From Candidatus Cloacimonadota bacterium (GTDB lineage Bacteria > Cloacimonadota > Cloacimonadia > Cloacimonadales > Cloacimonadaceae): a stretch of DNA of 64,000 nt. Where the stretch lies: assembly GCA_028695495.1 (NCBI GenBank), contig JAQVIX010000003.1, positions 1 to 64,000 on the forward strand, in the 5' to 3' direction. This document shows, one piece after another, positions 1-64,000 of the stretch. The translations under genes were made by a program, and so were the position numbers. How positions within the stretch are numbered: the stretch's first letter is position 1; the number at the start of each line of letters is the position of its first letter. The notes beneath the pieces were generated by a model that ran no database searches, had not been told where the DNA came from, and saw nothing but the letters and a program-made list of their open reading frames with translations.

Positions 1-7
1 CTTTTAT

Positions 8-204
8 CAGGCGTTAGGTGATAGGTTTTAGGTGTTAGGCGCTGCGCACGCACTGGAATTGTAGGGGCAGACCAATGTGTCTGCCCAATGGCTACATGGA
101 CTATTATATCGTGGGAACGGCATCTTGCCGTTTGATTGTAAAAGCGACATCTTGTCGCTATAAACTCCACGGTACACAAGCGACATTGACTTCAAGTAGC
201 GGAA
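8..204. repeat. 197-bp tandem repeat, copy 1 (three hairpins)
   Basis: This segment recurs at 256-452 with only about four mismatches and a 51-bp spacer. It holds three hairpins in a row: GGGCAGAC/GTCTGCCC (65-72 with 79-86), ACGGCA-TCT-TGCCGT (117-131) and AGCGACA-TCT-TGTCGCT (143-159). The last two share the same TCT loop. No convincing gene is seen; short reading frames here are by-products of the repeat. It is non-coding, and its function is unknown. Confidence 0.85.
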
Positions 205-255
205 ACCGCCAACCATAATAGTTCGTGAAGTCTATGGCGGTCATGAATCCTTTAG

Positions 256-452
256 CAGGCGTTAGGTGATAGGTTTTAGGTGTTAGGCGCTGCGCACGCA
301 CTGGAATCGTAGGGGCAGACCAGTGTGTCTGCCCAATGGCTACATGGACTATTATATCGTGGAAACGGCATCTTGCCGTTTGATTGTAAAAGCGACATCT
401 TGTCGCTATAAACTCCACGGTGCACAAGCGACATTGACTTCAAGTAGCGGAA
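256..452. repeat. 197-bp tandem repeat, copy 2 (three hairpins)
   Basis: Second copy of the 8-204 unit, in the same orientation and offset by 248 bp. The three hairpins are kept. The differences lie mainly outside the stems or in loops (for example CAATGT versus CAGTGT). The near identity points to recent duplication or gene conversion. Confidence 0.85.
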
Positions 453-510
453 CATTTCAGGTGTGAACATTTCTTGATGTTGAGTTGTTTGCGTATTTCG
501 GGACAGCTTC
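453..510. repeat. dispersed repeat module, also at 33937-33994
   Basis: The stretch around TTCTTGATGTTG and GTTTGCGTATTTCGGGACAGC matches 33937-33994 closely, and more loosely 34430-34490. It is one of several short modules that recur in the window's intergenic DNA in different combinations. Function unknown. Confidence 0.7.
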
Positions 511-548
511 TCCGCTCGGCAGCCAAGCATGATATTCTCTGTTCAAGC

Positions 549-648
549 TTGCCCCTTTGCCTCCCTCGTAATGCCCTCGCCTCTACCCAGAAAAAGCCGG
601 TCGAGGTGAGGGCATTGCGAGGGCGGCTAACGGGGAGGCTTGCTTCCA
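549..648. repeat. long imperfect palindrome, copy A
   Basis: The two halves, about 40 bp each, are imperfect reverse complements (left core CCCTCGTAATGCCCTCGCCTC, broken here only for length; right core GAGGTGAGGGCATTGCGAGG) around a loop containing AGAAAAAG. A second copy at 20492-20589 has the loop inverted (CTTTTTCT), so it lies in the opposite orientation. It looks like a MITE or REP-type element; no terminal duplication was established. Confidence 0.7.
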
Positions 649-668
649 CCTATTTCATTCGCAAAATA

Positions 669-692
669 AAGCCCCAGCAATTGCCGGGGCTT
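669..692 (-). terminator. rho-independent terminator of the 1936-aa protein gene
   Basis: The stem AAGCCCC/GGGGCTT has loop sequence AGCAATTGCC. Read on the minus strand it is followed by TTTATTTTG. It lies about 20 bp past the stop codon at 713, which fits a terminator for the giant minus-strand gene. Confidence 0.8.
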
Positions 693-712
693 ATATTCAT
701 TGGGTTATTTGT

Positions 713-3700
713 TTATTTACTGCGAATCGCGGCATCGGAGGCTATTACTTTATAGAACATCCGGTTGCCGGGGCTTACGATACCGTAATTTGTGCTGGTG
801 GTCACCTGAATCAATTCCCAATCGCCGTAGGGATCATCTGCGGCATAGATCAGGTATTGGGTGGCATTTTCCACAGCTTCCCAGCTTAGTGCCAAGCCGG
901 TTTCGCTTTGTTCGATAGATACCACGGGGCTTGCCAGCTCGTTTATTTCATAAGCTTCGATGCTTATATCGTCCACGTACCAGTAGTCAAAGCCGTAGTG
1001 GTCTTGATCGGTAGTCCACGCCAGATATACTTGCGGGCTTTCGATTCCGGTAATGATTACGTTTATATCTCCTTCCACGTCGCCATTTCCGGTTTCTACA
1101 AACCAGCCGGCATCCTGCCAGTTTACCAAATCCGTGCTGTATTGCAATTTTACAATGCCACCGGCACGGAAGTCATCCATATAGTGTTTGAAGTTTACTG
1201 CCAGGTTTTGTACGCCATCGGTCAAGAGCGGCGGGGAGATCAGGCGGCTGGTACCAATCGCGTTTTGATACATCGCGCGCATTTCATAAGGGGTGCCGCC
1301 AGCTACACTTGAGTTTACTTTGCTCCAGCGGTTTGAGCTAAGGTTGCCGCCAAAGGTCTGAATCCAATTCAGCGGCCAGCTAGCGTCTGTGCCAAAACCT
1401 TCGCTATAAGGAAGCGCAATGCGGGGATCGGCTTCGATGGTAAAGCGGCGGATTTCGGTAGCCAAAGCGCTGCCATGTTCATTGGTAGCCTGTACCGTCC
1501 AGTACCATTCCTGCAGATATTCAAATTCCATGTTGCCTTCTGCTACAGGGTTGAAGCTGCGGTTTGGAGTTTCAAAGAAGAAGCTATCGAAGATATCATC
1601 TTCGCTGGGAGCCAGATACACGGTGTAATAATCCGCATCGCCACCAAATTGGAGGTCGGGCATCCAGCTAAGCTCAAATCCTGCTTTGAAAAGTCCGGTA
1701 GCATTATCTGCGGGAGACCTAAGGAAAGGCTGGGCAGGGATGCCATCGGCTCCGGGAGATAGATTCAAGAGCAGGTTTGGACGGCTGGTATTTGCGCTGC
1801 CGTTGGTGGTGGGCGGAGCATTATCTGCTACCCAATAGATGTGGCTATTGGCGCCAGATGTGGTGTAGTAGATGCTCGGAGAGGGGCTGCTGCCGCCGCC
1901 ACCAAAGTTAGTTTCCACGGCGATGATCAGGTTACCACTAAAGTAAGGGAAGGGGGTATCCAGAGCAAAGCCATTCCAGCCTGGGGTATCGAAGGTATAG
2001 GTGCCTTGTTTTACCAGGGTGAGGTTGCCAATAAGGGTGTCAAAGGGCTGCAAGGTAAAGGCAGCATCCTCTGTGGTGCCGGCATAGATTTTGTAAGGGG
2101 TGGGAACTGTGCTGGTAGTAGCTACGTTCCAGGCTATAAAATCCAGCATTCCCACGTTGCCGATCTGCTCCTGAGTATATAGGGAAGCAGAGCGTTCATA
2201 ACCATACAGCACGCCGAAGGGGAAGCGCTGGGAGGCGGTGCCTTCGCCAATTATCTGGGTGCCTGTGGGGAAGCCGGCGCCGGTAAGCGCTACATCGTAG
2301 TTTTCACCAGCATATTGGATGCGCAGGGTGGCGTTTTGTATGCCATCGGCAGTAGCGGTGAAGCGTACGGGGATTTGTACGGTTTCGGTAAAGGCAAGGC
2401 TGGCGGGCAGGTTTGAGGTATCAAACTCAAACATATCGGCGCTGGTGCCAAAGAGGCTGATATCGCCCGCGGCAATTTCCAGAGAGCCTACGCCAAGGTT
2501 TGCGATGCTTACATTTTTCCAAGCGCTGGGTTCGTTTTGGAACACAGTGCCAAAATCCAAGCTTTCGGGATTGTAGCTAAAGATCGGCGCAGTAGGCAGA
2601 TCGCCAAACATCATCATGATATTTGGGAAACCGGATACCAGGGTGCCTGTAGGCGGCGCAGCGGGATCAGGGTTTGTACTATCGTTATAGTATCTGATGC
2701 TGCGGGTTCCGGCATCGGTGGTGCTATAGAAGTATTGGCTGCTGCCGTCGTAGCTGGGACGGTTTTCATCCACTGCGATTACCAGGTTATCCACGTTGTT
2801 GTAGATATAGGGTACATCCAGCGGAATTATGATCCAGCCTTCTACCGCCGGAATATTCAGGGAGCCGCTAAATACCTGGGTCATTTCATTTACAGGAATC
2901 CAGGATGTGGTGCTATCGAAGTTTTCCAGCTCGGTATGCCCCATATATACAGTCCATTCGCTGCTATTGGTGCCTACTCCGGCGCCATTCCAATAATAGG
3001 CAATGGTTTCAATGCGCTTATCGGCGGTAGCGATTTCGGGCTGCTTGTAGATAGTTTGGCTGTAGGTATAGCCGTAGTAGGGATGTACGGGCAAACTTAA
3101 GTTTTGGGAATCTCCACCTATTACCACGGTGCCTTCGGGCAAGCCCCAGGCGCTAAGCGGGATGTCGTAATCTTCGCCATCGTAAGTAATACGGAAAATG
3201 GCGGAGATTTCGCCAATCACGGTGGAAGTAAGGTTGATGGGAACGTTTACTAACTGGGCAGGTCCCAGAGCAACGGGGAAGTTGCTGGTATTGATATCAA
3301 AGAGATCGGCATTGTTGCCTATCAGGCTGAGATCATCCGCTGCGAGTTCCAAATCGCCCATACCTTGGTTTGAAATAGTGATATTTACATAAGGAGTGGG
3401 GGTATTGTACGATACCGCACCAAAGTTCAGCGCTTCCGGACTGTAGCTCAAGATGGGGTGGGTAGGGATGGATTCTACGCTGAAATCATCGATACCAAAA
3501 CCCCAGGAGGAGCTATAGCTATAATACTGGTGGAAGCCGATGAAAACGATCTGTCCGTGGTAAGCGGAAAGATTGATTTCGTGCTCGCTCCAGGCGGTAT
3601 TTGTGCAGGTGATATCGGTAAGTAGCTCGTCAAAAGCACCGATGCTGGAGCCGGTGGTAGATACATACACGCGGTAAGAGCTGGGTTGAGAAGCTCCTTC

Positions 3701-6523
3701 CACTTTATCCCACCATTTGATCTTTACATAGTCGTTTGTAAGATCGATGGGCGGGGTGATAAGCCAGTCGTTGTTATTTCCGCTCCCGTGTGCAGCATAA
3801 GGCTGGGAATGGGTAGGGGAGATGTAGGTATTGGCGCGTTTCCAGGTGTAGCTATCATTATTGGCGTTTATTACCGTCCAATCCAGCGGAGCAGCCGGGG
3901 TACCCGTCCAATCACCATCAAAGTCTTGCAGATAGGGGAAGCTGCTGATGGTGGGGTCAAAGCCATTGCCGGCAAGGCTTACCGTAGTGATTGTTCTGCC
4001 ATCGGTAATGGTAACGGTGCCAGTGTGTTCGCCAATTGCCTGAGGGGAATACTGAACGCTTACGGTAGTCATTTCGCCGGCGCCCAGGCTTACGGGAGCA
4101 GGGTTTGCGCTCAGGCTAAAGTAGGTTCCGCTTATGGCGATATTGGAGATATCCAGGCTGCCACCACCGATATTGCGAATGGTGATATTGTGGGTCTTGA
4201 TATCGCGCACCATGGTTCTGCCAAAATCCACTTCCGTATCGGAAATGAAGAATTCCGGGATCGTGGGCGGTTCACCAAATTTCAGGCGCAGGTTTGGATA
4301 AGCGCCTTTGAGAGTGGTGGTGCCGCCGGGAGGTACAGATTCAGGATTTGGGTTTGTGCTATCGCTATATGCTACCAGGCTGCGTCCGGCGCCACTGAGG
4401 GTGCTATAGAAGAATTGGGACGAACCGTCGTAACCGGGTTTATTTTCATCCACTGCGATTACGAGGTTGCTGATGCCGTTGTAGAAGAAGGGGTTATCCA
4501 ATTCTATTTCAATCCAGCCAGCGGTGGCGGGGATGCTAAGGGTGCCGTTAAATACCTGGGTAAGCTGGTTTACGGGAATCCAACTATTGCTGGTATTTAC
4601 AAAGCTGCTTAAGCCGGTATGCCCCATATAAACCACCCATTCGCTGCTATTGGTGCCTACTCCGGCGCCATTCCAATAGTAAGCGATCTTCTCGATGCGA
4701 TGACCGGGAACGTTGTAGTTTATCTCGTTTGCCAGATAGATGCTTTGGCTGTAGGTATAACCGTAGTAGGGATACACGGGGATGTTGTTGTTTGAGGTGC
4801 CGGTACCCAAGATCACGGTGCCAGGCGCTACCGCGGTATATGCCAAGCTTACGTCGTAGTTTACGCTATTGAAAGTAATGCGTAAGGTGGCATTGAAGCT
4901 GCCTTCAGCCTGCGGAGCGGCAAAAACGGGGATGTTTACGGCTTCACCGGCGCCCAAGCTGGCGGGCAGGTTTGTGCTGGTGTAGCCAAAGGCACCCGGA
5001 TTGGCACCGATGATGCTGATATTGGCGGTGCTCAGGTCGATTCTACCGCCGCCGGTATTGGTAACCGTTACGTTTTGTGCAGCAGATGTATCGCCCACTT
5101 GTACAAAGCCAAAGTTCATGCTGCTGGGAGCATAGTTAAAGATCGGCACATTCGGGGTTTCCTGAATGCTTACGTTGTCGATCATTACAAAATAATCGTT
5201 ATCGGAAAATACATGACTTTGGGCTACAAAGCGGATTACGATATAGCCGCTGTTATAAGCTGCCAGGCTTACTCTTTTGGGAGTAAAGGCAGCGGTGGCA
5301 GTGTGGTTTGTGTTATCGATGGTATAGATGGTATCGAAAGTTTGCCCAAAGTCCGTGGAAATCTGAACTTGCAGGTTTTCCGGGTCTTCCAAAATGGTGG
5401 GTGTACTTTCGTCATAATCCACGAATCTGTAATCGAACTTTAGCTCGGCATCCGGATTCATGGGGCCAATGGGGTTTGTGGTAGCTTGGGTATAATTGAT
5501 ACCCCAGAATAGGTTTCTGTACAAGCCATAGGAATCATTTACACCGTAGCCGCTGCCCACCTGCATGGTGCCACTCCAGTCCATTTGAGCCAAGCTGGTT
5601 TTGCCTTCAAAATCCTGGAAGTATGGCATGGGCTGCGAGGTGTCGTTCATGGTGGTAAAGCTCCGCGTTTCGCAAAGCTCAAACTCCGGATGTCCTTGAT
5701 CGTTCCAGGGCACCACTTTCCAATAGTAAGTGGTTCCATAGTTCAAAAGACCGGGATAGTAGTGGCTGGTGGCAAATTCTTCATGGCTGAGAAGCGGATT
5801 GCCTTCTACTGGATAATCTTCACCAAAATAGAGGTCATAACCGGTGGGAGTACCGGCATTATCAGTCCAGCTAAGGGTGGTGATAATGCTAAGGTCTGTA
5901 GCGCCATCTGCCGGGGCGATTAGGGTTACAGGTTCGGGAGGCAAAGCGCCGGAAATACCATAGAAACGGATGTCCGGACGTGCACCATATACCCAGCCCA
6001 GATCGGTGGGAGGTGCGCCATCGGCAGTCCAGGTTTGGTTAATGTCCTGACCTTGCAGCCAGGAGCCCCAAAAGCTGGGGTAGGGTTCTACGCCGGTGCC
6101 ATAGTTAGCTTCGGTAAGCACCAAGAGGTTTCCGGAAGTGGCAGCATCGTAGTAGAAATCTGTAATATCGATTTGGTGCCAATCTGTATTGTCAAAGCGG
6201 GCGATGCCGTCAAATACAGGGACCAAACCACCTTTCATATCTTCCCAAGTGGATTCTTGCAAGGTGGTTGCATCTGTAGTGGTAATATAGATTTTTATCG
6301 GGATATTGGCAGTGTTTGGGTCTCTTACATCCCAGCCCAAATGCGTAATAGTACCGCTGGCACCTATCTCGGAGGCGAGGTAGATGGAGGCACAACGCGT
6401 GTAGCCAAACCAGATATCAAAGGGCCATCTCGCTGAAAGCTCGCGGGTGCTAATCTGGATATCTGCACCCAGTGAAGCGATCATGAGCAAGACCAGGGTA
6501 ATGAACAAGTATTTTTTCATCAT
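713..6523 (-). CDS. giant exported multi-domain surface protein (Fn3, ASH, choice-of-anchor J modules)
   Basis: A 1936-residue secreted or surface protein of unknown ligand. A signal peptide (residues 1-20, MMKKYLFITLVLLMIASLGA) is followed by a module with FGYTRCASIYLASEIG, an Fn3-like segment near 196-290 and a MAM/choice-of-anchor J-like segment from about 300. ASH-type segments (NFGFVQVGD, DFGRTMVRD, NFGAVSYN, DFGTVFQNE) then alternate with further copies of the first module (YGYTYSQSIYLANEI, YGYTYSQTIYKQPEI, YGYERSASLYTQEQI). A jelly-roll-like segment and a final Fn3 close the protein, which ends in FYKVIASDAAIRSK. Unlike its upstream neighbour it has no YPNPFNP sorting domain, although a terminator follows the stop directly. 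Two ATGs are adjacent, and AGGAAGGACA lies just upstream. A role in adhesion or polymer binding is inference. Confidence 0.85.
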   Translation of the reverse strand: MMKKYLFITLVLLMIASLGADIQISTRELSARWPFDIWFGYTRCASIYLASEIGASGTITHLGWDVRDPNTANIPIKIYITTTDATTLQESTWEDMKGGLVPVFDGIARFDNTDWHQIDITDFYYDAATSGNLLVLTEANYGTGVEPYPSFWGSWLQGQDINQTWTADGAPPTDLGWVYGARPDIRFYGISGALPPEPVTLIAPADGATDLSIITTLSWTDNAGTPTGYDLYFGEDYPVEGNPLLSHEEFATSHYYPGLLNYGTTYYWKVVPWNDQGHPEFELCETRSFTTMNDTSQPMPYFQDFEGKTSLAQMDWSGTMQVGSGYGVNDSYGLYRNLFWGINYTQATTNPIGPMNPDAELKFDYRFVDYDESTPTILEDPENLQVQISTDFGQTFDTIYTIDNTNHTATAAFTPKRVSLAAYNSGYIVIRFVAQSHVFSDNDYFVMIDNVSIQETPNVPIFNYAPSSMNFGFVQVGDTSAAQNVTVTNTGGGRIDLSTANISIIGANPGAFGYTSTNLPASLGAGEAVNIPVFAAPQAEGSFNATLRITFNSVNYDVSLAYTAVAPGTVILGTGTSNNNIPVYPYYGYTYSQSIYLANEINYNVPGHRIEKIAYYWNGAGVGTNSSEWVVYMGHTGLSSFVNTSNSWIPVNQLTQVFNGTLSIPATAGWIEIELDNPFFYNGISNLVIAVDENKPGYDGSSQFFYSTLSGAGRSLVAYSDSTNPNPESVPPGGTTTLKGAYPNLRLKFGEPPTIPEFFISDTEVDFGRTMVRDIKTHNITIRNIGGGSLDISNIAISGTYFSLSANPAPVSLGAGEMTTVSVQYSPQAIGEHTGTVTITDGRTITTVSLAGNGFDPTISSFPYLQDFDGDWTGTPAAPLDWTVINANNDSYTWKRANTYISPTHSQPYAAHGSGNNNDWLITPPIDLTNDYVKIKWWDKVEGASQPSSYRVYVSTTGSSIGAFDELLTDITCTNTAWSEHEINLSAYHGQIVFIGFHQYYSYSSSWGFGIDDFSVESIPTHPILSYSPEALNFGAVSYNTPTPYVNITISNQGMGDLELAADDLSLIGNNADLFDINTSNFPVALGPAQLVNVPINLTSTVIGEISAIFRITYDGEDYDIPLSAWGLPEGTVVIGGDSQNLSLPVHPYYGYTYSQTIYKQPEIATADKRIETIAYYWNGAGVGTNSSEWTVYMGHTELENFDSTTSWIPVNEMTQVFSGSLNIPAVEGWIIIPLDVPYIYNNVDNLVIAVDENRPSYDGSSQYFYSTTDAGTRSIRYYNDSTNPDPAAPPTGTLVSGFPNIMMMFGDLPTAPIFSYNPESLDFGTVFQNEPSAWKNVSIANLGVGSLEIAAGDISLFGTSADMFEFDTSNLPASLAFTETVQIPVRFTATADGIQNATLRIQYAGENYDVALTGAGFPTGTQIIGEGTASQRFPFGVLYGYERSASLYTQEQIGNVGMLDFIAWNVATTSTVPTPYKIYAGTTEDAAFTLQPFDTLIGNLTLVKQGTYTFDTPGWNGFALDTPFPYFSGNLIIAVETNFGGGGSSPSPSIYYTTSGANSHIYWVADNAPPTTNGSANTSRPNLLLNLSPGADGIPAQPFLRSPADNATGLFKAGFELSWMPDLQFGGDADYYTVYLAPSEDDIFDSFFFETPNRSFNPVAEGNMEFEYLQEWYWTVQATNEHGSALATEIRRFTIEADPRIALPYSEGFGTDASWPLNWIQTFGGNLSSNRWSKVNSSVAGGTPYEMRAMYQNAIGTSRLISPPLLTDGVQNLAVNFKHYMDDFRAGGIVKLQYSTDLVNWQDAGWFVETGNGDVEGDINVIITGIESPQVYLAWTTDQDHYGFDYWYVDDISIEAYEINELASPVVSIEQSETGLALSWEAVENATQYLIYAADDPYGDWELIQVTTSTNYGIVSPGNRMFYKVIASDAAIRSK

Positions 6524-7006
6524 TGTCCTTCCTATACTATTTTTAAGTATTCAATATAATTACATGTCATTCAGAAAAATTGCAGCAGCGAACCGGCAGC
6601 TCGATGGCCGGCTCGCTGAAGCTCAGTTTTGGTTTTGAAGGTTTGGCAGAAGAACGTGGTATCTATGGCTGCGGCTGGGCTTTTTGTAGCGTTAATGTGC
6701 GACGATGAACGGATACTAATCTCAGCAGTGCAGACTTGGGCTACCTGGCGCTTCTTAAACTTAAATATGGGTAAGGGGAGCCGCCCCAGAGGCATTTGTC
6801 CTTTGGCTATCCGGGTCTTTACTCTTCCGCATCCCATGGTTTTTACTCTTACATTAGTCGCTTTTATAGTTTGGCAGCTTATTAGGTAAATCTGCCGCCG
6901 CCAAACGGGTTAATATCCTTATCAACATACTGTTTCAGAGGGTCCCGAAGGGGTATCGGAACCCTCTGTTTTAGGAGTATATTGAGTATTATAGTGTCTT
7001 TATAGT
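6524..7006. other. intergenic spacer between the two giant genes, with two hairpins
   Basis: Within these 483 bp the reading frames are short and resemble no known family. It holds a GC-rich hairpin at 6587-6617 (AGCGAaCCGGC/GCCGGcTCGCT) and a strong hairpin at 6936-6968. The promoter of the downstream minus-strand giant gene must lie near 6530-6600, but no clear -35/-10 pair was recognised. Confidence 0.5.
6936..6968. terminator. strong hairpin downstream of the 2487-aa gene, probable terminator
   Basis: CAGAGGGT pairs with ACCCTCTG, extended by CCGA/TCGG, around an AGGGGTA loop. It sits about 40 bp past the stop at 7007 of the minus-strand gene. The T-rich flank (TTTTAG) is on the plus-strand side and no T tract follows on the minus strand, so intrinsic termination of the giant gene is plausible but not certain. 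Confidence 0.5.
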
Positions 7007-10000
7007 TCATTGCATCAAAAGCATCTTGCGGGTGAAGCGCTTTTCGCCGGCTTGCAGGCGGTAGAAATACACGCCGCTGGCAACCGAGCTGCCCAGCTCG
7101 TCTTTGCCGTTCCACACAGTTTGGTATTTACCGGCGTTTTGCACTTCGGATACCAGTTTGCGCACGAGCTGTCCCTTGGCGTTGAATATGCTTAGTTCCA
7201 CGGTGGCTGCTTCTTTTAGCGAATAGCGCAGGGTGGTGCTGGGGTTAAAGGGGTTTGGGTAGTTCGTTAAAAGCTCGGTTTTGTATGCCGGGCTTACCTC
7301 ATCTTCGTTGGATACGGGCAGTTGGAAGTTTACTGTAGTGGTTTGGTTCCGATATACTACTACTTCCGGTACTATCTGGGTTTGGTATCCGGGGGCTTCA
7401 CACATTACTTCGTGGGTGCCTTCGGGTATTACCAGGGCGTAAGCACCGTTAGCACTGGTGGTGGCGGTTCTGCCGGCGGCGCTAATGGTGGCGCCCGGTA
7501 AGGGGGCGTTATTCGCCTTGCGTACTATGCCGGCTATCATTCCGGTTTCCACCACTCTTTGCAGGGTATTGGAAAATGCAGGCACCGAGGGCACATCGTT
7601 GCTATAATATGCCTTTACTGCCCAGCGGTAATAGCCATTGATTAGGTTTTGCCAGCCGGAATCCACTAGGAAGGTTTCGTTTACAATCTCCTGGGTAATC
7701 AGGTTCCAGGTGCTTTCATCTTCCTCTTGTCCCAGGTTCAGGCGCCATACTTTGTAGCCCACCAATACGCGTTGCTTATTGGCTGCGCTTTGCTTTGCCA
7801 ATACAGGCTCGGAAGCTACTCTGCCTTCTTCCACCCGGCGGGAGGAATTGTAGAGGGGAGCAGCTGGGGCAAAGCTAAGGCTCATCTGGGCCTTGGCTTT
7901 GGTGCCTGGTGCAGGCAGGTATCCGGCGAAGGGAGCCAAGTCTTCATTATTTGCAGAGGAGATTACGATATCGTCTATAAACCAATCGTACCACAAGCCG
8001 TCCAGAGTGGGGGCATCCAGTGCCTGGAAGGCTACCTTTACCTGCTGTCCACCGTAGTTTGAAAGGTCTATTACATACGGGGCTGCGTAGATATTCCAGC
8101 CGCCGCTAAGGGTGCTGGCATCCCAGAGTACGTGCCAGCTATGCCCGTTGTCGCTACTAATCTTTACATAGTAGTGTTCGTTGTTTTCCGAACCGTGATA
8201 TACATAGCTGTAGAAGCTAAGATAAGCCTCAGGCGGGCAGTAGAAGCTGGGGCTTATCAGCCATTCATCCTGATGGTTGTATTCCCATCTCAGCCCTGCC
8301 TGATAAATGCCATCCGGCGGGGTGATAGGCTCGCCAAAGAGATTTACCTCATGAAAGCGGCACCAGGTGGGAAATACGCCCAAGCCATTGGGGGCGCCAT
8401 TGTTGGTAGTAATCTGAGTCCAGTTTAAGGGCGGGAAGCTCTCGCCTTCAAAGCTCTCTCGTATCTCCAGAATAGAAGGATCCGGGCTGTACCAGTTTAT
8501 TTCTGCCTGAGTATCGTCCGCATTCATGGCAGCCGATACCGAATGTGGCGGATAGGTAAGCTCGGTAAGGGTAATATTGCCCATACTGTAGTTTATGATG
8601 TCTACCTCTATTTCGCCGGTGGTGGCGGCATAGCCAGAGCGCTGGATGCTATAGTGATAGCCAAAGTTTGCATACACGCCGGTCATTTCAAAGTATCCGG
8701 CCGCGTTTGAGATAGCGTTGTAATCCGCATAACCGCCGAGGTTGATTACCGCTCCTTCCAAAGGCGCCTGGGTATCCGATGCCAGGATAGTCCCGCTTAC
8801 GGTTACGGTAGGCATGAGCACCATAGTGGCATTTAGGGTAGTGGTTTCCTGGGCGCTAATGCTAAAGGGTTGGCTCAGGTTTTGATGGGCATGAACGCTA
8901 AAGATAGCGGTGTAATTGCCCGGCAAGATTCTTTGTATCTCATAAAAGCCATCGGCATTTGTAGTAGCGCTATAGGTATTGTTTTGCACTCTTACCTGCA
9001 CGTTTGCCAGGGCTTCATTGGCGGCATTGCGCACCACGCCGGAAAGGCTTCCCGTGGCATTGGGGATGATAAAGAGCGTGGTTTGCGGGAACTGGGCAGA
9101 TACCATGCCGGCGTTGGCAGGCGGGCTGGCAGGATTCAGGTCGTTTGAGTTTGTAGAGTAATTTCGGGATCTATTGGGTGCGCTGCCCGGCTGGCATCTG
9201 AAGTAATTGGTATTATCGTGGGCAGGGGTTTGCCAGGGCTGGAAAAAGCTAAGCACCAGGTTTTGATCTGCCTGATATTCAAAGGGTATATCAAAGGGAA
9301 TATTGATGGTGCCATCTCCCAAGGGGAAGCTGAGCACGCCATCGAATACCAGAGTAAGCTGGCTGCTGGGGAACCAACCGCCGGTAAGACCGCTTTGTGT
9401 GGTATTGCCCGCCCAAATCTTTACGGGTCTGTCGATCACGTTTTGGGTGAATTGAGATTTGAGCGAGATGCCCGTAATGGCACCAGAGATATTGCCCAAT
9501 TCGGCGGGGAACAGCAGGTATTGATTTAACGAACTGCGATAATACACGTCGATGGGAACGCGCGCAAGCTGATTACCTTCGCCCACGGTTTTGCCGATCA
9601 GGTTTGAATCCAATACGGTGATGGGCAGGGGCGGCGTGCTGTTATTATTGATATTGGAATCTGCCGGCAGGCTTACTTTGCCCAATAGCACAAAGTCGCC
9701 GGTTTCGGTAGGAAGCCAGGGGATGCTGATATCGGCAGTGCTTTCAGGTGCCAAATCTATGCCTTGGGCAGATGCCACCTCGATGCTGCCCTTAAAGAGC
9801 TTTACCGTATAGGCAGAGCCAGATACCGGCACCGAAGCCATATTCTTTATCTGAATTACATATTCGCTATTGTGTCCGGCAGAGGGGTAGCGATTTCCCG
9901 TAATGCGCTGTGCCGCCATATCATTACGCAGGATGCGCAGGGTATTGGAAAAGGCGGGGTTGCTCACCTGATTATAGGAATACAAGGCTTTTACCGCCCA

Positions 10001-13000
10001 TTTGTATTCACCATCCGGCAGGCTTGCCCAGTTATTATCCACCAGTTCCAAAGAGCTGGTACCTTGCGGGGTTAAGAGAATCCACAAGCTTTCGGTATTC
10101 TCATGCCCCGGTTCCAGCCGCCATACCTTGTAGCCGTGGATGGTGCGCTGGGAAGCATCATTATCCTGATCCAGGCTTTCGCTTAAAGAGGCACCCAGTT
10201 CACGGCTGGGGCTATCCCCAAGCGCAGCAAAGCTATCGCCGCGGGCAGGTCCCACATATACGTCATCTATATACCAGCCGGCATACGCTACAGATGCGGT
10301 GGCAAAGAACTGGAATTGAATCTGCACGTAGCTGGAGCCGCCATAGTTATTCAGGTTTATCACCCGCTCTGTCCATTGGGTATCCACATATTGCCAGGAG
10401 GGTCCCCATACTACCTGTCCGTTTACGGCTACCCGGCAGTAATCGAACTCGCCAAATACGTTTTCCCAGCTCCAAAAGCGCAATTGCGGGTTTGGGATAT
10501 TGCTAAAGTTAAAGCTTTTGGTAAGGAAGCTATAGCCATCGGCATTTGTGTAGTTTGTATTGATTTTGGTGCCCCAGAGTCCAGTTCCGGAATGGGCAAA
10601 ATCTGGAGGTCTTACCACGTTGCTGCCGTAGGTATCTACAAAGTCTTCGGCGCTGTAGCCATCCGTCCATTCCCAATCGCCGCTGAGGTCGCCCCAATTT
10701 GCCGTTGCCAGCCAGCCGCCGCTTTCGTATTCAAATTCATCCACCAAAGAGGCGCTATTGCCAGCAGCGGGTTTTAGCCAGCTTAGGCTTACTTCCGAGC
10801 CGGTAGCGTTTGCCGTTGCTCTTAATTGCCGCGGAGGCAATACCATTTCTTCCAAGGTAAAATCGCCCATATTATAGTTCAGATTTGCCACCGTAATCAT
10901 GCCGCTAATGGTATCGAAACCGCTGGCAAAGATGCTGTATTGATAGCTATTTCCGCCCAATACGCTTGGGATGCTAAAGATACCGGAGGCATTGGTTTCG
11001 GCAGTATATTCCGCCACGCCCTGCAGCCGGATGCTAGCGCCCGGTAAGCCAATTCCGGGGGTATCGCTGGCATATACCGTTCCCGATACCACCACCGTTT
11101 GCGAGATTTGCAAGTTAAAGTTCTGCGTAGTTTCCTGATTTGCCAGCAGGCTAACGGTTTGAGTTTGCGATTCATAGCCCTCCTTGGATACCTGCACGCT
11201 GTAGGTGCCCGGCAGTAGATATTGGAAGATGTAGGCTCCGCTGGCAGAGCTTTGCTGGCTAAAGGGGCTATTTAAGATGCTGATAGTAGCGCCTTCGATG
11301 GGTATTCCGCCTGCGCTTACAATCCCGCTCAGGCGCGCTAAACCCTGATTTTGCAGAATGAACGAGGTCTTGGCAAATTGACCGCTTAGGGTGCCTGCTT
11401 CCTGCGGACTGATGGGGTTAAAGTTTACATTATCGCTTACCGCTTTGCGGGAGCGGTTGCTGCCCAGAGTTTGCGCTTTGAAGTAATCCTGCCCGGCATA
11501 CATCTGCGTATCCATGGGGCGGTTGATCATCACTACCAGGTTGCCATGGTTATACAAATACGGTGTTTGCAGGGGGATATTGATCTGGTGTTGCCCGGCA
11601 GGGAAGCTCACCATGCCGTTGTATACCAGATCCAGCTCGCTGGCAGGAATCCAGCCGGATACAAGGTTGCTCTGGCTGGTGGTACCCATCCAGATTTTTA
11701 TCGGTTTATCCGCGATATTGGTGGAGGTGAACTGATTGTACAGGCAAATCTCATTGATCCAGCCAAAGGTATCGAATTCGGATTCAAAGAAGATGGTTTC
11801 GCTAAGGCTATTCTTATAGTTAAAGTCCAGCGGCACGCGGGCGTTTTCCGTGCCCAGCCCGATGGTATGAAACACCGAGCCGGCGGGATGCACGTTTACG
11901 TTTAGGAGCGGGCTTTGGTCGTTTGTAGAGTTCTCGTCTCCGGCTAAAAACACCCTGGCATAAAGGCTTTGCACGCCAGCGGCAGTAGGAGTCCATACCA
12001 GGTTTACGTTTATGCTGCTATTTGGCTCCACGGCGCTTCCTGCTGCCGTTGCCAGCTCCACGCCGCTTTCGCTATAAAGCTTTACGGTATAATCCGTTTC
12101 CGTTTGCGTACCCCAGTTAAAGATGCTGGCGCTATAGTTTGCCGCCAAGCCCACAGTGGGATTCAGGTTTCCGCTTAATGCCTGGCTGGAGAGGTCGGAA
12201 CTGGCGTCCAGCTCGATGGATATATTATCCACGTAAATGGATTGACCCAAGGCGCCAAAACCGTGTTTGATGGCGATGAATCTACCCTCTCCGGTATAGC
12301 TGGCAAAGGGGATTACCACTTCGCTCCAGGCGGGGCTGGTGCTTATAGTTTGTATCTCCGTAAAGCTTTCGGCATCTTGCGGGTCGTTCATTACCCCAAT
12401 CTTGAGGGTATAGGTGGTTGCCACGCCTTTTACCATCATCCGTAGCTGGGTATTATTTACGCTCATACCGCTGCCCAAAGGCGGGGCTACCAGGATTACA
12501 TCCACTCCTGCGGTGCTGCCGTTGTAGATACGAACGCTATTCGGGGCGGAATATGGGGCGCTGCTATAGGTGCCCACAAAGGCGGTATTGCTATGAGGAA
12601 AGATGAGCGCACTCCAGTCCAAAGGCAGGTTTGGCACTATCGCGCTATCAAAATCCTGCTGATAGGGCAGATGGTGAATATTGGTATCGATGGTATAGCC
12701 GGTGATCTGGAGCAACACCGTTTCGCGATTGCCCCGATCGTCTATAATGCTCAAGGTAGCGCTATGTTCGCCCACGGCAGTAGGATGGTATTGAACGCCA
12801 AAATCCAGCAAATCCCAGTTATTCAGGGTATAAGGAAATGCAGGCAAATCCAGCAGGCTAAAGTGTTCTGAACCGCTGAGCGTGATATTCTGAATATTCA
12901 GCGCTCCGCCACCCGCATTGGTAAGATGGTAGTTTTTGGTCTGACTGCTATCCAATAGTACCGTGCCAAAATCTCCATCCGCGGGGCTTAGGCTAAAGTA

Positions 13001-14470
13001 AGGCTCAGCACTTAGAGGCGCCAGATGGAAGCTAATCTTGGGATGCTGGGCGGTGAGGCTGCCCACGTTGCCGGGGTTCATGGGGTCGTAAATAGTAGTA
13101 TCGCTATATACATTGCGGGCACGGTTTACACCTACAGTTTGGCACTTAAAGAAATCCGTATTGGCATAGTAAACGGTATCTAAGGGGCGTTGGATAAATA
13201 GCACCAAATTACCTTCGGTATAGGCATATTCGCTATCCAGCGAAATGGTGATCTCGTTTTCGCCCACGGGGAAATTGATGGTGCCATCAAACACCGGAGT
13301 AAGCTGGGAAGCGGGTATCCAGCCGCCGGAAAGGTCGTTCAACGTGGTGGAACCCATCCACACTTTAAGCTGTTTATTAGTAAGGTTTGAAACGAAATTG
13401 TTATATAAGGTAAAAGCGCGGATGCTGCCAAAAGCGCCAATCTCGGCAGGGAAATACAGGCTTTGATACATGCCGTTCTTTTTGTAAAAGTCGATGGGGA
13501 TACGGGCGTTTTGGTCTCCCTCGCCCACGGTGATGGAAAGGGTATTGGCGGGCTGCACCTCGATGGCGAGAGGCAGGCTTTGGTTATTGTGGGCTATCTC
13601 GTCCCCCGCCATTTCTACTGTGGCATAGATAGAGGTGGCACCGGCTGCCTGCGGAGTCCAGCTAAGCTGAACGTTTTGCACTTCACCGGGCGCTATCTCC
13701 ACACCATTTACGGAGCTTAATAGAGTGCCGCCGGCTTGAAAGAGCTTCACCATATAGTTTGTCTGGCTGCTATTGCCATTGTTTTTGATGTTTACACCAA
13801 AGCTTGCCAAGCTGCCCACGCGGGGAGTGGTATTTCCGCTAAGTCCGTAGCAACTAAGGTCATTAACGATTGATACCGGGGTGTAAACAAAAGTAGTTTG
13901 GGGAAATTGACCGGAGAGCGCTCCCACGGGCGGATTGGCGGGATCAAACTCATCCGAACTGCTATAGATATTGCGGCTGCGGTTATTACCCACAGTTTGC
14001 GCTTTGAATACATCGTTTTGGTTGTACCACACTTCGTCCCAGGGACGCTGCACCAGCATTACCAGATTCCCCTCAATATGCGTATAAGGGGTGCTAAGCG
14101 GGATGTTTATGGTGTTGGTACCGCTGGGGAAGTTTATATTGCCATCAAATACCAAGGTAAGCGCCGATGAAGGAATATATCCGGCTACCAAGTTTGCCTG
14201 CTGAGTGCTGCCCAGCCAAATGCGGGTAGGCGCACTCGAATTATTGGTAACAAATGTATTGTAAAACTTAATGGCACTAATAGTACCGGTATCGAAACCC
14301 AATTCATCGGGGAAATAAAGGGTTTCAAATAGTGAATTGCGCCAGTAAAAATCCAGCGGGATTCTGGCTTGTTGGTTTCCGGTACCAATGGTCACCTCTT
14401 CGGCGCCCAAAAGGGTACACATTAGCCCCAAAAGGACTATTAGCAAGTTCAGATACTTCCTGTAGTGCAT
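7007..14470 (-). CDS. giant secreted protein with repeated CARDB, carboxypeptidase-regulatory and choice-of-anchor domains and a C-terminal sorting domain
   Basis: A 2487-residue exported protein. The signal peptide spans residues 1-23. Module A (for example ARIPLDFYWRNSLFETLYF) recurs four times, near 24-190, 310-485, 880-1055 and in the second half. Between copies lie CARDB-like segments (TPRVGSLASFGVNIKNNG), an ASH segment (DFGTVLLDSSQTKNY), choice-of-anchor J/MAM-like segments and carboxypeptidase-regulatory folds (LSGIVSAGGIPIEGATISI). The last 85 residues contain NYPNPFNPSTTLRYSL and ASGVYFYRL, a FlgD-Ig/type-A sorting domain of the kind recognised by type IX secretion. AAGGAG precedes the ATG. 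It probably acts on the cell surface or in the medium. The ligand is unknown; a role in attachment to solids is inference. Confidence 0.88.
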   Translation of the reverse strand: MHYRKYLNLLIVLLGLMCTLLGAEEVTIGTGNQQARIPLDFYWRNSLFETLYFPDELGFDTGTISAIKFYNTFVTNNSSAPTRIWLGSTQQANLVAGYIPSSALTLVFDGNINFPSGTNTINIPLSTPYTHIEGNLVMLVQRPWDEVWYNQNDVFKAQTVGNNRSRNIYSSSDEFDPANPPVGALSGQFPQTTFVYTPVSIVNDLSCYGLSGNTTPRVGSLASFGVNIKNNGNSSQTNYMVKLFQAGGTLLSSVNGVEIAPGEVQNVQLSWTPQAAGATSIYATVEMAGDEIAHNNQSLPLAIEVQPANTLSITVGEGDQNARIPIDFYKKNGMYQSLYFPAEIGAFGSIRAFTLYNNFVSNLTNKQLKVWMGSTTLNDLSGGWIPASQLTPVFDGTINFPVGENEITISLDSEYAYTEGNLVLFIQRPLDTVYYANTDFFKCQTVGVNRARNVYSDTTIYDPMNPGNVGSLTAQHPKISFHLAPLSAEPYFSLSPADGDFGTVLLDSSQTKNYHLTNAGGGALNIQNITLSGSEHFSLLDLPAFPYTLNNWDLLDFGVQYHPTAVGEHSATLSIIDDRGNRETVLLQITGYTIDTNIHHLPYQQDFDSAIVPNLPLDWSALIFPHSNTAFVGTYSSAPYSAPNSVRIYNGSTAGVDVILVAPPLGSGMSVNNTQLRMMVKGVATTYTLKIGVMNDPQDAESFTEIQTISTSPAWSEVVIPFASYTGEGRFIAIKHGFGALGQSIYVDNISIELDASSDLSSQALSGNLNPTVGLAANYSASIFNWGTQTETDYTVKLYSESGVELATAAGSAVEPNSSINVNLVWTPTAAGVQSLYARVFLAGDENSTNDQSPLLNVNVHPAGSVFHTIGLGTENARVPLDFNYKNSLSETIFFESEFDTFGWINEICLYNQFTSTNIADKPIKIWMGTTSQSNLVSGWIPASELDLVYNGMVSFPAGQHQINIPLQTPYLYNHGNLVVMINRPMDTQMYAGQDYFKAQTLGSNRSRKAVSDNVNFNPISPQEAGTLSGQFAKTSFILQNQGLARLSGIVSAGGIPIEGATISILNSPFSQQSSASGAYIFQYLLPGTYSVQVSKEGYESQTQTVSLLANQETTQNFNLQISQTVVVSGTVYASDTPGIGLPGASIRLQGVAEYTAETNASGIFSIPSVLGGNSYQYSIFASGFDTISGMITVANLNYNMGDFTLEEMVLPPRQLRATANATGSEVSLSWLKPAAGNSASLVDEFEYESGGWLATANWGDLSGDWEWTDGYSAEDFVDTYGSNVVRPPDFAHSGTGLWGTKINTNYTNADGYSFLTKSFNFSNIPNPQLRFWSWENVFGEFDYCRVAVNGQVVWGPSWQYVDTQWTERVINLNNYGGSSYVQIQFQFFATASVAYAGWYIDDVYVGPARGDSFAALGDSPSRELGASLSESLDQDNDASQRTIHGYKVWRLEPGHENTESLWILLTPQGTSSLELVDNNWASLPDGEYKWAVKALYSYNQVSNPAFSNTLRILRNDMAAQRITGNRYPSAGHNSEYVIQIKNMASVPVSGSAYTVKLFKGSIEVASAQGIDLAPESTADISIPWLPTETGDFVLLGKVSLPADSNINNNSTPPLPITVLDSNLIGKTVGEGNQLARVPIDVYYRSSLNQYLLFPAELGNISGAITGISLKSQFTQNVIDRPVKIWAGNTTQSGLTGGWFPSSQLTLVFDGVLSFPLGDGTINIPFDIPFEYQADQNLVLSFFQPWQTPAHDNTNYFRCQPGSAPNRSRNYSTNSNDLNPASPPANAGMVSAQFPQTTLFIIPNATGSLSGVVRNAANEALANVQVRVQNNTYSATTNADGFYEIQRILPGNYTAIFSVHAHQNLSQPFSISAQETTTLNATMVLMPTVTVSGTILASDTQAPLEGAVINLGGYADYNAISNAAGYFEMTGVYANFGYHYSIQRSGYAATTGEIEVDIINYSMGNITLTELTYPPHSVSAAMNADDTQAEINWYSPDPSILEIRESFEGESFPPLNWTQITTNNGAPNGLGVFPTWCRFHEVNLFGEPITPPDGIYQAGLRWEYNHQDEWLISPSFYCPPEAYLSFYSYVYHGSENNEHYYVKISSDNGHSWHVLWDASTLSGGWNIYAAPYVIDLSNYGGQQVKVAFQALDAPTLDGLWYDWFIDDIVISSANNEDLAPFAGYLPAPGTKAKAQMSLSFAPAAPLYNSSRRVEEGRVASEPVLAKQSAANKQRVLVGYKVWRLNLGQEEDESTWNLITQEIVNETFLVDSGWQNLINGYYRWAVKAYYSNDVPSVPAFSNTLQRVVETGMIAGIVRKANNAPLPGATISAAGRTATTSANGAYALVIPEGTHEVMCEAPGYQTQIVPEVVVYRNQTTTVNFQLPVSNEDEVSPAYKTELLTNYPNPFNPSTTLRYSLKEAATVELSIFNAKGQLVRKLVSEVQNAGKYQTVWNGKDELGSSVASGVYFYRLQAGEKRFTRKMLLMQ

Positions 14471-15451
14471 CTAAAAGTCTCCTTAATTTAGCGTAATAAT
14501 ACTATTTTGTAGATGCTTTAGTAGAATCACTATATAGCTTCGTATATACACGAAACTATTATAGTATGTATGACTAAAACTGGTGATAATTCCCTTTACA
14601 CATCTATAAACAACCAAAAATACATATGCCTGCACAATACATAATGCAAGAAGCGTGCCAAATCTTGCCGCCATAATATATTTTTGTAAACAAATCACGG
14701 ATATATATATCAGTATCACCAAGATAGCTGATGAGCAAACACTCCTAAATTAAACACATATATATTCGCTCAGCAATTATCCATACAAGAATATAATAAG
14801 GTGTTTTAAACTTTATCCAAATACTAAATATCCGTTTATGCTTTAGCGAGGGGACAGCCAGCCCTAACCCCTAATGCTTCGTGCAAGGCGGATACAGCTT
14901 CGCCCCGTGGCTTAGGCACGCCACGCCTCATGCAGGTGTAATAAACGGATGTTTACAGAAAATACCACCCGGCACCCAATATACCTATAGTGGACAAGTA
15001 GTGGACAAAACCGGAATTATTTTTTGTTTAGATTGGATGCTCTGCTGAGAAGGCAATCTATGTAATTGAAAATGAAGTTAGTTGCCAATAATGATAAACA
15101 TCCAAAACCAGCTTGAAGTTGTCTTGAAAAGCTAAATGAACAACACAACAATGAATCTGCACCCCTAAAATGTAGGGGCAGACCCGTGTGTCTGCCCTCA
15201 AAATGCCCTCGCCTTCCGGCTGGTATCGCCTCGCTACACTGCTTGTGCCAAATCGGAGTTTAGCACCCTACTATATTTGAACAAGCGCCCAAAGAACCAC
15301 CATAAAACACCTGTATTTCCTCTTTTGGTCGTTTTTTCGATTGACAGAATATTGTTGTAATAGAAAGTTGTAATGTCTATAATTTTAAAGATGTTCTGGC
15401 ATCTTAATAGTGTAAACATCAAAAAGCTTAGGATTTATCAAATGAAGTTGA
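14471..15451. other. repeat-rich intergenic region
   Basis: Almost 1 kb without a credible gene. The first 350 bp are AT-rich. 14906-15027 is a dispersed repeat shared with 43258-43377. Around 15110-15200 are reverse-orientation pieces of the modules seen near 33.9 kb, including the hairpin GGGCAGAC/GTCTGCCC also found at 65-86. Near 15262-15290 a short piece resembles the inverted repeat at 17023-17097. The IS256 element begins at about 15452. Confidence 0.6.
14906..15027. repeat. dispersed repeat, copy 1 (pair with 43258-43377)
   Basis: It starts with the hairpin CGTGGC-TTAGGCAC-GCCACG, followed by AAACGGAT, then CTATAGTGGACAAG and GGACAAAA. The same order of elements recurs at 43258-43377 in the same orientation and with near-equal length. 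Non-coding; function unknown. Confidence 0.7.
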
Positions 15452-15606
15452 GTCCCAAACGTTGGTGTAAATTCCAATTCTTTGTTTATCAGGTTCTTTG
15501 AGGACATTATTCCTTCTTCATTTTACACTCTATCTGTATTCAATTGAACAGTTGCATTGTTTTTCAATGTCTTAATTCCGTCAAGTGCTTTCTCGATCAT
15601 GAACGA

Positions 15607-16896
15607 TCACCTCGCAGTGACGGGCTGGAGCCCTGCGGAGGAGGCGTAGCCGACGGAGCAGGGCTCCAGCCCGTCGCGCGGCACCTTAGTGGGTATGTGT
15701 TTTATACGAGTTCCTCTGATTGCTTCCATGGGGTCTGATAGGTATATTTTACTGCATGTCCATTCCTCTGAATAGTCTTGTAATATTGCACCTAATAGAC
15801 GTATGCAACTTTCATCATTAGGAAATATCCGGACACTTCTTTCTCTACGTCTAAGCTCCTGGTTAAGCCTTTCAAGGGGATTGGTAGATTTAATCTTAGA
15901 CCAATGGCTGAAGGGAAACTCAAGATATACCGATATTTCGTGATATGTATCTTCCAGCCACTCCAATAACCTATCTTTGCCTTTGATCTCAACAGTCTTG
16001 GTAAGCTCTTTCCATGCCAGGTTGAAAGATTCTACAGTTCTTGAGCCGACCAAGTCTTTGATTAGCGGAAGAAGCCAAACCAAATCGGTCTTTGAAACCT
16101 TACTCTGGGCATTACGCATCCAGTGGATGATGCAGCGCTGGCGTAATTGACCAGGGAAGCACTCTTCTATTGCCTGGATCAAACCGTCATGCTCATCACT
16201 AATCCAAAGCTCACCACGCTCAAGACCACGGGCTTTGAGGCTTTGCAAAAAGTCTTTCCAGTTATAATAGCTCTCTTTGTTGCCTAAATAAAGACCCAAC
16301 ACATCGCGATAACCGTCTTTTCTTAGCCCTATGGCAACTAAAACAGCTCTTGATACTACTCCTTGTTCTGTGCGAACCTTGACGTAAAGCGCATCAAGCC
16401 AGATATAAACATAGTGTTGGTCTAAATCCCTATTCTTCCAGATTTCTACTTCTTTATCTATTTGGGCGGCACAACGGCTGACCAAGCTACGATCAATTCC
16501 TGCTACCCCAAGCTCCTCAAACAACTGGTTCATTTTGCGTGTTGACACTCCAGCAAAATAGGCTTCACTGATGATGGTGATCAATGCCCTATCTACACGT
16601 TGGTATCTCTCAAGTATTGATGGGTAAAAGCTACCTTTTCTGGGTTTGGGAATACTTATATCCATAGGACCGATGGCTGTATTGAGTGGTTTTTTGCGAC
16701 GCCTGTAGCCATTTCGATAGTTAGTACGGCTCTCGGAGCGCTCATAGGATTCCGCTCCAAGTTCCATGTCATATTCAGCCTCAATCACGATTTGGACAAA
16801 CTTCTCTAATAAATTGATGAAGCTTCCAGGAACTAATTCATCAATTTGCTTGACCAATTTGGCGACTTTGTTTTTCTTTGTTCTTAGTTGAGTCAT
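15607..16896 (-). CDS. IS256-family (Mutator-type) transposase, C-terminus altered by a palindrome
   Basis: A 429-residue DDE transposase of the MULE/IS256 type. The family signature is clear: SRTNYRNGYRRRKK near the N-terminus, a first catalytic Asp in YIWLDALYVKV, a second in WISDEHDGL and the Glu in TNPLERLNQELRRRERS. CIIHWMRN is the conserved region between. AAGGAGACG precedes the ATG. Family members are usually about 390-410 residues. The last two dozen residues here (from PRDGLEPC to GLQPVTAR) are encoded by an 18-bp perfect inverted repeat, so the natural C-terminus appears to have been replaced. Catalytic residues are intact and the element could still be active. Confidence 0.92.
   Translation of the reverse strand: MTQLRTKKNKVAKLVKQIDELVPGSFINLLEKFVQIVIEAEYDMELGAESYERSESRTNYRNGYRRRKKPLNTAIGPMDISIPKPRKGSFYPSILERYQRVDRALITIISEAYFAGVSTRKMNQLFEELGVAGIDRSLVSRCAAQIDKEVEIWKNRDLDQHYVYIWLDALYVKVRTEQGVVSRAVLVAIGLRKDGYRDVLGLYLGNKESYYNWKDFLQSLKARGLERGELWISDEHDGLIQAIEECFPGQLRQRCIIHWMRNAQSKVSKTDLVWLLPLIKDLVGSRTVESFNLAWKELTKTVEIKGKDRLLEWLEDTYHEISVYLEFPFSHWSKIKSTNPLERLNQELRRRERSVRIFPNDESCIRLLGAILQDYSEEWTCSKIYLSDPMEAIRGTRIKHIPTKVPRDGLEPCSVGYASSAGLQPVTAR
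15619..15675. repeat. perfect 18-bp palindrome arm pair inside the transposase 3' end
   Basis: GACGGGCTGGAGCCCTGC at 15619-15636 is exactly complementary to 15658-15675, with a 21-nt loop. It is much more GC-rich than its surroundings and overlaps the end of the transposase gene. It looks like a secondary insertion of a REP-like hairpin. Confidence 0.85.
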
Positions 16897-17022
16897 TTTC
16901 GTCTCCTTGTTCTTTAGTTTTTTGTCTTGAAAACCATTAAAACAAAGAACGGATTTGGCTCAACCTTTTTCTTCAAAAGGCGCTTACCAATTTACACCAC
17001 TCTTTGAGACACTACCAATTTG

Positions 17023-17097
17023 AAGCCATCTTAGCCTTCATTTTCTCCGTATTAGTTCATTGTTTTTTTTCTTTACCCACTATATTTGAAAGAAAGC
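17023..17097. repeat. 75-bp inverted repeat, left copy
   Basis: The reverse complement of 20686-20759 matches this stretch over its whole length with only a few mismatches (shared core CATTTTCTCCGTATTAG and ACCCACTATATTTGAA). A partial third copy is at 33674-33731. The pair brackets the AAA ATPase/ADP-ribosylglycohydrolase cassette. The left copy begins 13 bp from the IS256 end. Confidence 0.8.
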
Positions 17098-17149
17098 TTT
17101 ATTTCATATCTACTTGCGCTAATTGATGATCTGGCGGCTGTTATTCATG

Positions 17150-17980
17150 TTAAAACCCCACCTTTCTTTCCAAATTGTGTTTACCCAGCGCTTCCAGCTC
17201 GGCATAACGCTCAATATCCTCCAGCAGCAATTTGGCGTTTTTGCCGCGTTGCATGGCGTGATAGCAGGCATTTTGCACGATGATGCGGATTAGCCCACCG
17301 CTGAGGCAATACTCATGCCCCCGATATTCGCAATCAATCTCTGCCGCACCGGGTATCTCTTTTACCAAGTGCAATCTCCAAAGCCGGCTGGCGGCGCTGG
17401 CATCCGGCAGCTTAAATTCCAGCTTGAAATGGAGGCGGCGAAAGAGCGCCTCATCCATATTATTCATCAGGTTTGTAGTGAGAATCAGGATGCCGGGCAG
17501 CTTTTCCAGCTCTTCCAAAAAGATGTTTTGGATGGCGTTTTCCGTGCTCGCCACATTGCTAAGGCGGGTATCCGAACGCTTATGCAGTATCAAATCCGCT
17601 TCGTTCAGCAGAAATACGGGTGCCGTTTTGGGCTTTTGATTTGCATGGCGGATGGCTTCAAATAGCTCTTTCACTCGCTTTTCGGTTTCCCCATAGTATT
17701 TATCTCGCAGCTGGCTGGCTTCGATCTTGATCAAATCGCGTCCCAATTCATTGGCAATTACTCCGGCGCTATAGGTTTTGCCCGTACCTGCCGCCCCATA
17801 AAGAAGTATGAGGCAGGAGTTTAGTGCCTGGGCATCCGTACTAAGCGAAGGACTCCGCAAAGACCAACGCGAGAGATCAAAATACTCCGGATTTTTCAGC
17901 CGGGCAATAATGCTTTCCATAAGCTGATACTCGTTGTTATTCAACACCAAATCCGGCAAGCGCTGCGTGGTATTTACCAA
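17150..17980 (-). CDS. AAA-family ATPase, coupled to the upstream unknown gene
   Basis: A 276-residue AAA+ ATPase. Walker A is GAAGTGKT at residues 62-69, Walker B is PVFLLNEADLIL with Asn-Glu in place of the usual Asp-Glu pair, sensor 1 is ILTTNL, and an arginine-finger-like FRRLHF follows. The C-terminal lid is short. This is a single ATPase module with little N-terminal domain, so substrate specificity probably comes from a partner. Its TTG start overlaps the stop of the upstream gene (TTGGTAA), implying translational coupling. Target and function are unknown. Residence between inverted repeats beside an ADP-ribosylglycohydrolase suggests an accessory role, which is inference. The TTG start is the least certain point. 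Confidence 0.8.
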   Translation of the reverse strand: MVNTTQRLPDLVLNNNEYQLMESIIARLKNPEYFDLSRWSLRSPSLSTDAQALNSCLILLYGAAGTGKTYSAGVIANELGRDLIKIEASQLRDKYYGETEKRVKELFEAIRHANQKPKTAPVFLLNEADLILHKRSDTRLSNVASTENAIQNIFLEELEKLPGILILTTNLMNNMDEALFRRLHFKLEFKLPDASAASRLWRLHLVKEIPGAAEIDCEYRGHEYCLSGGLIRIIVQNACYHAMQRGKNAKLLLEDIERYAELEALGKHNLERKVGF

Positions 17981-19038
17981 GCTAAAAGCCCATCGCCATC
18001 TTCCAAAAGCTGCTTTATCAGCTTCTTTCCGTCCTCATCTTCCTCCGTGGGAAAACCTTCGCTTAGTTCAAAGCGCTTATAGAGCTCGCCCTTTAGCTCC
18101 AGGTCGCTTCTGCGCCTGAAAGGTACCCTTTGTGCCTGCATCATACGGTTTTCCTTCATCAGATAGCGTCTGCGCAGCCCCCGGCGCAATTGCTCTCTCT
18201 CATGGCTATTGCGCCCAAGGTATGCTGCAATTTGCGGTAATTCATAGTCATGGTCATTTTTAGACGCACGGTAAAGCAGGGAGCACACAAGGAAATCCAG
18301 TTTATCCATGCCAAAATCCCGAATAATCGCCTTGAGGCTGCTATCTTCAGGGGATGCTTCAATGCTATCCCAAAGCAATTCCAGATAGTAGCGAATGATA
18401 TTGCCGGCGGAGATCAGCTTGCATTCTCCTTCATCCAGATAGCGCATAAGCAGATCCAAATAGTTACTTACATATTGCATTCCCGGATATTGCCCGATAT
18501 AATCCGGCTCCAGCAAGGCTTTGAGGCTTCCATAGCAATCCACGCCCAGCAGCACTGCCTTCAGATAAGGATTCAAATAGGTATTTACCTCGCAGATGCT
18601 TACGATATCCAGCGCTTCATCCCGGCGATCGCTGGCAATCATCAGCCCGCGTTCATAAAGGCTCAGGAGAAACTTTGCCTGCTTTAGATAAGGCAGGTCT
18701 TTGGCAGATTCTTTGTCTCTAAGGCATTCCAAATCGCAAGCCTCAATTCTGCCGCGAATAAAATAGCCAAATTGCTCGGCGATGATCTCGATATCCAGTT
18801 TGCTGAGCTTTAGAAAGCTAAGATTCGGATTTGTGCTTACTTCTTTTAATGCCGCTTCCATGTATTTTTCGTAAGTCTCTTGCACCGGCTCCTGAGCCGG
18901 GGTTTCGGCTTGAGTCTCGGTATCAGAATAATTTACAATGGGTTTGCCTCTGCGGTCGCGCCGGCCTCTTTTGGGTGCTGTGGGGTCTTGTTTTTGGAGT
19001 TCCACCAGGTTTTGGAAAATTAAGCTGATATCTTCCAT
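17974..19038 (-). CDS. uncharacterised protein, putative partner of the AAA ATPase
   Basis: A 354-residue soluble protein that I do not recognise. Residues 20-35 are strongly basic (KRGRRDRRGKP) and residues 40-60 are acidic and Pro/Gln-rich, probably disordered. The rest is Leu-rich and predicted helical, with an Arg-rich stretch near 280-310 (REQLRRGLRRRYLMKE) and an acidic tail ending EDGDGLLAW. No signal peptide or membrane segment is seen. AAGGAG precedes the ATG. Its stop overlaps the start of the ATPase gene, so the two are almost certainly made together. An adaptor or substrate-recruiting subunit is a reasonable guess only. Confidence 0.7.
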   Translation of the reverse strand: MEDISLIFQNLVELQKQDPTAPKRGRRDRRGKPIVNYSDTETQAETPAQEPVQETYEKYMEAALKEVSTNPNLSFLKLSKLDIEIIAEQFGYFIRGRIEACDLECLRDKESAKDLPYLKQAKFLLSLYERGLMIASDRRDEALDIVSICEVNTYLNPYLKAVLLGVDCYGSLKALLEPDYIGQYPGMQYVSNYLDLLMRYLDEGECKLISAGNIIRYYLELLWDSIEASPEDSSLKAIIRDFGMDKLDFLVCSLLYRASKNDHDYELPQIAAYLGRNSHEREQLRRGLRRRYLMKENRMMQAQRVPFRRRSDLELKGELYKRFELSEGFPTEEDEDGKKLIKQLLEDGDGLLAW

Positions 19039-19340
19039 GTTTTTTCTCCTTACTTTTTATATAGAATACGTTTTTCAGGGCACAACCGTCCCCGAGTTGG
19101 TGATTTCCTTGAGTTTTTTGAACCCTTTATCCTACTCTATCAGGTTCTTTGGGTATCAAATGCCTGTTGTTCTTTTGCTACATGATTTAGTTCTGGTGGT
19201 TTATTTATAGTAAATGAAGGATATATTTCACCCATAAGATTACCCTGCCGCTGCCATACATGAAAACGTGAGTGCGGCACATATATTAAAATAGTCCGTT
19301 TTCTGAAAAAAGCAAATAATTCTATCGTTTATTTTGTTCT

Positions 19341-20363
19341 TTAGCCCTGATACAGTGCCAATACGGCTTCGATTTCCTCCTTGCTTTGCAGGAGGTCAAT
19401 CCAGTTTGCGGGGATTTCCTCAAAGCCATATAGCAAAGCGGCTACTCCACCGGCAATCGCGGCAATGCTATCGGTATCTTCACCCAGTTTTACTGCTGCC
19501 AATAGGGTTTCCTCAAAGCTTTCGTTATTCAAAATGCACCATAAAGCGGCTTCCAGGCTGTGCACCACGTAGCCGGAGGAGTGCAGGTAGTTGCTGGGGT
19601 TATCCACATTATTGCTATCAAAAGCGGCGATATCGTAATCTATAAGCCGCATTAGCTCCATCGCGTCTTTTACCGTGATCGGTATTCTACAAGAAAAGTC
19701 ATACATCTCTTTCTGTATTTCCTCAAATGCCTCATGCTTATCCATTTTGTTCAGGATGCGCTCGGCAAAACGCAGGTAATACAAACAGCAGAAAACGCTG
19801 CGAATATGCGGATGCGTAAGCGCGCTTACCTCTTTTACATACTGGTAGGCGGTATCGATATCTTGCCCGTAAGTCTTGATCAATAGCGGCAAAATGCGCA
19901 TCAGGGCGCCGTTACCATTGGCGTTTACGATGTTTTGTTTGATCAAATTGGGTAATTCCGCTGCGTTTTTATCCGCCAGCTCTTTTGCCTGCGGAATGCC
20001 GATAGCGCACTGCCTGCCAATATCAAAGGCGTAGGGAAGTGCGCTGCGGTAGCCCTCGGAAAGCCAGGCATAATTCTTTTGCGCCATATCGCCGAGGTCG
20101 TAGCCACTTGCCAGGCTTTCTGCCAAACACAAGGTAAGCGAGGTATCATCCGACCACAAACCAATGATCTGAGGCAGGTATTTGTGGTATTCATGCCCGG
20201 AACGGTATTTACCCATATCTACAATGGGATGGCGGCTCGCATAATCGCGGGATTTAAATTGCATGGGAAAGCCTAAAGCATCACCTACGGCAACGCCATA
20301 AATGATATGTTTCATAAGGATGGGAAGTGTGTAGCCAGCAATTTTGACTTCAGATTGATTCAT
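19341..20363 (-). CDS. ADP-ribosylglycohydrolase family protein
   Basis: A 340-residue member of the ADP-ribosylglycohydrolase (DraG/ARH) family, which removes ADP-ribose from proteins or small molecules using two Mg2+ ions. The signature motifs are GVAVGDALGFP near residues 24-34, SDDTSL near 71-76 (metal ligands) and LGEDTDSIAAIAGG near the C-terminus (the second Asp-rich metal site). Length is typical. GGAGG precedes the ATG, and a minus-strand TATAAT box lies about 40 bp upstream. No ADP-ribosyltransferase partner is seen nearby. It lies in the same orientation as the AAA pair but about 300 bp upstream, so it may be transcribed separately. The substrate is unknown. Confidence 0.88.
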   Translation of the reverse strand: MNQSEVKIAGYTLPILMKHIIYGVAVGDALGFPMQFKSRDYASRHPIVDMGKYRSGHEYHKYLPQIIGLWSDDTSLTLCLAESLASGYDLGDMAQKNYAWLSEGYRSALPYAFDIGRQCAIGIPQAKELADKNAAELPNLIKQNIVNANGNGALMRILPLLIKTYGQDIDTAYQYVKEVSALTHPHIRSVFCCLYYLRFAERILNKMDKHEAFEEIQKEMYDFSCRIPITVKDAMELMRLIDYDIAAFDSNNVDNPSNYLHSSGYVVHSLEAALWCILNNESFEETLLAAVKLGEDTDSIAAIAGGVAALLYGFEEIPANWIDLLQSKEEIEAVLALYQG

Positions 20364-20398
20364 GATTTACCTCCAAACTTGGTTTTTTATATATCTAT

Positions 20399-20426
20399 AT
20401 TATAACACTTTTTAGAAAAAACGCAA
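20399..20426 (-). promoter_or_regulatory. sigma70-like promoter of the ADP-ribosylglycohydrolase gene
   Basis: On the minus strand a perfect -10 TATAAT (20399-20404) is preceded by TTGCGT (20421-20426) with a 16-bp spacer. It is about 36 bp upstream of the ATG at 20363. The -10 is strong and the -35 weak. Confidence 0.55.
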
Positions 20427-20491
20427 AAAAATCTTTTCCGGAATTGAAAATTGAGGGTGGAAAATGGGAAAAAAGCTCGCAGGGTGACGCT

Positions 20492-20589
20492 GCCTTCCTC
20501 CTTTGTTGCCCTCGCAATGCCATCGCCTCTCCCCGCTTTTTCTGGGTAGAGACGAGGGCATTGTGAGAGAGAGAAACGGGGAGCTCGCT
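20492..20589. repeat. long imperfect palindrome, copy B (inverted relative to 549-648)
   Basis: The arms CCCTCGCAATGCCATCGCCTC (shown in part; key core TGCCATCGCCTC) and GACGAGGGCATTGTGAG flank a loop with GCTTTTTCT. The element matches copy A at 549-648 but with the loop strand reversed. Both copies sit in intergenic DNA between genes of accessory character. Confidence 0.65.
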
Positions 20590-20685
20590 TTGCAGGTGAT
20601 AGGGCTGGCACGGCTCGCAAGCTCGCAGGGGACAGGTCGCAGGTGGCAGGGCTGCGCTGGGGGTGGACTTATTTTGTTTTTTTTG

Positions 20686-20759
20686 GCTCTCTTTCAAATA
20701 TAGTGGGTAAAAAAAAGAACACTGAGCTAATACGGAGAAAATGAAGCCTAAGATGGCTT
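20686..20759. repeat. 75-bp inverted repeat, right copy
   Basis: Inverted counterpart of 17023-17097. The two copies point toward each other across 3.6 kb containing three minus-strand genes. The right copy lies directly before another repeat (20799-20879) and the HaeIII-type operon. Confidence 0.8.
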
Positions 20760-20798
20760 AAAATTCAAGCTATCTAAAACACTGTCCCTGACGGGACA

Positions 20799-20879
20799 AG
20801 ACAGCTAGGATGCCATCATTTCGGGAAATAATCGCATCCAATATATTCGATGGCTACCCACCAAGTTTGAAAGTGAGCC
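20799..20879. repeat. 81-bp dispersed repeat, copy 1 (pair with 33996-34076)
   Basis: It contains CATCATTTCGGGAAATAATC, CATCCAATA and AAGTTTGAAAGTGAGCC. The copy at 33996-34076 is exactly the same length, in the same orientation, with only a handful of changes. Non-coding. Confidence 0.8.
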
Positions 20880-20952
20880 TTATTTATATTATGCACAAAT
20901 TTGTGAATTAGCGTTTTGGAGTAGTTCAAATCAATCTTTCCGTTTTTTTATA

Positions 20953-20980
20953 TTGACATCATTATCGAAATGAAAATAAT
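20953..20980 (+). promoter_or_regulatory. sigma70-like promoter of the HaeIII-type R-M operon
   Basis: A perfect -35 TTGACA (20953-20958), a 16-bp spacer and a -10 AATAAT (20975-20980) lie about 45 bp upstream of the endonuclease ATG. No separate promoter was recognised in the 62 bp before the methyltransferase, so both genes may depend on this one. Confidence 0.65.
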
Positions 20981-21026
20981 GTCTTTAAGATAGAAAACAA
21001 AATCGATAAAAGAGAGAGGTGTCGCC

Positions 21027-21983
21027 ATGCCCCAGGCTTCAAACTATAATGGAAGAGCCTTTGAATATATTACACTGCACACATTTCAAGAGGAAATACA
21101 AAAGAAGTGTGCGGTGATAATAGATGAATCCGAAGGCTATAATGCCGCCAAGAAGGCATGGGAGGCAATAAGTCCCCAAACCCGTATTGCTTTGAAGAAT
21201 AGCGCCGTAGTAGCTGTGAATATTGTATTAGAATTGGAACCTCTCATCTTGAAAGAAAAGAAACATACGCTTTCTCTTAGAATACAAACAGACGCCAGCG
21301 GCAAAGAAGGCGATGTACGGGATCTGATTATCGAACGCCCCAAGCTGCAATGGGAAATAGGGCTTAGCTTAAAACACAATCACAAGGCGGTAAAACACAG
21401 CAGGCTGGCAAAGACCCTGGATTTTGGTAAGAGCTGGTATAATATCCCATGTTCAAACGAATATTGGGCTGCGGTAAAACCGGTTTTTGACCGCCTCGAA
21501 TTGGAGAAGGGCAAAAGGACAAAATGGCGGGAAATCTTAAACAAAGCTGATACGGTCTATTTGCCTTTGTTGGATGCTTTTACACAAGAAATACAAAGAG
21601 CCAGCACCAAAAAACCCAGGAAAATGCCCGAGCTAATGACCTTATATTTATTAGGTATTTACGATTATTATAAAGTGCAAACGAAAGATAGCCGTAAACT
21701 GGTGAACCTGAAAGCATTTAACCTACATGGCACGCTTGGTTTGGTGGATATAAAGGCAAAACAATCAAAGATTAAGGTGCTTTCCTTGCCCAATCGGATT
21801 ATCCATATTGGTTTGAAACCCAAAAGCAAAACAACGGTTGAAATGTATTTGAATAATGGCTGGTCATTTAGCTTTAGATTACACAGCGCCAGTACCCAGG
21901 TAGAACCCAGCCTGAAGTTTGATATAAACCTAATCGGGCATCCTAACGAAATGCTAAGCATTACCCGAAGCTGGTTGGGTTAA
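21027..21983 (+). CDS. HaeIII-family type II restriction endonuclease
   Basis: A 318-residue member of the HaeIII restriction endonuclease family, expected to cut GGCC. The diagnostic block is residues 90-126: SGKEGDVRDLII, then WEIGLSLKHNHKAVKHSRL. Asp96, Glu110 and Lys116 are plausible catalytic positions of a PD-(D/E)xK-like centre. Length matches R.HaeIII, and the downstream gene is a close M.HaeIII relative, which makes the assignment strong. The N-terminal NYNGRAFEY is also typical. GAGAGGTG precedes the ATG. The exact sequence specificity is inferred from family and partner, not shown directly. Confidence 0.92.
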   Translation: MPQASNYNGRAFEYITLHTFQEEIQKKCAVIIDESEGYNAAKKAWEAISPQTRIALKNSAVVAVNIVLELEPLILKEKKHTLSLRIQTDASGKEGDVRDLIIERPKLQWEIGLSLKHNHKAVKHSRLAKTLDFGKSWYNIPCSNEYWAAVKPVFDRLELEKGKRTKWREILNKADTVYLPLLDAFTQEIQRASTKKPRKMPELMTLYLLGIYDYYKVQTKDSRKLVNLKAFNLHGTLGLVDIKAKQSKIKVLSLPNRIIHIGLKPKSKTTVEMYLNNGWSFSFRLHSASTQVEPSLKFDINLIGHPNEMLSITRSWLG

Positions 21984-22045
21984 GTGGGTATGAAAATGCA
22001 AATGAATTACAGCCATATAAATATAACACTGCAACGGGGCATAAA

Positions 22046-23098
22046 ATGAACATCGCTTCCCTCTTTTCCGGTGCCGGTGGCTTGGATTTGGGCTTTAAAC
22101 AAGCCGGATTCAAGGTGATCTGGGCAAATGAATTTGATAAATCGATCTGGGATACCTTCCGGCACAATTTTCCGAATACCATGCTGAATACAAATAGCAT
22201 TGTAGATATAGCTTCGGATGAGATTCCCGATGTGCAAGGCATCATTGGGGGACCTCCCTGCCAAAGCTGGAGTGAGGCGGGTGCCGGACGCGGGATAAAC
22301 GATAGCAGAGGGCAGCTTTTTTATGAATATATCCGGGTTTTGAACGATAAAAGACCGCTCTTTTTTCTGGCGGAAAACGTTTCGGGCATCTTGCTACCAC
22401 GCCATAGAGCCGCGTTTCATGCGATCGTAGATAGCTTCCGAAACATAGGCTACGATGTAAAATGGGCATTGCTCAATGCAGTGGATTATGGAGTTCCGCA
22501 AGACCGCAAACGAGTAATCATCATCGGATTTCGCAGCGATTTGGCAGTGTATTACAAATATCCGCCGCCCCTGCTCTATACGAAAAACTTAGATGAAGCT
22601 ATTGGGGATATGCCGCCGCCTTTACCCGCTTTGGAAAATAACAAAGCCAATAGTCCTCAAGATTTGCCCTTACCAAATCATGAATACATGACCGGCGGCT
22701 TTTCTACCATCTATATGTCTCGCAACCGGGTAAGAGCCTGGCATGAACCCTCTTTTACCATTCAAGCCGGCGGCAGGCATGCGCCCATTCATCCCAGCGC
22801 ACCCAAAATGAGATTTATCGAACAAAATATAAGGGTCTTCAAGCCGGGGCATGAACACGAATACCGTCGCCTCTCGGTGCGGGAATGTGCCAGAATACAA
22901 AGCTTTCCGGATAATTTTATCTTCAAATATAATAGCCTAAGCGATGGCTACAAGATGGTGGGCAATGCGGTGGCGGTGGAATTTGCCAGAGTATTGGCAA
23001 TGTCCATTGCTGAGGCTTTGGCGGCGCGGGTTTTGCGGAAACCGCTTGAGTATGGTTTGGCGGCACCGAATGGTATTGGGCTAAGAGCAGAGAGTTAA
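22046..23098 (+). CDS. DNA (cytosine-5) methyltransferase, M.HaeIII-like
   Basis: A 350-residue C5-cytosine methyltransferase that protects host DNA, probably at GGCC. Motif I is SLFSGAGGLDLGF (AdoMet binding, residues 5-17), motif IV IIGGPPCQSW carries catalytic Cys72, motif VI is FFLAENV, motif VIII QDRKRV and motif X GNAVAVEFA. The block STIYMSRNRVRAWHEPSFT in the recognition region closely resembles M.HaeIII (STIFMSRNRVRQWNEPAFT), supporting the same target. It follows the endonuclease by 62 bp in the same direction. Endonuclease-first order usually requires some control to protect the cell on transfer; no controller gene is present. Confidence 0.95.
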   Translation: MNIASLFSGAGGLDLGFKQAGFKVIWANEFDKSIWDTFRHNFPNTMLNTNSIVDIASDEIPDVQGIIGGPPCQSWSEAGAGRGINDSRGQLFYEYIRVLNDKRPLFFLAENVSGILLPRHRAAFHAIVDSFRNIGYDVKWALLNAVDYGVPQDRKRVIIIGFRSDLAVYYKYPPPLLYTKNLDEAIGDMPPPLPALENNKANSPQDLPLPNHEYMTGGFSTIYMSRNRVRAWHEPSFTIQAGGRHAPIHPSAPKMRFIEQNIRVFKPGHEHEYRRLSVRECARIQSFPDNFIFKYNSLSDGYKMVGNAVAVEFARVLAMSIAEALAARVLRKPLEYGLAAPNGIGLRAES

Positions 23099-23242
23099 GG
23101 GCAGTTCTGAAATGCTAAAAATGAGCAATACAATCAGATATCTCTGCCCTCATCTCCCCTGAATATAGCTCATATTACTCTTTGAAACAGATGGAGATAG
23201 GCTGTTTACCACCGCCAAAATGATTTAAATCAAATAAACTCA

Positions 23243-23270
23243 TTGACAGAAAAACTAAAGAAATTATTTT
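23243..23270 (+). promoter_or_regulatory. sigma70-like promoter of the V-type ATPase operon
   Basis: A perfect -35 TTGACA (23243-23248), a 16-bp spacer and a -10 TATTTT (23265-23270) lie about 35 bp before the first ATG of the operon, with GGAG in between as ribosome binding site. Confidence 0.6.
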
Positions 23271-23304
23271 TGCTACAAAGATGAATAACTGGAGATAAGC
23301 TCTT

Positions 23305-23904
23305 ATGAACGATCAGTTGCAAGAACTCTTAAGCAAGGTTTATGAAGAAGGCGTGGCAAAGGCCAATGCCGAAGTGGAACGGATATTAGGCAAGGCACAA
23401 TCTGAAGCTGAGGCGATCCTTAGCGAAGCCAATGCCAAGGCTACGGCGCTGGTAGAAGCGGCTCAGAAGCAGGCGGATGAGCTAAAGAAAAATACCGAGG
23501 GCGATGTAAAAGTAGCCAGCAATCACAGCCTGAGTGCCTTAAAACAAAAGATTACGGATTTGGTTCTTTTAAAAAGTGTGGATGCCGGCAGCAAGGCGAG
23601 CTTTAGTGAACCTGCATTTGTGCAAGAGCTCATCAAAGAAGCGCTGACAGGCTGGAAAGAATCCGGCGGGCGCCTGAGTTTGGCAGAGAACCTGGAAAGC
23701 AAGCTGGATGCCGGCTTTATCAATTCCCTTAGCCAGCTTTTTAAGGGCGAATTGAAGGTAGATTTCAGCCCGCAGATCAAATCCGGCTTTAGCATTTCAC
23801 CGCTTGATGGAGGCTTCAAGCTGAGCTTTAGCGACGAAGATTTTGCCAATCTCTTCAAAAACTATCTGCGTCCGCGCAGCGCCAAAATACTATTTGAAAA
23901 TTGA
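23305..23904 (+). CDS. atpE: V-type ATP synthase/ATPase subunit E
   Basis: A 199-residue peripheral stalk subunit of a V/A-type ATPase. The first 75 residues form an Ala/Glu/Lys-rich helix (KANAEVERILGKAQSEAEA) typical of the stalk, and the C-terminal half is a globular head-binding domain. Annotation rests on this architecture and on position as first gene of an E-DUF2764-A-B-D-I-K operon, the order known from chlamydiae and spirochaetes. It links the catalytic head to the membrane part. A TTGACA promoter lies just upstream. Confidence 0.85.
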   Translation: MNDQLQELLSKVYEEGVAKANAEVERILGKAQSEAEAILSEANAKATALVEAAQKQADELKKNTEGDVKVASNHSLSALKQKITDLVLLKSVDAGSKASFSEPAFVQELIKEALTGWKESGGRLSLAENLESKLDAGFINSLSQLFKGELKVDFSPQIKSGFSISPLDGGFKLSFSDEDFANLFKNYLRPRSAKILFEN

Positions 23905-23906
23905 TT

Positions 23907-24791
23907 ATGGCGGCACACTACTATTACTTTATCGCCGGCTTGCCCAGCATCTCGCTGGATGATAGCAAGCTGAGCCTGGGTCCCAGAGACTTTCGGGTGG
24001 AGGCGGAAAAGCATCTGAAAAACGAGGATTTTGCCCTTATCCGGCTACTACATCTGGAAGAGGATATTTTGGGATTTCTCAAAGTATTGTATCAGGAACC
24101 CTGGGCAGAATCCTACGAAGGCTTGATTTCGCGCGAGTTTTGGCAGGAATATATAGACTTCCTCAGCAAGGAAGAGCCGGAAATAAGCTCGGGCAATGAA
24201 AAGCTCTTTAAGAAGCTGCCTGCTTTTATCGAAAAAGCGGCGCGCGCGGTTTTGGAGCCGGAAGAGCCGCCTGCCAAAGCCATTATCGAGTATCAGCTGC
24301 TTTTGGGTTTTTACCAATATGCCGCCAAAATCCCTAATGACTTCATTCAAAAGTGGTTTGAGCTAAACCGCCAAATCAAAAACATCCTTACGGCGATCAA
24401 TGCGCGGCAGCATCAGCTGGACTTTAGCGCTTATCTGATCGGTGAAGACCAGCTCTGCGAGCAGCTTCAATTAAGCCACGCCACGGATTTTGGTTTGGGC
24501 AAGGAAAGCCCTGTATTCGATGCTATTTACCGGATCTGGGAGCAGAATAACATCCTGTATCGCGAGCGGGGCTACGACCACTTCAAAGCAAAATGGATCG
24601 ACGACCAAAACTTCTTTGAATACTTCAATATCGATCGCATTTTGGGCTATTATACAAAGCTGAGGTTGATAAATCGCTGGATAAAAGCAGATGAAAGCCG
24701 CGGCAAAAAGGTATTTACCAATACTTTGGATAAACTGGGAAAGAGCTTTTCTTTTCCCGAAGATTTCAATATAAAAATAACGCAAAAATAG
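23907..24791 (+). CDS. DUF2764 family protein of the V-type ATPase operon (probable subunit C equivalent)
   Basis: A 294-residue soluble protein beginning MAAHYYYFIAGLPS, the typical start of DUF2764 proteins found between subunits E and A in bacterial V-type ATPase operons. No separate subunit C or F is present in this operon, so this protein may connect rotor and stator as subunit C (AC39) does. That role is inferred from position and helical content. The ATG at 23907 lies three bases after the subunit E stop; an in-frame TTG at 23901 is an alternative start. Many aromatic and charged residues are present and there are no membrane segments. Confidence 0.8.
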   Translation: MAAHYYYFIAGLPSISLDDSKLSLGPRDFRVEAEKHLKNEDFALIRLLHLEEDILGFLKVLYQEPWAESYEGLISREFWQEYIDFLSKEEPEISSGNEKLFKKLPAFIEKAARAVLEPEEPPAKAIIEYQLLLGFYQYAAKIPNDFIQKWFELNRQIKNILTAINARQHQLDFSAYLIGEDQLCEQLQLSHATDFGLGKESPVFDAIYRIWEQNNILYRERGYDHFKAKWIDDQNFFEYFNIDRILGYYTKLRLINRWIKADESRGKKVFTNTLDKLGKSFSFPEDFNIKITQK

Positions 24792-24802
24792 AAGGTATCA
24801 CG

Positions 24803-26557
24803 ATGACCAAAGGTATAGTGAAAGGAATCATCTCCAATCTGGTGCAGGTGGAGGTTTCGGGACCCGTTTCCCAAAACGAGATTTGTTACATTAACCTGGG
24901 ACACGAACGGCTGATGGCAGAAGTGATCAAAGTAAGCGGAAACATCGCCTATACCCAGGTATTTGAAAGCACCCGCGGGCTAAGACCCGGAGATACAGTG
25001 GATTTTACGGACCACATGCTGGAAGTAAAGTTGGGTCCCGGCATGCTTTCCAAGAATTATGACGGACTGCAAAATGACCTGAATAAGATGACCGGAATCT
25101 TTCTGGCGCGCGGAGATTATACAGACCCTCTGGACGAAGACTCCAGCTGGGATTTCACGCCCCTTGCCAAAGCTGGCGACAAAGTAAGCGCCGGAGATTG
25201 GCTGGGCAACGTTCCGGAAAGCTGGATCGCACATAAGATCATGGTGCCTTTTGGGATGGATGGCGAATATAGCATCAAATCCATTGCCGGCGCAGGAACT
25301 TATAAGATTACGGATACCATCGCTACCCTCGTGGATAAAGAAGGCAAAGAGCATGCGGTAAATATGATTCAAAAATGGCCGGTGAAGATTCCCATCCGTG
25401 CCTATCTGGAAAAACCGCGCCCCTTTAAGCTGATGGAAACCGGAGTGCGCACCATCGACACCCTAAACCCCATGGTGGAAGGCGGAACCGGCTTTATCCC
25501 AGGTCCCTTTGGTGCAGGCAAAACCGTATTGCAACACTCGATATCCAAAAATGCCGAAGCGGATATGATTATCTTTGCTGCCTGTGGTGAACGTGCAAAC
25601 GAGGTGGTGGAGATGTTTGTGGAGTTTCCGGAGCTGGACGACCCCCGCACCGGGCGCAAGCTAATGGAACGCACCATCATCATCTGCAATACTTCCAATA
25701 TGCCGGTGGCAGCGCGTGAAGCCTCGGTTTATACTGCCATGACCATTGCTGAATACTACCGCAATATGGGGCTTAAGGTATTGCTCTTGGCAGATTCCAC
25801 CTCCCGCTGGGCACAGGCCTTGCGCGAAATGAGCAACCGCATGGAAGAGCTTCCCGGTCCGGACGCTTTCCCCATGGACTTGCCGGCGATTGTGTCGAAC
25901 TTCTACGCGCGTGCGGGCTTCGTATATCTCAAAGGCGGCGCCACTGGTTCCATTACCTTTATCGGCACCGTTTCACCCGCTGGCGGAAACCTCAAAGAGC
26001 CGGTAACGGAATCCACCAAAAAGGCAGCCCGCTGCTTCTACGCACTCTCGCAGGCGCGGGCGGATAGTAAACGCTATCCGGCGGTTGATCCCATTGATAG
26101 CTATAGCAAATATTTGGAGTATCCGGAAGTAATCGAATACTTGAATACAAATATCAATCCCCATTGGGTGGAGAATGTGCTTTTGGCAAAAGACATTCTG
26201 CACCGCGGTCGCGAAGCGTACGAGCAGATCAATATCTTGGGCGATGACGGCGTGCCGCTTTCCTACCACGATCGCTATTGGAAAAGCGAGCTGGTGGATA
26301 GGATCATCCTGCAGCAAGATGGCTTTGACAAAGTGGATCAATCCACCCCCATGAAGCGTCAGGAATATATGCTGGAGCTTATCTTGGATATCTGCGGCAT
26401 GGATTTTCACTTTGAAAGCTTTGAAGAGATAATGCCCTACTATGTGCGAATGATAAATATCTGTAAACAGATGAACTATGTGGAATTCAAGAGCACTGAA
26501 TTCAATAAGTACAACGAAGAACTAAGTAATACCACCCAGGAAAGGAGAGCAGAGTAA
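24803..26557 (+). CDS. atpA: V-type ATP synthase/ATPase catalytic subunit A
   Basis: The 584-residue catalytic subunit. The P-loop is GPFGAGKTVLQ near residue 235, preceded by the subunit-A-specific non-homologous insertion (about residues 110-190). LLLADSTSRWAQALRE and PAIVSNFYARAGFV are conserved catalytic-interface motifs. Length is normal for bacterial V/A types. It hydrolyses or makes ATP at the A/B interface in the cytoplasm. The gene starts 11 bp after the DUF2764 gene and its stop overlaps the subunit B start by one base (TAATG). Confidence 0.97.
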   Translation: MTKGIVKGIISNLVQVEVSGPVSQNEICYINLGHERLMAEVIKVSGNIAYTQVFESTRGLRPGDTVDFTDHMLEVKLGPGMLSKNYDGLQNDLNKMTGIFLARGDYTDPLDEDSSWDFTPLAKAGDKVSAGDWLGNVPESWIAHKIMVPFGMDGEYSIKSIAGAGTYKITDTIATLVDKEGKEHAVNMIQKWPVKIPIRAYLEKPRPFKLMETGVRTIDTLNPMVEGGTGFIPGPFGAGKTVLQHSISKNAEADMIIFAACGERANEVVEMFVEFPELDDPRTGRKLMERTIIICNTSNMPVAAREASVYTAMTIAEYYRNMGLKVLLLADSTSRWAQALREMSNRMEELPGPDAFPMDLPAIVSNFYARAGFVYLKGGATGSITFIGTVSPAGGNLKEPVTESTKKAARCFYALSQARADSKRYPAVDPIDSYSKYLEYPEVIEYLNTNINPHWVENVLLAKDILHRGREAYEQINILGDDGVPLSYHDRYWKSELVDRIILQQDGFDKVDQSTPMKRQEYMLELILDICGMDFHFESFEEIMPYYVRMINICKQMNYVEFKSTEFNKYNEELSNTTQERRAE

Positions 26558-27879
26558 TGTCCACCCAAGCCTTTCAAAAGATTTATACGAAACTTAATTC
26601 CATTACCAAAGCTACCTGCACGGTGAAAGCCACCGATGTGGGAAACGACGAGCTGGCTACTGTAGCCGGACGCCTGGCGCAGGTGGTGAAGATTATCGGA
26701 GATGATGTAACCCTGCAAATCTTTGCCGGAACTGAAGGTATTGGCACGGATGCTGAAGTGGTGTTCTTTGGCAAAGCGCCCACACTAAAGGTAGGTTCCG
26801 AGCTTGCCGGCAGATTCTTTAATGCCTACGGCGAGCCTATCGACGGTGGTCCGGATATCAACGGCACCGAGGTGGAAATAGGCGGACCCTCCGTAAATCC
26901 CGTGCGGCGTAAACAGCCTTCCGAGCTAATAGCCACCGGCATCGCCGGTATCGACCTGAATAATACCCTGGTTACCGGGCAAAAGATTCCCTTCTTTGCC
27001 GATCCCGACCAGCCTTACAACGAGGTGATGTCTTTGGTAGCGCTACGAGCACAAAGCGATAAGATTATCCTGGGCGGCATGGGACTTTCTACAGACGACT
27101 ATCTGTATTACAAACACGCCTTTGAAAATGCCGGCGTAATCGACCGCATTATCTCCTTTGTGAATACCACGGAAGACCCCACCGTGGAGCGCCTCCTGGT
27201 ACCGAATATGGCGCTTACCGCAGCCGAATATTTTGCCGCAGAGATGAACGAGAAGGTGCTGGTATTGCTTACGGATATGACGCTTTATTGCGACGCCTTG
27301 TCCATCGTAAGCAACCGTATGGATCAGATTCCTTCCAAGGATTCCATGCCGGGTTCGCTGTATAGCGATCTCGCCAAGCTTTACGAAAAAGCGGTGCAAT
27401 TCCCCGAAGGCGGCTCCATCACCATCATCGCTGTTACCACCCTCTCCGGCGGTGATATTACCCACGCCATTCCGGATAACACGGGTTATATTACCGAGGG
27501 TCAGCTATTTCTAAAGCGCGATACGGATATTGCCAAGGTAATCGTGGATCCCTTCCGCTCGCTTTCGCGCCTGAAACAGCTTGTGATCGGTAAAAAGACC
27601 CGTGAAGACCATCCGCAGGTAATGAATACCGCGGTGCGCCTCTATGCGGATGCAGCAAATGCCAAAACCAAGCTGGAAAACGGTTTTGACCTTTCGGATT
27701 ACGACGAGCGTACCCTGGCTTTTGCCCGCGAGTATGCCCGGGATATCCTCGCCATAGACGTAAATATCGATACCGATACCATGCTGGATCTAAGCTGGAA
27801 TCTCTTCCAACGCCACTTCAGCAAAGCCGAAATAGGCATCAAAGATGAATTTATGAATCTGTATTGGGTAGAGGCATGA
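26557..27879 (+). CDS. atpB: V-type ATP synthase/ATPase regulatory subunit B
   Basis: The 440-residue non-catalytic nucleotide-site subunit that alternates with A in the hexameric head. It lacks a P-loop, as expected, and has the conserved segments KIPFFADPDQPYNEV, LLTDMTLYCDALS and IPSKDSMPGSLYSDLAKLYE. The ATG overlaps the subunit A stop and is preceded by AAAGGAG. The C-terminus overlaps the next start in an ATGA junction. Confidence 0.96.
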   Translation: MSTQAFQKIYTKLNSITKATCTVKATDVGNDELATVAGRLAQVVKIIGDDVTLQIFAGTEGIGTDAEVVFFGKAPTLKVGSELAGRFFNAYGEPIDGGPDINGTEVEIGGPSVNPVRRKQPSELIATGIAGIDLNNTLVTGQKIPFFADPDQPYNEVMSLVALRAQSDKIILGGMGLSTDDYLYYKHAFENAGVIDRIISFVNTTEDPTVERLLVPNMALTAAEYFAAEMNEKVLVLLTDMTLYCDALSIVSNRMDQIPSKDSMPGSLYSDLAKLYEKAVQFPEGGSITIIAVTTLSGGDITHAIPDNTGYITEGQLFLKRDTDIAKVIVDPFRSLSRLKQLVIGKKTREDHPQVMNTAVRLYADAANAKTKLENGFDLSDYDERTLAFAREYARDILAIDVNIDTDTMLDLSWNLFQRHFSKAEIGIKDEFMNLYWVEA

Positions 27880-28469
27880 ACCTGAAGTTTCAATTCAATA
27901 AAATCTCGCAATTGCAGCTGATTAAGCAATTGGGAGTAAGGCAAAAGGCATTGCCTACCTTGAAAAACAAGGAATCTGCCTTGCGCCTGGAGGTGAAAAA
28001 AGCGCGGGATACTGCCAGCGCCCTCGAAGCACAGGTGCAAGAGCGCATGCAGGATCTGGAAATCTTTATGAAGCTCTGGACGGAGTTTGATCCCAGCCTG
28101 CTCAGCATCAAAGAGGTTAAGATCAAAACCCGCAAGATTGCCGGAGTAAAGACCCCGGAGCTGGAAGAGATCTGCTACGAAAGCCTGCCCTTCAATCTCT
28201 TTAGTGCCCCCTCCTGGTATCTGGATGGCATCGTGATGCTCAAAGAGCTTTCCCGCCTCAAGATAGAGCGCGAGTTCTTTGTGCGCAAGATGCAAATCCT
28301 GGAGCAGGTGCGCAAGAAAACCACGCAGAAGGTAAACCTCTACGAAAATGTGCAGATTCCCGCTTTTGAAGATGCGATACTCCGTATCAAACGCTTCTTG
28401 GAAGATGAGGAAAATCTCTCCAAAGCGGCTCAGAAAATCCTCAAGAATCGCCTGGAGGTAAGCCAATGA
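27876..28469 (+). CDS. atpD: V-type ATP synthase/ATPase subunit D
   Basis: A 197-residue central shaft subunit. Long N- and C-terminal helices form the expected coiled coil (RLEVKKARDTASALEAQVQE near the N-terminus, EDEENLSKAAQKILKNRLE at the end). The start chosen is the ATG within ATGA, where it overlaps the subunit B stop; a TTG four codons upstream is less likely. Subunit D transmits rotation between head and membrane rotor. The stop overlaps the start of subunit I, again as ATGA. Confidence 0.9.
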   Translation: MNLKFQFNKISQLQLIKQLGVRQKALPTLKNKESALRLEVKKARDTASALEAQVQERMQDLEIFMKLWTEFDPSLLSIKEVKIKTRKIAGVKTPELEEICYESLPFNLFSAPSWYLDGIVMLKELSRLKIEREFFVRKMQILEQVRKKTTQKVNLYENVQIPAFEDAILRIKRFLEDEENLSKAAQKILKNRLEVSQ

Positions 28470-30247
28470 TAGAAAAGATGAAGAAATACAGCTTCGTGCT
28501 TTACCACTTGGATTACCGCAGTTTTCTGGAACGCCTGCAAGAGCTGGGCATGCTGCATATCATCCGGCAAACCAGCGAAAAGACGGATGAGCTAAAGCAA
28601 AATAGCGAGATGATCAAAGAGTATCTGGAGTGCATCCGTTCTCTAAAGAAGAAGGTGAGCGATGCACCCAAACCGCAAAGCAATCTGCCGGCTAAGACGC
28701 TCTTAAATAACATCAATAAAGCCTTTGCCGAAAAAGAGAACCTGCTGCGCACCAAAGAAACTTTAGTCAAGCAAATCTGGGAGCTAAGCCCCTGGGGACA
28801 CTTTGATTATCAAATGCTGGAAAAGCTGCGGGCAGGGGGCATCAAAGTAAAGTTCCATCAGGTGCCCAAAAGCCAGTTCAAAGACGCGTGGCAAAAAGAA
28901 CATGCGGTGCAGATAATTGGCGAGCGCAGCGGAACCTTATATTTCATCGTGCTTTATACCGGTGAAGACCCCGCCCTCGAAGCCGATGGATTTGGCTTCC
29001 ATCAGGAAAGTCTGAAGGAGCTGGAAGCAAATCTGAAAGCTACCGAAGCGCGCATTGAGGATATTGAGACCTATTTTACCGATAATGCAGCAATGGCGAT
29101 TGAAACCTTCGAGAGCGAGATTGCCCGGCTCACCACGCTTTACGACTTTGAAGATGCCAGCCTGCAAGGGCTTAGCGAAGCGGATAACCATGTAATGGTA
29201 TTAAACGGCTGGATTCCCATTAGCAAAGAAGCCGCTCTGAAGGAGTTTATCGAGCGTGAACAGGTAATCCACTTTGCCGGCGAGCCTACAGAAGCGGATA
29301 ACCCGCCCGTGCACCTGGTAAACGGACGCTTTGCCAAGCTCTTTGAACCCATTAGCAAGATGTATATGCTGCCCAAATATGGGGAGTTTGATCTCACGCC
29401 TTTCCTGGCGCCTTTCTTCATGCTCTTCTTTGGCTTCTGCAATGCGGATATGGCGTATGGGCTTATCATCGTTGCACTGGGCTGGTTTATGAAGCGCAAA
29501 GCCAAAAATGAAGCAATGAAAAGTCTGCTTACCCTGGTAATGTTCTTTGGCGCCGCTTCGGTGATAATGGGCTTCATCTTTGGCAGCCTTTTGGCTTATG
29601 ACATGAAGGAATTACCCGGAGTGGGGAAGATGATACTGGTGCGGGACGATAACCAAATCTTCAATTTGGCGCTGCTTTTGGGCGTTATCCAGATTCTCTT
29701 TGGTATTGCTATCGCCACCGCCAAAAAGATTTACCAATCCGGCTTTATGCACGGCGTAAGCTCCATTGGCAAGTTTCTCTTTATCGCCGGCGTCTCCGTA
29801 TTTGGTGCTGGACAATTGAAGGTGGATGTTTCCGCCATCAGCAGCTATGCCTCTTACTCGCTTTTGGCGGGTTTAGTGCTGATTATGCTCTTTAATAAAC
29901 CCGGTAAGAATCCCATTATCAATATCTTGGGTGGTCTCTGGGAGATGTATGGCATCATCACCGGCTTCTTTGGGGATATCCTAAGCTATATCCGCCTTTT
30001 TGCGCTGGGTGTATCCAGTGCGATATTGGGCTTTGTAATCAATAGCGTGGGTGGTCAAATGCTGGGCATACCAGTAGCTGGTCCCGTTATCTTCTTCTTC
30101 TTTATGATTTTGGGGCATAGCATCAATATCGCCTTAGGCGGACTCTCAGGCTTCGTGCATCCCCTGCGCCTTACCTTTATCGAATTCTTTAATAATGCGG
30201 ACTTTAATGGTCCCGGCTTGGAATATAAACCACTTTCCAAATCTTAA
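28466..30247 (+). CDS. atpI: V-type ATP synthase/ATPase membrane subunit I
   Basis: A 593-residue stator subunit (a-subunit homologue). The first half, about 300 residues, is cytoplasmic and helical. The second half has about seven or eight membrane segments, from FDLTPFLAPFFMLFFGFC to FFFFMILGHSINIALGG. Conserved features include NADMAYGL and the late helix SYIRLFALGVSSAILGF, whose Arg is the essential ion-pathway arginine in this family. It forms the half-channels next to the subunit K ring. Confidence 0.95.
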   Translation: MIEKMKKYSFVLYHLDYRSFLERLQELGMLHIIRQTSEKTDELKQNSEMIKEYLECIRSLKKKVSDAPKPQSNLPAKTLLNNINKAFAEKENLLRTKETLVKQIWELSPWGHFDYQMLEKLRAGGIKVKFHQVPKSQFKDAWQKEHAVQIIGERSGTLYFIVLYTGEDPALEADGFGFHQESLKELEANLKATEARIEDIETYFTDNAAMAIETFESEIARLTTLYDFEDASLQGLSEADNHVMVLNGWIPISKEAALKEFIEREQVIHFAGEPTEADNPPVHLVNGRFAKLFEPISKMYMLPKYGEFDLTPFLAPFFMLFFGFCNADMAYGLIIVALGWFMKRKAKNEAMKSLLTLVMFFGAASVIMGFIFGSLLAYDMKELPGVGKMILVRDDNQIFNLALLLGVIQILFGIAIATAKKIYQSGFMHGVSSIGKFLFIAGVSVFGAGQLKVDVSAISSYASYSLLAGLVLIMLFNKPGKNPIINILGGLWEMYGIITGFFGDILSYIRLFALGVSSAILGFVINSVGGQMLGIPVAGPVIFFFFMILGHSINIALGGLSGFVHPLRLTFIEFFNNADFNGPGLEYKPLSKS

Positions 30248-30268
30248 GGTAAAATAATAGGAGGTTAA

Positions 30269-30781
30269 ATGAACCCGGATACCTTAAACACAGTAGCACA
30301 AAGCATTACCATGGCGGGCGGGGGATTGGCTTATTCCCTGGCCTGGATCGGAATCTTCCTCATGGTGGCGCTCTCCGGTATCGGAAGCGCCTGGGGAACG
30401 GTTATCGGTGGTAGCGCATCCGTTGGAGCCATGAAAAAACGCGAAGGAATCTTTGCTAACTGCATGATTCTCTCCGCATTGCCCGGAACCCAAGGTCTTT
30501 ATGGCTTTGGTGCTTTCTTTATATTAAATGGACACATCGTGCCCGAAATCAACCTCTTGCAATCTTTGGCAATCCTCACGGCAGGACTCATCATGGGTGT
30601 AGTAGGTCTTATTTCTGCCTACCAGCAAGCCCAGATCGTAGCCAATGGTATCGAGAGTATCGGGCAGGGAAATGATGTTTTCACAAATACCCTTATTTTG
30701 GGTGTATTCCCCGAACTTTATGCCATTATCGCTTTTGCCTCTTGCTTCCTGATCTCGGGTGTAATCCCCGGCTTGGCATAA
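30269..30781 (+). CDS. atpK: V-type ATP synthase/ATPase proteolipid subunit K, Na+-site residues present
   Basis: A 170-residue rotor ring subunit with four membrane segments, a fused duplicate of the two-helix unit. Residues matching the Na+ ligands of Enterococcus hirae NtpK are visible: Leu71, Thr74 and Gln75 in ALPGTQGLYG, a Gln in AYQQAQ (119-122), and the essential Glu149 in GVFPELYAII. In E. hirae these are Leu61, Thr64, Gln65, Gln110 and Glu139. Sodium coupling is therefore likely, though residue pattern alone cannot prove it. AGGAGG precedes the ATG. It is the last gene of the operon. Confidence 0.95.
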   Translation: MNPDTLNTVAQSITMAGGGLAYSLAWIGIFLMVALSGIGSAWGTVIGGSASVGAMKKREGIFANCMILSALPGTQGLYGFGAFFILNGHIVPEINLLQSLAILTAGLIMGVVGLISAYQQAQIVANGIESIGQGNDVFTNTLILGVFPELYAIIAFASCFLISGVIPGLA

Positions 30782-30803
30782 GCCATATTTAAGGCAAAAC
30801 AAA

Positions 30804-30833
30804 AGAAGCGCATCCGGTTTTGGGTGCGCTTCT
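30804..30833. terminator. terminator between the ATPase operon and the lipoprotein pair
   Basis: AGAAGCGCaTCC pairs with GGgTGCGCTTCT around a GGTTTT-type loop, flanked by AAAACAA on the left and TGCGTTT on the right. It sits 23 bp past the subunit K stop and faces a convergent gene, so it may work in both directions. Confidence 0.75.
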
Positions 30834-30855
30834 TGCGTTTAGGCTAAAAAAGATA

Positions 30856-32187
30856 CTATTGCAGTAGTTCCTCATAGAGCAGACGGTAGAGCAAGCCTTC
30901 GCCGATTAGCTTTACCGCATCCAGCTCCACTGCCCGCTGTGCGGCTTCCTTGCTTTTGCCGCCGCTTTTCATGTTCATCTGTTCTATATAATTGATGTTT
31001 GAGCCTGTTTTGGCATCCTGCAAAGTAAGCTGGATATCGCCATAAGAGGTATAGTGTTTCATATTGGAAAGGTGTTCTCCATCCTTTGCCACGATGCGTA
31101 TTTTTAGGAGGTATTGGGCATCATCCCGTTTTTGAGTTACGCCCAAATCCAGGGTGGCTAATTGGTTTACCACGTTTTCGCGTAAGCCGTTTTGATAGGC
31201 AGAGATAAAGCTATAATCCAAGCAAATCTGCGGCTTTTGCACATCCAGCCAGAGGTAGCTGGGAGCAAAGTTGATGCCGTTCCAGATGCTCTGAACGCTA
31301 TCCTTTTGCAGGTATTTTACAAAGTGCTCTCTATCCAGTTCCACCATTACCCGCTGCGGGCTTTCGCCACTATGCAGTTTCCTGATCTGAAAGTCGAAAT
31401 TGCCATTTTTATCTGTGGCTACTTTGTCTAAAATGTCGCCTTCCTGCCCGATTAGGCTAAACTTCAATGGGATATTGGGAGCGGGGGCGTGCCGGTAGCT
31501 GGCGCTGCCGCTAATGTGTTGATTCGTAGATATTTTGGAGATTACTTTTACTCTATCCTCAGCAAAGTGCAGCTTTAGCTCCTGCGGCAGGCTGCGCAGC
31601 TCTTCCATTACCTGGTTATACACGTTTACTTGTCCTTTTGGGCTATTGTAAACGAGGTCTAAATCCATGTAATCCACCAGGCTTTCCAATGCCTGCAAGA
31701 GCAGCGGAACCGCCTGCATCAGGTCTTGATTTACGCTTTCGTAGCGGTTTAGCAGGTCGTTTGCAGAGCTTAGCGCCCGCTCGCATTGAAGGCGGCGCTG
31801 GGCGTGGTATTCCGCTTTATTTAGCCGATAGTAGGCATAATACTCTTTCTTGGTTTCATAGCTGTCATAAAGCTGTAAATTGCGGATTTCGGCGCTGGAA
31901 ATAGCCTTAAGGGTGGAGCTATATTCCTGGTTTAGCTGCCCGTTGTATTCCTCTTCGGAAAGCCTGATTGTGGATTCTATCTGCGTTACAATCAGCATCG
32001 AGATTTCTTTTAGTGCATTATCCTGAGCGATTTGCCGGTAGTTTGGCTGTTTCTTATCTATCTTTACCACCGCTGTGTAAAACGCAGAATCAGCCGGATT
32101 CTTGCTAATCCAGCCGGGGATTTGCTGATTTGCTGCACAGCTGAGCACGATTAGAAATAAGAGGGGAAATAAATACTTAATTTTCAT
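30856..32187 (-). CDS. LPP20-like lipoprotein
   Basis: A 443-residue predicted lipoprotein. Lipobox LIVLSC gives a mature N-terminal Cys at residue 17. Residues 22-140 resemble the LPP20 domain (PGWISKNPADSAFYTAV, then ALKEISMLIVTQIEST), common in lipoproteins whose genes neighbour CsgG-like proteins. The C-terminal part is alpha/beta with a segment (IPLKFSLIGQEGDILDK) resembling a carboxypeptidase-regulatory or Big-type fold, and the stretch after residue 350 may be a second LPP20/CsgG-like unit. Its start overlaps the stop of the upstream gene (ATGA), so the two are co-translated. Likely location is the periplasmic face of the outer membrane. Function unknown. Confidence 0.75.
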   Translation of the reverse strand: MKIKYLFPLLFLIVLSCAANQQIPGWISKNPADSAFYTAVVKIDKKQPNYRQIAQDNALKEISMLIVTQIESTIRLSEEEYNGQLNQEYSSTLKAISSAEIRNLQLYDSYETKKEYYAYYRLNKAEYHAQRRLQCERALSSANDLLNRYESVNQDLMQAVPLLLQALESLVDYMDLDLVYNSPKGQVNVYNQVMEELRSLPQELKLHFAEDRVKVISKISTNQHISGSASYRHAPAPNIPLKFSLIGQEGDILDKVATDKNGNFDFQIRKLHSGESPQRVMVELDREHFVKYLQKDSVQSIWNGINFAPSYLWLDVQKPQICLDYSFISAYQNGLRENVVNQLATLDLGVTQKRDDAQYLLKIRIVAKDGEHLSNMKHYTSYGDIQLTLQDAKTGSNINYIEQMNMKSGGKSKEAAQRAVELDAVKLIGEGLLYRLLYEELLQ

Positions 32188-33431
32188 CTGAGATACCGCC
32201 TAAAATCTGTAATTATATCGTCTGCTAATTCTTTCATTGCGGAATTAGCTAATTCTTTATCCGTGGGTGCCAAAGGCTCCATCTTGTTTACCAATGCTTT
32301 ATTTACAGAGCTTAAAGCGCGGCGATCGCCACCTACAAACTTTGCCCATTCGTCTGTGAAGCTCTTGCTTGCGTTAAAGCTATGCTGATGGTTTATTTTG
32401 CCGGTGGATACATCCACCACGCTGTAGGATACCACTGCTTTTAGGGAAGTATGTTTGTTATATTTGGTAATGCTACATTCCACTTCCTGTTTCTCTTCGC
32501 GTTCGCCATCTTCTGTTTCTACGCTAAGCTCTGCTTTGTCTATCAAATCCACGCTGGTAATGCGCGGCGCACTATAATCTATCTGTAATATCTTACCGCT
32601 GAGGATTTCGTGGGCGCCCAGCAGCATGCCTATCCTGGCAGAGCTGGATTCATCTATCATGCCGGAAGCGCTAAGCTGTTGTTCCGAAAGCACTTTGTCT
32701 ATTTGGTCGCGGGAGATGATTTCTACAAACTCATTGGCATTTCTTGCTTGAAACAGCTCGGATATAATCTGCTCCATCAGCAGCTCGCTAAGCGCACCAT
32801 ATCGCCCCCTACTGCCGCTCTTATCCTCAAACGCCAATACTGCTATACGCACCACTGCCTTGCGGCGCGCTTCCTGATATTGCATCTCGCTATCCTTGTA
32901 GCCAGATACATATTTTTGCGCTTCCTTAAAGGTAAGTGCCGCTTTCTTTTGCGTATCCCTATCCGCGCTCATGCGGCTCAGGTGCATCGCCTCTTTGTAA
33001 TAGTGTTCGGCGCTCTCGCGCTTCGCTTCTGCTATCTCCTGACCGTAATTGTAAATATCAAATCTAATGGTTTCGCCGCTATTGGAATCTTGCAAAGTGG
33101 GTAAACTCTTTAGCATTATGGAAAGCTGCTCCATTGCTTCGTAGGATTTTAGTATTTTTGGCCAATTTGCAGAGTTCTTTTCCTCTTTGAGCTGGTTTAC
33201 ATCATTTCTATGTGCTTGTAATGCACGGGGGTAGGCATCCTTGAGGGATTGCTGCGCCTGCGGATTCGTGGGCTTTAGCTTCAAGGATTCTATTGCCATT
33301 AAGGTAGCAGCATGAAAATTCCCCTGTTTGTAAAGATTTTCCGAAAGCTTGGAATAACGTTTATTTTTGGAGCATGCGCTGATGGATAGGATTACCAGCA
33401 AGAGTACGAGCAATTTTAGTTTATGCTTCAT
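32184..33431 (-). CDS. CsgG-like lipoprotein with N-terminal TPR-like region
   Basis: A 415-residue predicted lipoprotein. The ATG at 33431 is preceded by GAGG; a TTG twelve bases upstream is possible but less likely. Lipobox SISAC follows a hydrophobic signal. Residues 25-190 look helical and TPR-like (ENLYKQGNFHAATLMAIESL). Residues from about 190 resemble the CsgG/curli-assembly fold (VRIAVLAFEDKSGSRGRYG, then EIISRDQIDKVLSEQQL, then GADEILSGKI-like GAHEILSGKI). CsgG itself forms an outer-membrane export pore; similar domains also occur in lipoproteins of unknown role. The CsgG-LPP20 pair suggests a small envelope complex. Confidence 0.78.
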   Translation of the reverse strand: MKHKLKLLVLLLVILSISACSKNKRYSKLSENLYKQGNFHAATLMAIESLKLKPTNPQAQQSLKDAYPRALQAHRNDVNQLKEEKNSANWPKILKSYEAMEQLSIMLKSLPTLQDSNSGETIRFDIYNYGQEIAEAKRESAEHYYKEAMHLSRMSADRDTQKKAALTFKEAQKYVSGYKDSEMQYQEARRKAVVRIAVLAFEDKSGSRGRYGALSELLMEQIISELFQARNANEFVEIISRDQIDKVLSEQQLSASGMIDESSSARIGMLLGAHEILSGKILQIDYSAPRITSVDLIDKAELSVETEDGEREEKQEVECSITKYNKHTSLKAVVSYSVVDVSTGKINHQHSFNASKSFTDEWAKFVGGDRRALSSVNKALVNKMEPLAPTDKELANSAMKELADDIITDFRRYLR

Positions 33432-33673
33432 CTTAAACCTCAATTATTAGATTCACTTATTATACAATTATAGTTTGAATTACCTTCGTATGAAACGCCG
33501 TATAATGTCAAGCGGGAAATTGGGAGTCCAGCTTTTTGAGGCTCAAGGTGGGGGAGACTGGTGCTGCTAAATATATAATACATTTGGCGCTTGTTCATTT
33601 TTGGTGGGTGAACGGAATGCTGGCATTTCTCTGGAATTGCAGAGATAAAGGCAGCTCGCCGTTCATAATTCTT

Positions 33674-33731
33674 GCTCTCTTTTAAATATAGTGGGTAAAG
33701 AAAAAAACAATGAGCTAATACGGCTTCATTT
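33674..33731. repeat. 75-bp repeat, partial third copy
   Basis: Same orientation as 20686-20759 and sharing AAATATAGTGGGTAAA and GAGCTAATACGG, but it breaks off before the last 15 bp. Confidence 0.75.
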
Positions 33732-33762
33732 TCAAGCTGTGTAAAGGTCTTGAGGCTGTCTT

Positions 33763-33990
33763 GAAATGCCAAAAGCAAGCTCGATATCTGCTACATTGGG
33801 AGTGTAGGGGCGCAAGGCGTTGCGCCCGCATTTAACAAAGCGTGCGCAAAGCGCACACCGTAATAAATTGATACACAATCCGTAATGATTACCGGTTGCG
33901 TGCTAATTTCGGCGGGTTCAAGGCATTGAACCCCTACATTTCAGGGGTGGACTTTTCTTGATGTTGTGTTGTTTGCGTATTTCGGGACAG
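33763..33990. repeat. 230-bp direct repeat, copy 1
   Basis: It matches 34257-34486 along its length: GAAATGC, CAAGCTCGATA, GTGTAGGGG, a variable hairpin, AACAAAGCGTGC, ACACCGTAATAAATTGATAC, GGCGGGTTCAA, GAACCCCTACATTTCAGGG and TTGTTT-CGTATTTC. The hairpin arms differ between copies while their complementarity is partly kept. Confidence 0.8.
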
Positions 33991-33995
33991 CTTCA

Positions 33996-34076
33996 AGACA
34001 GGTAGGATACCATCATTTCGGGAAATAATCGCATCCAATAAATTCGATGGCTACCTACTAAGTTTGAAAGTGAGCC
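33996..34076. repeat. 81-bp dispersed repeat, copy 2
   Basis: Counterpart of 20799-20879, same length and orientation. It lies directly after copy 1 of the 230-bp repeat. Confidence 0.8.
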
Positions 34077-34115
34077 ATAATTCTATATAAGTGTCCTATT
34101 ATTGGATTTACGGTG

Positions 34116-34180
34116 CTTCCCCGTGGGTTCCCCGTCCATTCGCCGTGCAAGCAACGGGAAAACAACGAGTTACGAACGGG
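34116..34180. repeat. 65-bp repeat, inverted partner at 53972-54036
   Basis: Its reverse complement is found 19.8 kb away with the same length. Both ends match (CTTCCCCGT, TTCCCCGT and GGGAAA-AACGAGTTA) while the middle 20 bp differ, as in a hairpin repeat with a variable core. Confidence 0.65.
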
Positions 34181-34256
34181 TTACTTGCCTCGTACTGGAA
34201 TTGATTAACCATTTCATCAAACACTCAGAAATCGGGGACGATAGGAAGGCTCTCCC

Positions 34257-34486
34257 GAAATGCTAAAAACCAAGCTCGATAACTGATACATTGGAAGTGT
34301 AGGGGCTTGAGGGCTTTGCGCCAGCTTTTAACAAAGCGTGCTTGAGCGCGCACACCGTAATAAATTGATACTGAGTCTGTAATGATTACCTGTTGCCTGT
34401 ATATTTCGGCGGGTTCAATGCCTTGAACCCCTACATTTCAGGGTGGATATTTCTTGATCTTGCGTTGTTTACGTATTTCTGGAAAA
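34257..34486. repeat. 230-bp direct repeat, copy 2
   Basis: Counterpart of 33763-33990, 494 bp downstream in the same orientation. More diverged in its hairpin (GGGGCTTGAGGGCTTTGCGCC), otherwise collinear. Confidence 0.8.
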
Positions 34487-34580
34487 TCTCAGAGCTTATC
34501 ACCCAAAAAACCATGCGAAAGTGCTTGACAGCTTATCGCTACCTGAAACAATAGCTTCCAATAAACTTCAAGGAGTTAAA

Positions 34581-35108
34581 ATGAAACGTATAGTTTTGTG
34601 CCTAATCGTGTTACTGGCGATCAATGCGCTATTTGCCTTCAATGATTATTCTACGGCGATGGGCTTGCATTTTGGCACTTCCACCGGCAATGGCTATAGT
34701 ATCCGCAAATGGAACGATAATAATGGCTACCAGCTAGTGTTTTCTGCCTACGCTTTTGGTAGCAAAAAAGCTCCGACCTATTTTGACGACAAAAATTACA
34801 AAAATGGCAGGCGTCAGGCAGGCGAGATGAGCTTTAACTATTTGTGGGATTTGCGGCGCACAAGCGACTATCATTTCTATATTATGTCCGGCGCTAGCTA
34901 CAAATTGCAAAAAGTGAAACGCTTTTATAGAACAGGGGATACCGAGTGGGTAAGAGACGATAAATGGGCGGTGGGCGCAGGTCCCGGCTTTGAATGGAAG
35001 CTTGCCGAGCGCTTTCACATGTCGTTGGAACTCCCCATTACCTACAATCAGTCAGACGATATCGTTCCTTACATTCCGGCATTAGGGATATACTATTACT
35101 TTAAATAG
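34581..35108 (+). CDS. small exported protein, predicted outer-membrane beta-barrel
   Basis: 175 residues from the ATG preceded by AAGGAG; upstream in-frame starts are rejected because they precede this site and the signal peptide. The signal peptide is MKRIVLCLIVLLAINALFA. The mature part alternates hydrophobic and polar residues with many aromatics (YSIRKW, YHFYIMSGASYKL, ALGIYYYFK) and ends in Phe-Lys, as small barrels do. No family is recognised. It stands alone between repeats and a convergent operon. Confidence 0.75.
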   Translation: MKRIVLCLIVLLAINALFAFNDYSTAMGLHFGTSTGNGYSIRKWNDNNGYQLVFSAYAFGSKKAPTYFDDKNYKNGRRQAGEMSFNYLWDLRRTSDYHFYIMSGASYKLQKVKRFYRTGDTEWVRDDKWAVGAGPGFEWKLAERFHMSLELPITYNQSDDIVPYIPALGIYYYFK

Positions 35109-35132
35109 AAAAATAAATCTGGCATAGCGCCA

Positions 35133-35163
35133 AGAGCTTGGAGCAATACTTGCCCAAAGCTCT
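35133..35163. terminator. hairpin between convergent genes
   Basis: AGAGCTTgGaGC pairs imperfectly with GCccAAAGCTCT. It is located midway between the plus-strand barrel gene and the minus-strand yjbQ gene. There is no T tract, so termination is likely by position only. Confidence 0.4.
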
Positions 35164-35204
35164 GTGCGCCAAGCCTTTAGCCTTAACTGTAAGCGCAGCG
35201 GGAA

Positions 35205-35621
35205 TTATTCACCAAATAGCTTTACCAATACCCTTTTGCGGCGCATACCGTCGTATTCACCATAAAAGATCTGTTCCCATGGTCCCAAATCCAGCTGCCC
35301 TGCGGTAATCGCCACCACCACCTCTCTGCCCATGATCTGGCGCTTGAGGTGCGCATCTGCATTATCTTCATAACCGTTGTGCCGGTATTGGGAGTGCGGC
35401 TTTTCCGGCGCCAGCTTTTCCAGCCATACCTCAAAATCCTGATGCAAACCGCGCTCATCGTCATTGATAAACACGCTGGCGGTAATGTGCATGGCGTTTA
35501 CCAAACACAAGCCTTCCTGTATGCCAGATTCTGTGATAAGTGCCTGAACTTCAGGGGTGATATTGATATATTCCCGCCGCCGCTGGGTTTGGAACCAAAG
35601 TTCTTTTCTATAGTGTTTCAT
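35205..35621 (-). CDS. YjbQ/UPF0047 family protein (secondary thiamine-phosphate synthase-like)
   Basis: 138 residues, full length for the UPF0047/YjbQ family. The motif block is clear: [20 protein letters not shown], then [18 protein letters not shown], then [13 protein letters not shown]. The histidines near 46, 80 and 91 probably bind metal at the trimer's active site. Some family members have weak thiamine-phosphate synthase activity; the physiological role is not settled. It is last in a tight minus-strand run after the HAD gene, with a 5-bp gap. Confidence 0.92.
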
Positions 35622-35626
35622 GGCGC

Positions 35627-36328
35627 TTAGATGAGGGGAAGCTCTTCGATAAAGCGAGAAAGCTCCAGCGGTGTATCGAAGATCATATCCGCACCAGCTT
35701 TCTGCAAGGCTTCTTTGCAGCCATATCCCCAGGCGGCACCAATGGCGATCATGCCGGCGTTCTTTGCTGTTTCAATATCCACGGGCATGTCTCCTACAAA
35801 GGCGATGTCGGTGGGGTCTTCTTTCAGGCGTTTTGCCAGCTCCAGCGCCAGAGTGGGGTCGGGCTTGGCGGGCTTTTCCGGAACCTGTCCGCTATAGATA
35901 CCAAAGGGGTTCTTGGTATGGCTTATCATCGCCCCCCTAAAGAAATGGCGAATCATCTTTTTGGTGAAGTAGTGCGGTTTATTGGAAAGAATTGCCAGCT
36001 TGATCTTGTGCGATACCGAAAGCTGGATGGTGTGTAATATTCCCTGAAAGGGTCTGGTGCTTAGATACCACTCTGCATCGTAAGCATCCCAATACTTTTG
36101 GCTTAGCTCGTTGATGGCATTTTTGTTGCGGTCTTTGGTGGGCAGGGCGCGGCGGGTAAGCTCCCTTTGCCCGCTGCCGATATACTTGTGATAGGCGGCT
36201 TCAGAGTGTTTAGGATATCCAAGGGCGCTTAAGGCTTGGTTCATGGCGCTGGCAATATCCCTGATACTATCCAGCAAAGTGCCATCCAAATCAAAAATAA
36301 TCGCCTTTAAACGGATGCTACTTTTCAT
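35627..36328 (-). CDS. HAD-superfamily phosphatase, phosphoglycolate phosphatase-like
   Basis: A 233-residue HAD hydrolase. Motif I is [10 protein letters not shown] (catalytic Asp pair), motif [11 protein letters not shown], a Lys in KPAKPDP (motif III), and motif [19 protein letters not shown] helical cap sits between motifs I and II, as in Gph/PGP and beta-phosphoglucomutase types. Phosphoglycolate phosphatase is the closest general match; the substrate cannot be fixed from sequence. AGGAAAAG precedes the ATG. It lies between mscS-like and yjbQ-like genes with short gaps. Confidence 0.88.
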
Positions 36329-36340
36329 GTTTCTTTTCCT

Positions 36341-37168
36341 CTATATTTCATTATTTGCTTGCGGTGTTTGATTCAGGGAGATAATCGGCGTGGCAAAAGC
36401 GATGCCTTCGGTGGCAAAGCGTTTTTTGAGCGCAATTATCATCTGGGTTTGCATGTTTATTACGTTGCTGGTGCCGGTCCAGATACCATAAAGGATATCA
36501 ATCCCGTTTTCTTTGATACCATCCAAGAGTACCAATGGAGCGGGCGTGCCAAGCGCTTCGGGTAGCCGCACCGCTTCATCTTTCAGAACTGCTATCAGCT
36601 TCTCCAAATCCGTATCCAGCGCCACTCTCAGGCGTATTTGTGCGCGGCGGATATCGTATTTGGTGAGGTTGATTACTTCGGTTTTGATCATATTCTCATT
36701 TGGCAATCGCACAAAGCGGTTATCAAAGGTCTTGAGCTTGATTGAAAGCAGATCTACCGAGATTACGGTGCCCACAGTTTCTTCTACCTGTACGGTATCG
36801 CCTACCTGAAAAGGCTTTTCGGATATCAGGAAGATGCCGCTAATGATATTGGATACGCTGGTTTGCGAGGCAAAGCCGATAGCGATTCCCAATACGCCGG
36901 CTGCACCCAAAAGCGCCGAAATCTTAAAGCCAAACTCATTGAGAATCATAGCAATCAGTATCAATGATAAGGCATAAGACACAAAGCGATTGAGCAACAT
37001 TTCTGCTTGAGCGGAAAGTTTGCCATCGATTACGCGCTTAAATAGCCTGCGTAGCAGCCGTAAGACAGGAATCCCCAAGCCAAGCATTAAAAGCACACGC
37101 ACCAACAGGCTCAGGCGATCCATAGAAACATAGCTTACAAAAAGATTTGTAATAGACTTAACAAACAT
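36341..37168 (-). CDS. small-conductance mechanosensitive channel (MscS family)
   Basis: 275 residues from the ATG at 37168; a TTG six codons upstream is an alternative. Membrane helices lie near residues 20-40 and 60-85, and the pore helix is GAAGVLGIAIGFASQTSVSNIISGIF (given in part: GIAIGFASQTSVSNII). The beta domain follows with FQVGDTVQVEETVGTV and RLPNENMIKTEVINLT. It protects the cell against hypo-osmotic shock by opening under membrane tension. The gap to the following HAD gene is 12 bp, so the two are probably co-transcribed. Confidence 0.93.
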   Translation of the reverse strand: MFVKSITNLFVSYVSMDRLSLLVRVLLMLGLGIPVLRLLRRLFKRVIDGKLSAQAEMLLNRFVSYALSLILIAMILNEFGFKISALLGAAGVLGIAIGFASQTSVSNIISGIFLISEKPFQVGDTVQVEETVGTVISVDLLSIKLKTFDNRFVRLPNENMIKTEVINLTKYDIRRAQIRLRVALDTDLEKLIAVLKDEAVRLPEALGTPAPLVLLDGIKENGIDILYGIWTGTSNVINMQTQMIIALKKRFATEGIAFATPIISLNQTPQANNEI

Positions 37169-37411
37169 AAATATAATCCTTATCAAAGGTCTGAGATAGG
37201 TTTCAGTTTAAATAAAGCTTAATATTTTGTCTATAGTTATTTTTGGATTATCCGCGCTATTTTGTTAAAACTGTGGATAGATTTCCACAAACCCCTTGAT
37301 TGAGAAGCCCGAAAATCTCCGTTTAGCCTGTATTGATGCTACTTTGGAGTGTACTCTCCTAATTGTGAAAAAAAACAACAAAAAGCAGGAGTTTTTGCAA
37401 AAACAAAAAAA

Positions 37412-37435
37412 AGCGCTGCCCCAAAGGACAGCGCT
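37412..37435 (-). terminator. rho-independent terminator of lemA
   Basis: AGCGCTGtCC/GGcCAGCGCT-type stem with a short TTTGG loop, followed on the minus strand by eight T residues (37411-37404). It lies 20 bp past the lemA stop. Confidence 0.88.
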
Positions 37436-37453
37436 AAACGCTAAGAATTAGTG

Positions 37454-38053
37454 TTAATTGAATTCCACTTTAGGTGCTTTTTGCGCTTCGGCTTCGGCAG
37501 TGAAGAATTGGAAGCTCTTGGCACCAATCATATTGGCAATGATGTTATTGGGGAATATCACGATCATTTGGTTATACTCCTTGGCAGCCTCGTTGTAGCG
37601 CATTCTTTCAGTGCGGATGCGGTTTTCGATGCCTTCAAGCTGAGATTGGAAGCTGAGGAAGTTTTGGTTTGCCTTTAGTTCCGGATAGCTTTCCATTACT
37701 ACCATCAGGCGGCTCAGCGCATTGGACAAGCCTGCCTGGCTTTCCTGGAAACGGGCAAATGCCTGAGGGTCGCTCAGCGCCTCCGGGGGGAGATTGATCT
37801 GTCCACCCATGGCAGAACGCGCTTCGGTTACGGCGGTAAAGGTTTCCCGTTCAAAGTTTGCCGCACCTTGAACTATGCTATTCAGGTTCGGCACGAGGTT
37901 ATAACGACTTTGATACACGTTTTCCACTTGCGCCCAAGCGGATTCCACTTCCAATTTCTCTTTTTGAATGCTATTGTATCTGCCGATGAACCATCCCGCG
38001 AAAAGGAAGATCACCAGAAGAACTGCCAGTAGTATTATTAATCCCTTTTTCAT
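37454..38053 (-). CDS. lemA: LemA family protein
   Basis: 199 residues. An N-terminal membrane anchor (LIILLAVLLVIFLFAGWFI) is followed by the LemA helical-bundle signature: ESAWAQVENVYQSRYNLVPN, then VVMESYPELKANQNF, then RIRTERMRYNEAAKEYN. The family is widespread and its role in the envelope is poorly defined. It is often next to a TPM-domain or M48 protease gene, but here it stands alone with its own terminator. No second gene follows. Confidence 0.93.
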   Translation of the reverse strand: MKKGLIILLAVLLVIFLFAGWFIGRYNSIQKEKLEVESAWAQVENVYQSRYNLVPNLNSIVQGAANFERETFTAVTEARSAMGGQINLPPEALSDPQAFARFQESQAGLSNALSRLMVVMESYPELKANQNFLSFQSQLEGIENRIRTERMRYNEAAKEYNQMIVIFPNNIIANMIGAKSFQFFTAEAEAQKAPKVEFN

Positions 38054-38195
38054 TGCTAATCCTTCTTGATTACATTTTAGCGAACACTAATGCTGCAAGC
38101 GCTTTCTTGTCCAGATTTATTTTTAATAAAGCCAGATAAGCTACGGATAAATAAACTTATGTCGTTTTACTGATTGTATTGGATGGCAAAAAAAA

Positions 38196-38219
38196 GGGGC
38201 TGCCACGATGGGCAACCCC
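38196..38219 (-). terminator. rho-independent terminator of the S1 gene
   Basis: GGGGtTGCCC pairs with GGCAGCCCC, followed on the minus strand by a run of eight T residues. It lies about 25 bp downstream of the rpsA-like stop. Confidence 0.88.
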
Positions 38220-38241
38220 AGATATTTAGTTTATGATTGTA

Positions 38242-40695
38242 TTAGTTTTCGGGTATGGGATTCTCTGCCTCGGCGGGAGCTGCTTCCACAACTGGAGTCT
38301 CTTCTGCTGCCGGAGTCTCTTCTGCTACCGGAGCTTCCTCAACTGCGGGGATGGCCTCGAGCACAGGAGTTTCTTCCGCTACCGGAACTTCTTCAGATGC
38401 AGGGGTTTCATCCACTACCGGAGTTTCCTCCACTACGGGGATGTCTTCAAGCACGGGAGCTTCTTCCACTATCGGCATTTCTTCTGGAATAGCTTCTGCC
38501 AGGGCAGCCGCTTCAGCTTCCGCTGCTGCTTTTGCTGCCTGTGCTTCCGCCAATCTCTTTTCCTCGGCTTTCTGTCTTTCTTTCTGAGCCTTTTCCGCTT
38601 TTTCGGCTTTCTTCTTTTGGGCTTTGGCTATCTTATCGCGCATATACTGCTCGTGGATAGCGATGTATTCTTCCTGCAATTTGGGGTCGCGGGAGAAGAA
38701 GAAGGCTTTTACGGAGAGGATGAGTCTGCGGTTATCCATATCCAGTTCGATTACTTTCAGGGGCAGCTCTTCGCCTACGTGGAAGGCATCTTCACTATGC
38801 TCCAGCTTCGGCAAAGCGAGATGGCTAATGGGGATAAAGCCTTCTACCACGTCGTTGCCCATGGGGATATCTACCAATACGCCTTTGGGTATCAGTTTGG
38901 AGATTTTGCCAATAACTTCAGTATTCACCGGCAATTCTTCATTTAGGGTAGCCCAGGGGTCTGGCACCAATTGCTTTACGCCCAACGCGATTCTATGCAA
39001 ATTGCGGTCGATGGAAAGGATGATGCTTTCTACTTCCTGCCCTTTGCGAAATACCTCGCGCGGGTGGTAGATACGCTTTGTCCAGCTTATATCCGAAATA
39101 TGCACCAAGCCATCGATACCGTCTTCTATCTCTACAAAAGCGCCAAAAGCGGTGAGGCTCTTTACCTTGCGGGTAAGCACGGTGCCCAGGGGATAGCGTT
39201 CTTCGATGGTAATCCAGGGATTCGGCTCCATCTGCTTCATCCCCAGGGAGATGCGCTTGTTTTCCTTATCCAGCTCCATCACGATGGCGTTTATATTATC
39301 ATTGGTCTTTAGTATCTTGCGGGCATCGGTAATCTTCTTGGTCCAGCTCATTTCGCTGATGTGCACCAGCCCTTCCACGCCCGGTTCTATTTCCACAAAG
39401 GCGCCAAAGGATTTAACGCTTACCACCTTGCCGGCTACGCGGGTGCCTTCGGGGTATTTGATTTCTATATTATCCCAGGGTTCGGGCACAAGCTGCTTTA
39501 GCCCCAGGGAGATTTTGGTAGTTTCGGGGTCAAACTTGATTACTTTTACTTTTACTTTGTCCCCAATGGCGAGCATTTCGGAGGGGTGGTTGATCTTGCC
39601 CCAAGACATATCGGTAAGGTGTAAGAGACCGTCTATACCGCCCAGATCGATAAAGGCGCCATATTGGGTGATGTTTTTCACTTCACCATCCAGTTCGGAA
39701 CCTTCTTCCATCTTTGCCAAAAGCTCTTCACGCTTTGCCTGCGCTTCTTCTTCCAATACGGCACGGCGAGAAAGAATGATATTCTTATTCTCTTCTTCCA
39801 GGTTCACCACTTTGAATTGCATTTCTTTGCCGATGAATTGATCGAGATTGGGGATGGGTTTTAGGGACATCTGGCTGCCCGGCAAAAAGGCTTCGATGCC
39901 AAATACATCCACTATCATGCCGCCTTTTACGCGTCTGCGGATGATTCCGGGCACGTTGCTGCCATTTTCGTGGGCGGCGCGGATGCGCTGGATATTTTCC
40001 TGATAATCCGCTTTCTTTTTGGAAAGCTGCAAACGTCCGTCGCCGCTTTCCATCTTGGCGATATAAACGCGGATTACACTATTCTTTTCGGGGGGACCGT
40101 CATAAGCGAATTCCGAGATGGGAATCACGCCTTCGCTCTTGAAGCCGATATCCACACGCACATCCTTATCCGAGATGTCCACGATGGTGCCTTCGATGAT
40201 TTCGCCTTGCTTAAAGTTTGAAAAGGATTCTTCATACATACTTAGCATGGCTTCCATTTCGCTTTCTTCGGGGCTTAGCTCGGGCTTGGCTTCTGCCGGC
40301 TCTTCCGCTGGAGTATCCGGTTCGGATTCAAGGGGCGCTTCGGCAGGGGTCTCGATGGTGGGGGGTTCTTCCTGAAGGCTCTCTTGCGGCTCTTCTGCGC
40401 TTGCTTCGGGCTGCTCTTCGGCTTCCAGTTCAATCGGCTCTTTTACCGGCATTTCGGGAGCTGCTTCAGGCTGTTCTTCGACCACCAGCTCAATCGGTTC
40501 TTCTTCCGGTATTTCAGGAGCTACTTCAGGCTGCTCTTCTGCCGGAGCTTCAGGGCTTGGTTCAGGGTTTTCTTGTTCAATTACCGGCTCGTTAAAAGTG
40601 AGCTCTGTTTCTGTCTCCGTAGATTTCGACGCTGTGTCTTCTCCTTCCAGATTTACGGTAGGATCGACCGGGTTTTGTTGATCATGATTTAACAT
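38242..40695 (-). CDS. rpsA: 30S ribosomal protein S1 with long acidic N- and C-terminal tails
   Basis: 817 residues. Six S1 (OB-fold) domains lie between about 162 and 665: [91 protein letters not shown] and [16 protein letters not shown]. Standard S1 is about 400-560 residues. The first 160 residues are a Glu/Pro-rich tract with near-repeats of EEQPE and EEEPIEL. The last 150 are a Lys/Glu/Ala helix followed by EETPV-type repeats. S1 binds mRNA and unfolds it for 30S initiation. AAGGAGG precedes the ATG, which overlaps the cmk-ispH stop by seven bases, so the two are coupled. Confidence 0.93.
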
Positions 40696-42251
40696 GATTC
40701 CTCCTTAAACAAGGGAATATCATCCAATTTGCTGGCAAACCGGGTACTCCCATTTATTTTTAATATTTTATTATAAACTGCGATGATGCGGTTCTCTGGA
40801 GTGCTGGCACCTGCGGCAATGCCGATGCGCCATTTATTCTTAAAAAGGCTTTCCTCAAGCTCATCTTCGGTTTCGATATGCAGGCATTCGCAATATTTCC
40901 GGCAGAGATTGGCGAGCATCTTGGTATTGGAACTGTTTTTGCCGCCTACGATTATCATCAAATCACTTTCCTGCGCCAAAGCTTCACTGGCGTTTTGCCG
41001 CTGCCTGGTAGCCAGGCAGATGCTATTGTATATTTTCAGGTCATTACAAAGCGGTAACAGCATATTTACCAAAGCTTCCAGATTCTCCAGCTTCTGCGTG
41101 GTTTGGCTTATTACGCAGTATTTCTTACCCAAGAGAGCGGGAAGCTCCTGCCCAGGCTCATATAGGGTGGTATTCTCATCCCCATAGCTTTTGATACCAA
41201 TTACTTCCGGATGCCGGGGATCGCCCAATATGATAACGGGATAGCCTTCTTCATTTGCTTTTTGGATAAGCTCGTGCGTGCGTTTTACATAAGGGCAGGT
41301 AGCGTCGATAATCGTATTATTGCCAGCACTTAGCTGCTCAAGCTGCTCTTTGCTGATGCCATGCGAACGGATTACCACGATTGCCTCTTGCAAAGCTGCT
41401 GTATCCTTTGCCGCTATTACACCTTTATTTGCCATCTCTTCCACCACTTGCGGATTATGGATCAATTCACCCAAAGTGTAAATCTTACCATATTCCTTTG
41501 CGGCATCCAAGGCAAGCTGCAATGCGCGGCGCACTCCAAAACAAAAGCCGGAATATGGCGCCAGGCGGATGCTCTTTTGCCCCTCAATGCGCTGTGTATA
41601 ATGGCGATAAAGCTCTTCTGCAAGAGCGTCAATACCATAATCTGCGGTATCGATGATAATGGCATCCTCTGCCGCCACCAAAGGCGCCAGAGCGCGGGAA
41701 CTATCCTGCAAATCGCGCTGCTTCATCTCGGAGATTACTTCATCATAAATAGCTGATTGCCCCTTTGAGAGCAATTCCTGATAACGCCGCTGGGCACGCA
41801 ATTCCACCGGTGCTTCCAGGAAAAACTTAAGTTCGGCATCGGGAAATACCACTGTGCCAATATCCCGCCCATCCAGGATTACTCCGCCTTCTTTGCCCAT
41901 CCGGCGCTGCAATTCCACCATCCTTTCACGCACTATTTTCAGCCGCGAGATGCTGGAAGCCAGCATGGAGATTTCCGGTTTACGGATTTCGGCAGATACA
42001 TCTTCACACGCCAAAAAGATTTGGTTTTCGGAGGCTGTAAAGGAGATTTCAAGCTGAATATCCTTCATTAACTCTACCAATGCCCCCTCATCGTCCATGG
42101 AGATGCCAGTCCGTTTAGCAGCCAATGCGCAAGCGCGATACATCGCCCCGGTATCTAGGTAAACATATCCCAGCTTTTGCGCCAAAAGCTTCGCCGCAGT
42201 GCTCTTTCCAGAGGCGGCAGGACCATCAATCGCTATTATTAACTTATTCAT
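40689..42251 (-). CDS. cytidylate kinase / 4-hydroxy-3-methylbut-2-enyl diphosphate reductase fusion
   Basis: 520 residues encoding two enzymes. Residues 1-215 are cytidylate kinase (Cmk: [13 protein letters not shown]-loop, [25 protein letters not shown]), which phosphorylates CMP and dCMP. Residues 227-520 are IspH, the last step of the MEP isoprenoid pathway, with the three Fe-S cysteines at 237 (GFCFGVRRA), 319 (DATCPYVKR) and 412 ([10 protein letters not shown]), and His297 in RSHGIS. The ATG at 42251 is chosen over a GTG nine codons earlier because [10 protein letters not shown] is the standard Cmk start. The order cmk, ispH, rpsA is known from other bacteria; here the first two are fused. 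Confidence 0.95.
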
Positions 42252-42469
42252 ATTTATATAATCATCTCCATAATACACTTTTTTTTAGCCTTGTAATGGA
42301 GTCAACTACTTTTTTCGCAAACTGCAAATAATAATCTGATATTTGCGCTTTTATAGTCTCTTAGGCCTTATTTTGGCGATACTTGTGAACTTCGTATTTT
42401 TATCCTGTTTTACCCTCTCTACTCCGCCCTTTGCTCCCAACTCTCTGCTCTTAGCCCTTAGCCCTCCGC

Positions 42470-43120
42470 CTATTTATACAGTCTGTCCTCAATCTGCAAA
42501 GTTTTCACATACATTACCTCGCAGGCACCATTGCCCTTGTCCTCTCTGCTCATACTCGATTGCCAGGTGCCGGTAGCTCTGCCCTTTTTCGTGCCCGTTA
42601 CGTTTACCAAATAGCCTTCCAAACGCACCGTATTTCCCTTGCGCGCATATCTCAGTGCCCGGCGGATATTTTGGTTGGCGGGTATCAGATGCGTATTTGC
42701 CAGATGGCGCTGAATATATTCCACATCGATGGGCGCACCAAACTTGTATTTGAAAAGCAGAAAGCGCACCACCTGGTTAAACTTCAAATGCTCCAATTGA
42801 TTTGGCACTTCCCCCCAGATAAGCCCATAATCCCAGGGAGAAAGCCGGTGCATATAGCCGCGGTGATAGCTCCTTTTGCTCACCAAATACGCCGATATGC
42901 TATATTCCGCCTGTGGCTGTAAAGTATATTCTTCCTTGCCAAATTGCATCCTGATTTCCTCATAAGGTGGCTGCGAAAGCTGCATAGGGTCTTCGGCAAA
43001 ATCCGGACGCTCTGCTACAAGGGTATATTCCGGTGCCAGAAGCTCCTGCAACATAAACCACACGCCAAATACCAAGAGTAATCCGGCAATCCCCAGAATG
43101 ATGATATTCTTCTTATTCAT
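42470..43120 (-). CDS. uncharacterised membrane-anchored protein
   Basis: A 216-residue protein with one N-terminal membrane segment (IIILGIAGLLLVFGVWFML) and the rest probably outside the cytoplasm. A conserved-looking block, YHRGYMHRLSPWDYGLIWGE, is followed by a segment rich in Lys, Tyr and Phe. The last 60 residues (VRLEGYLVNVTG, SSMSREDKGNGACEVMYV) are beta-rich, and the VRLEGYLV stretch has an OB-fold-like pattern. I do not recognise the family. The gene stands apart from its neighbours, and its ribosome binding site is weak. Confidence 0.65.
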   Translation of the reverse strand: MNKKNIIILGIAGLLLVFGVWFMLQELLAPEYTLVAERPDFAEDPMQLSQPPYEEIRMQFGKEEYTLQPQAEYSISAYLVSKRSYHRGYMHRLSPWDYGLIWGEVPNQLEHLKFNQVVRFLLFKYKFGAPIDVEYIQRHLANTHLIPANQNIRRALRYARKGNTVRLEGYLVNVTGTKKGRATGTWQSSMSREDKGNGACEVMYVKTLQIEDRLYK

Positions 43121-43257
43121 CGCAGGGCAGTCCTTTGTGCAGCGCTGTTCTTTTATTTCCTATCTTCATTTTCCAATCCTTGATATGATGTGATTCAGCA
43201 ATCTGAAGCAGGCAATAATGTCAAGCAAAACCGCCGCTTTTACCCTCATGTATGGCA

Positions 43258-43377
43258 CGTGGCTTAGGCACGCCACGCCTCACGCAGATACTACAAACGG
43301 ATATTCGGAAACATCCATTTAGTATCCAAAACTACTATAGTGGACAAGGTGTAGACAAAATGGGATTTATTTTTGGG
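43258..43377. repeat. dispersed repeat, copy 2 (pair with 14906-15027)
   Basis: The hairpin CGTGGC/GCCACG, then AAACGGAT, CTATAGTGGACAAGG and GACAAAATGGGATTTATTTTT, run in the same order and orientation as 14906-15027. It lies just past the 3' end of the type I operon. Confidence 0.7.
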
Positions 43378-43473
43378 TTAACATTAAAAACGAACAGCAA
43401 TAATCTTAATTTGCAGATAGATAATCGTGCTCAAAAAAAGCAGATTTAAAAAATATGTAAGAATGGAATTGTA

Positions 43474-46341
43474 CTATTCGTTATCCATATATTTACCTTT
43501 CCTATTGTTGAAAGCATTGAGAGTTCCCTCCAATATGTCTGTAACGTGCTTATTCATTACTGGGTTTTCTATACTGCCGGCTTTAAAACTAAACTGGTTA
43601 TTATTACTTTTATCTATATGCACATAGATCAATTGCTCAGCATCACAGGCAACCGCAATGTTGGGATTATGAGTCACAATAATAATCTGTCTTCTTTTCT
43701 TTGCTTCCAGAATAAAGGGTCTTAATATCTGATAAACACTTTGATTATCAAGGTTTTCTTCTGGTTGATCTATAATTAATGGATTTGTAGATTTATCCAG
43801 TAAAAGATAAATAACCAATAATACTGTGCCCTTTTCACCAGGTGATAATTCGTTTATACTAACGTTGTTGGATTTGATTTCAGTTAAGGAGTCCAAAAAC
43901 TCAATTCCAAACAAGTATTCGTAAAACCGGTATTGTGTTGATTTTCCATTTGTTATCCGAAATTGGCTTGCAATATCTTCAATCTCGTTTTTTTGTGGAC
44001 TTCTCGTGTCTTTAAATAAAGCTCGTATAAAATCATCTATAATTATCTCTAATTGATCTCTATCAACTCCTTGCCTTGGATTGAATATCTCGTTCAATCT
44101 ATTATTAGCTTCTTCTTTTCCATAAAATGAGCCCTTAACTCCAGCATTTAAGTATTGGTCTTGGATTATGTTAATACAATTATTAGATGATATAACTGAT
44201 GCGGAAAAACTAAGTGAATGATCAGATATGTTCGGGATTTTTGTTTGCCATGTTTTAATGCGTTGCTCTACGTATGTAAAACAACCTTCTTCAATTTTGA
44301 TCTTTTCTTGAAGGATATCAAATAAATCAAGAGACAATCCTTTCAATGCGTTGATGCATTTGCTTATGTCCTCTTTCAGTTCGCTATTAATATACTGAAG
44401 TTCTTTTTCATGCTTGTTCTTTGCTTCAGATAATTCGACCTTTTTTTTGTTGAAGGTTTCGAGGGCAGTTACATAGTTCAAATATTCTTTTTGCCTTGCC
44501 GATATCGATTCCGACAAAACTACAATATTCTTCTGGATATTCTTGACTATGTTTCTTGCTTTATCTCTTTTGGGGACTGCGTTCTTAATACAAGCTTCGC
44601 ATTTATTTATTTGCTTTTGTAGAGCTTCTTTATCGAAAGTAAAAGATATTATTGAGCTAATATCAAGCCCTAATTGAGCCGTTAGTTCTTTGTTCTTATC
44701 AGTGATTTGAGCAATACTGAGTTGGATCTCTTCACACTCCTTAAACAAATTCTCTAATTGGTGTTTTTGTAAATATGTACTTTTAATCTCGTTCTCTAAT
44801 ATGACTGCCTTTTGTCCAATTGCTTCTTGACGAGACTTATAAATACTTATCTTGGTCAATGTGGCGGTTTGCTTCTCTTTTTCTTCTTGATTTATATCCG
44901 GGTTTGGCACCACTTCTGGTTCAGAAATTAGTCCCAATTGAGTTTCGTAATCTTTAATTGAGTTGTTCACCATCTCTTTATGAGAACGCAATAGTTTCTT
45001 TTCTAGTTTCAGTAATTCTTCAATATTCTTCTTGATTTCCTTCTTTTTTCTCAATTCTAAGGGTTGTATTGTTTCTGATTTAAGGCTCACATACTCGTCG
45101 TAGCTGCTTGCTCCCAATGTATTACTCTCTGGCATATACGAAAAGATGAGGTCCTTGATCCTTTTTTCAAAAGAACTTGCGACATCTGCACACAAGGATT
45201 CAATATAAGACTGCGGCAAATATGTTACTTTCTCAATCTCGTTCTCAATTCTATTTGCAAGGTTGCTTTCTAATACTGTTGACCCATCACCAAATCGGAT
45301 TTTCACTTGAAAATAATCATGTTCCTGTAACGCAAGAAACCTTCGTTTATTCAGAAACGAAAACTCTTTTTGATTCTTTGATCTTCCTGCTATCCCGATG
45401 AAATCCGCCAATGCGCTTTTCCCATGACCTTTATTCCCTATTATTGCAACTAATTCTTTATTAAATAGTATTTCTGGAATTCCGCTAAACCATCCGCAAT
45501 CTGTCTTCTTTCCCTGCTTTGTTGAGATTTCAAGAGATGTGATGAATTTTTCAGGATCTTGATCAAATCGAATCAAGACTTCTGGTCGTCGTCCTAAAAC
45601 TATCCTATTATCCATTTCTTTTATAGCTTGTTGCAGCCCTTTAAAAGTTGGATCCGCTTTGATCCAAGTTATGGGGATAAACTCGTATTTTTCGATATTA
45701 TGATTATCTGACCCAATCACCATAGGTTTTTGAAATCCTATTTTTTTGAATATTTTCTCTTTGTGTGATTTCTCATCATTGAGAGAGTTTATTTCGAATA
45801 TGTCTGTATACTCATAAGCCAAGTCCTTTTTTAGCTCTTGCTTATACAATATGCTGTTGCTTATTTCTTCAATACTGGAGGCTTTATTGCCGGCATGTAT
45901 AGCAACTAATCCATTATTTTGACGTATCAATTCCGAAGCTTTCCGAAATTCAACATATATAACTTCGTTTCCTTTTTCGGATACTTCTTTTGTCGTTATG
46001 TTTAAAGCATTTGATATTTTTTGCCATAGATAATCAATATCCGAATTTTCTGGAAATATGCCGGTGATATGAATGCTTTTTTTACCGCCAAGATCGGTTC
46101 TTAACTCGATTCCAGGTAAAATTGTAATTCGATTTTTTGATAGCTTAATCAATTCATTTATTCTTTCTGTATCAATGATGTGATGATCCGTGATTGCAAC
46201 AACTTCAATTTCATTCTTTAGCAATGTATCAACAATTTGTTGATTAGTAATAGCTTTGTTATGATAGTCATAAGATGATGGTGTATGCAAATGCAAATCC
46301 CACTTTCTCCATATTGAGCCTTGTGTTGATATGTTTTCCAT
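43474..46341 (-). CDS. PHP-phosphoesterase / zinc-hook SMC-like ATPase fusion, in a type I R-M operon
   Basis: 955 residues. Residues 14-220 are a PHP domain with an apparently complete metal site: His17, His19 (WDLHLHT), Asp52, His53 and His54 (AITDHH), Glu79 (LPGIELR), His149 (AIHAG), Asp212 and His214 (GSDNH). From about 290 comes a Rad50/SMC-like ATPase: Walker A GNKGHGKS (302-309), a coiled coil of about 430-690 with Cys581-x-x-Cys584 as a putative zinc hook at its middle, signature ELSPGEKGT (832-838), Walker B LIIDQPEENLDN (858-859) and switch His891 (VTHNP). AAAGGAG precedes the ATG. PHP-ATPase fusions are known and poorly characterised (TrlF is a name I recall). It probably cuts nucleic acid under ATPase control. 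Confidence 0.88.
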   Translation of the reverse strand: MENISTQGSIWRKWDLHLHTPSSYDYHNKAITNQQIVDTLLKNEIEVVAITDHHIIDTERINELIKLSKNRITILPGIELRTDLGGKKSIHITGIFPENSDIDYLWQKISNALNITTKEVSEKGNEVIYVEFRKASELIRQNNGLVAIHAGNKASSIEEISNSILYKQELKKDLAYEYTDIFEINSLNDEKSHKEKIFKKIGFQKPMVIGSDNHNIEKYEFIPITWIKADPTFKGLQQAIKEMDNRIVLGRRPEVLIRFDQDPEKFITSLEISTKQGKKTDCGWFSGIPEILFNKELVAIIGNKGHGKSALADFIGIAGRSKNQKEFSFLNKRRFLALQEHDYFQVKIRFGDGSTVLESNLANRIENEIEKVTYLPQSYIESLCADVASSFEKRIKDLIFSYMPESNTLGASSYDEYVSLKSETIQPLELRKKKEIKKNIEELLKLEKKLLRSHKEMVNNSIKDYETQLGLISEPEVVPNPDINQEEKEKQTATLTKISIYKSRQEAIGQKAVILENEIKSTYLQKHQLENLFKECEEIQLSIAQITDKNKELTAQLGLDISSIISFTFDKEALQKQINKCEACIKNAVPKRDKARNIVKNIQKNIVVLSESISARQKEYLNYVTALETFNKKKVELSEAKNKHEKELQYINSELKEDISKCINALKGLSLDLFDILQEKIKIEEGCFTYVEQRIKTWQTKIPNISDHSLSFSASVISSNNCINIIQDQYLNAGVKGSFYGKEEANNRLNEIFNPRQGVDRDQLEIIIDDFIRALFKDTRSPQKNEIEDIASQFRITNGKSTQYRFYEYLFGIEFLDSLTEIKSNNVSINELSPGEKGTVLLVIYLLLDKSTNPLIIDQPEENLDNQSVYQILRPFILEAKKRRQIIIVTHNPNIAVACDAEQLIYVHIDKSNNNQFSFKAGSIENPVMNKHVTDILEGTLNAFNNRKGKYMDNE

Positions 46342-46359
46342 TTTATTTCTCCTTTCCCA

Positions 46360-47076
46360 CTATTCCCCCCACTCCTCATAGCTCAGCGGCAGCTTATTCA
46401 GCTTTTCCTTCCGCTGCCTCCAATCCGGCAGATATTTATCCATCAGTGCCTTGAATCTCTCATTGTGATGTTTTTCTATCAGGTGCACCAGTTCGTGCAC
46501 TACTATATATTCCAAGCAATCATCCGGCTTTTTTGCCAGTTCCAGGTTTATCCAAATGCGTTTTGCTTTTGTGTTGCAGGTGCCCCATTTGGTTTTCATT
46601 TGTTTTACTGTCCATTCATTTATCTGCACCCCGATTATTTCCTGCCATTTATCCATCAAAGGCTGCACTCGCACCTTTAGTCTTATCCTATACCACTCTT
46701 GAAACATTATATGCCTGTGTGCGTGGGGGGTACCCGGCTTTTCATGCAGCTCTATATGTGTTTTGCCTCTTAGCCGTATCCGGTGGATATTTGCACCGCT
46801 TATTACGTCCAAAAGATAGCGTTTGCCTTCCAAATAGTGGCTTTCGCCGGTAATATAATCTTTGTTGCTTAGCCGCTCTGCTGTTTCAAACTTCGCAATT
46901 TGCTTTTTGAGCCAGCTTAGTTTGGATACTATATGCAGGCGGATGCTTTCATCATCCAGCTCTTTGGGCACGGCGATGCGGATTCTGCCATGGGGTGGAT
47001 ATACTGCTAAATGCAAGTTTTTAATATCCTTCTTTTCTACATCGATGGTATAATCTGCTACGTTTATTTGCTGCAT
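46360..47076 (-). CDS. YgjP/M48-type metallopeptidase of the type I R-M operon
   Basis: A 238-residue YgjP/DUF45-type zinc peptidase. The active site HELVHLIEKHHNERF has His194, Glu195 and His198, with a further His at 203/204 as likely third ligand. WGTCNTKAKRIWINLEL precedes it, as is typical of the family. No signal peptide is seen, so it acts in the cytoplasm. It starts one base after hsdR and ends 18 bp before the PHP-ATPase gene. Such peptidases are recurrent neighbours of type I R-M genes. Possible roles are trimming of HsdR or processing of DNA-protein adducts, but neither is shown. Confidence 0.87.
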   Translation of the reverse strand: MQQINVADYTIDVEKKDIKNLHLAVYPPHGRIRIAVPKELDDESIRLHIVSKLSWLKKQIAKFETAERLSNKDYITGESHYLEGKRYLLDVISGANIHRIRLRGKTHIELHEKPGTPHAHRHIMFQEWYRIRLKVRVQPLMDKWQEIIGVQINEWTVKQMKTKWGTCNTKAKRIWINLELAKKPDDCLEYIVVHELVHLIEKHHNERFKALMDKYLPDWRQRKEKLNKLPLSYEEWGE

Positions 47077-47077
47077 T

Positions 47078-50000
47078 TTAATACTCGTTTTGGTTTTTTA
47101 CCAGTTCAAATATCCGGTTTACTTCGCTTTCATCCTGTAGCACCTTATAGATTGCCCCTTGTATCTCCCGCTCTTTGGCTATATTTTCGCGCCATTGTGC
47201 CTTTTTTATATTATTGATAGCTTCATCCACTGCCAGAGCCTGGCTTTCGTTTTGCCCCAGGTTGTCATACAGCGCTCTTTTTGCTTTGGTATTTAACTTT
47301 TCCGAATATCGCTGGGAAGTTTCAGGCTTACGCACCAGTTTTACTATCTCCATAATCTTTTTCAGATATTCACTATAGCGCAGTGCCTCTGCTTTCCTTT
47401 GCTTGATAAGCACATCTAAAAGCCTGGACATCAATTCAAAATAGATGGGATTTCCCGGCATTTCATCGATGATTATCTTCCTTACATTGTTTTCGATTGT
47501 TTCCGCTGTGGCCTCTTCATTGCTCTTGATCCCTTCCGGCAAATTTTCAAAAGCTTCCTCCCCTTTTTGGATGATCAAATCCACCAATCCCAGATCGTCA
47601 AATGCCGATACTTTTACGGAATCTGCCGCTTGAATGTAAGTGTCGATCAGGTGCCGCATTGCCGGCTCATACATTTTGAGATCGATATAATCCCCGCTTG
47701 CCAGCTTGATTAGCCTCCGCAGCCTTTCAAAAAACTCCACTTCCCGAACTATCTTATTTGCCTCTTCTTCCGAGAAACCTGCCTCTTCCATCTCATTTGC
47801 CATATCGGCATAAGCTCTCAATAGCGATGCCGTAAACTTGTACAACATGAGCCGTTTCTGCTCGTTCTCTTCCAATTCTTTTTCATTTTGGGTATCTCCG
47901 CAAAAATAGCGAATGTAATCCTGCTCATATTTGGGTGGTTGCACCGGCTCACATAGAGCTTTCAGGCTCTCCAGCATTTCTATTAGCCGCTCTTTGGCTT
48001 TATCCAGTCTATCGCTTAAAAGCCCAAGGATATCTGCCTTTTCATAAGCATCAAAAGCTCCGGAAGTATAGTCGGTTACGGCTATATTTACTTTGGGAAA
48101 GAGAGCTTTGTAATCTACGATATAACCGTATTCTTTGTCTTCTTCATCAATGCGGTTTACCCGGCAAATTGCCTGAAATAGCCCATGATCTTGCATGAAC
48201 TTATCAATATACAAATAGGTGGCGCTGGGTGCATCAAATCCTGTTAGGAGCTTATCCACCACGATGAGCAATTTCATTTGCCCCGGCTCTTGCACAAAGC
48301 GTTTTTTTACCTCTTCTTCAAATACTTCCACGCTTTTGCCGCCAAGCATCTTTTGATAAACCTCATATTTCAGCAGATCATCCGGCAGATCATCATCTCC
48401 GGAATCCTGCATTTTGATATCATTGATATATGGGATATAAGAGCTTACGATAGCGCACTTTTCAAAGCCGCTTTCGGTAAAAAGCTGATAGTATTTACAT
48501 GCCTCAAAGATGGAACCCGCTACCAAGATGGCATTTCCTCTGCCGCTGGCAAGGCGATCCTTGGTTTCCATATCCAGCCTGATATCCGCCACGATATTTT
48601 CCAAACGGCTGCGTGAGCTTAGCACCCGTTGCATGGTGCCCCATTTGCGTTTTAGCTCTGCTTTGGCAAGCGGCTTTAGCCCCTTGGTTTTGCTTTCAAA
48701 CCACAGGTCGATCTTTTCTTTGGAGGTGATCCTTTGGTCAATGTCCCGGGCTTCATATCGCAAATCCACGATTGCCTTATCCTTTACTGCTTCATCAAAC
48801 TTGTAGGTATCTATGTATTTGCCAAATACTTCCAGGGTGGTTTGTTTATCCGTTCTCAAAAGCGGAGTGCCAGTAAAGCCGATAAATAGCGCCTCCGGCA
48901 ATATGGCTTTCATTGCCTTGTGCAATTCGCCGGATTGCGTGCGATGGCATTCATCTACAAATACATGCAGATTCCCCTTTGCCTGGAAGCCGCTTTTTGC
49001 CAAATTGCTCAGTTCCAGCGCATAAGATAGCCAATCTCCCTCATCTTTATTTCTGAACTTGTGGATTAGCGAACACAAGAACCAGTTTTCAGTGGAAGCC
49101 AGGCGCCCAATGAGATCCACGCCGCTTTTGGTGCGCACTATCTCTTCATCCACTCCCCGAAATACGTTTTCTATCTGTTTATCCAATTCATCTCTATCGG
49201 TAATGATCAATACTCTGGAACCCGTTATGTTTTCCCGTATCCACTTTGCCAACCATACCATGATCAGGCTTTTACCGCTGCCCTGCGTATGCCAGATGAT
49301 GCCGCCTTCGCGCCCCAAAATAAAATCTTGCGCTGCCTTTACCGCGTTATATTGATTATGACGGCAGAGCTTTTTGATGCCAGAATCATATACTACAAAA
49401 TCGTGGATTAGCTCCAAAAAGCGTTCTTTGTCAAAGAGCGCGAGAATATGGCTATCCAGATTTTGCTCCCGCTTCCCTTTTTCTTTCCACTTCAGATAAT
49501 ACTTTTCGCTGGTCTCAATGGTGCCATAGCGCAAACCCTCGCTATCGTTTCCCGCCATTACAAATTGCACCGTGCCAAAGAAATGCTGGATAAACTCCCG
49601 CTTTTGGCTATCGATATTTTGGCGAATACCTTCCGCTACAGATACAGTGCTGCGCTTTAGCTCTATTACTGCCAGAGCAATACCATTTACATATATCACC
49701 AAATCCGGTCGCTTATTATGTTCGCCGGATACCGTCACCTCCTCGGCAATGCCAAAGTGGTTCATATCCGGCTCTCTCCAATTGATCAGTTCCACGGTTT
49801 GGCTATTTGTGCCAATATCTGGCTTGATCTTGAGTCCATAACGCAAAAGTGTATAAACTTCACGGTTGATATCGTAAAGATTCTTATTCTGAGCACCGGC
49901 GACGCGCTTAAGTTCAAGTATTGCTCGTTCGATTAGCTCTTGCGCATAGCCTACGTTTTTAAGATAAGCCTTTAAATACTCTTCTTCAATGGCTTGATTA

Positions 50001-50107
50001 TCCTCTCGCTCTTGCCAATTGCCCAAATACTTATAGCCAAGCTGCTCCTGAAAAAGCCGGATAATCCTATTTTGAGTTTCTCTTTCTATTGCTCCCACTT
50101 CAGTCAT
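47078..50107 (-). CDS. hsdR: type I restriction enzyme subunit R
   Basis: 1009 residues. The N-terminal nuclease domain has a PD-(D/E)xK centre: Asp135 (KRPDLVIYV), Glu149 and Lys151 (AVIELKR). Two RecA-like helicase domains follow: Walker A QGSGKSLIM near 275, DECHRTQSG (motif II), FIGFTGTPL (motif III-like) and QAICRVNRI (motif VI-like). The rest is helical and binds the HsdM/HsdS complex. It translocates DNA and cuts unmodified DNA. The ATG overlaps the hsdS stop (ATGA). The frame shows no truncation. Confidence 0.97.
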   Translation of the reverse strand: MTEVGAIERETQNRIIRLFQEQLGYKYLGNWQEREDNQAIEEEYLKAYLKNVGYAQELIERAILELKRVAGAQNKNLYDINREVYTLLRYGLKIKPDIGTNSQTVELINWREPDMNHFGIAEEVTVSGEHNKRPDLVIYVNGIALAVIELKRSTVSVAEGIRQNIDSQKREFIQHFFGTVQFVMAGNDSEGLRYGTIETSEKYYLKWKEKGKREQNLDSHILALFDKERFLELIHDFVVYDSGIKKLCRHNQYNAVKAAQDFILGREGGIIWHTQGSGKSLIMVWLAKWIRENITGSRVLIITDRDELDKQIENVFRGVDEEIVRTKSGVDLIGRLASTENWFLCSLIHKFRNKDEGDWLSYALELSNLAKSGFQAKGNLHVFVDECHRTQSGELHKAMKAILPEALFIGFTGTPLLRTDKQTTLEVFGKYIDTYKFDEAVKDKAIVDLRYEARDIDQRITSKEKIDLWFESKTKGLKPLAKAELKRKWGTMQRVLSSRSRLENIVADIRLDMETKDRLASGRGNAILVAGSIFEACKYYQLFTESGFEKCAIVSSYIPYINDIKMQDSGDDDLPDDLLKYEVYQKMLGGKSVEVFEEEVKKRFVQEPGQMKLLIVVDKLLTGFDAPSATYLYIDKFMQDHGLFQAICRVNRIDEEDKEYGYIVDYKALFPKVNIAVTDYTSGAFDAYEKADILGLLSDRLDKAKERLIEMLESLKALCEPVQPPKYEQDYIRYFCGDTQNEKELEENEQKRLMLYKFTASLLRAYADMANEMEEAGFSEEEANKIVREVEFFERLRRLIKLASGDYIDLKMYEPAMRHLIDTYIQAADSVKVSAFDDLGLVDLIIQKGEEAFENLPEGIKSNEEATAETIENNVRKIIIDEMPGNPIYFELMSRLLDVLIKQRKAEALRYSEYLKKIMEIVKLVRKPETSQRYSEKLNTKAKRALYDNLGQNESQALAVDEAINNIKKAQWRENIAKEREIQGAIYKVLQDESEVNRIFELVKNQNEY

Positions 50108-51327
50108 AATAACCTGATCCTCCCCGTTAAAAGTTCTTGCATCATGGCTTGTTTGATTGATCGATATTTAGATAGTCTTTTTTCTAAAAAAGCGATTTCC
50201 TTATCTAATTCCATAATCAACATGGAAATAGCAATTTGCTCTTCCAAAGATGGCATCTCAATTATTATGTCCCTCAAATCATTTGCATGCAAGTGATGAA
50301 TTGTTGTTCCTTTTGTTTTTGTTGCGATGGAATATCGTTTGTTCACATTAATATAAAGAGAAATAAATGCAGAATCAAGTTTCTCAATCGGTCTTAAGAT
50401 ATTGATATCTCCACCTAATAAGACTCCGCCAATCTTCAAAGCTGAAGATTTTGCTAAATCAATACCAGTGGTTGTGGTTGAACCTGGCAATAGTATATCA
50501 CCAGAGATAGACTCTACGCCCTCGCAAACATTTGTAGCGCTATGCACTTTATCAATTATGTCTGTATAAGTTGTAAATAGTTCTCCATACAAAATGCACT
50601 TATATTGACCTGTAGAATGTAACTGTGATTTAGATAACCCGCTACCTCTTAAAATACTAAAACATGCTCCAATGATTTTTGTCTCCCACTCTCCCGTAAA
50701 ACCAGGTAGTCTTTTTTTGCCTGTTAGTAATTCCTGCATTACCCCTTGCTTAATGAGCTTCTTCTTCTCGATCAGCTTCTCAAGGGAAGCCATGAGTAAA
50801 TCTATATCATTTAATTGTTCACTTATCTTTTGCTGAACATCTTTTTTAGGGAATAGAACTTTAATTGATAGAAATGTGGTTTTGTTTATTATTGGAACTG
50901 CTTGCTCACTTGCCGAAGCTCGTAATGCTGTCCTATTATTCAAAAGGTAGTAATATAGGAAATCCGTGTCATAATCTTTATTGGGTAGTATTGAATTAAC
51001 TTGTTGATTTGTTGTGAGAATCTTATCTGCTACTGCCGCCTTTCCTATAGTTGATCCAATGCAAGTAACTAATATACTATTTGCAGGGACGGGATTTGCT
51101 CTATTAAATCCCCGTTCTGAGAGCATTTTTGCGCTACTTGATAAATATTTCTTTGTTCCGATATCACCGGGACCTACAAACAAATATTCTATTCCGTAAT
51201 ATGATTTTTCATTTGTTGGTGGTGTTCTTCCCGTTATTACATCGGAAAATTCTCCAATTGATTTAATTTCCCAATCCTCAGGAATCACACCAATTTCAGT
51301 TCGTTTGTATCCGGGCTTTATTTCCAT
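50104..51327 (-). CDS. hsdS: type I restriction-modification specificity subunit S
   Basis: 407 residues with the classical two-half layout. TRD 1 lies near residues 15-165 and the first conserved helix region contains KLIEKKKLIKQGVMQELLTG (near 190-215). TRD 2 follows and ends at a second helix region with KQAMMQELLTGRIRLL. The repeated QELLTG motif marks the pseudo-symmetry. The two TRDs read a bipartite target that cannot be predicted from sequence alone. The start overlaps the hsdM stop by ten bases. No inverted repeat or second hsdS that would suggest phase-variable shuffling is seen in the window. Confidence 0.95.
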   Translation of the reverse strand: MEIKPGYKRTEIGVIPEDWEIKSIGEFSDVITGRTPPTNEKSYYGIEYLFVGPGDIGTKKYLSSSAKMLSERGFNRANPVPANSILVTCIGSTIGKAAVADKILTTNQQVNSILPNKDYDTDFLYYYLLNNRTALRASASEQAVPIINKTTFLSIKVLFPKKDVQQKISEQLNDIDLLMASLEKLIEKKKLIKQGVMQELLTGKKRLPGFTGEWETKIIGACFSILRGSGLSKSQLHSTGQYKCILYGELFTTYTDIIDKVHSATNVCEGVESISGDILLPGSTTTTGIDLAKSSALKIGGVLLGGDINILRPIEKLDSAFISLYINVNKRYSIATKTKGTTIHHLHANDLRDIIIEMPSLEEQIAISMLIMELDKEIAFLEKRLSKYRSIKQAMMQELLTGRIRLL

Positions 51328-53708
51328 GAAAATCCCATCCTTTGCAGGTGTGCTTCTACCTTTGCGCTCAGTGCCGCTACTTCGGCTTCTATCTCTGGCA
51401 AGGGTTCAGCGTAACGTTCTGCTAATTCGATTATCCGGCTTGCCAAGCGGTGGGAAATAAGTTCCAAAGCGCCTTGCACCTCGCTTTTTACGGTTGCTAG
51501 CCATTTATCTTCCACGATCAGGCTTTTTATCTCCACTTCGTTTAAGCTTTTGTATTTTTTGTCAATTAGCCCGTCCAGGCTTTTCTTTGCCTGTTTTAGT
51601 ACGCTCTTGCTCTCTGTTTCGGCATCCAATAGTTTCAGATACTTTGTTAGGATTTGTAGCTCTGCTTCGGAATCTTTTGTTTGTTTTAGTGCTTTGATGC
51701 TATCGGTTAAAAGTGCCTTTGTAATCTTTCCTTTGTTGTTGCGGGTGCTTTCCAGGGGATCATTTTCTTCGCTCTCGCTTTCTGCTGCCAATTCTTTCAT
51801 TTGCTGCGTCAGGCTTTCTATTTGCTCTTCAAGCGCGTTTATAGTCTGATCTTCGCTGGCAAAATAGCGCTTGATAATCAACTCTGCGGGCAGCATTTCC
51901 TTATCTGCCTGCCAGCCTTCTGCCACTATTTGGTAAATATCGTCTTGCATGGTATCTGCCCAATATTGCATCAGGATTTGGTAAACATCATAAGCATCAA
52001 TCAAGGGGTTGCTTTTAAAGAGTGCGAGCAATTTTTCGGATATGTCGTGGATAATCTCTTTGGGTTTATCTGCGGGTTTTATTTGTTTTAGCCTTTCTGT
52101 GCAGGCGTTTTCCCAATTATTTAGCTTTTGCATCCATTCGCTTTTGAAGGTGTTAAATTGCTTATTTTCTAAAATATGGGAGCTTAGCTCTATTGGCAGG
52201 ATATTTAGCTTCAGGTAACCTTCCCGCTGTAGTGGGCTAAATAGTGTGTCTTTCAGATCTGGTAGCACCTGCCAGTATTGTTTTAGCGCTTCAATATCTC
52301 GCGCGGGAATACCGCCCTTGAGGTGGGCTTCTATATCTTGCAGGTCTTCGCTAAGGTTATTATCGATATAGCGGGGGATATTCAGGTTGTATTCATTCTT
52401 TTTTATCTCGGAATATTTCACCTTGCGGGAATACTTTTCTATCTCGCTAAATTTGCCAAAGGCATCCACGATCTTGTGGATATCTTGCTCGCGCAGGCGG
52501 TTTTTATTGCCATCTTTGGCAAAGTCTTTGCTGGCATCTATGTAGAATACAAAGTCCCGATTTTGGTCTTCCTCTTTGTCTATTACGATAATGCAGGCGG
52601 GTATTGGTGTACCATAAAAGAGGTTTGCGGGTAAGCCGATAATGCCTTTGATGTATTTGCGTTCAATCAGGTTTTTGCGTATTTCTGCTTCGGCGCCGCC
52701 GCGAAAAAGCACGCCGTGGGGCAGGATGATTGCGCCTTTGCCGGTGCTTTTTAAGCTTTTTACCAAATGCAGAAGGAAGGCATAATCGCCATTTTTCTCT
52801 GGCGGAATGCCAAAGCTGTCGAATCTATTGTATATATCCTGTTCTGGATTAAAGCCGTTTCTCCAATTTTTGGTAGAGAAGGGGGGATTTGCCACGGCAA
52901 AATCAAAGGTGAGCAAGCTATTTTCATCTTTCTTAAATTGCGGCGATGATAGCGTATTGCCCTGATGGATTTCAGCGGTGGTTATCCCATGCAGGATCAT
53001 ATTCATCTTTGCCAATCCGGTCATGGAAATATCTATTTCCTGCCCAAATACACTAATGGCGATAGGGGCTTCATTTGCCGCTTTTATCAGAAGGGAACCG
53101 GAGCCACAGGTAGGGTCATATACACTTTGGGTTGTATTATCTGCTTTGTTTATTCCTAATACCTTGCTCATTATCCGGGAAACTTCGGCTGGGGTATAAA
53201 ATTGCCCCTTGCTTTTGCCGGATTGCACAGCGAAATTTTTCATCAGATATTCGTAAGCATCGCCCAAAAGGTCATCGCCTTCAGCACGGTTATTACTGAA
53301 ATCGAATTCTGGTTTATTAAAAATACCCAGCAGCCCGGAGAGTCTATCCACCATCGCCTTGCCATCGCCCAATTTGGTTTTGTCATTAAAATCAGTAATA
53401 TCTATTACGCCCTTTAGCCCATTTGCTTCGGCTAAGCGTCCAATGATTTTATTTATTTGGTCGCCTATATCGTCTTTACCAGCATAAAATAGCATGTCGC
53501 CAAAGCTTCCGCCTTCTCCGGGTTCTTTACCCTTGGGAATCTTAATCGGTGAGAAGGGATCGCTTTCTTTACCATATTTATCAGATACATATTTTACAAA
53601 GAGCAATACCAAGATATAGTCTTTGTATTGGGAAGCGTCCATGCCTCCGCGCAATTGGTCGCAAGCTTTCCATATATCACTATATAGCTCACTCTTTTTT
53701 AGTGCCAT
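51318..53708 (-). CDS. hsdM: type I restriction-modification methyltransferase subunit M, long C-terminal extension
   Basis: 796 residues. An N-terminal HsdM helical domain is followed by an N6-adenine methyltransferase: DPTCGSGSLLIKAA (AdoMet site, near 195) and NPPFSTKNW (catalytic, near 273). The conserved core ends near residue 480, close to the usual HsdM size of about 500. The extra 300 residues are Lys/Glu-rich with coiled-coil character (EEQIESLTQQMKELAAE). HsdM proteins of this long type are known; the extension probably contacts HsdS or HsdR. GAGGG precedes the ATG. It is the first gene of the five-gene operon. Confidence 0.95.
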   Translation of the reverse strand: MALKKSELYSDIWKACDQLRGGMDASQYKDYILVLLFVKYVSDKYGKESDPFSPIKIPKGKEPGEGGSFGDMLFYAGKDDIGDQINKIIGRLAEANGLKGVIDITDFNDKTKLGDGKAMVDRLSGLLGIFNKPEFDFSNNRAEGDDLLGDAYEYLMKNFAVQSGKSKGQFYTPAEVSRIMSKVLGINKADNTTQSVYDPTCGSGSLLIKAANEAPIAISVFGQEIDISMTGLAKMNMILHGITTAEIHQGNTLSSPQFKKDENSLLTFDFAVANPPFSTKNWRNGFNPEQDIYNRFDSFGIPPEKNGDYAFLLHLVKSLKSTGKGAIILPHGVLFRGGAEAEIRKNLIERKYIKGIIGLPANLFYGTPIPACIIVIDKEEDQNRDFVFYIDASKDFAKDGNKNRLREQDIHKIVDAFGKFSEIEKYSRKVKYSEIKKNEYNLNIPRYIDNNLSEDLQDIEAHLKGGIPARDIEALKQYWQVLPDLKDTLFSPLQREGYLKLNILPIELSSHILENKQFNTFKSEWMQKLNNWENACTERLKQIKPADKPKEIIHDISEKLLALFKSNPLIDAYDVYQILMQYWADTMQDDIYQIVAEGWQADKEMLPAELIIKRYFASEDQTINALEEQIESLTQQMKELAAESESEENDPLESTRNNKGKITKALLTDSIKALKQTKDSEAELQILTKYLKLLDAETESKSVLKQAKKSLDGLIDKKYKSLNEVEIKSLIVEDKWLATVKSEVQGALELISHRLASRIIELAERYAEPLPEIEAEVAALSAKVEAHLQRMGFSWK

Positions 53709-54250
53709 TATTTTTCCCTCGTTCCTTAGCGTATTTTTTGTAAAATCTATAATGCAAGCTTGTTTATAGTGTTTTTTTTGTCAATCTGAAAATGTGCGAG
53801 AAATGATTGAAAAAGATAATTGACTGGGGTTTTGTTGATTTATAGCGACAGAGTGGGGAAATAGAAGCTTGGCTTTTTGATAATATTCAAGATAATTCAG
53901 GTATGGCAGCTGTACGGTCATGCGTTGGCATTTCCAATCAACCCCTTACCGTGAATTTCTACTAAATATTTCCCGCGCATAACTCGTTAATTTCCCGCTA
54001 TTTACCCGTTTGCTTAACGGGGAAGGGACGGGGAAGGAATCTGAACTTAGCGGCAAATCCCCCACTAATAATAAAAAGAACGTAAAAAAATGACTTTGAT
54101 TCAGTCCTCAAAAAGGATAAAAATGAATAATATAGTAATTAGCTAATTTGTTTGTGGAAATATGTCAACAGATAATATCTTGATATATAGATAGTTAGAC
54201 GATTCATTTGAATAATGACAACAAAGATAAGAAAATAGGGGCGTAATTTC
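53709..54250. other. AT-rich upstream region of the type I operon
   Basis: No gene is supported. The hsdM promoter must lie within the first 100 bp. A minus-strand TTGACA at 53779-53784 and a TATAAA box are close by but badly spaced (10 bp), so no promoter is called. A 65-bp repeat at 53972-54036 is shared with 34116-34180. Confidence 0.5.
53972..54036. repeat. 65-bp repeat, inverted partner of 34116-34180
   Basis: Reverse complement of 34116-34180 at both ends, with a diverged centre containing GGGAAGGGACGGGGAAGG-type arms. It lies in the spacer upstream of the type I operon. Confidence 0.65.
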
Positions 54251-54252
54251 TC

Positions 54253-54357
54253 TTGACAGAATAAGCACTTTTAGCGAGATTATCTATAGCCTACAGACCC
54301 TACATAGAATGCCCTCCGAGTCGTGGGGACACCGCCCGGTGTTCCCCACGGTTTTTT
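54253..54357 (+). ncRNA. candidate small RNA transcription unit
   Basis: A perfect -35 TTGACA (54253-54258) is followed by a weak GATTAT -10 (54278-54283, spacer 19), then about 35 unexplained bases. A strong hairpin (CGTGGGGA, ACCG/CGGT, TCCCCACG; 54322-54350) follows, with six T residues at 54352-54357. No reading frame fits between, so a short RNA of about 65-70 nt ending in its own terminator is possible. The hairpin could instead be another member of the hairpin repeats seen elsewhere. Confidence 0.4.
54322..54357 (+). terminator. rho-independent terminator with T6 tail
   Basis: The stem CGTGGGGA/TCCCCACG with an inner ACCG/CGGT extension is followed directly by GTTTTTTATT on the plus strand. 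No plus-strand gene lies upstream for more than 10 kb, so it must end a small RNA, be an orphan, or isolate the downstream gene. Confidence 0.7.
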
Positions 54358-54503
54358 ATTTATAGCCTTGCTTTCTGGATTTACTTGTTTATCCTATCCA
54401 TTTGTGAAAAGATATTGACTGAAATGGTGCCTGAAAATAAATGTGATAAATCGCATAAGACATTGAATGCTATGCTTTAGTCTGATAAATACAGGGAGAC
54501 AAG

Positions 54504-55781
54504 ATGCGACGTTTCTTAATAGCCCTAATGCTTATTGGGCTGATCTTAGGCGGCTGCGGCAAGACCCTCGGCTCTGGCAAGACCAAGGTGAGCTTTTGGC
54601 ATGGCTTAAGCGGACCTTTGGGCGATACGCTAAACGAAATGATACGGGAGTTTAACCGCACTCATCCGGATATAGAGGTGGTAACGAATCCCATTAGCAG
54701 CTATACTGCGCTTTCGCAGAAGCTAATGGCATCCATCCAGGCGAAAAAACAGCCGGATATTGCGCAGGTGTATGAAAGCTGGACGGCGAAATATATCGAA
54801 GCGGGGGTATTGTGTCCGCTGGATTCGCTGATTGCTGGCGATCCTGCTTTTTCGCAAGCGGATTTGGACGACATCTATCCGGTATTTCTAAAATCCAATA
54901 CCTTTGACGGCACCTTATACTCTTTTCCCTTCAATAAGAGCGTGCGCGCCTATTTCTACAATAAAGATGAGTTTTACCGCAACGGGCTGGACCCGAATTA
55001 TTTCCCCAAAACCTGGGAGGAATTCCGACACTACAATCAGCTGCTTACCCGCGATACGGATAATGACGGAAAGATTGACCGTTGGGGCACAAACTTTAAT
55101 GTAAATGAATGGCAGTTTATCAACCTTTTGCATCAGGCAGGAGGCAGTGTGGTGGATGAGGACGGCAATCCCAGCCTGAATAGCGAAGAGGGCGTGGAAG
55201 CGCTGAGCCTGATTATGGATATGATGCACAAGGATAAAAGCGTATATCTGGTGCGCGAGTTTGAGGGACAAAACGACTTTATGGCGGGCATTGTAGCGAT
55301 GTATGAAGGCTCCAGCGTGTCCATTACCCACATGCGGCAGCAGCCCATCAATTTTAATATCGGCTATGCACCCCTGCCCGTGCATAGAACAGATAAAAGT
55401 GCGGTATCCGGCACGAATATCGTAATCTTCAGAAGCGGAGATAGCCAGCGGGAACGCGCTGCCTGGGAGTTTATTAAATGGTTTACCGCACCAGAGCAAA
55501 CCGCCTATTGGAGCGTTCAAACCAGCTATATGCCGGTGCGCAAGAGCGCTATGCAGAGCGAGATCGTGCAGGAATTCCTCAAGAAAAACCCCCAATATCA
55601 GGGGATTTACGAACAGCTTGAAAATGCTGTATTCGAGCCGCAAAGCCCCGCCTGGTTCAAAGCGCGTCCGGAACTAAAGAGTTCGCTGGAAAAAGCTTTG
55701 CGCGGGGATCTAACGGCGCGGGAAGCGGTTAATGAAGCGGCAGATAAATTTGCCAAACTGATTAAGGCGGAAGCCAAATGA
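54504..55781 (+). CDS. ABC transporter solute-binding lipoprotein, sugar type (family 1)
   Basis: A 425-residue lipoprotein with lipobox LILGGC and mature Cys at residue 18. The fold is that of family 1 solute-binding proteins: VSFWHGLSGPLGDTLNEMI at the start, QPDIAQVYESWTAKYIEAG, PFNKSVRAYFYNKD (typical of UgpB/MalE types), and FIKWFTAPEQTAYWSVQTSY. It should capture a sugar, oligosaccharide or glycerol-phosphate-like compound outside the inner membrane. No permease or ATPase gene is beside it, so it either works with a distant transporter or belongs to a split operon. AGGGAG precedes the ATG. The ligand cannot be assigned. Confidence 0.9.
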   Translation: MRRFLIALMLIGLILGGCGKTLGSGKTKVSFWHGLSGPLGDTLNEMIREFNRTHPDIEVVTNPISSYTALSQKLMASIQAKKQPDIAQVYESWTAKYIEAGVLCPLDSLIAGDPAFSQADLDDIYPVFLKSNTFDGTLYSFPFNKSVRAYFYNKDEFYRNGLDPNYFPKTWEEFRHYNQLLTRDTDNDGKIDRWGTNFNVNEWQFINLLHQAGGSVVDEDGNPSLNSEEGVEALSLIMDMMHKDKSVYLVREFEGQNDFMAGIVAMYEGSSVSITHMRQQPINFNIGYAPLPVHRTDKSAVSGTNIVIFRSGDSQRERAAWEFIKWFTAPEQTAYWSVQTSYMPVRKSAMQSEIVQEFLKKNPQYQGIYEQLENAVFEPQSPAWFKARPELKSSLEKALRGDLTAREAVNEAADKFAKLIKAEAK

Positions 55782-55792
55782 AGCTTTTTTTC

Positions 55793-55821
55793 TTGACAAA
55801 GAAAGGGCTTTTTAAGATATG
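55793..55821 (+). promoter_or_regulatory. promoter of tRNA-Leu
   Basis: A perfect -35 TTGACA (55793-55798), a 17-bp spacer and a weak -10 (GATATG, 55816-55821) lie about 15 bp upstream of the mature tRNA 5' end. Confidence 0.5.
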
Positions 55822-55833
55822 AACCTAAATAGT

Positions 55834-55921
55834 GCCGAAGTGGTGAAATTGGTAGACGCAGTGGACTCAAAATCCACCGAGCCTTGCGCTCATGCCGGTT
55901 CGATTCCGGCCTTCGGCACCA
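55834..55921 (+). tRNA. tRNA-Leu (anticodon CAA)
   Basis: An 88-nt class II tRNA with CCA encoded. The acceptor stem is GCCGAAG/CTTCGGC, then discriminator A. The anticodon stem GTGGA/TCCAC holds the loop CTCAAAA, giving anticodon CAA, which reads UUG. The long variable arm (GAGC/GCTC) is typical of tRNA-Leu. The T arm is GCCGG-TTCGATT-CCGGC. tRNA genes are frequent integration sites, but no duplicated 3' end was seen in the window. Confidence 0.96.
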
Positions 55922-56042
55922 CAATCCTGAAGGAGCAAATTTGCGAGTTTGGTATCCACAGTATTCTATGATTGTAGCTTTGGCAGAAGACAACAGCATT
56001 TTTTATCAAACTGTTTGCAGCACTGCCTTGCAACAAATAGAA

Positions 56043-56061
56043 GCCGGTATTTTAGTCCGGC
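56043..56061. other. short hairpin between tRNA-Leu and the PorV-like gene
   Basis: GCCGG/CCGGC with a nine-base loop. There is no T run, so a terminator role is weak. The rest of 55922-56101 shows no recognisable gene. Confidence 0.3.
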
Positions 56062-56101
56062 ATAAATCCCAAATAAAAATGCAAACCCCATGGAGGTTTA
56101 A

Positions 56102-57127
56102 ATGTCCTATAAACATATACTGATAGTTCTGAGCCTGGTATTCAGCCTCAGCCTGCCCTTAGCTGCCGCAAATCATGGCGCCCTGCTATTTCTTACCATC
56201 GAGCCGGGTGCTCGTGCAAACGGCATGGGACGCGCCTATAGCGCCGTTGCAGACGATGCGTATGGCATGTGGTGGAATCCCGGAGCCACCGCCTTTAATC
56301 GTGGCGGTCAATTAGCCGCAAACCATATTCCCTGGCTGCGTGCCCCTGGTATTGACGATATGTTTTACGAATACCTGGGCTGGAATCAATACTTTGAAGA
56401 TGTGGGCAATCTCAACGCCCATATCGTGCTTTTGGATGCCGGCGAGCTAGACCATACCGGCACCAGCGGTGAAGATTTGGGCACCTTCCATACTTATGAT
56501 ATCGCCGGTGCTGTGGGTTATTCGCTGGAAGTGATTGAGGAGCATCTGGGAATAGGCGGAAACTTCAAGCTAATTTATAGCTATCTGGCACCCGGAACCG
56601 GCTTTACCGAAACCGATGGAAAGGCATTTACCTTCTCCTTCGATCTGGGCGCAAAATACCGCAAACCCTTCAATATAGATGGGCTTGACCTCTCTTTTGT
56701 AATTCAAAATATAGGTCCCAACGTTACTTACGTGGACGACGAGCAAAAAGACCCCATCTCCATGATGGTGCGTGCCGGAGCCGCCTATACGGTATTTGAT
56801 AATCCCATGAACCGCCTGCTCTTTAGCGTTGAAGCGGCAAAGGAATTGGCAAATGAAGACCCGCTATATATGAGGTTCGTTACCGGATTTGAAAATATGC
56901 GCGAAACCACCTTTGCTGCGGGCGCCGAATACCTGTATCTGAATCTGATTGCCCTGCGCGGCGGCTATTTCCTGGATTATGAAGGCGATGTAAAAGGTCC
57001 CAGCTTCGGCGTGGGCTTGCGCTACGATTTTGACAAACGCTACAGACTGAGTGCAGATTTTGCGATGATCCCCGGTGGCGGATTGATCGATTTTAATAAG
57101 GTATTCTCGCTCGGTTTTGAGTTTTAA
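56102..57127 (+). CDS. PorV/PorQ family outer-membrane beta-barrel protein
   Basis: 341 residues with a signal peptide ending AANHG. The family signature follows at once: EPGARANGMGRAYSAVADDAYGMWWNPGA (given in part), as in PorV/PorQ and the UPF0164 group. The rest has repeated barrel strands (GGNFKLIYSYL, AGAAYTVF, RGGYFLDYEG) and ends in LGFEF, with the C-terminal Phe of outer-membrane proteins. In type IX secretion PorV carries cargo with C-terminal sorting domains to the surface. Such cargo is encoded immediately downstream and at 7.0-14.5 kb, which fits, but PorV-family paralogues also serve other roles. TGGAGG precedes the ATG. Confidence 0.88.
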   Translation: MSYKHILIVLSLVFSLSLPLAAANHGALLFLTIEPGARANGMGRAYSAVADDAYGMWWNPGATAFNRGGQLAANHIPWLRAPGIDDMFYEYLGWNQYFEDVGNLNAHIVLLDAGELDHTGTSGEDLGTFHTYDIAGAVGYSLEVIEEHLGIGGNFKLIYSYLAPGTGFTETDGKAFTFSFDLGAKYRKPFNIDGLDLSFVIQNIGPNVTYVDDEQKDPISMMVRAGAAYTVFDNPMNRLLFSVEAAKELANEDPLYMRFVTGFENMRETTFAAGAEYLYLNLIALRGGYFLDYEGDVKGPSFGVGLRYDFDKRYRLSADFAMIPGGGLIDFNKVFSLGFEF

Positions 57128-57153
57128 CAAAACTAAGCCCAGATACTTTAGCG

Positions 57154-57188
57154 ATGCCGGAAGAGATCGTGAGGTCTGCTTCCGGCAT
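57154..57188. terminator. hairpin between the PorV-like and metalloprotease genes
   Basis: ATGCCGGAAG pairs with CTTCCGGCAT around a 15-nt loop, starting about 27 bp past the PorV-like stop. It lacks a T tract, so it may only attenuate or protect the mRNA 3' end. Confidence 0.45.
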
Positions 57189-57240
57189 TCCTGCAAAAAG
57201 CTAAACGCCACTGCCTTTGAGCCAGAAAAAGGAAATACAA

Positions 57241-60200
57241 ATGTTAATAGATTGTAAAACGGAGACTTATACTATTAGAAGGGGAATTGTGGCGCCGGAT
57301 GCGAAACGCCGTAAGCACGGGTTTAGGGCGATCTATAGCCGGCGGCTTTGGCTTCTCTTGATTATCCTGAGTTTGACGCTGGGCAATTTAGCTGCCGAAA
57401 AGCTACATCTAAAGCCATATCCCGCAGCCAACGCCAGCAAAAAACACCCTTATACCGCCCTATTGCGCAGCCCCGAAAAAGCAGCGCCAATACAGAAAAG
57501 TAAGGCGATTAACAACCGGCTTTTGGTGCTGTTGGTGGACTTTCAGGAAGAGCAGGAGGACGATCCCAATACTACGGGCAACGGCAAATTCCAGTTGGAA
57601 GCGGATCCGAGCTATCTATATAGCATTGCCGCACCGCCGCATAACCGTCAGTATTTTGAGCGCAATCTGGAAGCGATGCGCTATTACTATCTTGCCGCAT
57701 CTGCGGGCGCTTTTAGCCTGGAATATGAGGTATGGCCCAAGGATAAGCCGGCTTACACTTTGCCTTACACAATGGGTTATTACAACCCCGTGGGCGCCAG
57801 TTCTGCGCAGTTTGTAGCCAAAATGGAAGAGTATTTCAAAACTGCCTTTGAAGTGGCGGATTTGGAAGACCCGGAATTAAGTTTTGCGAGCTTTGGACAT
57901 TACATGATCATCCACGCCGGTTCGGACTGGCAGCATGATGCTTTTGACGATAGCCCCTCGGATTTGCCTTCCTTCTTTATCCGTGTGAGCGAGGGCAAGG
58001 AAGCGGTGGTGGATGGCGGTGCTACCTTGATAAGCCATGCCTGCAACGTTCCCGCCACTATCTCTCAGGATTTTCGTTCTTACGAAGAGGATGGTATAAA
58101 TATCCATTCCGGTTATGGCGCGCTCAATTCCGTGCTGTTTCATGAGTTTGGGCACTCGCTGGGCTTGGTGGATCTCTATAACGTATATAATTTTTATCCC
58201 ATGGTGGGCGCTTTTGACATCATGGATAGCGGTGGGGCAGGGGTGCTTGTAGATCAGCTTGATAATGGGGATTTGGTATTGGTGGAAGGTGCGCTGCCCG
58301 CTTTGCCGGGGGCTTTTAGCCGCGCGCTGCTTTTTGCCGAAGATTTTCTGGAGCGGGGGTTAATGAAGGATGTGGAAGAGCTTAAGCCCAATGCCCTTAG
58401 CAGATTAGCAGCCAGCTCGCTCAAGCAGGGTTTGGAGCCGGAGCCTACTATTATTCGCTTCCGCTTGAACCCCGATGAATATTACCTTTTGGAAAACCGC
58501 AGTGTGGATCCGGATGGCGATGGCGGTACCGCCCTGTTTGGAGATTTGGATAACCGGGTAATACTATATCCTACAGGCATCTATGACGACTATAACCTGC
58601 CTTCTTATGAATACGACTATCTGTTGCCCTCCTTTATGAAGCGCGATGGCGCGGCAGTGGGGGGGGGCATTATCGCCTGGCACGTAAATGAAAGGCTGCT
58701 TTACAAAGAAGGCAAAATCCTAGAAGATGGCAGCTTTTGGAGCAATTACGAAAATAACACCGTAAATACCAATTTCTATAACCCTGCCGTGCAGGTTTTG
58801 GAAGCAGACGGGCTGCGCGATATTGGCGAGCCTTATTCATATTACTGGACGGGAACGCCTTTTGAATACTTCCATGCGCGCAAGCCGGAGCTAAATGAGG
58901 ATGGATTCTTTTTGCGCTGGAAAAGTGAAGCCTGGACTCCCGCTCTGGGAGCGCACACTTCGCCTGCCATGCTGGATCGGGCAGGGCTGGGTAGTCTTTA
59001 CTACCTGGATGAAATCTCCGACCCCGCTGCGCTAATGACCTTCCGCTTTAGAAGCGCTTTCTTTGGCGAAAGCATTTCCTTTGCCTCGGAATATCGCAGC
59101 TATCCGGCGCCGGCGATCAATACAAATTATAGCGAGCTTTCCCTGCCCTTTTACAGCGTGGGGCAGATGCGGCTATACTCTTATTTGGGCGATGAATGGC
59201 AAGACCTCATGGACGCAGAATCTCTGCCGGAATTTTCCTTCGATTATCCGCTCTTGGCGTGTGATAACGATCAGGACGGCTATCAGGAGCTGGTAGGAGT
59301 AGCCGATAAGCTTCTGGTCTTCTGGGATTATGCAAATATCGCTATGGATCAGGTGCGGCTGGTATTTCCCGATAGTATCAAAGCCCCCATGGTGTATAAT
59401 GATGAGCTGTGGCTATTTACGGATAGCGCCTTGTATCGCCTGCAAAACAAAGCAATTCAGGATTTCTGTGAGCTACCGGGGCTAAAGCAGCTTGCCCGCT
59501 GGGAGGATAAACTCGCGCTGCTCTTTGCCAATGAACTAAGAGTATTGGATGCAAACAGTTTTGAACAAAGCCTGCAAATACCGCTGCCCGAAGTCTTTGG
59601 GGATTATGCGCCGCTTGTATGGCATTTTGAAACAGCGTATCAAATCTACCTTGTAGCCAATAGCGGAAGTATCTACGCTTACGATGGCGAGCAGATAAAA
59701 CGCATTTTCAAGAATAATAGTGAGTATCTGCCCACGCAGCCGGCTTTGTATCAGCTTAGTGGTTCCGCGCCCCAGCTCTTTTTCGGGCTGGGCAATGCCG
59801 TATATCTCATTCGCCATAATGGCTTTTTGGAAAGCGGTTTCCCGCTGCATTTGGATAGTATCTATGCCCAGGAATATGCGGATTGTCCGGTGCTGAATAT
59901 CGAAGGCAGGCTTTTGCACTATCTGCCTCTGAAAGACCAGGGCTATCTCGCTATATCGGAAAAGGGTCAAAGGCAAGATGCTTACAACCTTTTGTATCCG
60001 CATCCGGAGCTTTACAATCGCACAGTAGCGCTGGATTATCTATATTACGATGCTGGCGCTCAAAGGTTGCTTTGGTATCATGGCGGGGATGGCGGTGCTT
60101 ATATTCATAGCCTGGATAGCGCACAAAACCCCATCCTTTGGAAGGGCAGGTCTCAGGGCGAAAGCGGCACTTTGACGGGCAAGGCTTTGCCCGAACCGCC

Positions 60201-60465
60201 GGCAGATACCAGCTTCCAAGCCTATATCTTCCCCAACCCCGTAAAAGAGGGACGCTTCCGCCTTCGTGTATTGGGTGCAGGAAAGGACTTGCAATATAGT
60301 ATATACGATATATCCGCCAAGCTGCTGCTGGAACAAAAGCTGCAGCTTGCGGGCGGAGATACGGATATCGAAATAGATGTGAATAAATATAGCTCCGGCG
60401 TGTATATCCTGCGCCTGAAGAGCAAGAATAAAACTAAAGTATTAAAATTTGCCGTAGAGAAGTGA
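57241..60465 (+). CDS. secreted M6-family-type metalloprotease with C-terminal sorting domain
   Basis: 1074 residues from the ATG preceded by AAAAAGGAAA; a TTG eight codons upstream is not favoured. A basic N-region of about 34 residues leads to a hydrophobic signal (LWLLLIILSLTLGNLAA). The protease domain contains HEFGHSLGLVDLY (zinc site HExxHxxGxxD, near residue 308) and NRLLVLLVDFQEEQ, as in M6/immune-inhibitor-A-type proteins. A middle region from about 620 has beta-propeller-like repeats (YQELVGVADKLLVFWDY). The last 85 residues (IFPNPVKEGRFRLRV, YSSGVYILRLKSKN) form a type-A sorting domain. It is probably exported across the outer membrane to digest proteins. Confidence 0.9.
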   Translation: MLIDCKTETYTIRRGIVAPDAKRRKHGFRAIYSRRLWLLLIILSLTLGNLAAEKLHLKPYPAANASKKHPYTALLRSPEKAAPIQKSKAINNRLLVLLVDFQEEQEDDPNTTGNGKFQLEADPSYLYSIAAPPHNRQYFERNLEAMRYYYLAASAGAFSLEYEVWPKDKPAYTLPYTMGYYNPVGASSAQFVAKMEEYFKTAFEVADLEDPELSFASFGHYMIIHAGSDWQHDAFDDSPSDLPSFFIRVSEGKEAVVDGGATLISHACNVPATISQDFRSYEEDGINIHSGYGALNSVLFHEFGHSLGLVDLYNVYNFYPMVGAFDIMDSGGAGVLVDQLDNGDLVLVEGALPALPGAFSRALLFAEDFLERGLMKDVEELKPNALSRLAASSLKQGLEPEPTIIRFRLNPDEYYLLENRSVDPDGDGGTALFGDLDNRVILYPTGIYDDYNLPSYEYDYLLPSFMKRDGAAVGGGIIAWHVNERLLYKEGKILEDGSFWSNYENNTVNTNFYNPAVQVLEADGLRDIGEPYSYYWTGTPFEYFHARKPELNEDGFFLRWKSEAWTPALGAHTSPAMLDRAGLGSLYYLDEISDPAALMTFRFRSAFFGESISFASEYRSYPAPAINTNYSELSLPFYSVGQMRLYSYLGDEWQDLMDAESLPEFSFDYPLLACDNDQDGYQELVGVADKLLVFWDYANIAMDQVRLVFPDSIKAPMVYNDELWLFTDSALYRLQNKAIQDFCELPGLKQLARWEDKLALLFANELRVLDANSFEQSLQIPLPEVFGDYAPLVWHFETAYQIYLVANSGSIYAYDGEQIKRIFKNNSEYLPTQPALYQLSGSAPQLFFGLGNAVYLIRHNGFLESGFPLHLDSIYAQEYADCPVLNIEGRLLHYLPLKDQGYLAISEKGQRQDAYNLLYPHPELYNRTVALDYLYYDAGAQRLLWYHGGDGGAYIHSLDSAQNPILWKGRSQGESGTLTGKALPEPPADTSFQAYIFPNPVKEGRFRLRVLGAGKDLQYSIYDISAKLLLEQKLQLAGGDTDIEIDVNKYSSGVYILRLKSKNKTKVLKFAVEK

Positions 60466-60473
60466 GGAACTCC

Positions 60474-61427
60474 ATGAAAAAACTGATTTTTCTAATTCTT
60501 CTAAGCTGCCTTACTATGATGCTTTTGGCAGATGATTCCAGCGACTGGCTGTGGGAAGATGATGGTGGCGAAGCAGCCGAAACGCCCATGCAAGTTTCGC
60601 AGGAATTGATCGAACTGGATTTTGCCCAAAAAGATGCCCGGCGGGCAATGCTATATTCCATGATACTACCGGGTGCAGGGCAGTTTTATGGCGATCGCAG
60701 CGCTTTTACTACCTACCTCTTTCCCGTAATCGAGCTGGGGCTTATTGCCGGTAATATCATCTACCGCAATCAGGGAGAAAAGAAGACCCGGAAGTTTGAG
60801 AAATATGCCACGGGCGAGGATATTGCCTACACCTTGGGAGATGGCACGGTAATCACCACACGGCGTTATGACAGGCAGCGGCAAAACCGCGTTCAAAACC
60901 TCATGATAGAATTGGATTCCAACGATATCTACGATAGCGGTTATTTCCGACTGGATGATACCAATACGCAGCACTTCTATGAAGATATTGGCAAATACAA
61001 GCACTACGTATTTGGTTGGGCAGATTGGTATTACCATTTTGCCACCGATGAAGCGGGAAATCCCCAAGACCCCGTTTGGTATCCGCAGCCGGATGGCAAT
61101 AACCCCGGCTGGGTGTGGGATGCAAATTATCCTTTGTGGAACGACCCTGAACTGGATTTTAGCACTGTAAACTTTGTGCGCAACAATACGCACGCCTCCA
61201 GCCTCATGCGCCAGAAATATGTAGAAATGCGCAATGATGCCAAGGATGATTACTATACTGCCCACTATTTCATTATGGGGCTGGCGTTTAACCACGTAGC
61301 TGCCGGTTTGGATGCCATACGCGTTACCCGCAATGCAAATAAGGGCAGATCCGCCCAATTGCATTACAATACCGCTATCTGGGAAAACAATCTAACCCCC
61401 ATCCTTAGTTTTAGTTGGGATTTTTAG
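60474..61427 (+). CDS. exported protein, first of three tandem paralogues (DUF5683-like)
   Basis: 317 residues from the ATG preceded by GAGGAA; the GTG four codons upstream overlaps the protease stop. A signal peptide (KLIFLILLSCLTMMLLADD) is followed by an acidic segment, then RRAMLYSMILPGAGQFYGDR and one or two membrane segments (YLFPVIELGLIAGNIIY), as in DUF5683-type proteins. Next come a Tyr/Trp/Asp-rich stretch and a late conserved block (AHYFIMGLAFNHVAAGLDA). It ends in FSWDF, an outer-membrane-like Phe. It shares this plan with the two genes that follow and is co-transcribed with them. Role unknown. Confidence 0.75.
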   Translation: MKKLIFLILLSCLTMMLLADDSSDWLWEDDGGEAAETPMQVSQELIELDFAQKDARRAMLYSMILPGAGQFYGDRSAFTTYLFPVIELGLIAGNIIYRNQGEKKTRKFEKYATGEDIAYTLGDGTVITTRRYDRQRQNRVQNLMIELDSNDIYDSGYFRLDDTNTQHFYEDIGKYKHYVFGWADWYYHFATDEAGNPQDPVWYPQPDGNNPGWVWDANYPLWNDPELDFSTVNFVRNNTHASSLMRQKYVEMRNDAKDDYYTAHYFIMGLAFNHVAAGLDAIRVTRNANKGRSAQLHYNTAIWENNLTPILSFSWDF

Positions 61428-62081
61428 ATGAAGTATAGCATCGCTACAAAGCTGGGAATCCTGGCACTTCTTATCTGCCTTAGCCTCCCCTTGGCGGCAG
61501 AATCCAAGCTCGTTTATATGGGTATGAGTGCTCTGCTGCCGGGCAGTGGAGAGCTTGCCCGCGGCTATAGCAGCCGGGGGGTGCTGCTTTTGGCGTCTGA
61601 CCTGCTGGCGATCTCTGCCTATCTCAAAACCGGCAGCGTTATCAAAGAGCAAGAGCGCACTTTTCAGGATTATGCCCTGCACTATGCGGTAAACGACCCC
61701 TTGTATCCCAAACCTTACTATCAGGCGATGCAAAACTACTATTCCAGCGATGAATACAACGAGTTTCAGGAGATGCTGGCGCGTAATTATTTCCTGATTT
61801 ATAATAACGATCCTGAAGGCTACGAAGCCTATATGGCTACGCACTACTTTAGCGAAGAGGAAAGCTGGCGCTGGGAAAGCCAAAAGCATTGGGAAGCATA
61901 CAAAAGCCTTAGGCGCAAACACCAGAAAAGCCAGATAAACCACACCATGGCGCTGGGGATAATGCTCTTTAACCGCGCTGTAAGTGTATTGGATAACGCC
62001 ATCCTGAAAGGTCCCGGACAGCTTCAGGCTACGCCCTTTGGCAAAGATGGCATAAGCTTGGGCTACGAAATCAATTTTTAG
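61428..62081 (+). CDS. exported protein, second of three tandem paralogues
   Basis: 217 residues starting at the base after the previous stop. A signal peptide (LGILALLICLSLPLAAES) leads to MGMSALLPGSGELARGYSSRGV, a membrane segment, a Tyr-rich middle (YPKPYYQAMQNYYSSDEYNE), EESWRWESQKHWEAYKSLRR and NHTMALGIMLFNRAVSVLDNA. It ends in GYEINF. The order LPGxG, EE-W-W-SQ, YK-LRRK, N-AVSVLDNA matches the neighbours, so it is a paralogue. No enzyme motif is seen. Confidence 0.75.
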   Translation: MKYSIATKLGILALLICLSLPLAAESKLVYMGMSALLPGSGELARGYSSRGVLLLASDLLAISAYLKTGSVIKEQERTFQDYALHYAVNDPLYPKPYYQAMQNYYSSDEYNEFQEMLARNYFLIYNNDPEGYEAYMATHYFSEEESWRWESQKHWEAYKSLRRKHQKSQINHTMALGIMLFNRAVSVLDNAILKGPGQLQATPFGKDGISLGYEINF

Positions 62082-62095
62082 TAAGAGAAGATATT

Positions 62096-62746
62096 ATGCG
62101 TATAAAACACCTTTCCCTGCTCCTGCTTGTAGTAATGCTGGCAGGACAGCTTGCCGCTTTGCCCAAGGCGCCGGAACTGCTGCTCTCTTTGGCGCTACCG
62201 GGCTATAGCCAGATCAAAAGTGAGCGTAATCTGGGTTATGTCCTTTTGGGTGCAGAAGCGGCGCTTATCGGCAGCGTTTACTATTTCAATAGTGAAGAAC
62301 AGCTCCTCAAGGAAGCGTCCTATAGCTATGCGCTTAAATATGCGGATTTGCAGCCGGGGGAATATGACAACGCTTTCTTTAAGAATATGGGGCGCTACAA
62401 TAGTAGCGGATACGACGCCAATGGCTATAACGCAGCCGTGCGCGAGAAAGCCCTTACGCTATTTCCTTATGACCCCGAATCTCAGCAGGAATATATCGAG
62501 CAATATGGCTACAACGAAGAGCAAGCATGGTATTGGCAAAGCCAAAGCCACAAATCCCGCTATAATAAATACCGCAATGATGCACTGGATATGAAGAGCT
62601 ATAGCAAGCTGGCGGGAGGGGTATTATTGCTAAATCATGTAATCAATGTAATAGATTATGCCATTGGGCGCAAGCATCAAGCTACTCAGCTTAGCGTTCA
62701 GCTAAAGGGAAGCACGCCGCGGCTGGTATTGAGCCACTCTTTCTAA
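62096..62746 (+). CDS. exported protein, third of three tandem paralogues
   Basis: 216 residues, with AAGAGAAG before the ATG. A signal peptide (LSLLLLVVMLAGQLAALP) is followed by LLSLALPGYSQIKSERNLGYVLLGAEAALIGSVYY (given as LALPGYSQIKSERN), then a Tyr-rich middle, NEEQAWYWQSQSHKSRYNKYR and LLNHVINVIDYAIG, in the same order as the previous gene. It ends in LVLSHSF. Probably an envelope protein. The trio may form one complex or a dosage series; this is inference. Confidence 0.75.
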   Translation: MRIKHLSLLLLVVMLAGQLAALPKAPELLLSLALPGYSQIKSERNLGYVLLGAEAALIGSVYYFNSEEQLLKEASYSYALKYADLQPGEYDNAFFKNMGRYNSSGYDANGYNAAVREKALTLFPYDPESQQEYIEQYGYNEEQAWYWQSQSHKSRYNKYRNDALDMKSYSKLAGGVLLLNHVINVIDYAIGRKHQATQLSVQLKGSTPRLVLSHSF

Positions 62747-62757
62747 GGTGCATTACC

Positions 62758-63942
62758 ATGAGTACGTTCCAGGATAAGAAGATACTGCTCTGTGTAACGG
62801 GTGGTATTGCAGCATATAAAGCCATCGACCTTGCCAGCATGCTGGTAAAATCTGGCTGCCGGGTGCGTACCTTGCTTACCGATGCGGCAATGAAGTTTTT
62901 AAGCCCGCTTAATTTTGCTGCCATTACCGGCGAGAAGGTTTATAGCAGCCAGTGGGATGAGGATGATCCCATACCGCATATTACGCTGGCGGATTGGGCA
63001 GAGCAGATAGTTGTGGCTCCTGCTACCGCCAATAGCATTGCCAAAGCGGTATATGGCTTTGGAGATAGCCTTTTGGGTGCTACGCTCTTGGCGCATACCC
63101 GCCCGGTAATCTGGGTGCCTGCCATGAACCTGCATATGTACGAGAATCCCATTACGCAGGAGAACATAGTGCGTTTGAAAGAAAAGGGGCACCACGTACT
63201 TTGCCCGGATACCGGTCGCCTTGCCTGCGGTTATTCCGGCAAAGGCAAATACCCGCCCAATACCGAAATAATGCAAGCTATAGCCTGCTACCTGAATTAC
63301 ACAGAAGACCTGAAGGGCAAGAAGGTAATGGTTACCGCAGGCGCTACCAGCGAAGCTATCGATCCCATGCGGGTAATAACGAATAAATCCTCCGGCAAGA
63401 TGGGCATTGCGCTGGCGCGGGCTTTGGCTCTGCGCGGGGCGGAAGTGCATTTGGTTTATGCCAATATCTCGGTAGAATTGCCCTATCTGTTGGCGGAAAG
63501 CGTGCAGGCTACTACGGTGGAGACGATGTATGAAGCCGTGCTTTGCCGCGCCCCCCAGATGGATTGGATTATCAAATGCGCCGCAGTATCGGACTATAAA
63601 CCCTTAAGCAGCGCAAAGCAGAAGCTCAAAAAAGGCAAAGCGTTGAATCTGGAGCTAATCCCCACTCAGGATATCTTAGCCGCTTTGGGCAAAGAGAAAG
63701 AGGTGGGGCAGAGGCTTATCGGCTTTGCGGCGGAAACCGAAGATTTACTGGCAAATGCCGCCAAGAAACTAAAGGCAAAGAAGCTTGACCTAATAGTAGT
63801 AAACCATTTAGATAACGCCGCCCAGGATTCAAACAGCATCCAGATATTAAGTGCCACAGACATCGCCCATCCCAAGAGCTATAGCGGCTTAAAGAGCGAA
63901 CTGGCGCATTATATCATAAACGAGATACTGGCTTATGGCTAA
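62758..63942 (+). CDS. coaBC: bifunctional phosphopantothenoylcysteine decarboxylase / phosphopantothenate-cysteine ligase
   Basis: 394 residues. Residues 1-180 form the FMN-dependent CoaC decarboxylase: LLCVTGGIAAYKA, then IPHITLADWAEQIVVAPATANS with the catalytic His, VPAMNLHMYENP and the active-site Cys loop RLACGYSGKGKYP. Residues 190-394 form the CTP-dependent CoaB ligase: VTAGATSEAIDPMRVITNKSSGKMG, AAVSDYKP, KQKLKKGK and GFAAETEDL. It makes 4'-phosphopantetheine for coenzyme A. It starts 11 bp after the exported-protein trio and overlaps the next gene by eight bases. Confidence 0.97.
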   Translation: MSTFQDKKILLCVTGGIAAYKAIDLASMLVKSGCRVRTLLTDAAMKFLSPLNFAAITGEKVYSSQWDEDDPIPHITLADWAEQIVVAPATANSIAKAVYGFGDSLLGATLLAHTRPVIWVPAMNLHMYENPITQENIVRLKEKGHHVLCPDTGRLACGYSGKGKYPPNTEIMQAIACYLNYTEDLKGKKVMVTAGATSEAIDPMRVITNKSSGKMGIALARALALRGAEVHLVYANISVELPYLLAESVQATTVETMYEAVLCRAPQMDWIIKCAAVSDYKPLSSAKQKLKKGKALNLELIPTQDILAALGKEKEVGQRLIGFAAETEDLLANAAKKLKAKKLDLIVVNHLDNAAQDSNSIQILSATDIAHPKSYSGLKSELAHYIINEILAYG

Positions 63943-64000
63943 GAGCAATATCCTCATTACCGGCGCTAATGCTCAGGTGGGCAGCTATCTGGCGCAGCAT
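63935..64000 (+). CDS. NAD-dependent epimerase/dehydratase, partial at window end
   Basis: Only the first 22 residues lie in the window (MAKSNILITGANAQVGSYLA). NILITGANAQVGSYLA is a Rossmann-type dinucleotide-binding motif of the extended SDR/epimerase family. The ATG overlaps the coaBC stop in another frame. The substrate cannot be told from this fragment. Confidence 0.7.
   Translation, partial: MAKSNILITGANAQVGSYLAQH

Follow-up and report, generated by a model that had tools for sequence, protein, structure and literature searches.

A gene for an apparent nuclease-ATPase fusion that stands last in a type I restriction-modification (R-M) operon raises the question of whether its product depends on the restriction enzyme beside it or is an independent defence protein that travels with it. 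We consider here such a gene, trlF, found in a 64,000-nucleotide stretch of DNA from a Candidatus Cloacimonadota bacterium (contig JAQVIX010000003.1, positions 1 to 64,000; hereafter the window), whose features are collected in Table 1.

The gene is a single, unbroken reading frame of 955 codons on the minus strand, with the motif AAAGGAG 7 nt 5' of its ATG, and it is the fifth and final gene in the order hsdM-hsdS-hsdR-ygjP-trlF. An earlier note on this DNA had placed it as the fifth gene of a type I R-M operon, and when the open reading frames and the operon were re-read, its coordinates, gene count and motif positions proved correct. Genes at the operon junctions either overlap or are separated by gaps of 1 and 18 bp, i.e. 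by 18 bp at most. According to the profile matches the host cassette is intact, with hsdM, hsdS and hsdR all present. The G+C content of trlF (33.8%, in a window of 46.7%) is unlike that of hsdM, hsdR and ygjP (43-44%), which is consistent with a separate acquisition of trlF; hsdS, an operon part that is frequently swapped, is likewise low in G+C here (35.4%). The window also holds a separate type II R-M pair on the plus strand (21027-23098), in which a HaeIII-type restriction endonuclease (PF09556, 375 bits) lies beside a C5 cytosine methyltransferase, and adjoining this pair, on the minus strand (15607-20363), are genes for a Mutator-type transposase, an AAA ATPase with a partner gene of unassigned family, and an ADP-ribosylglycohydrolase.

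Table 1. The trlF gene, its protein motifs and its operon (positions in the window; residue numbers refer to the TrlF protein)
Feature	Position	Strand	Basis
trlF, PHP-domain / SMC-Rad50-like ATPase, TrlF/Ppl family	43474..46341	-	955 aa ORF; NF045780 match
PHP domain, residues 17-249	45595..46293	-	conserved residues and fold match
Candidate PHP metal ligands H17, H19, H53, E79, H91, H149, D212, H214			
Walker A GNKGHGKS, residues 302-309	45415..45438	-	motif and alignment
Signature LSPGE (832-836), Walker B LIIDQPEE (855-862), switch His891	43663..43851	-	motif and alignment
Coiled-coil hairpin, residues 426-701, predicted turn ~550-570	44239..45066	-	AlphaFold2 model, pLDDT mostly 80-95
CEAC, residues 581-584 (the "zinc hook" of the earlier note)	44590..44601	-	private to the window protein, off tip
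ygjP, YgjP-like / SprT-type metalloprotease (predicted M48-like peptidase of type I R-M islands)	46360..47076	-	PF01863, 192 bits
hsdR	47078..50107	-	TIGR00348, 532 bits (cut-off 285)
hsdS	50104..51327	-	PF01420, two domains
hsdM	51318..53708	-	TIGR00497, 282 bits (cut-off 243); PF02384

The trlF product matches the NCBIfam model NF045780 ("TrlF family AAA-like ATPase") with 528.2 bits against a cut-off of 350, over residues 8-951 of 955 and model positions 2-943 of 944, with the same domain order, whereas against the Ppl model NF042955 (PADLOC Ppl, polymerase/histidinol-phosphatase-like) it reaches 138.4 bits in two partial stretches and stays below the cut-off of 1000. It is a full-length member of the TrlF family and not Ppl itself. 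Since E. coli Ppl (L101) scores 476 bits against NF045780, above the TrlF cut-off, Ppl is in NCBI terms a sub-group of the TrlF family, and the PHP-ATPase fusions whose presence in databases the earlier note mentioned are indeed catalogued there. Ppl and the window protein both have PHP and SMC-like ATPase domains in one chain and a complete PHP site, but the window protein lies in an hsd operon and Ppl falls in another clade of the family tree, which has long branches. Identity to E. coli Ppl is 25% in the stretch with PHP and Walker A (residues 8-320) and 37% in the C-terminal head (residues 833-947), and with so low an identity, in two blocks, and a separate clade, substrate and trigger may differ. 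A search of the literature found no experimentally tested member of the window protein's own clade, and a database search found no solved structure of TrlF or Ppl. Ppl has been reviewed as a 3'-5' exonuclease on ssDNA that requires 3'-OH ends and nucleotide depletion, its PHP and NTPase being inhibited by NTP (PMC12904381), and presence of ppl correlates with phage resistance in Staphylococcus epidermidis (PMC13152194).

An N-terminal PHP domain and a C-terminal SMC-like ATPase are joined in a single polypeptide, as had been proposed from the DNA alone and as profiles, predicted fold and Foldseek matches now bear out. The AlphaFold2 model, built on 25 sequences, has a mean pLDDT of 84.8 and a pTM of 0.68. 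Its PHP part matched, in the PDB, RNase AM (7ug9, TM 0.67 on the target, and 9etk), EndoQ (5zb8) and the Pol III PHP domain (2hpi), so that by predicted fold it appears closest to nuclease-type PHPs (RNase AM, EndoQ), and the remainder matched SMC-type proteins (Smc, JetC, Lamassu and Rad50 heads); the piecewise matching of the domains keeps the whole-chain TM-scores low. A search of a viral structure library returned generic SMC/Rad50 and Pol III PHP matches and nothing else. The predicted SMC-type head and coiled coil are common to Lamassu and Wadjet as well, but the window protein is a single polypeptide with a PHP nuclease of its own and has no LmuA or JetD partner.

All eight residues that the earlier note assigned to the metal site (His17, His19, Asp52, His53, Glu79, His149, Asp212 and His214) are found at those positions. 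Asp52 belongs to a TDH motif and is, we presume, not a usual PHP ligand; His91 is a further conserved candidate, and the ligand roles of all these residues are those expected from the PHP family. We compared them across 58 full-length family members including the window protein, an uneven sample drawn from its own phylum, proviral contigs and plasmids, many with short flanks. Glu79 and Asp212 are practically invariant and His17 and His19 nearly so, while His53, His91 and His149 divide the family. Out of the 58, 19 keep H17, H19, H53, E79, H91, D212 and H214, and the full set, with His149, is present in the window protein and its close relatives (L008, L009, L028, L029, L039, L040, L046 and L102). 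About half of the members show a co-ordinated change, in which H53 is replaced by Tyr, H91 mostly by Asn, and H149 is lost; members with Tyr at position 53 retain H17, H19, E79, D212 and H214. These proteins are possibly a distinct TrlF sub-type, perhaps differently metallated, and with about half of the family so altered, nuclease activity is not family-wide in identical form.

In the ATPase, the Walker A, signature and Walker B motifs of an SMC/Rad50-like protein, which had been recognised before, are all present, and together with the switch residue His891 they are near-invariant in the TrlF family. The zinc hook fares differently. A CxxC (CEAC) does exist in the coiled coil, but it is absent from all 57 other full-length members and lies, in the model, beyond the hairpin turn, within the descending helix 571-611; a chance CxxC in a 955-residue protein with nine cysteines is expected in about 7% of cases. 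A motif that is private, off the tip and this easily met by chance does not support a zinc hook, and with it falls the specific kinship with RloC that the earlier note had drawn. RloC is similar in joining an ATPase of the zinc-hook or SMC type to a nuclease and in its linkage to type I loci; however, the nuclease of the window protein is N-terminal and of unrelated fold, its C-terminus is an ATPase head, and no PrrC or RloC anticodon-nuclease model was among the PADLOC, Pfam and NCBIfam matches. Lacking both the conserved tip CxxC and a C-terminal anticodon nuclease, the protein is not a member of RloC, and the comparison holds for location, not for mechanism.

Whether trlF belongs to its operon by necessity can be judged from related cassettes. 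Cassettes orthologous to that of the window (HsdR 57-78% and YgjP 46-78% identical) occur in two genomes of the same genus (G044 and G041), one of the same family (G033) and one of the same order (G065), at loci (L115, L117, L118 and L127) that all lack an intact trlF; the gene is wholly absent from the cassettes of G041, G033 and G065. The locus L115 (G044:C66, 719-1501) has a stub of the TrlF PHP N-terminus (37% over 134 aa) that starts 7 bp past the end of ygjP and continues in frame as a Por_Secre_tail/FlgD_ig sorting domain, i.e. either a trlF broken by deletion or a mis-assembly chimera. The fifth-gene slot of the hsdMSR-ygjP cassette is therefore exchangeable. Some other type I loci of the phylum (L119, L120, L121 and L125) have PADLOC candidates in or beside the operon: PDC-S39 twice, PDC-S60 once and PDC-S06 once, the last also a PrrC match.

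Two plasmids, pCFR-0b27 of Citrobacter (L138) and one of Vibrio cidicii (L144), carry more distant cassettes of this kind, in which trlF lies between hsdS and hsdR, paired with trlG and upstream of hsdR-ygjP, so that the ygjP-like gene adjoins hsdR there too; a search of E. coli genomes with the Citrobacter trlF gave no match. TrlG, which combines Schlafen AlbA_2 and HATPase_c_4 domains, also adjoins TrlF in the TRL locus of Photorhabdus and in several further members, whereas the clade of the window protein goes without it, and no TrlG homologue was found in the 64-kb window. The pair occurs as well in a BREX-1 operon of Vibrio parahaemolyticus pLH80-1 (L140, 323-12818; pglX-TrlF-TrlG-pglZ-brxL), and Klebsiella grimontii L139 has a BrxL-TrlF neighbourhood. 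A 2025 paper describes type I islands in which cargo lies between hsdS and hsdR and a gene for an M48-family peptidase follows downstream (PMC12255303); in four genomes it places in this slot two clustered genes, one for an RNA-binding protein and one for an AAA-like ATPase, which we infer to be the TrlF-TrlG pair as in L138 and L144. These RptR-type islands resemble the window in having hsdM, hsdS and hsdR, then a metallopeptidase gene, with cargo; they differ in that the cargo of the window is trlF alone, 3' of the peptidase gene, and in that an RptR-like ORF, looked for 5' of hsdM in the window, was not found. Upstream of hsdM, RptR-like 6-mers occur in single copies, not above expectation for motifs so short. 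Given these islands and the catalogued family, neither the PHP-ATPase fusion nor its R-M operon setting is new.

The distribution of trlF is patchy. Within the phylum, 15 of 125 genomes have it, and the 11 other genomes of the same genus all lack it; a homology search of the genome contigs with the window protein alone gave a single partial match. Only four of the 58 full-length members have hsd genes nearby, namely the window protein, L028, L041 and Sulfitobacter L103 (L138 and L144, reached via HsdR or a TrlF relative, are not counted). This exceeds the roughly 0.5% expected per locus, a uniform background in which neither the clustering of defence islands nor short flanks are taken into account, which makes the excess no more than indicative. 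Gene order also differs: the TrlF gene follows hsdMSR-ygjP in the window, is placed as M-x-S-TrlF-AbiE pair-R in L028 and TrlF-M-S-R in L103, and is divergent from R-M-S in L041. Most other members are solitary, or have recombinases, transposases, Abi genes or further defence genes as neighbours on plasmids. For the family, linkage to R-M is genuine but not obligatory. With 54 of 58 members outside type I loci, one of the outcomes that the earlier note had named as refuting its proposal is seen; these members still lie in mobile or defence settings.

These observations bear on the proposal of the earlier note that the protein fires when restriction fails, i.e. that, like PrrC or PARIS, it would be silenced by the Hsd complex and released when restriction is blocked or evaded. 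PrrC offers a precedent (PMC12707154), trlF closes an intact hsd operon, linkage is above the rough background, and TrlF occurs in the hsd cassettes of L138, L144, L103 and L028 and, in L140 and L139, within or next to BREX genes. However, most members have no neighbouring hsd genes, the operon position varies, orthologous cassettes without trlF exist, and linkage by itself is weak evidence because defence genes cluster anyway. The survey and the orthologous cassettes speak against an obligatory partnership; dependence on R-M as a general rule is unsupported, and we regard such a guardian as unlikely here. The mobile or defence settings of members without hsd genes leave a defence role standing, as a self-contained module, and the window protein is very probably an anti-phage protein.

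We therefore favour, with moderate confidence, the view that trlF encodes a standalone Ppl-like anti-phage effector and is an exchangeable passenger gene at the 3' end of a type I cassette. In its favour are the NF045780 scores of both proteins, their alignment, the nuclease and SMC folds, the PHP site that is intact in the close relatives too, the sporadic occurrence, the orthologous cassettes without intact trlF and the differing G+C content. On the model of its E. coli homologue Ppl, the heads of SMC/Rad50 type would dimerise around NTP and keep the N-terminal metal-dependent PHP nuclease inactive. Infection might then deplete the nucleotide pool and expose free 3' DNA ends, whether phage nucleases or HsdR itself had made them, and with the NTP brake lifted the PHP domain would digest the strand so exposed, its most likely activity being that of a 3'-5' single-strand exonuclease; polarity, gating and trigger are here all carried over by analogy. 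The operon location would then mean co-expression and co-transfer with R-M rather than an obligatory partnership.

One may also consider an abortive effector whose PHP domain cleaves tRNA or other RNA, as RNase AM does, and so stops the cell. An RNA target has to be taken seriously as a rival, because no solved PHP fold is closer than that of RNase AM; RNase AM/RNM also heads the profile matches, and the related partner TrlG carries a Schlafen AlbA_2 domain, prokaryotic Schlafens having been described as RNases (PMC12839542). Nevertheless, the tested relative Ppl acts on ssDNA (PMC12904381), SMC/Rad50-like heads are usually DNA sensors and the window has no TrlG, so that this explanation, too, seems improbable to us. 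It is rather doubtful that TrlF without TrlG, at the 3' end of hsdMSR-ygjP, is a second-line effector functionally wired to restriction, whose PHP exonuclease would be triggered by HsdR-made ends or by lost Hsd activity; if so, it would be a cut-then-degrade or guardian system, distinct from a lone Ppl. That TrlF is instead a stress or temperature growth-arrest factor, as its naming after the temperature-restricting locus of Photorhabdus might suggest (PMC7554251), is very improbable, since the selected mutations in that study fell in trlG and none in trlF, and members are found in R-M loci, BREX loci and mobile elements.

The analysis disposes of the false lead of a zinc hook and of kinship with RloC, and assigns the window protein to a family that includes a defence nuclease already studied by experiment. 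A swappable cargo of TrlF, alone or together with TrlG, is common to type I R-M cassettes and at least one BREX operon, and this shared cargo makes the question of an independent back-up or an R-M guardian directly testable.
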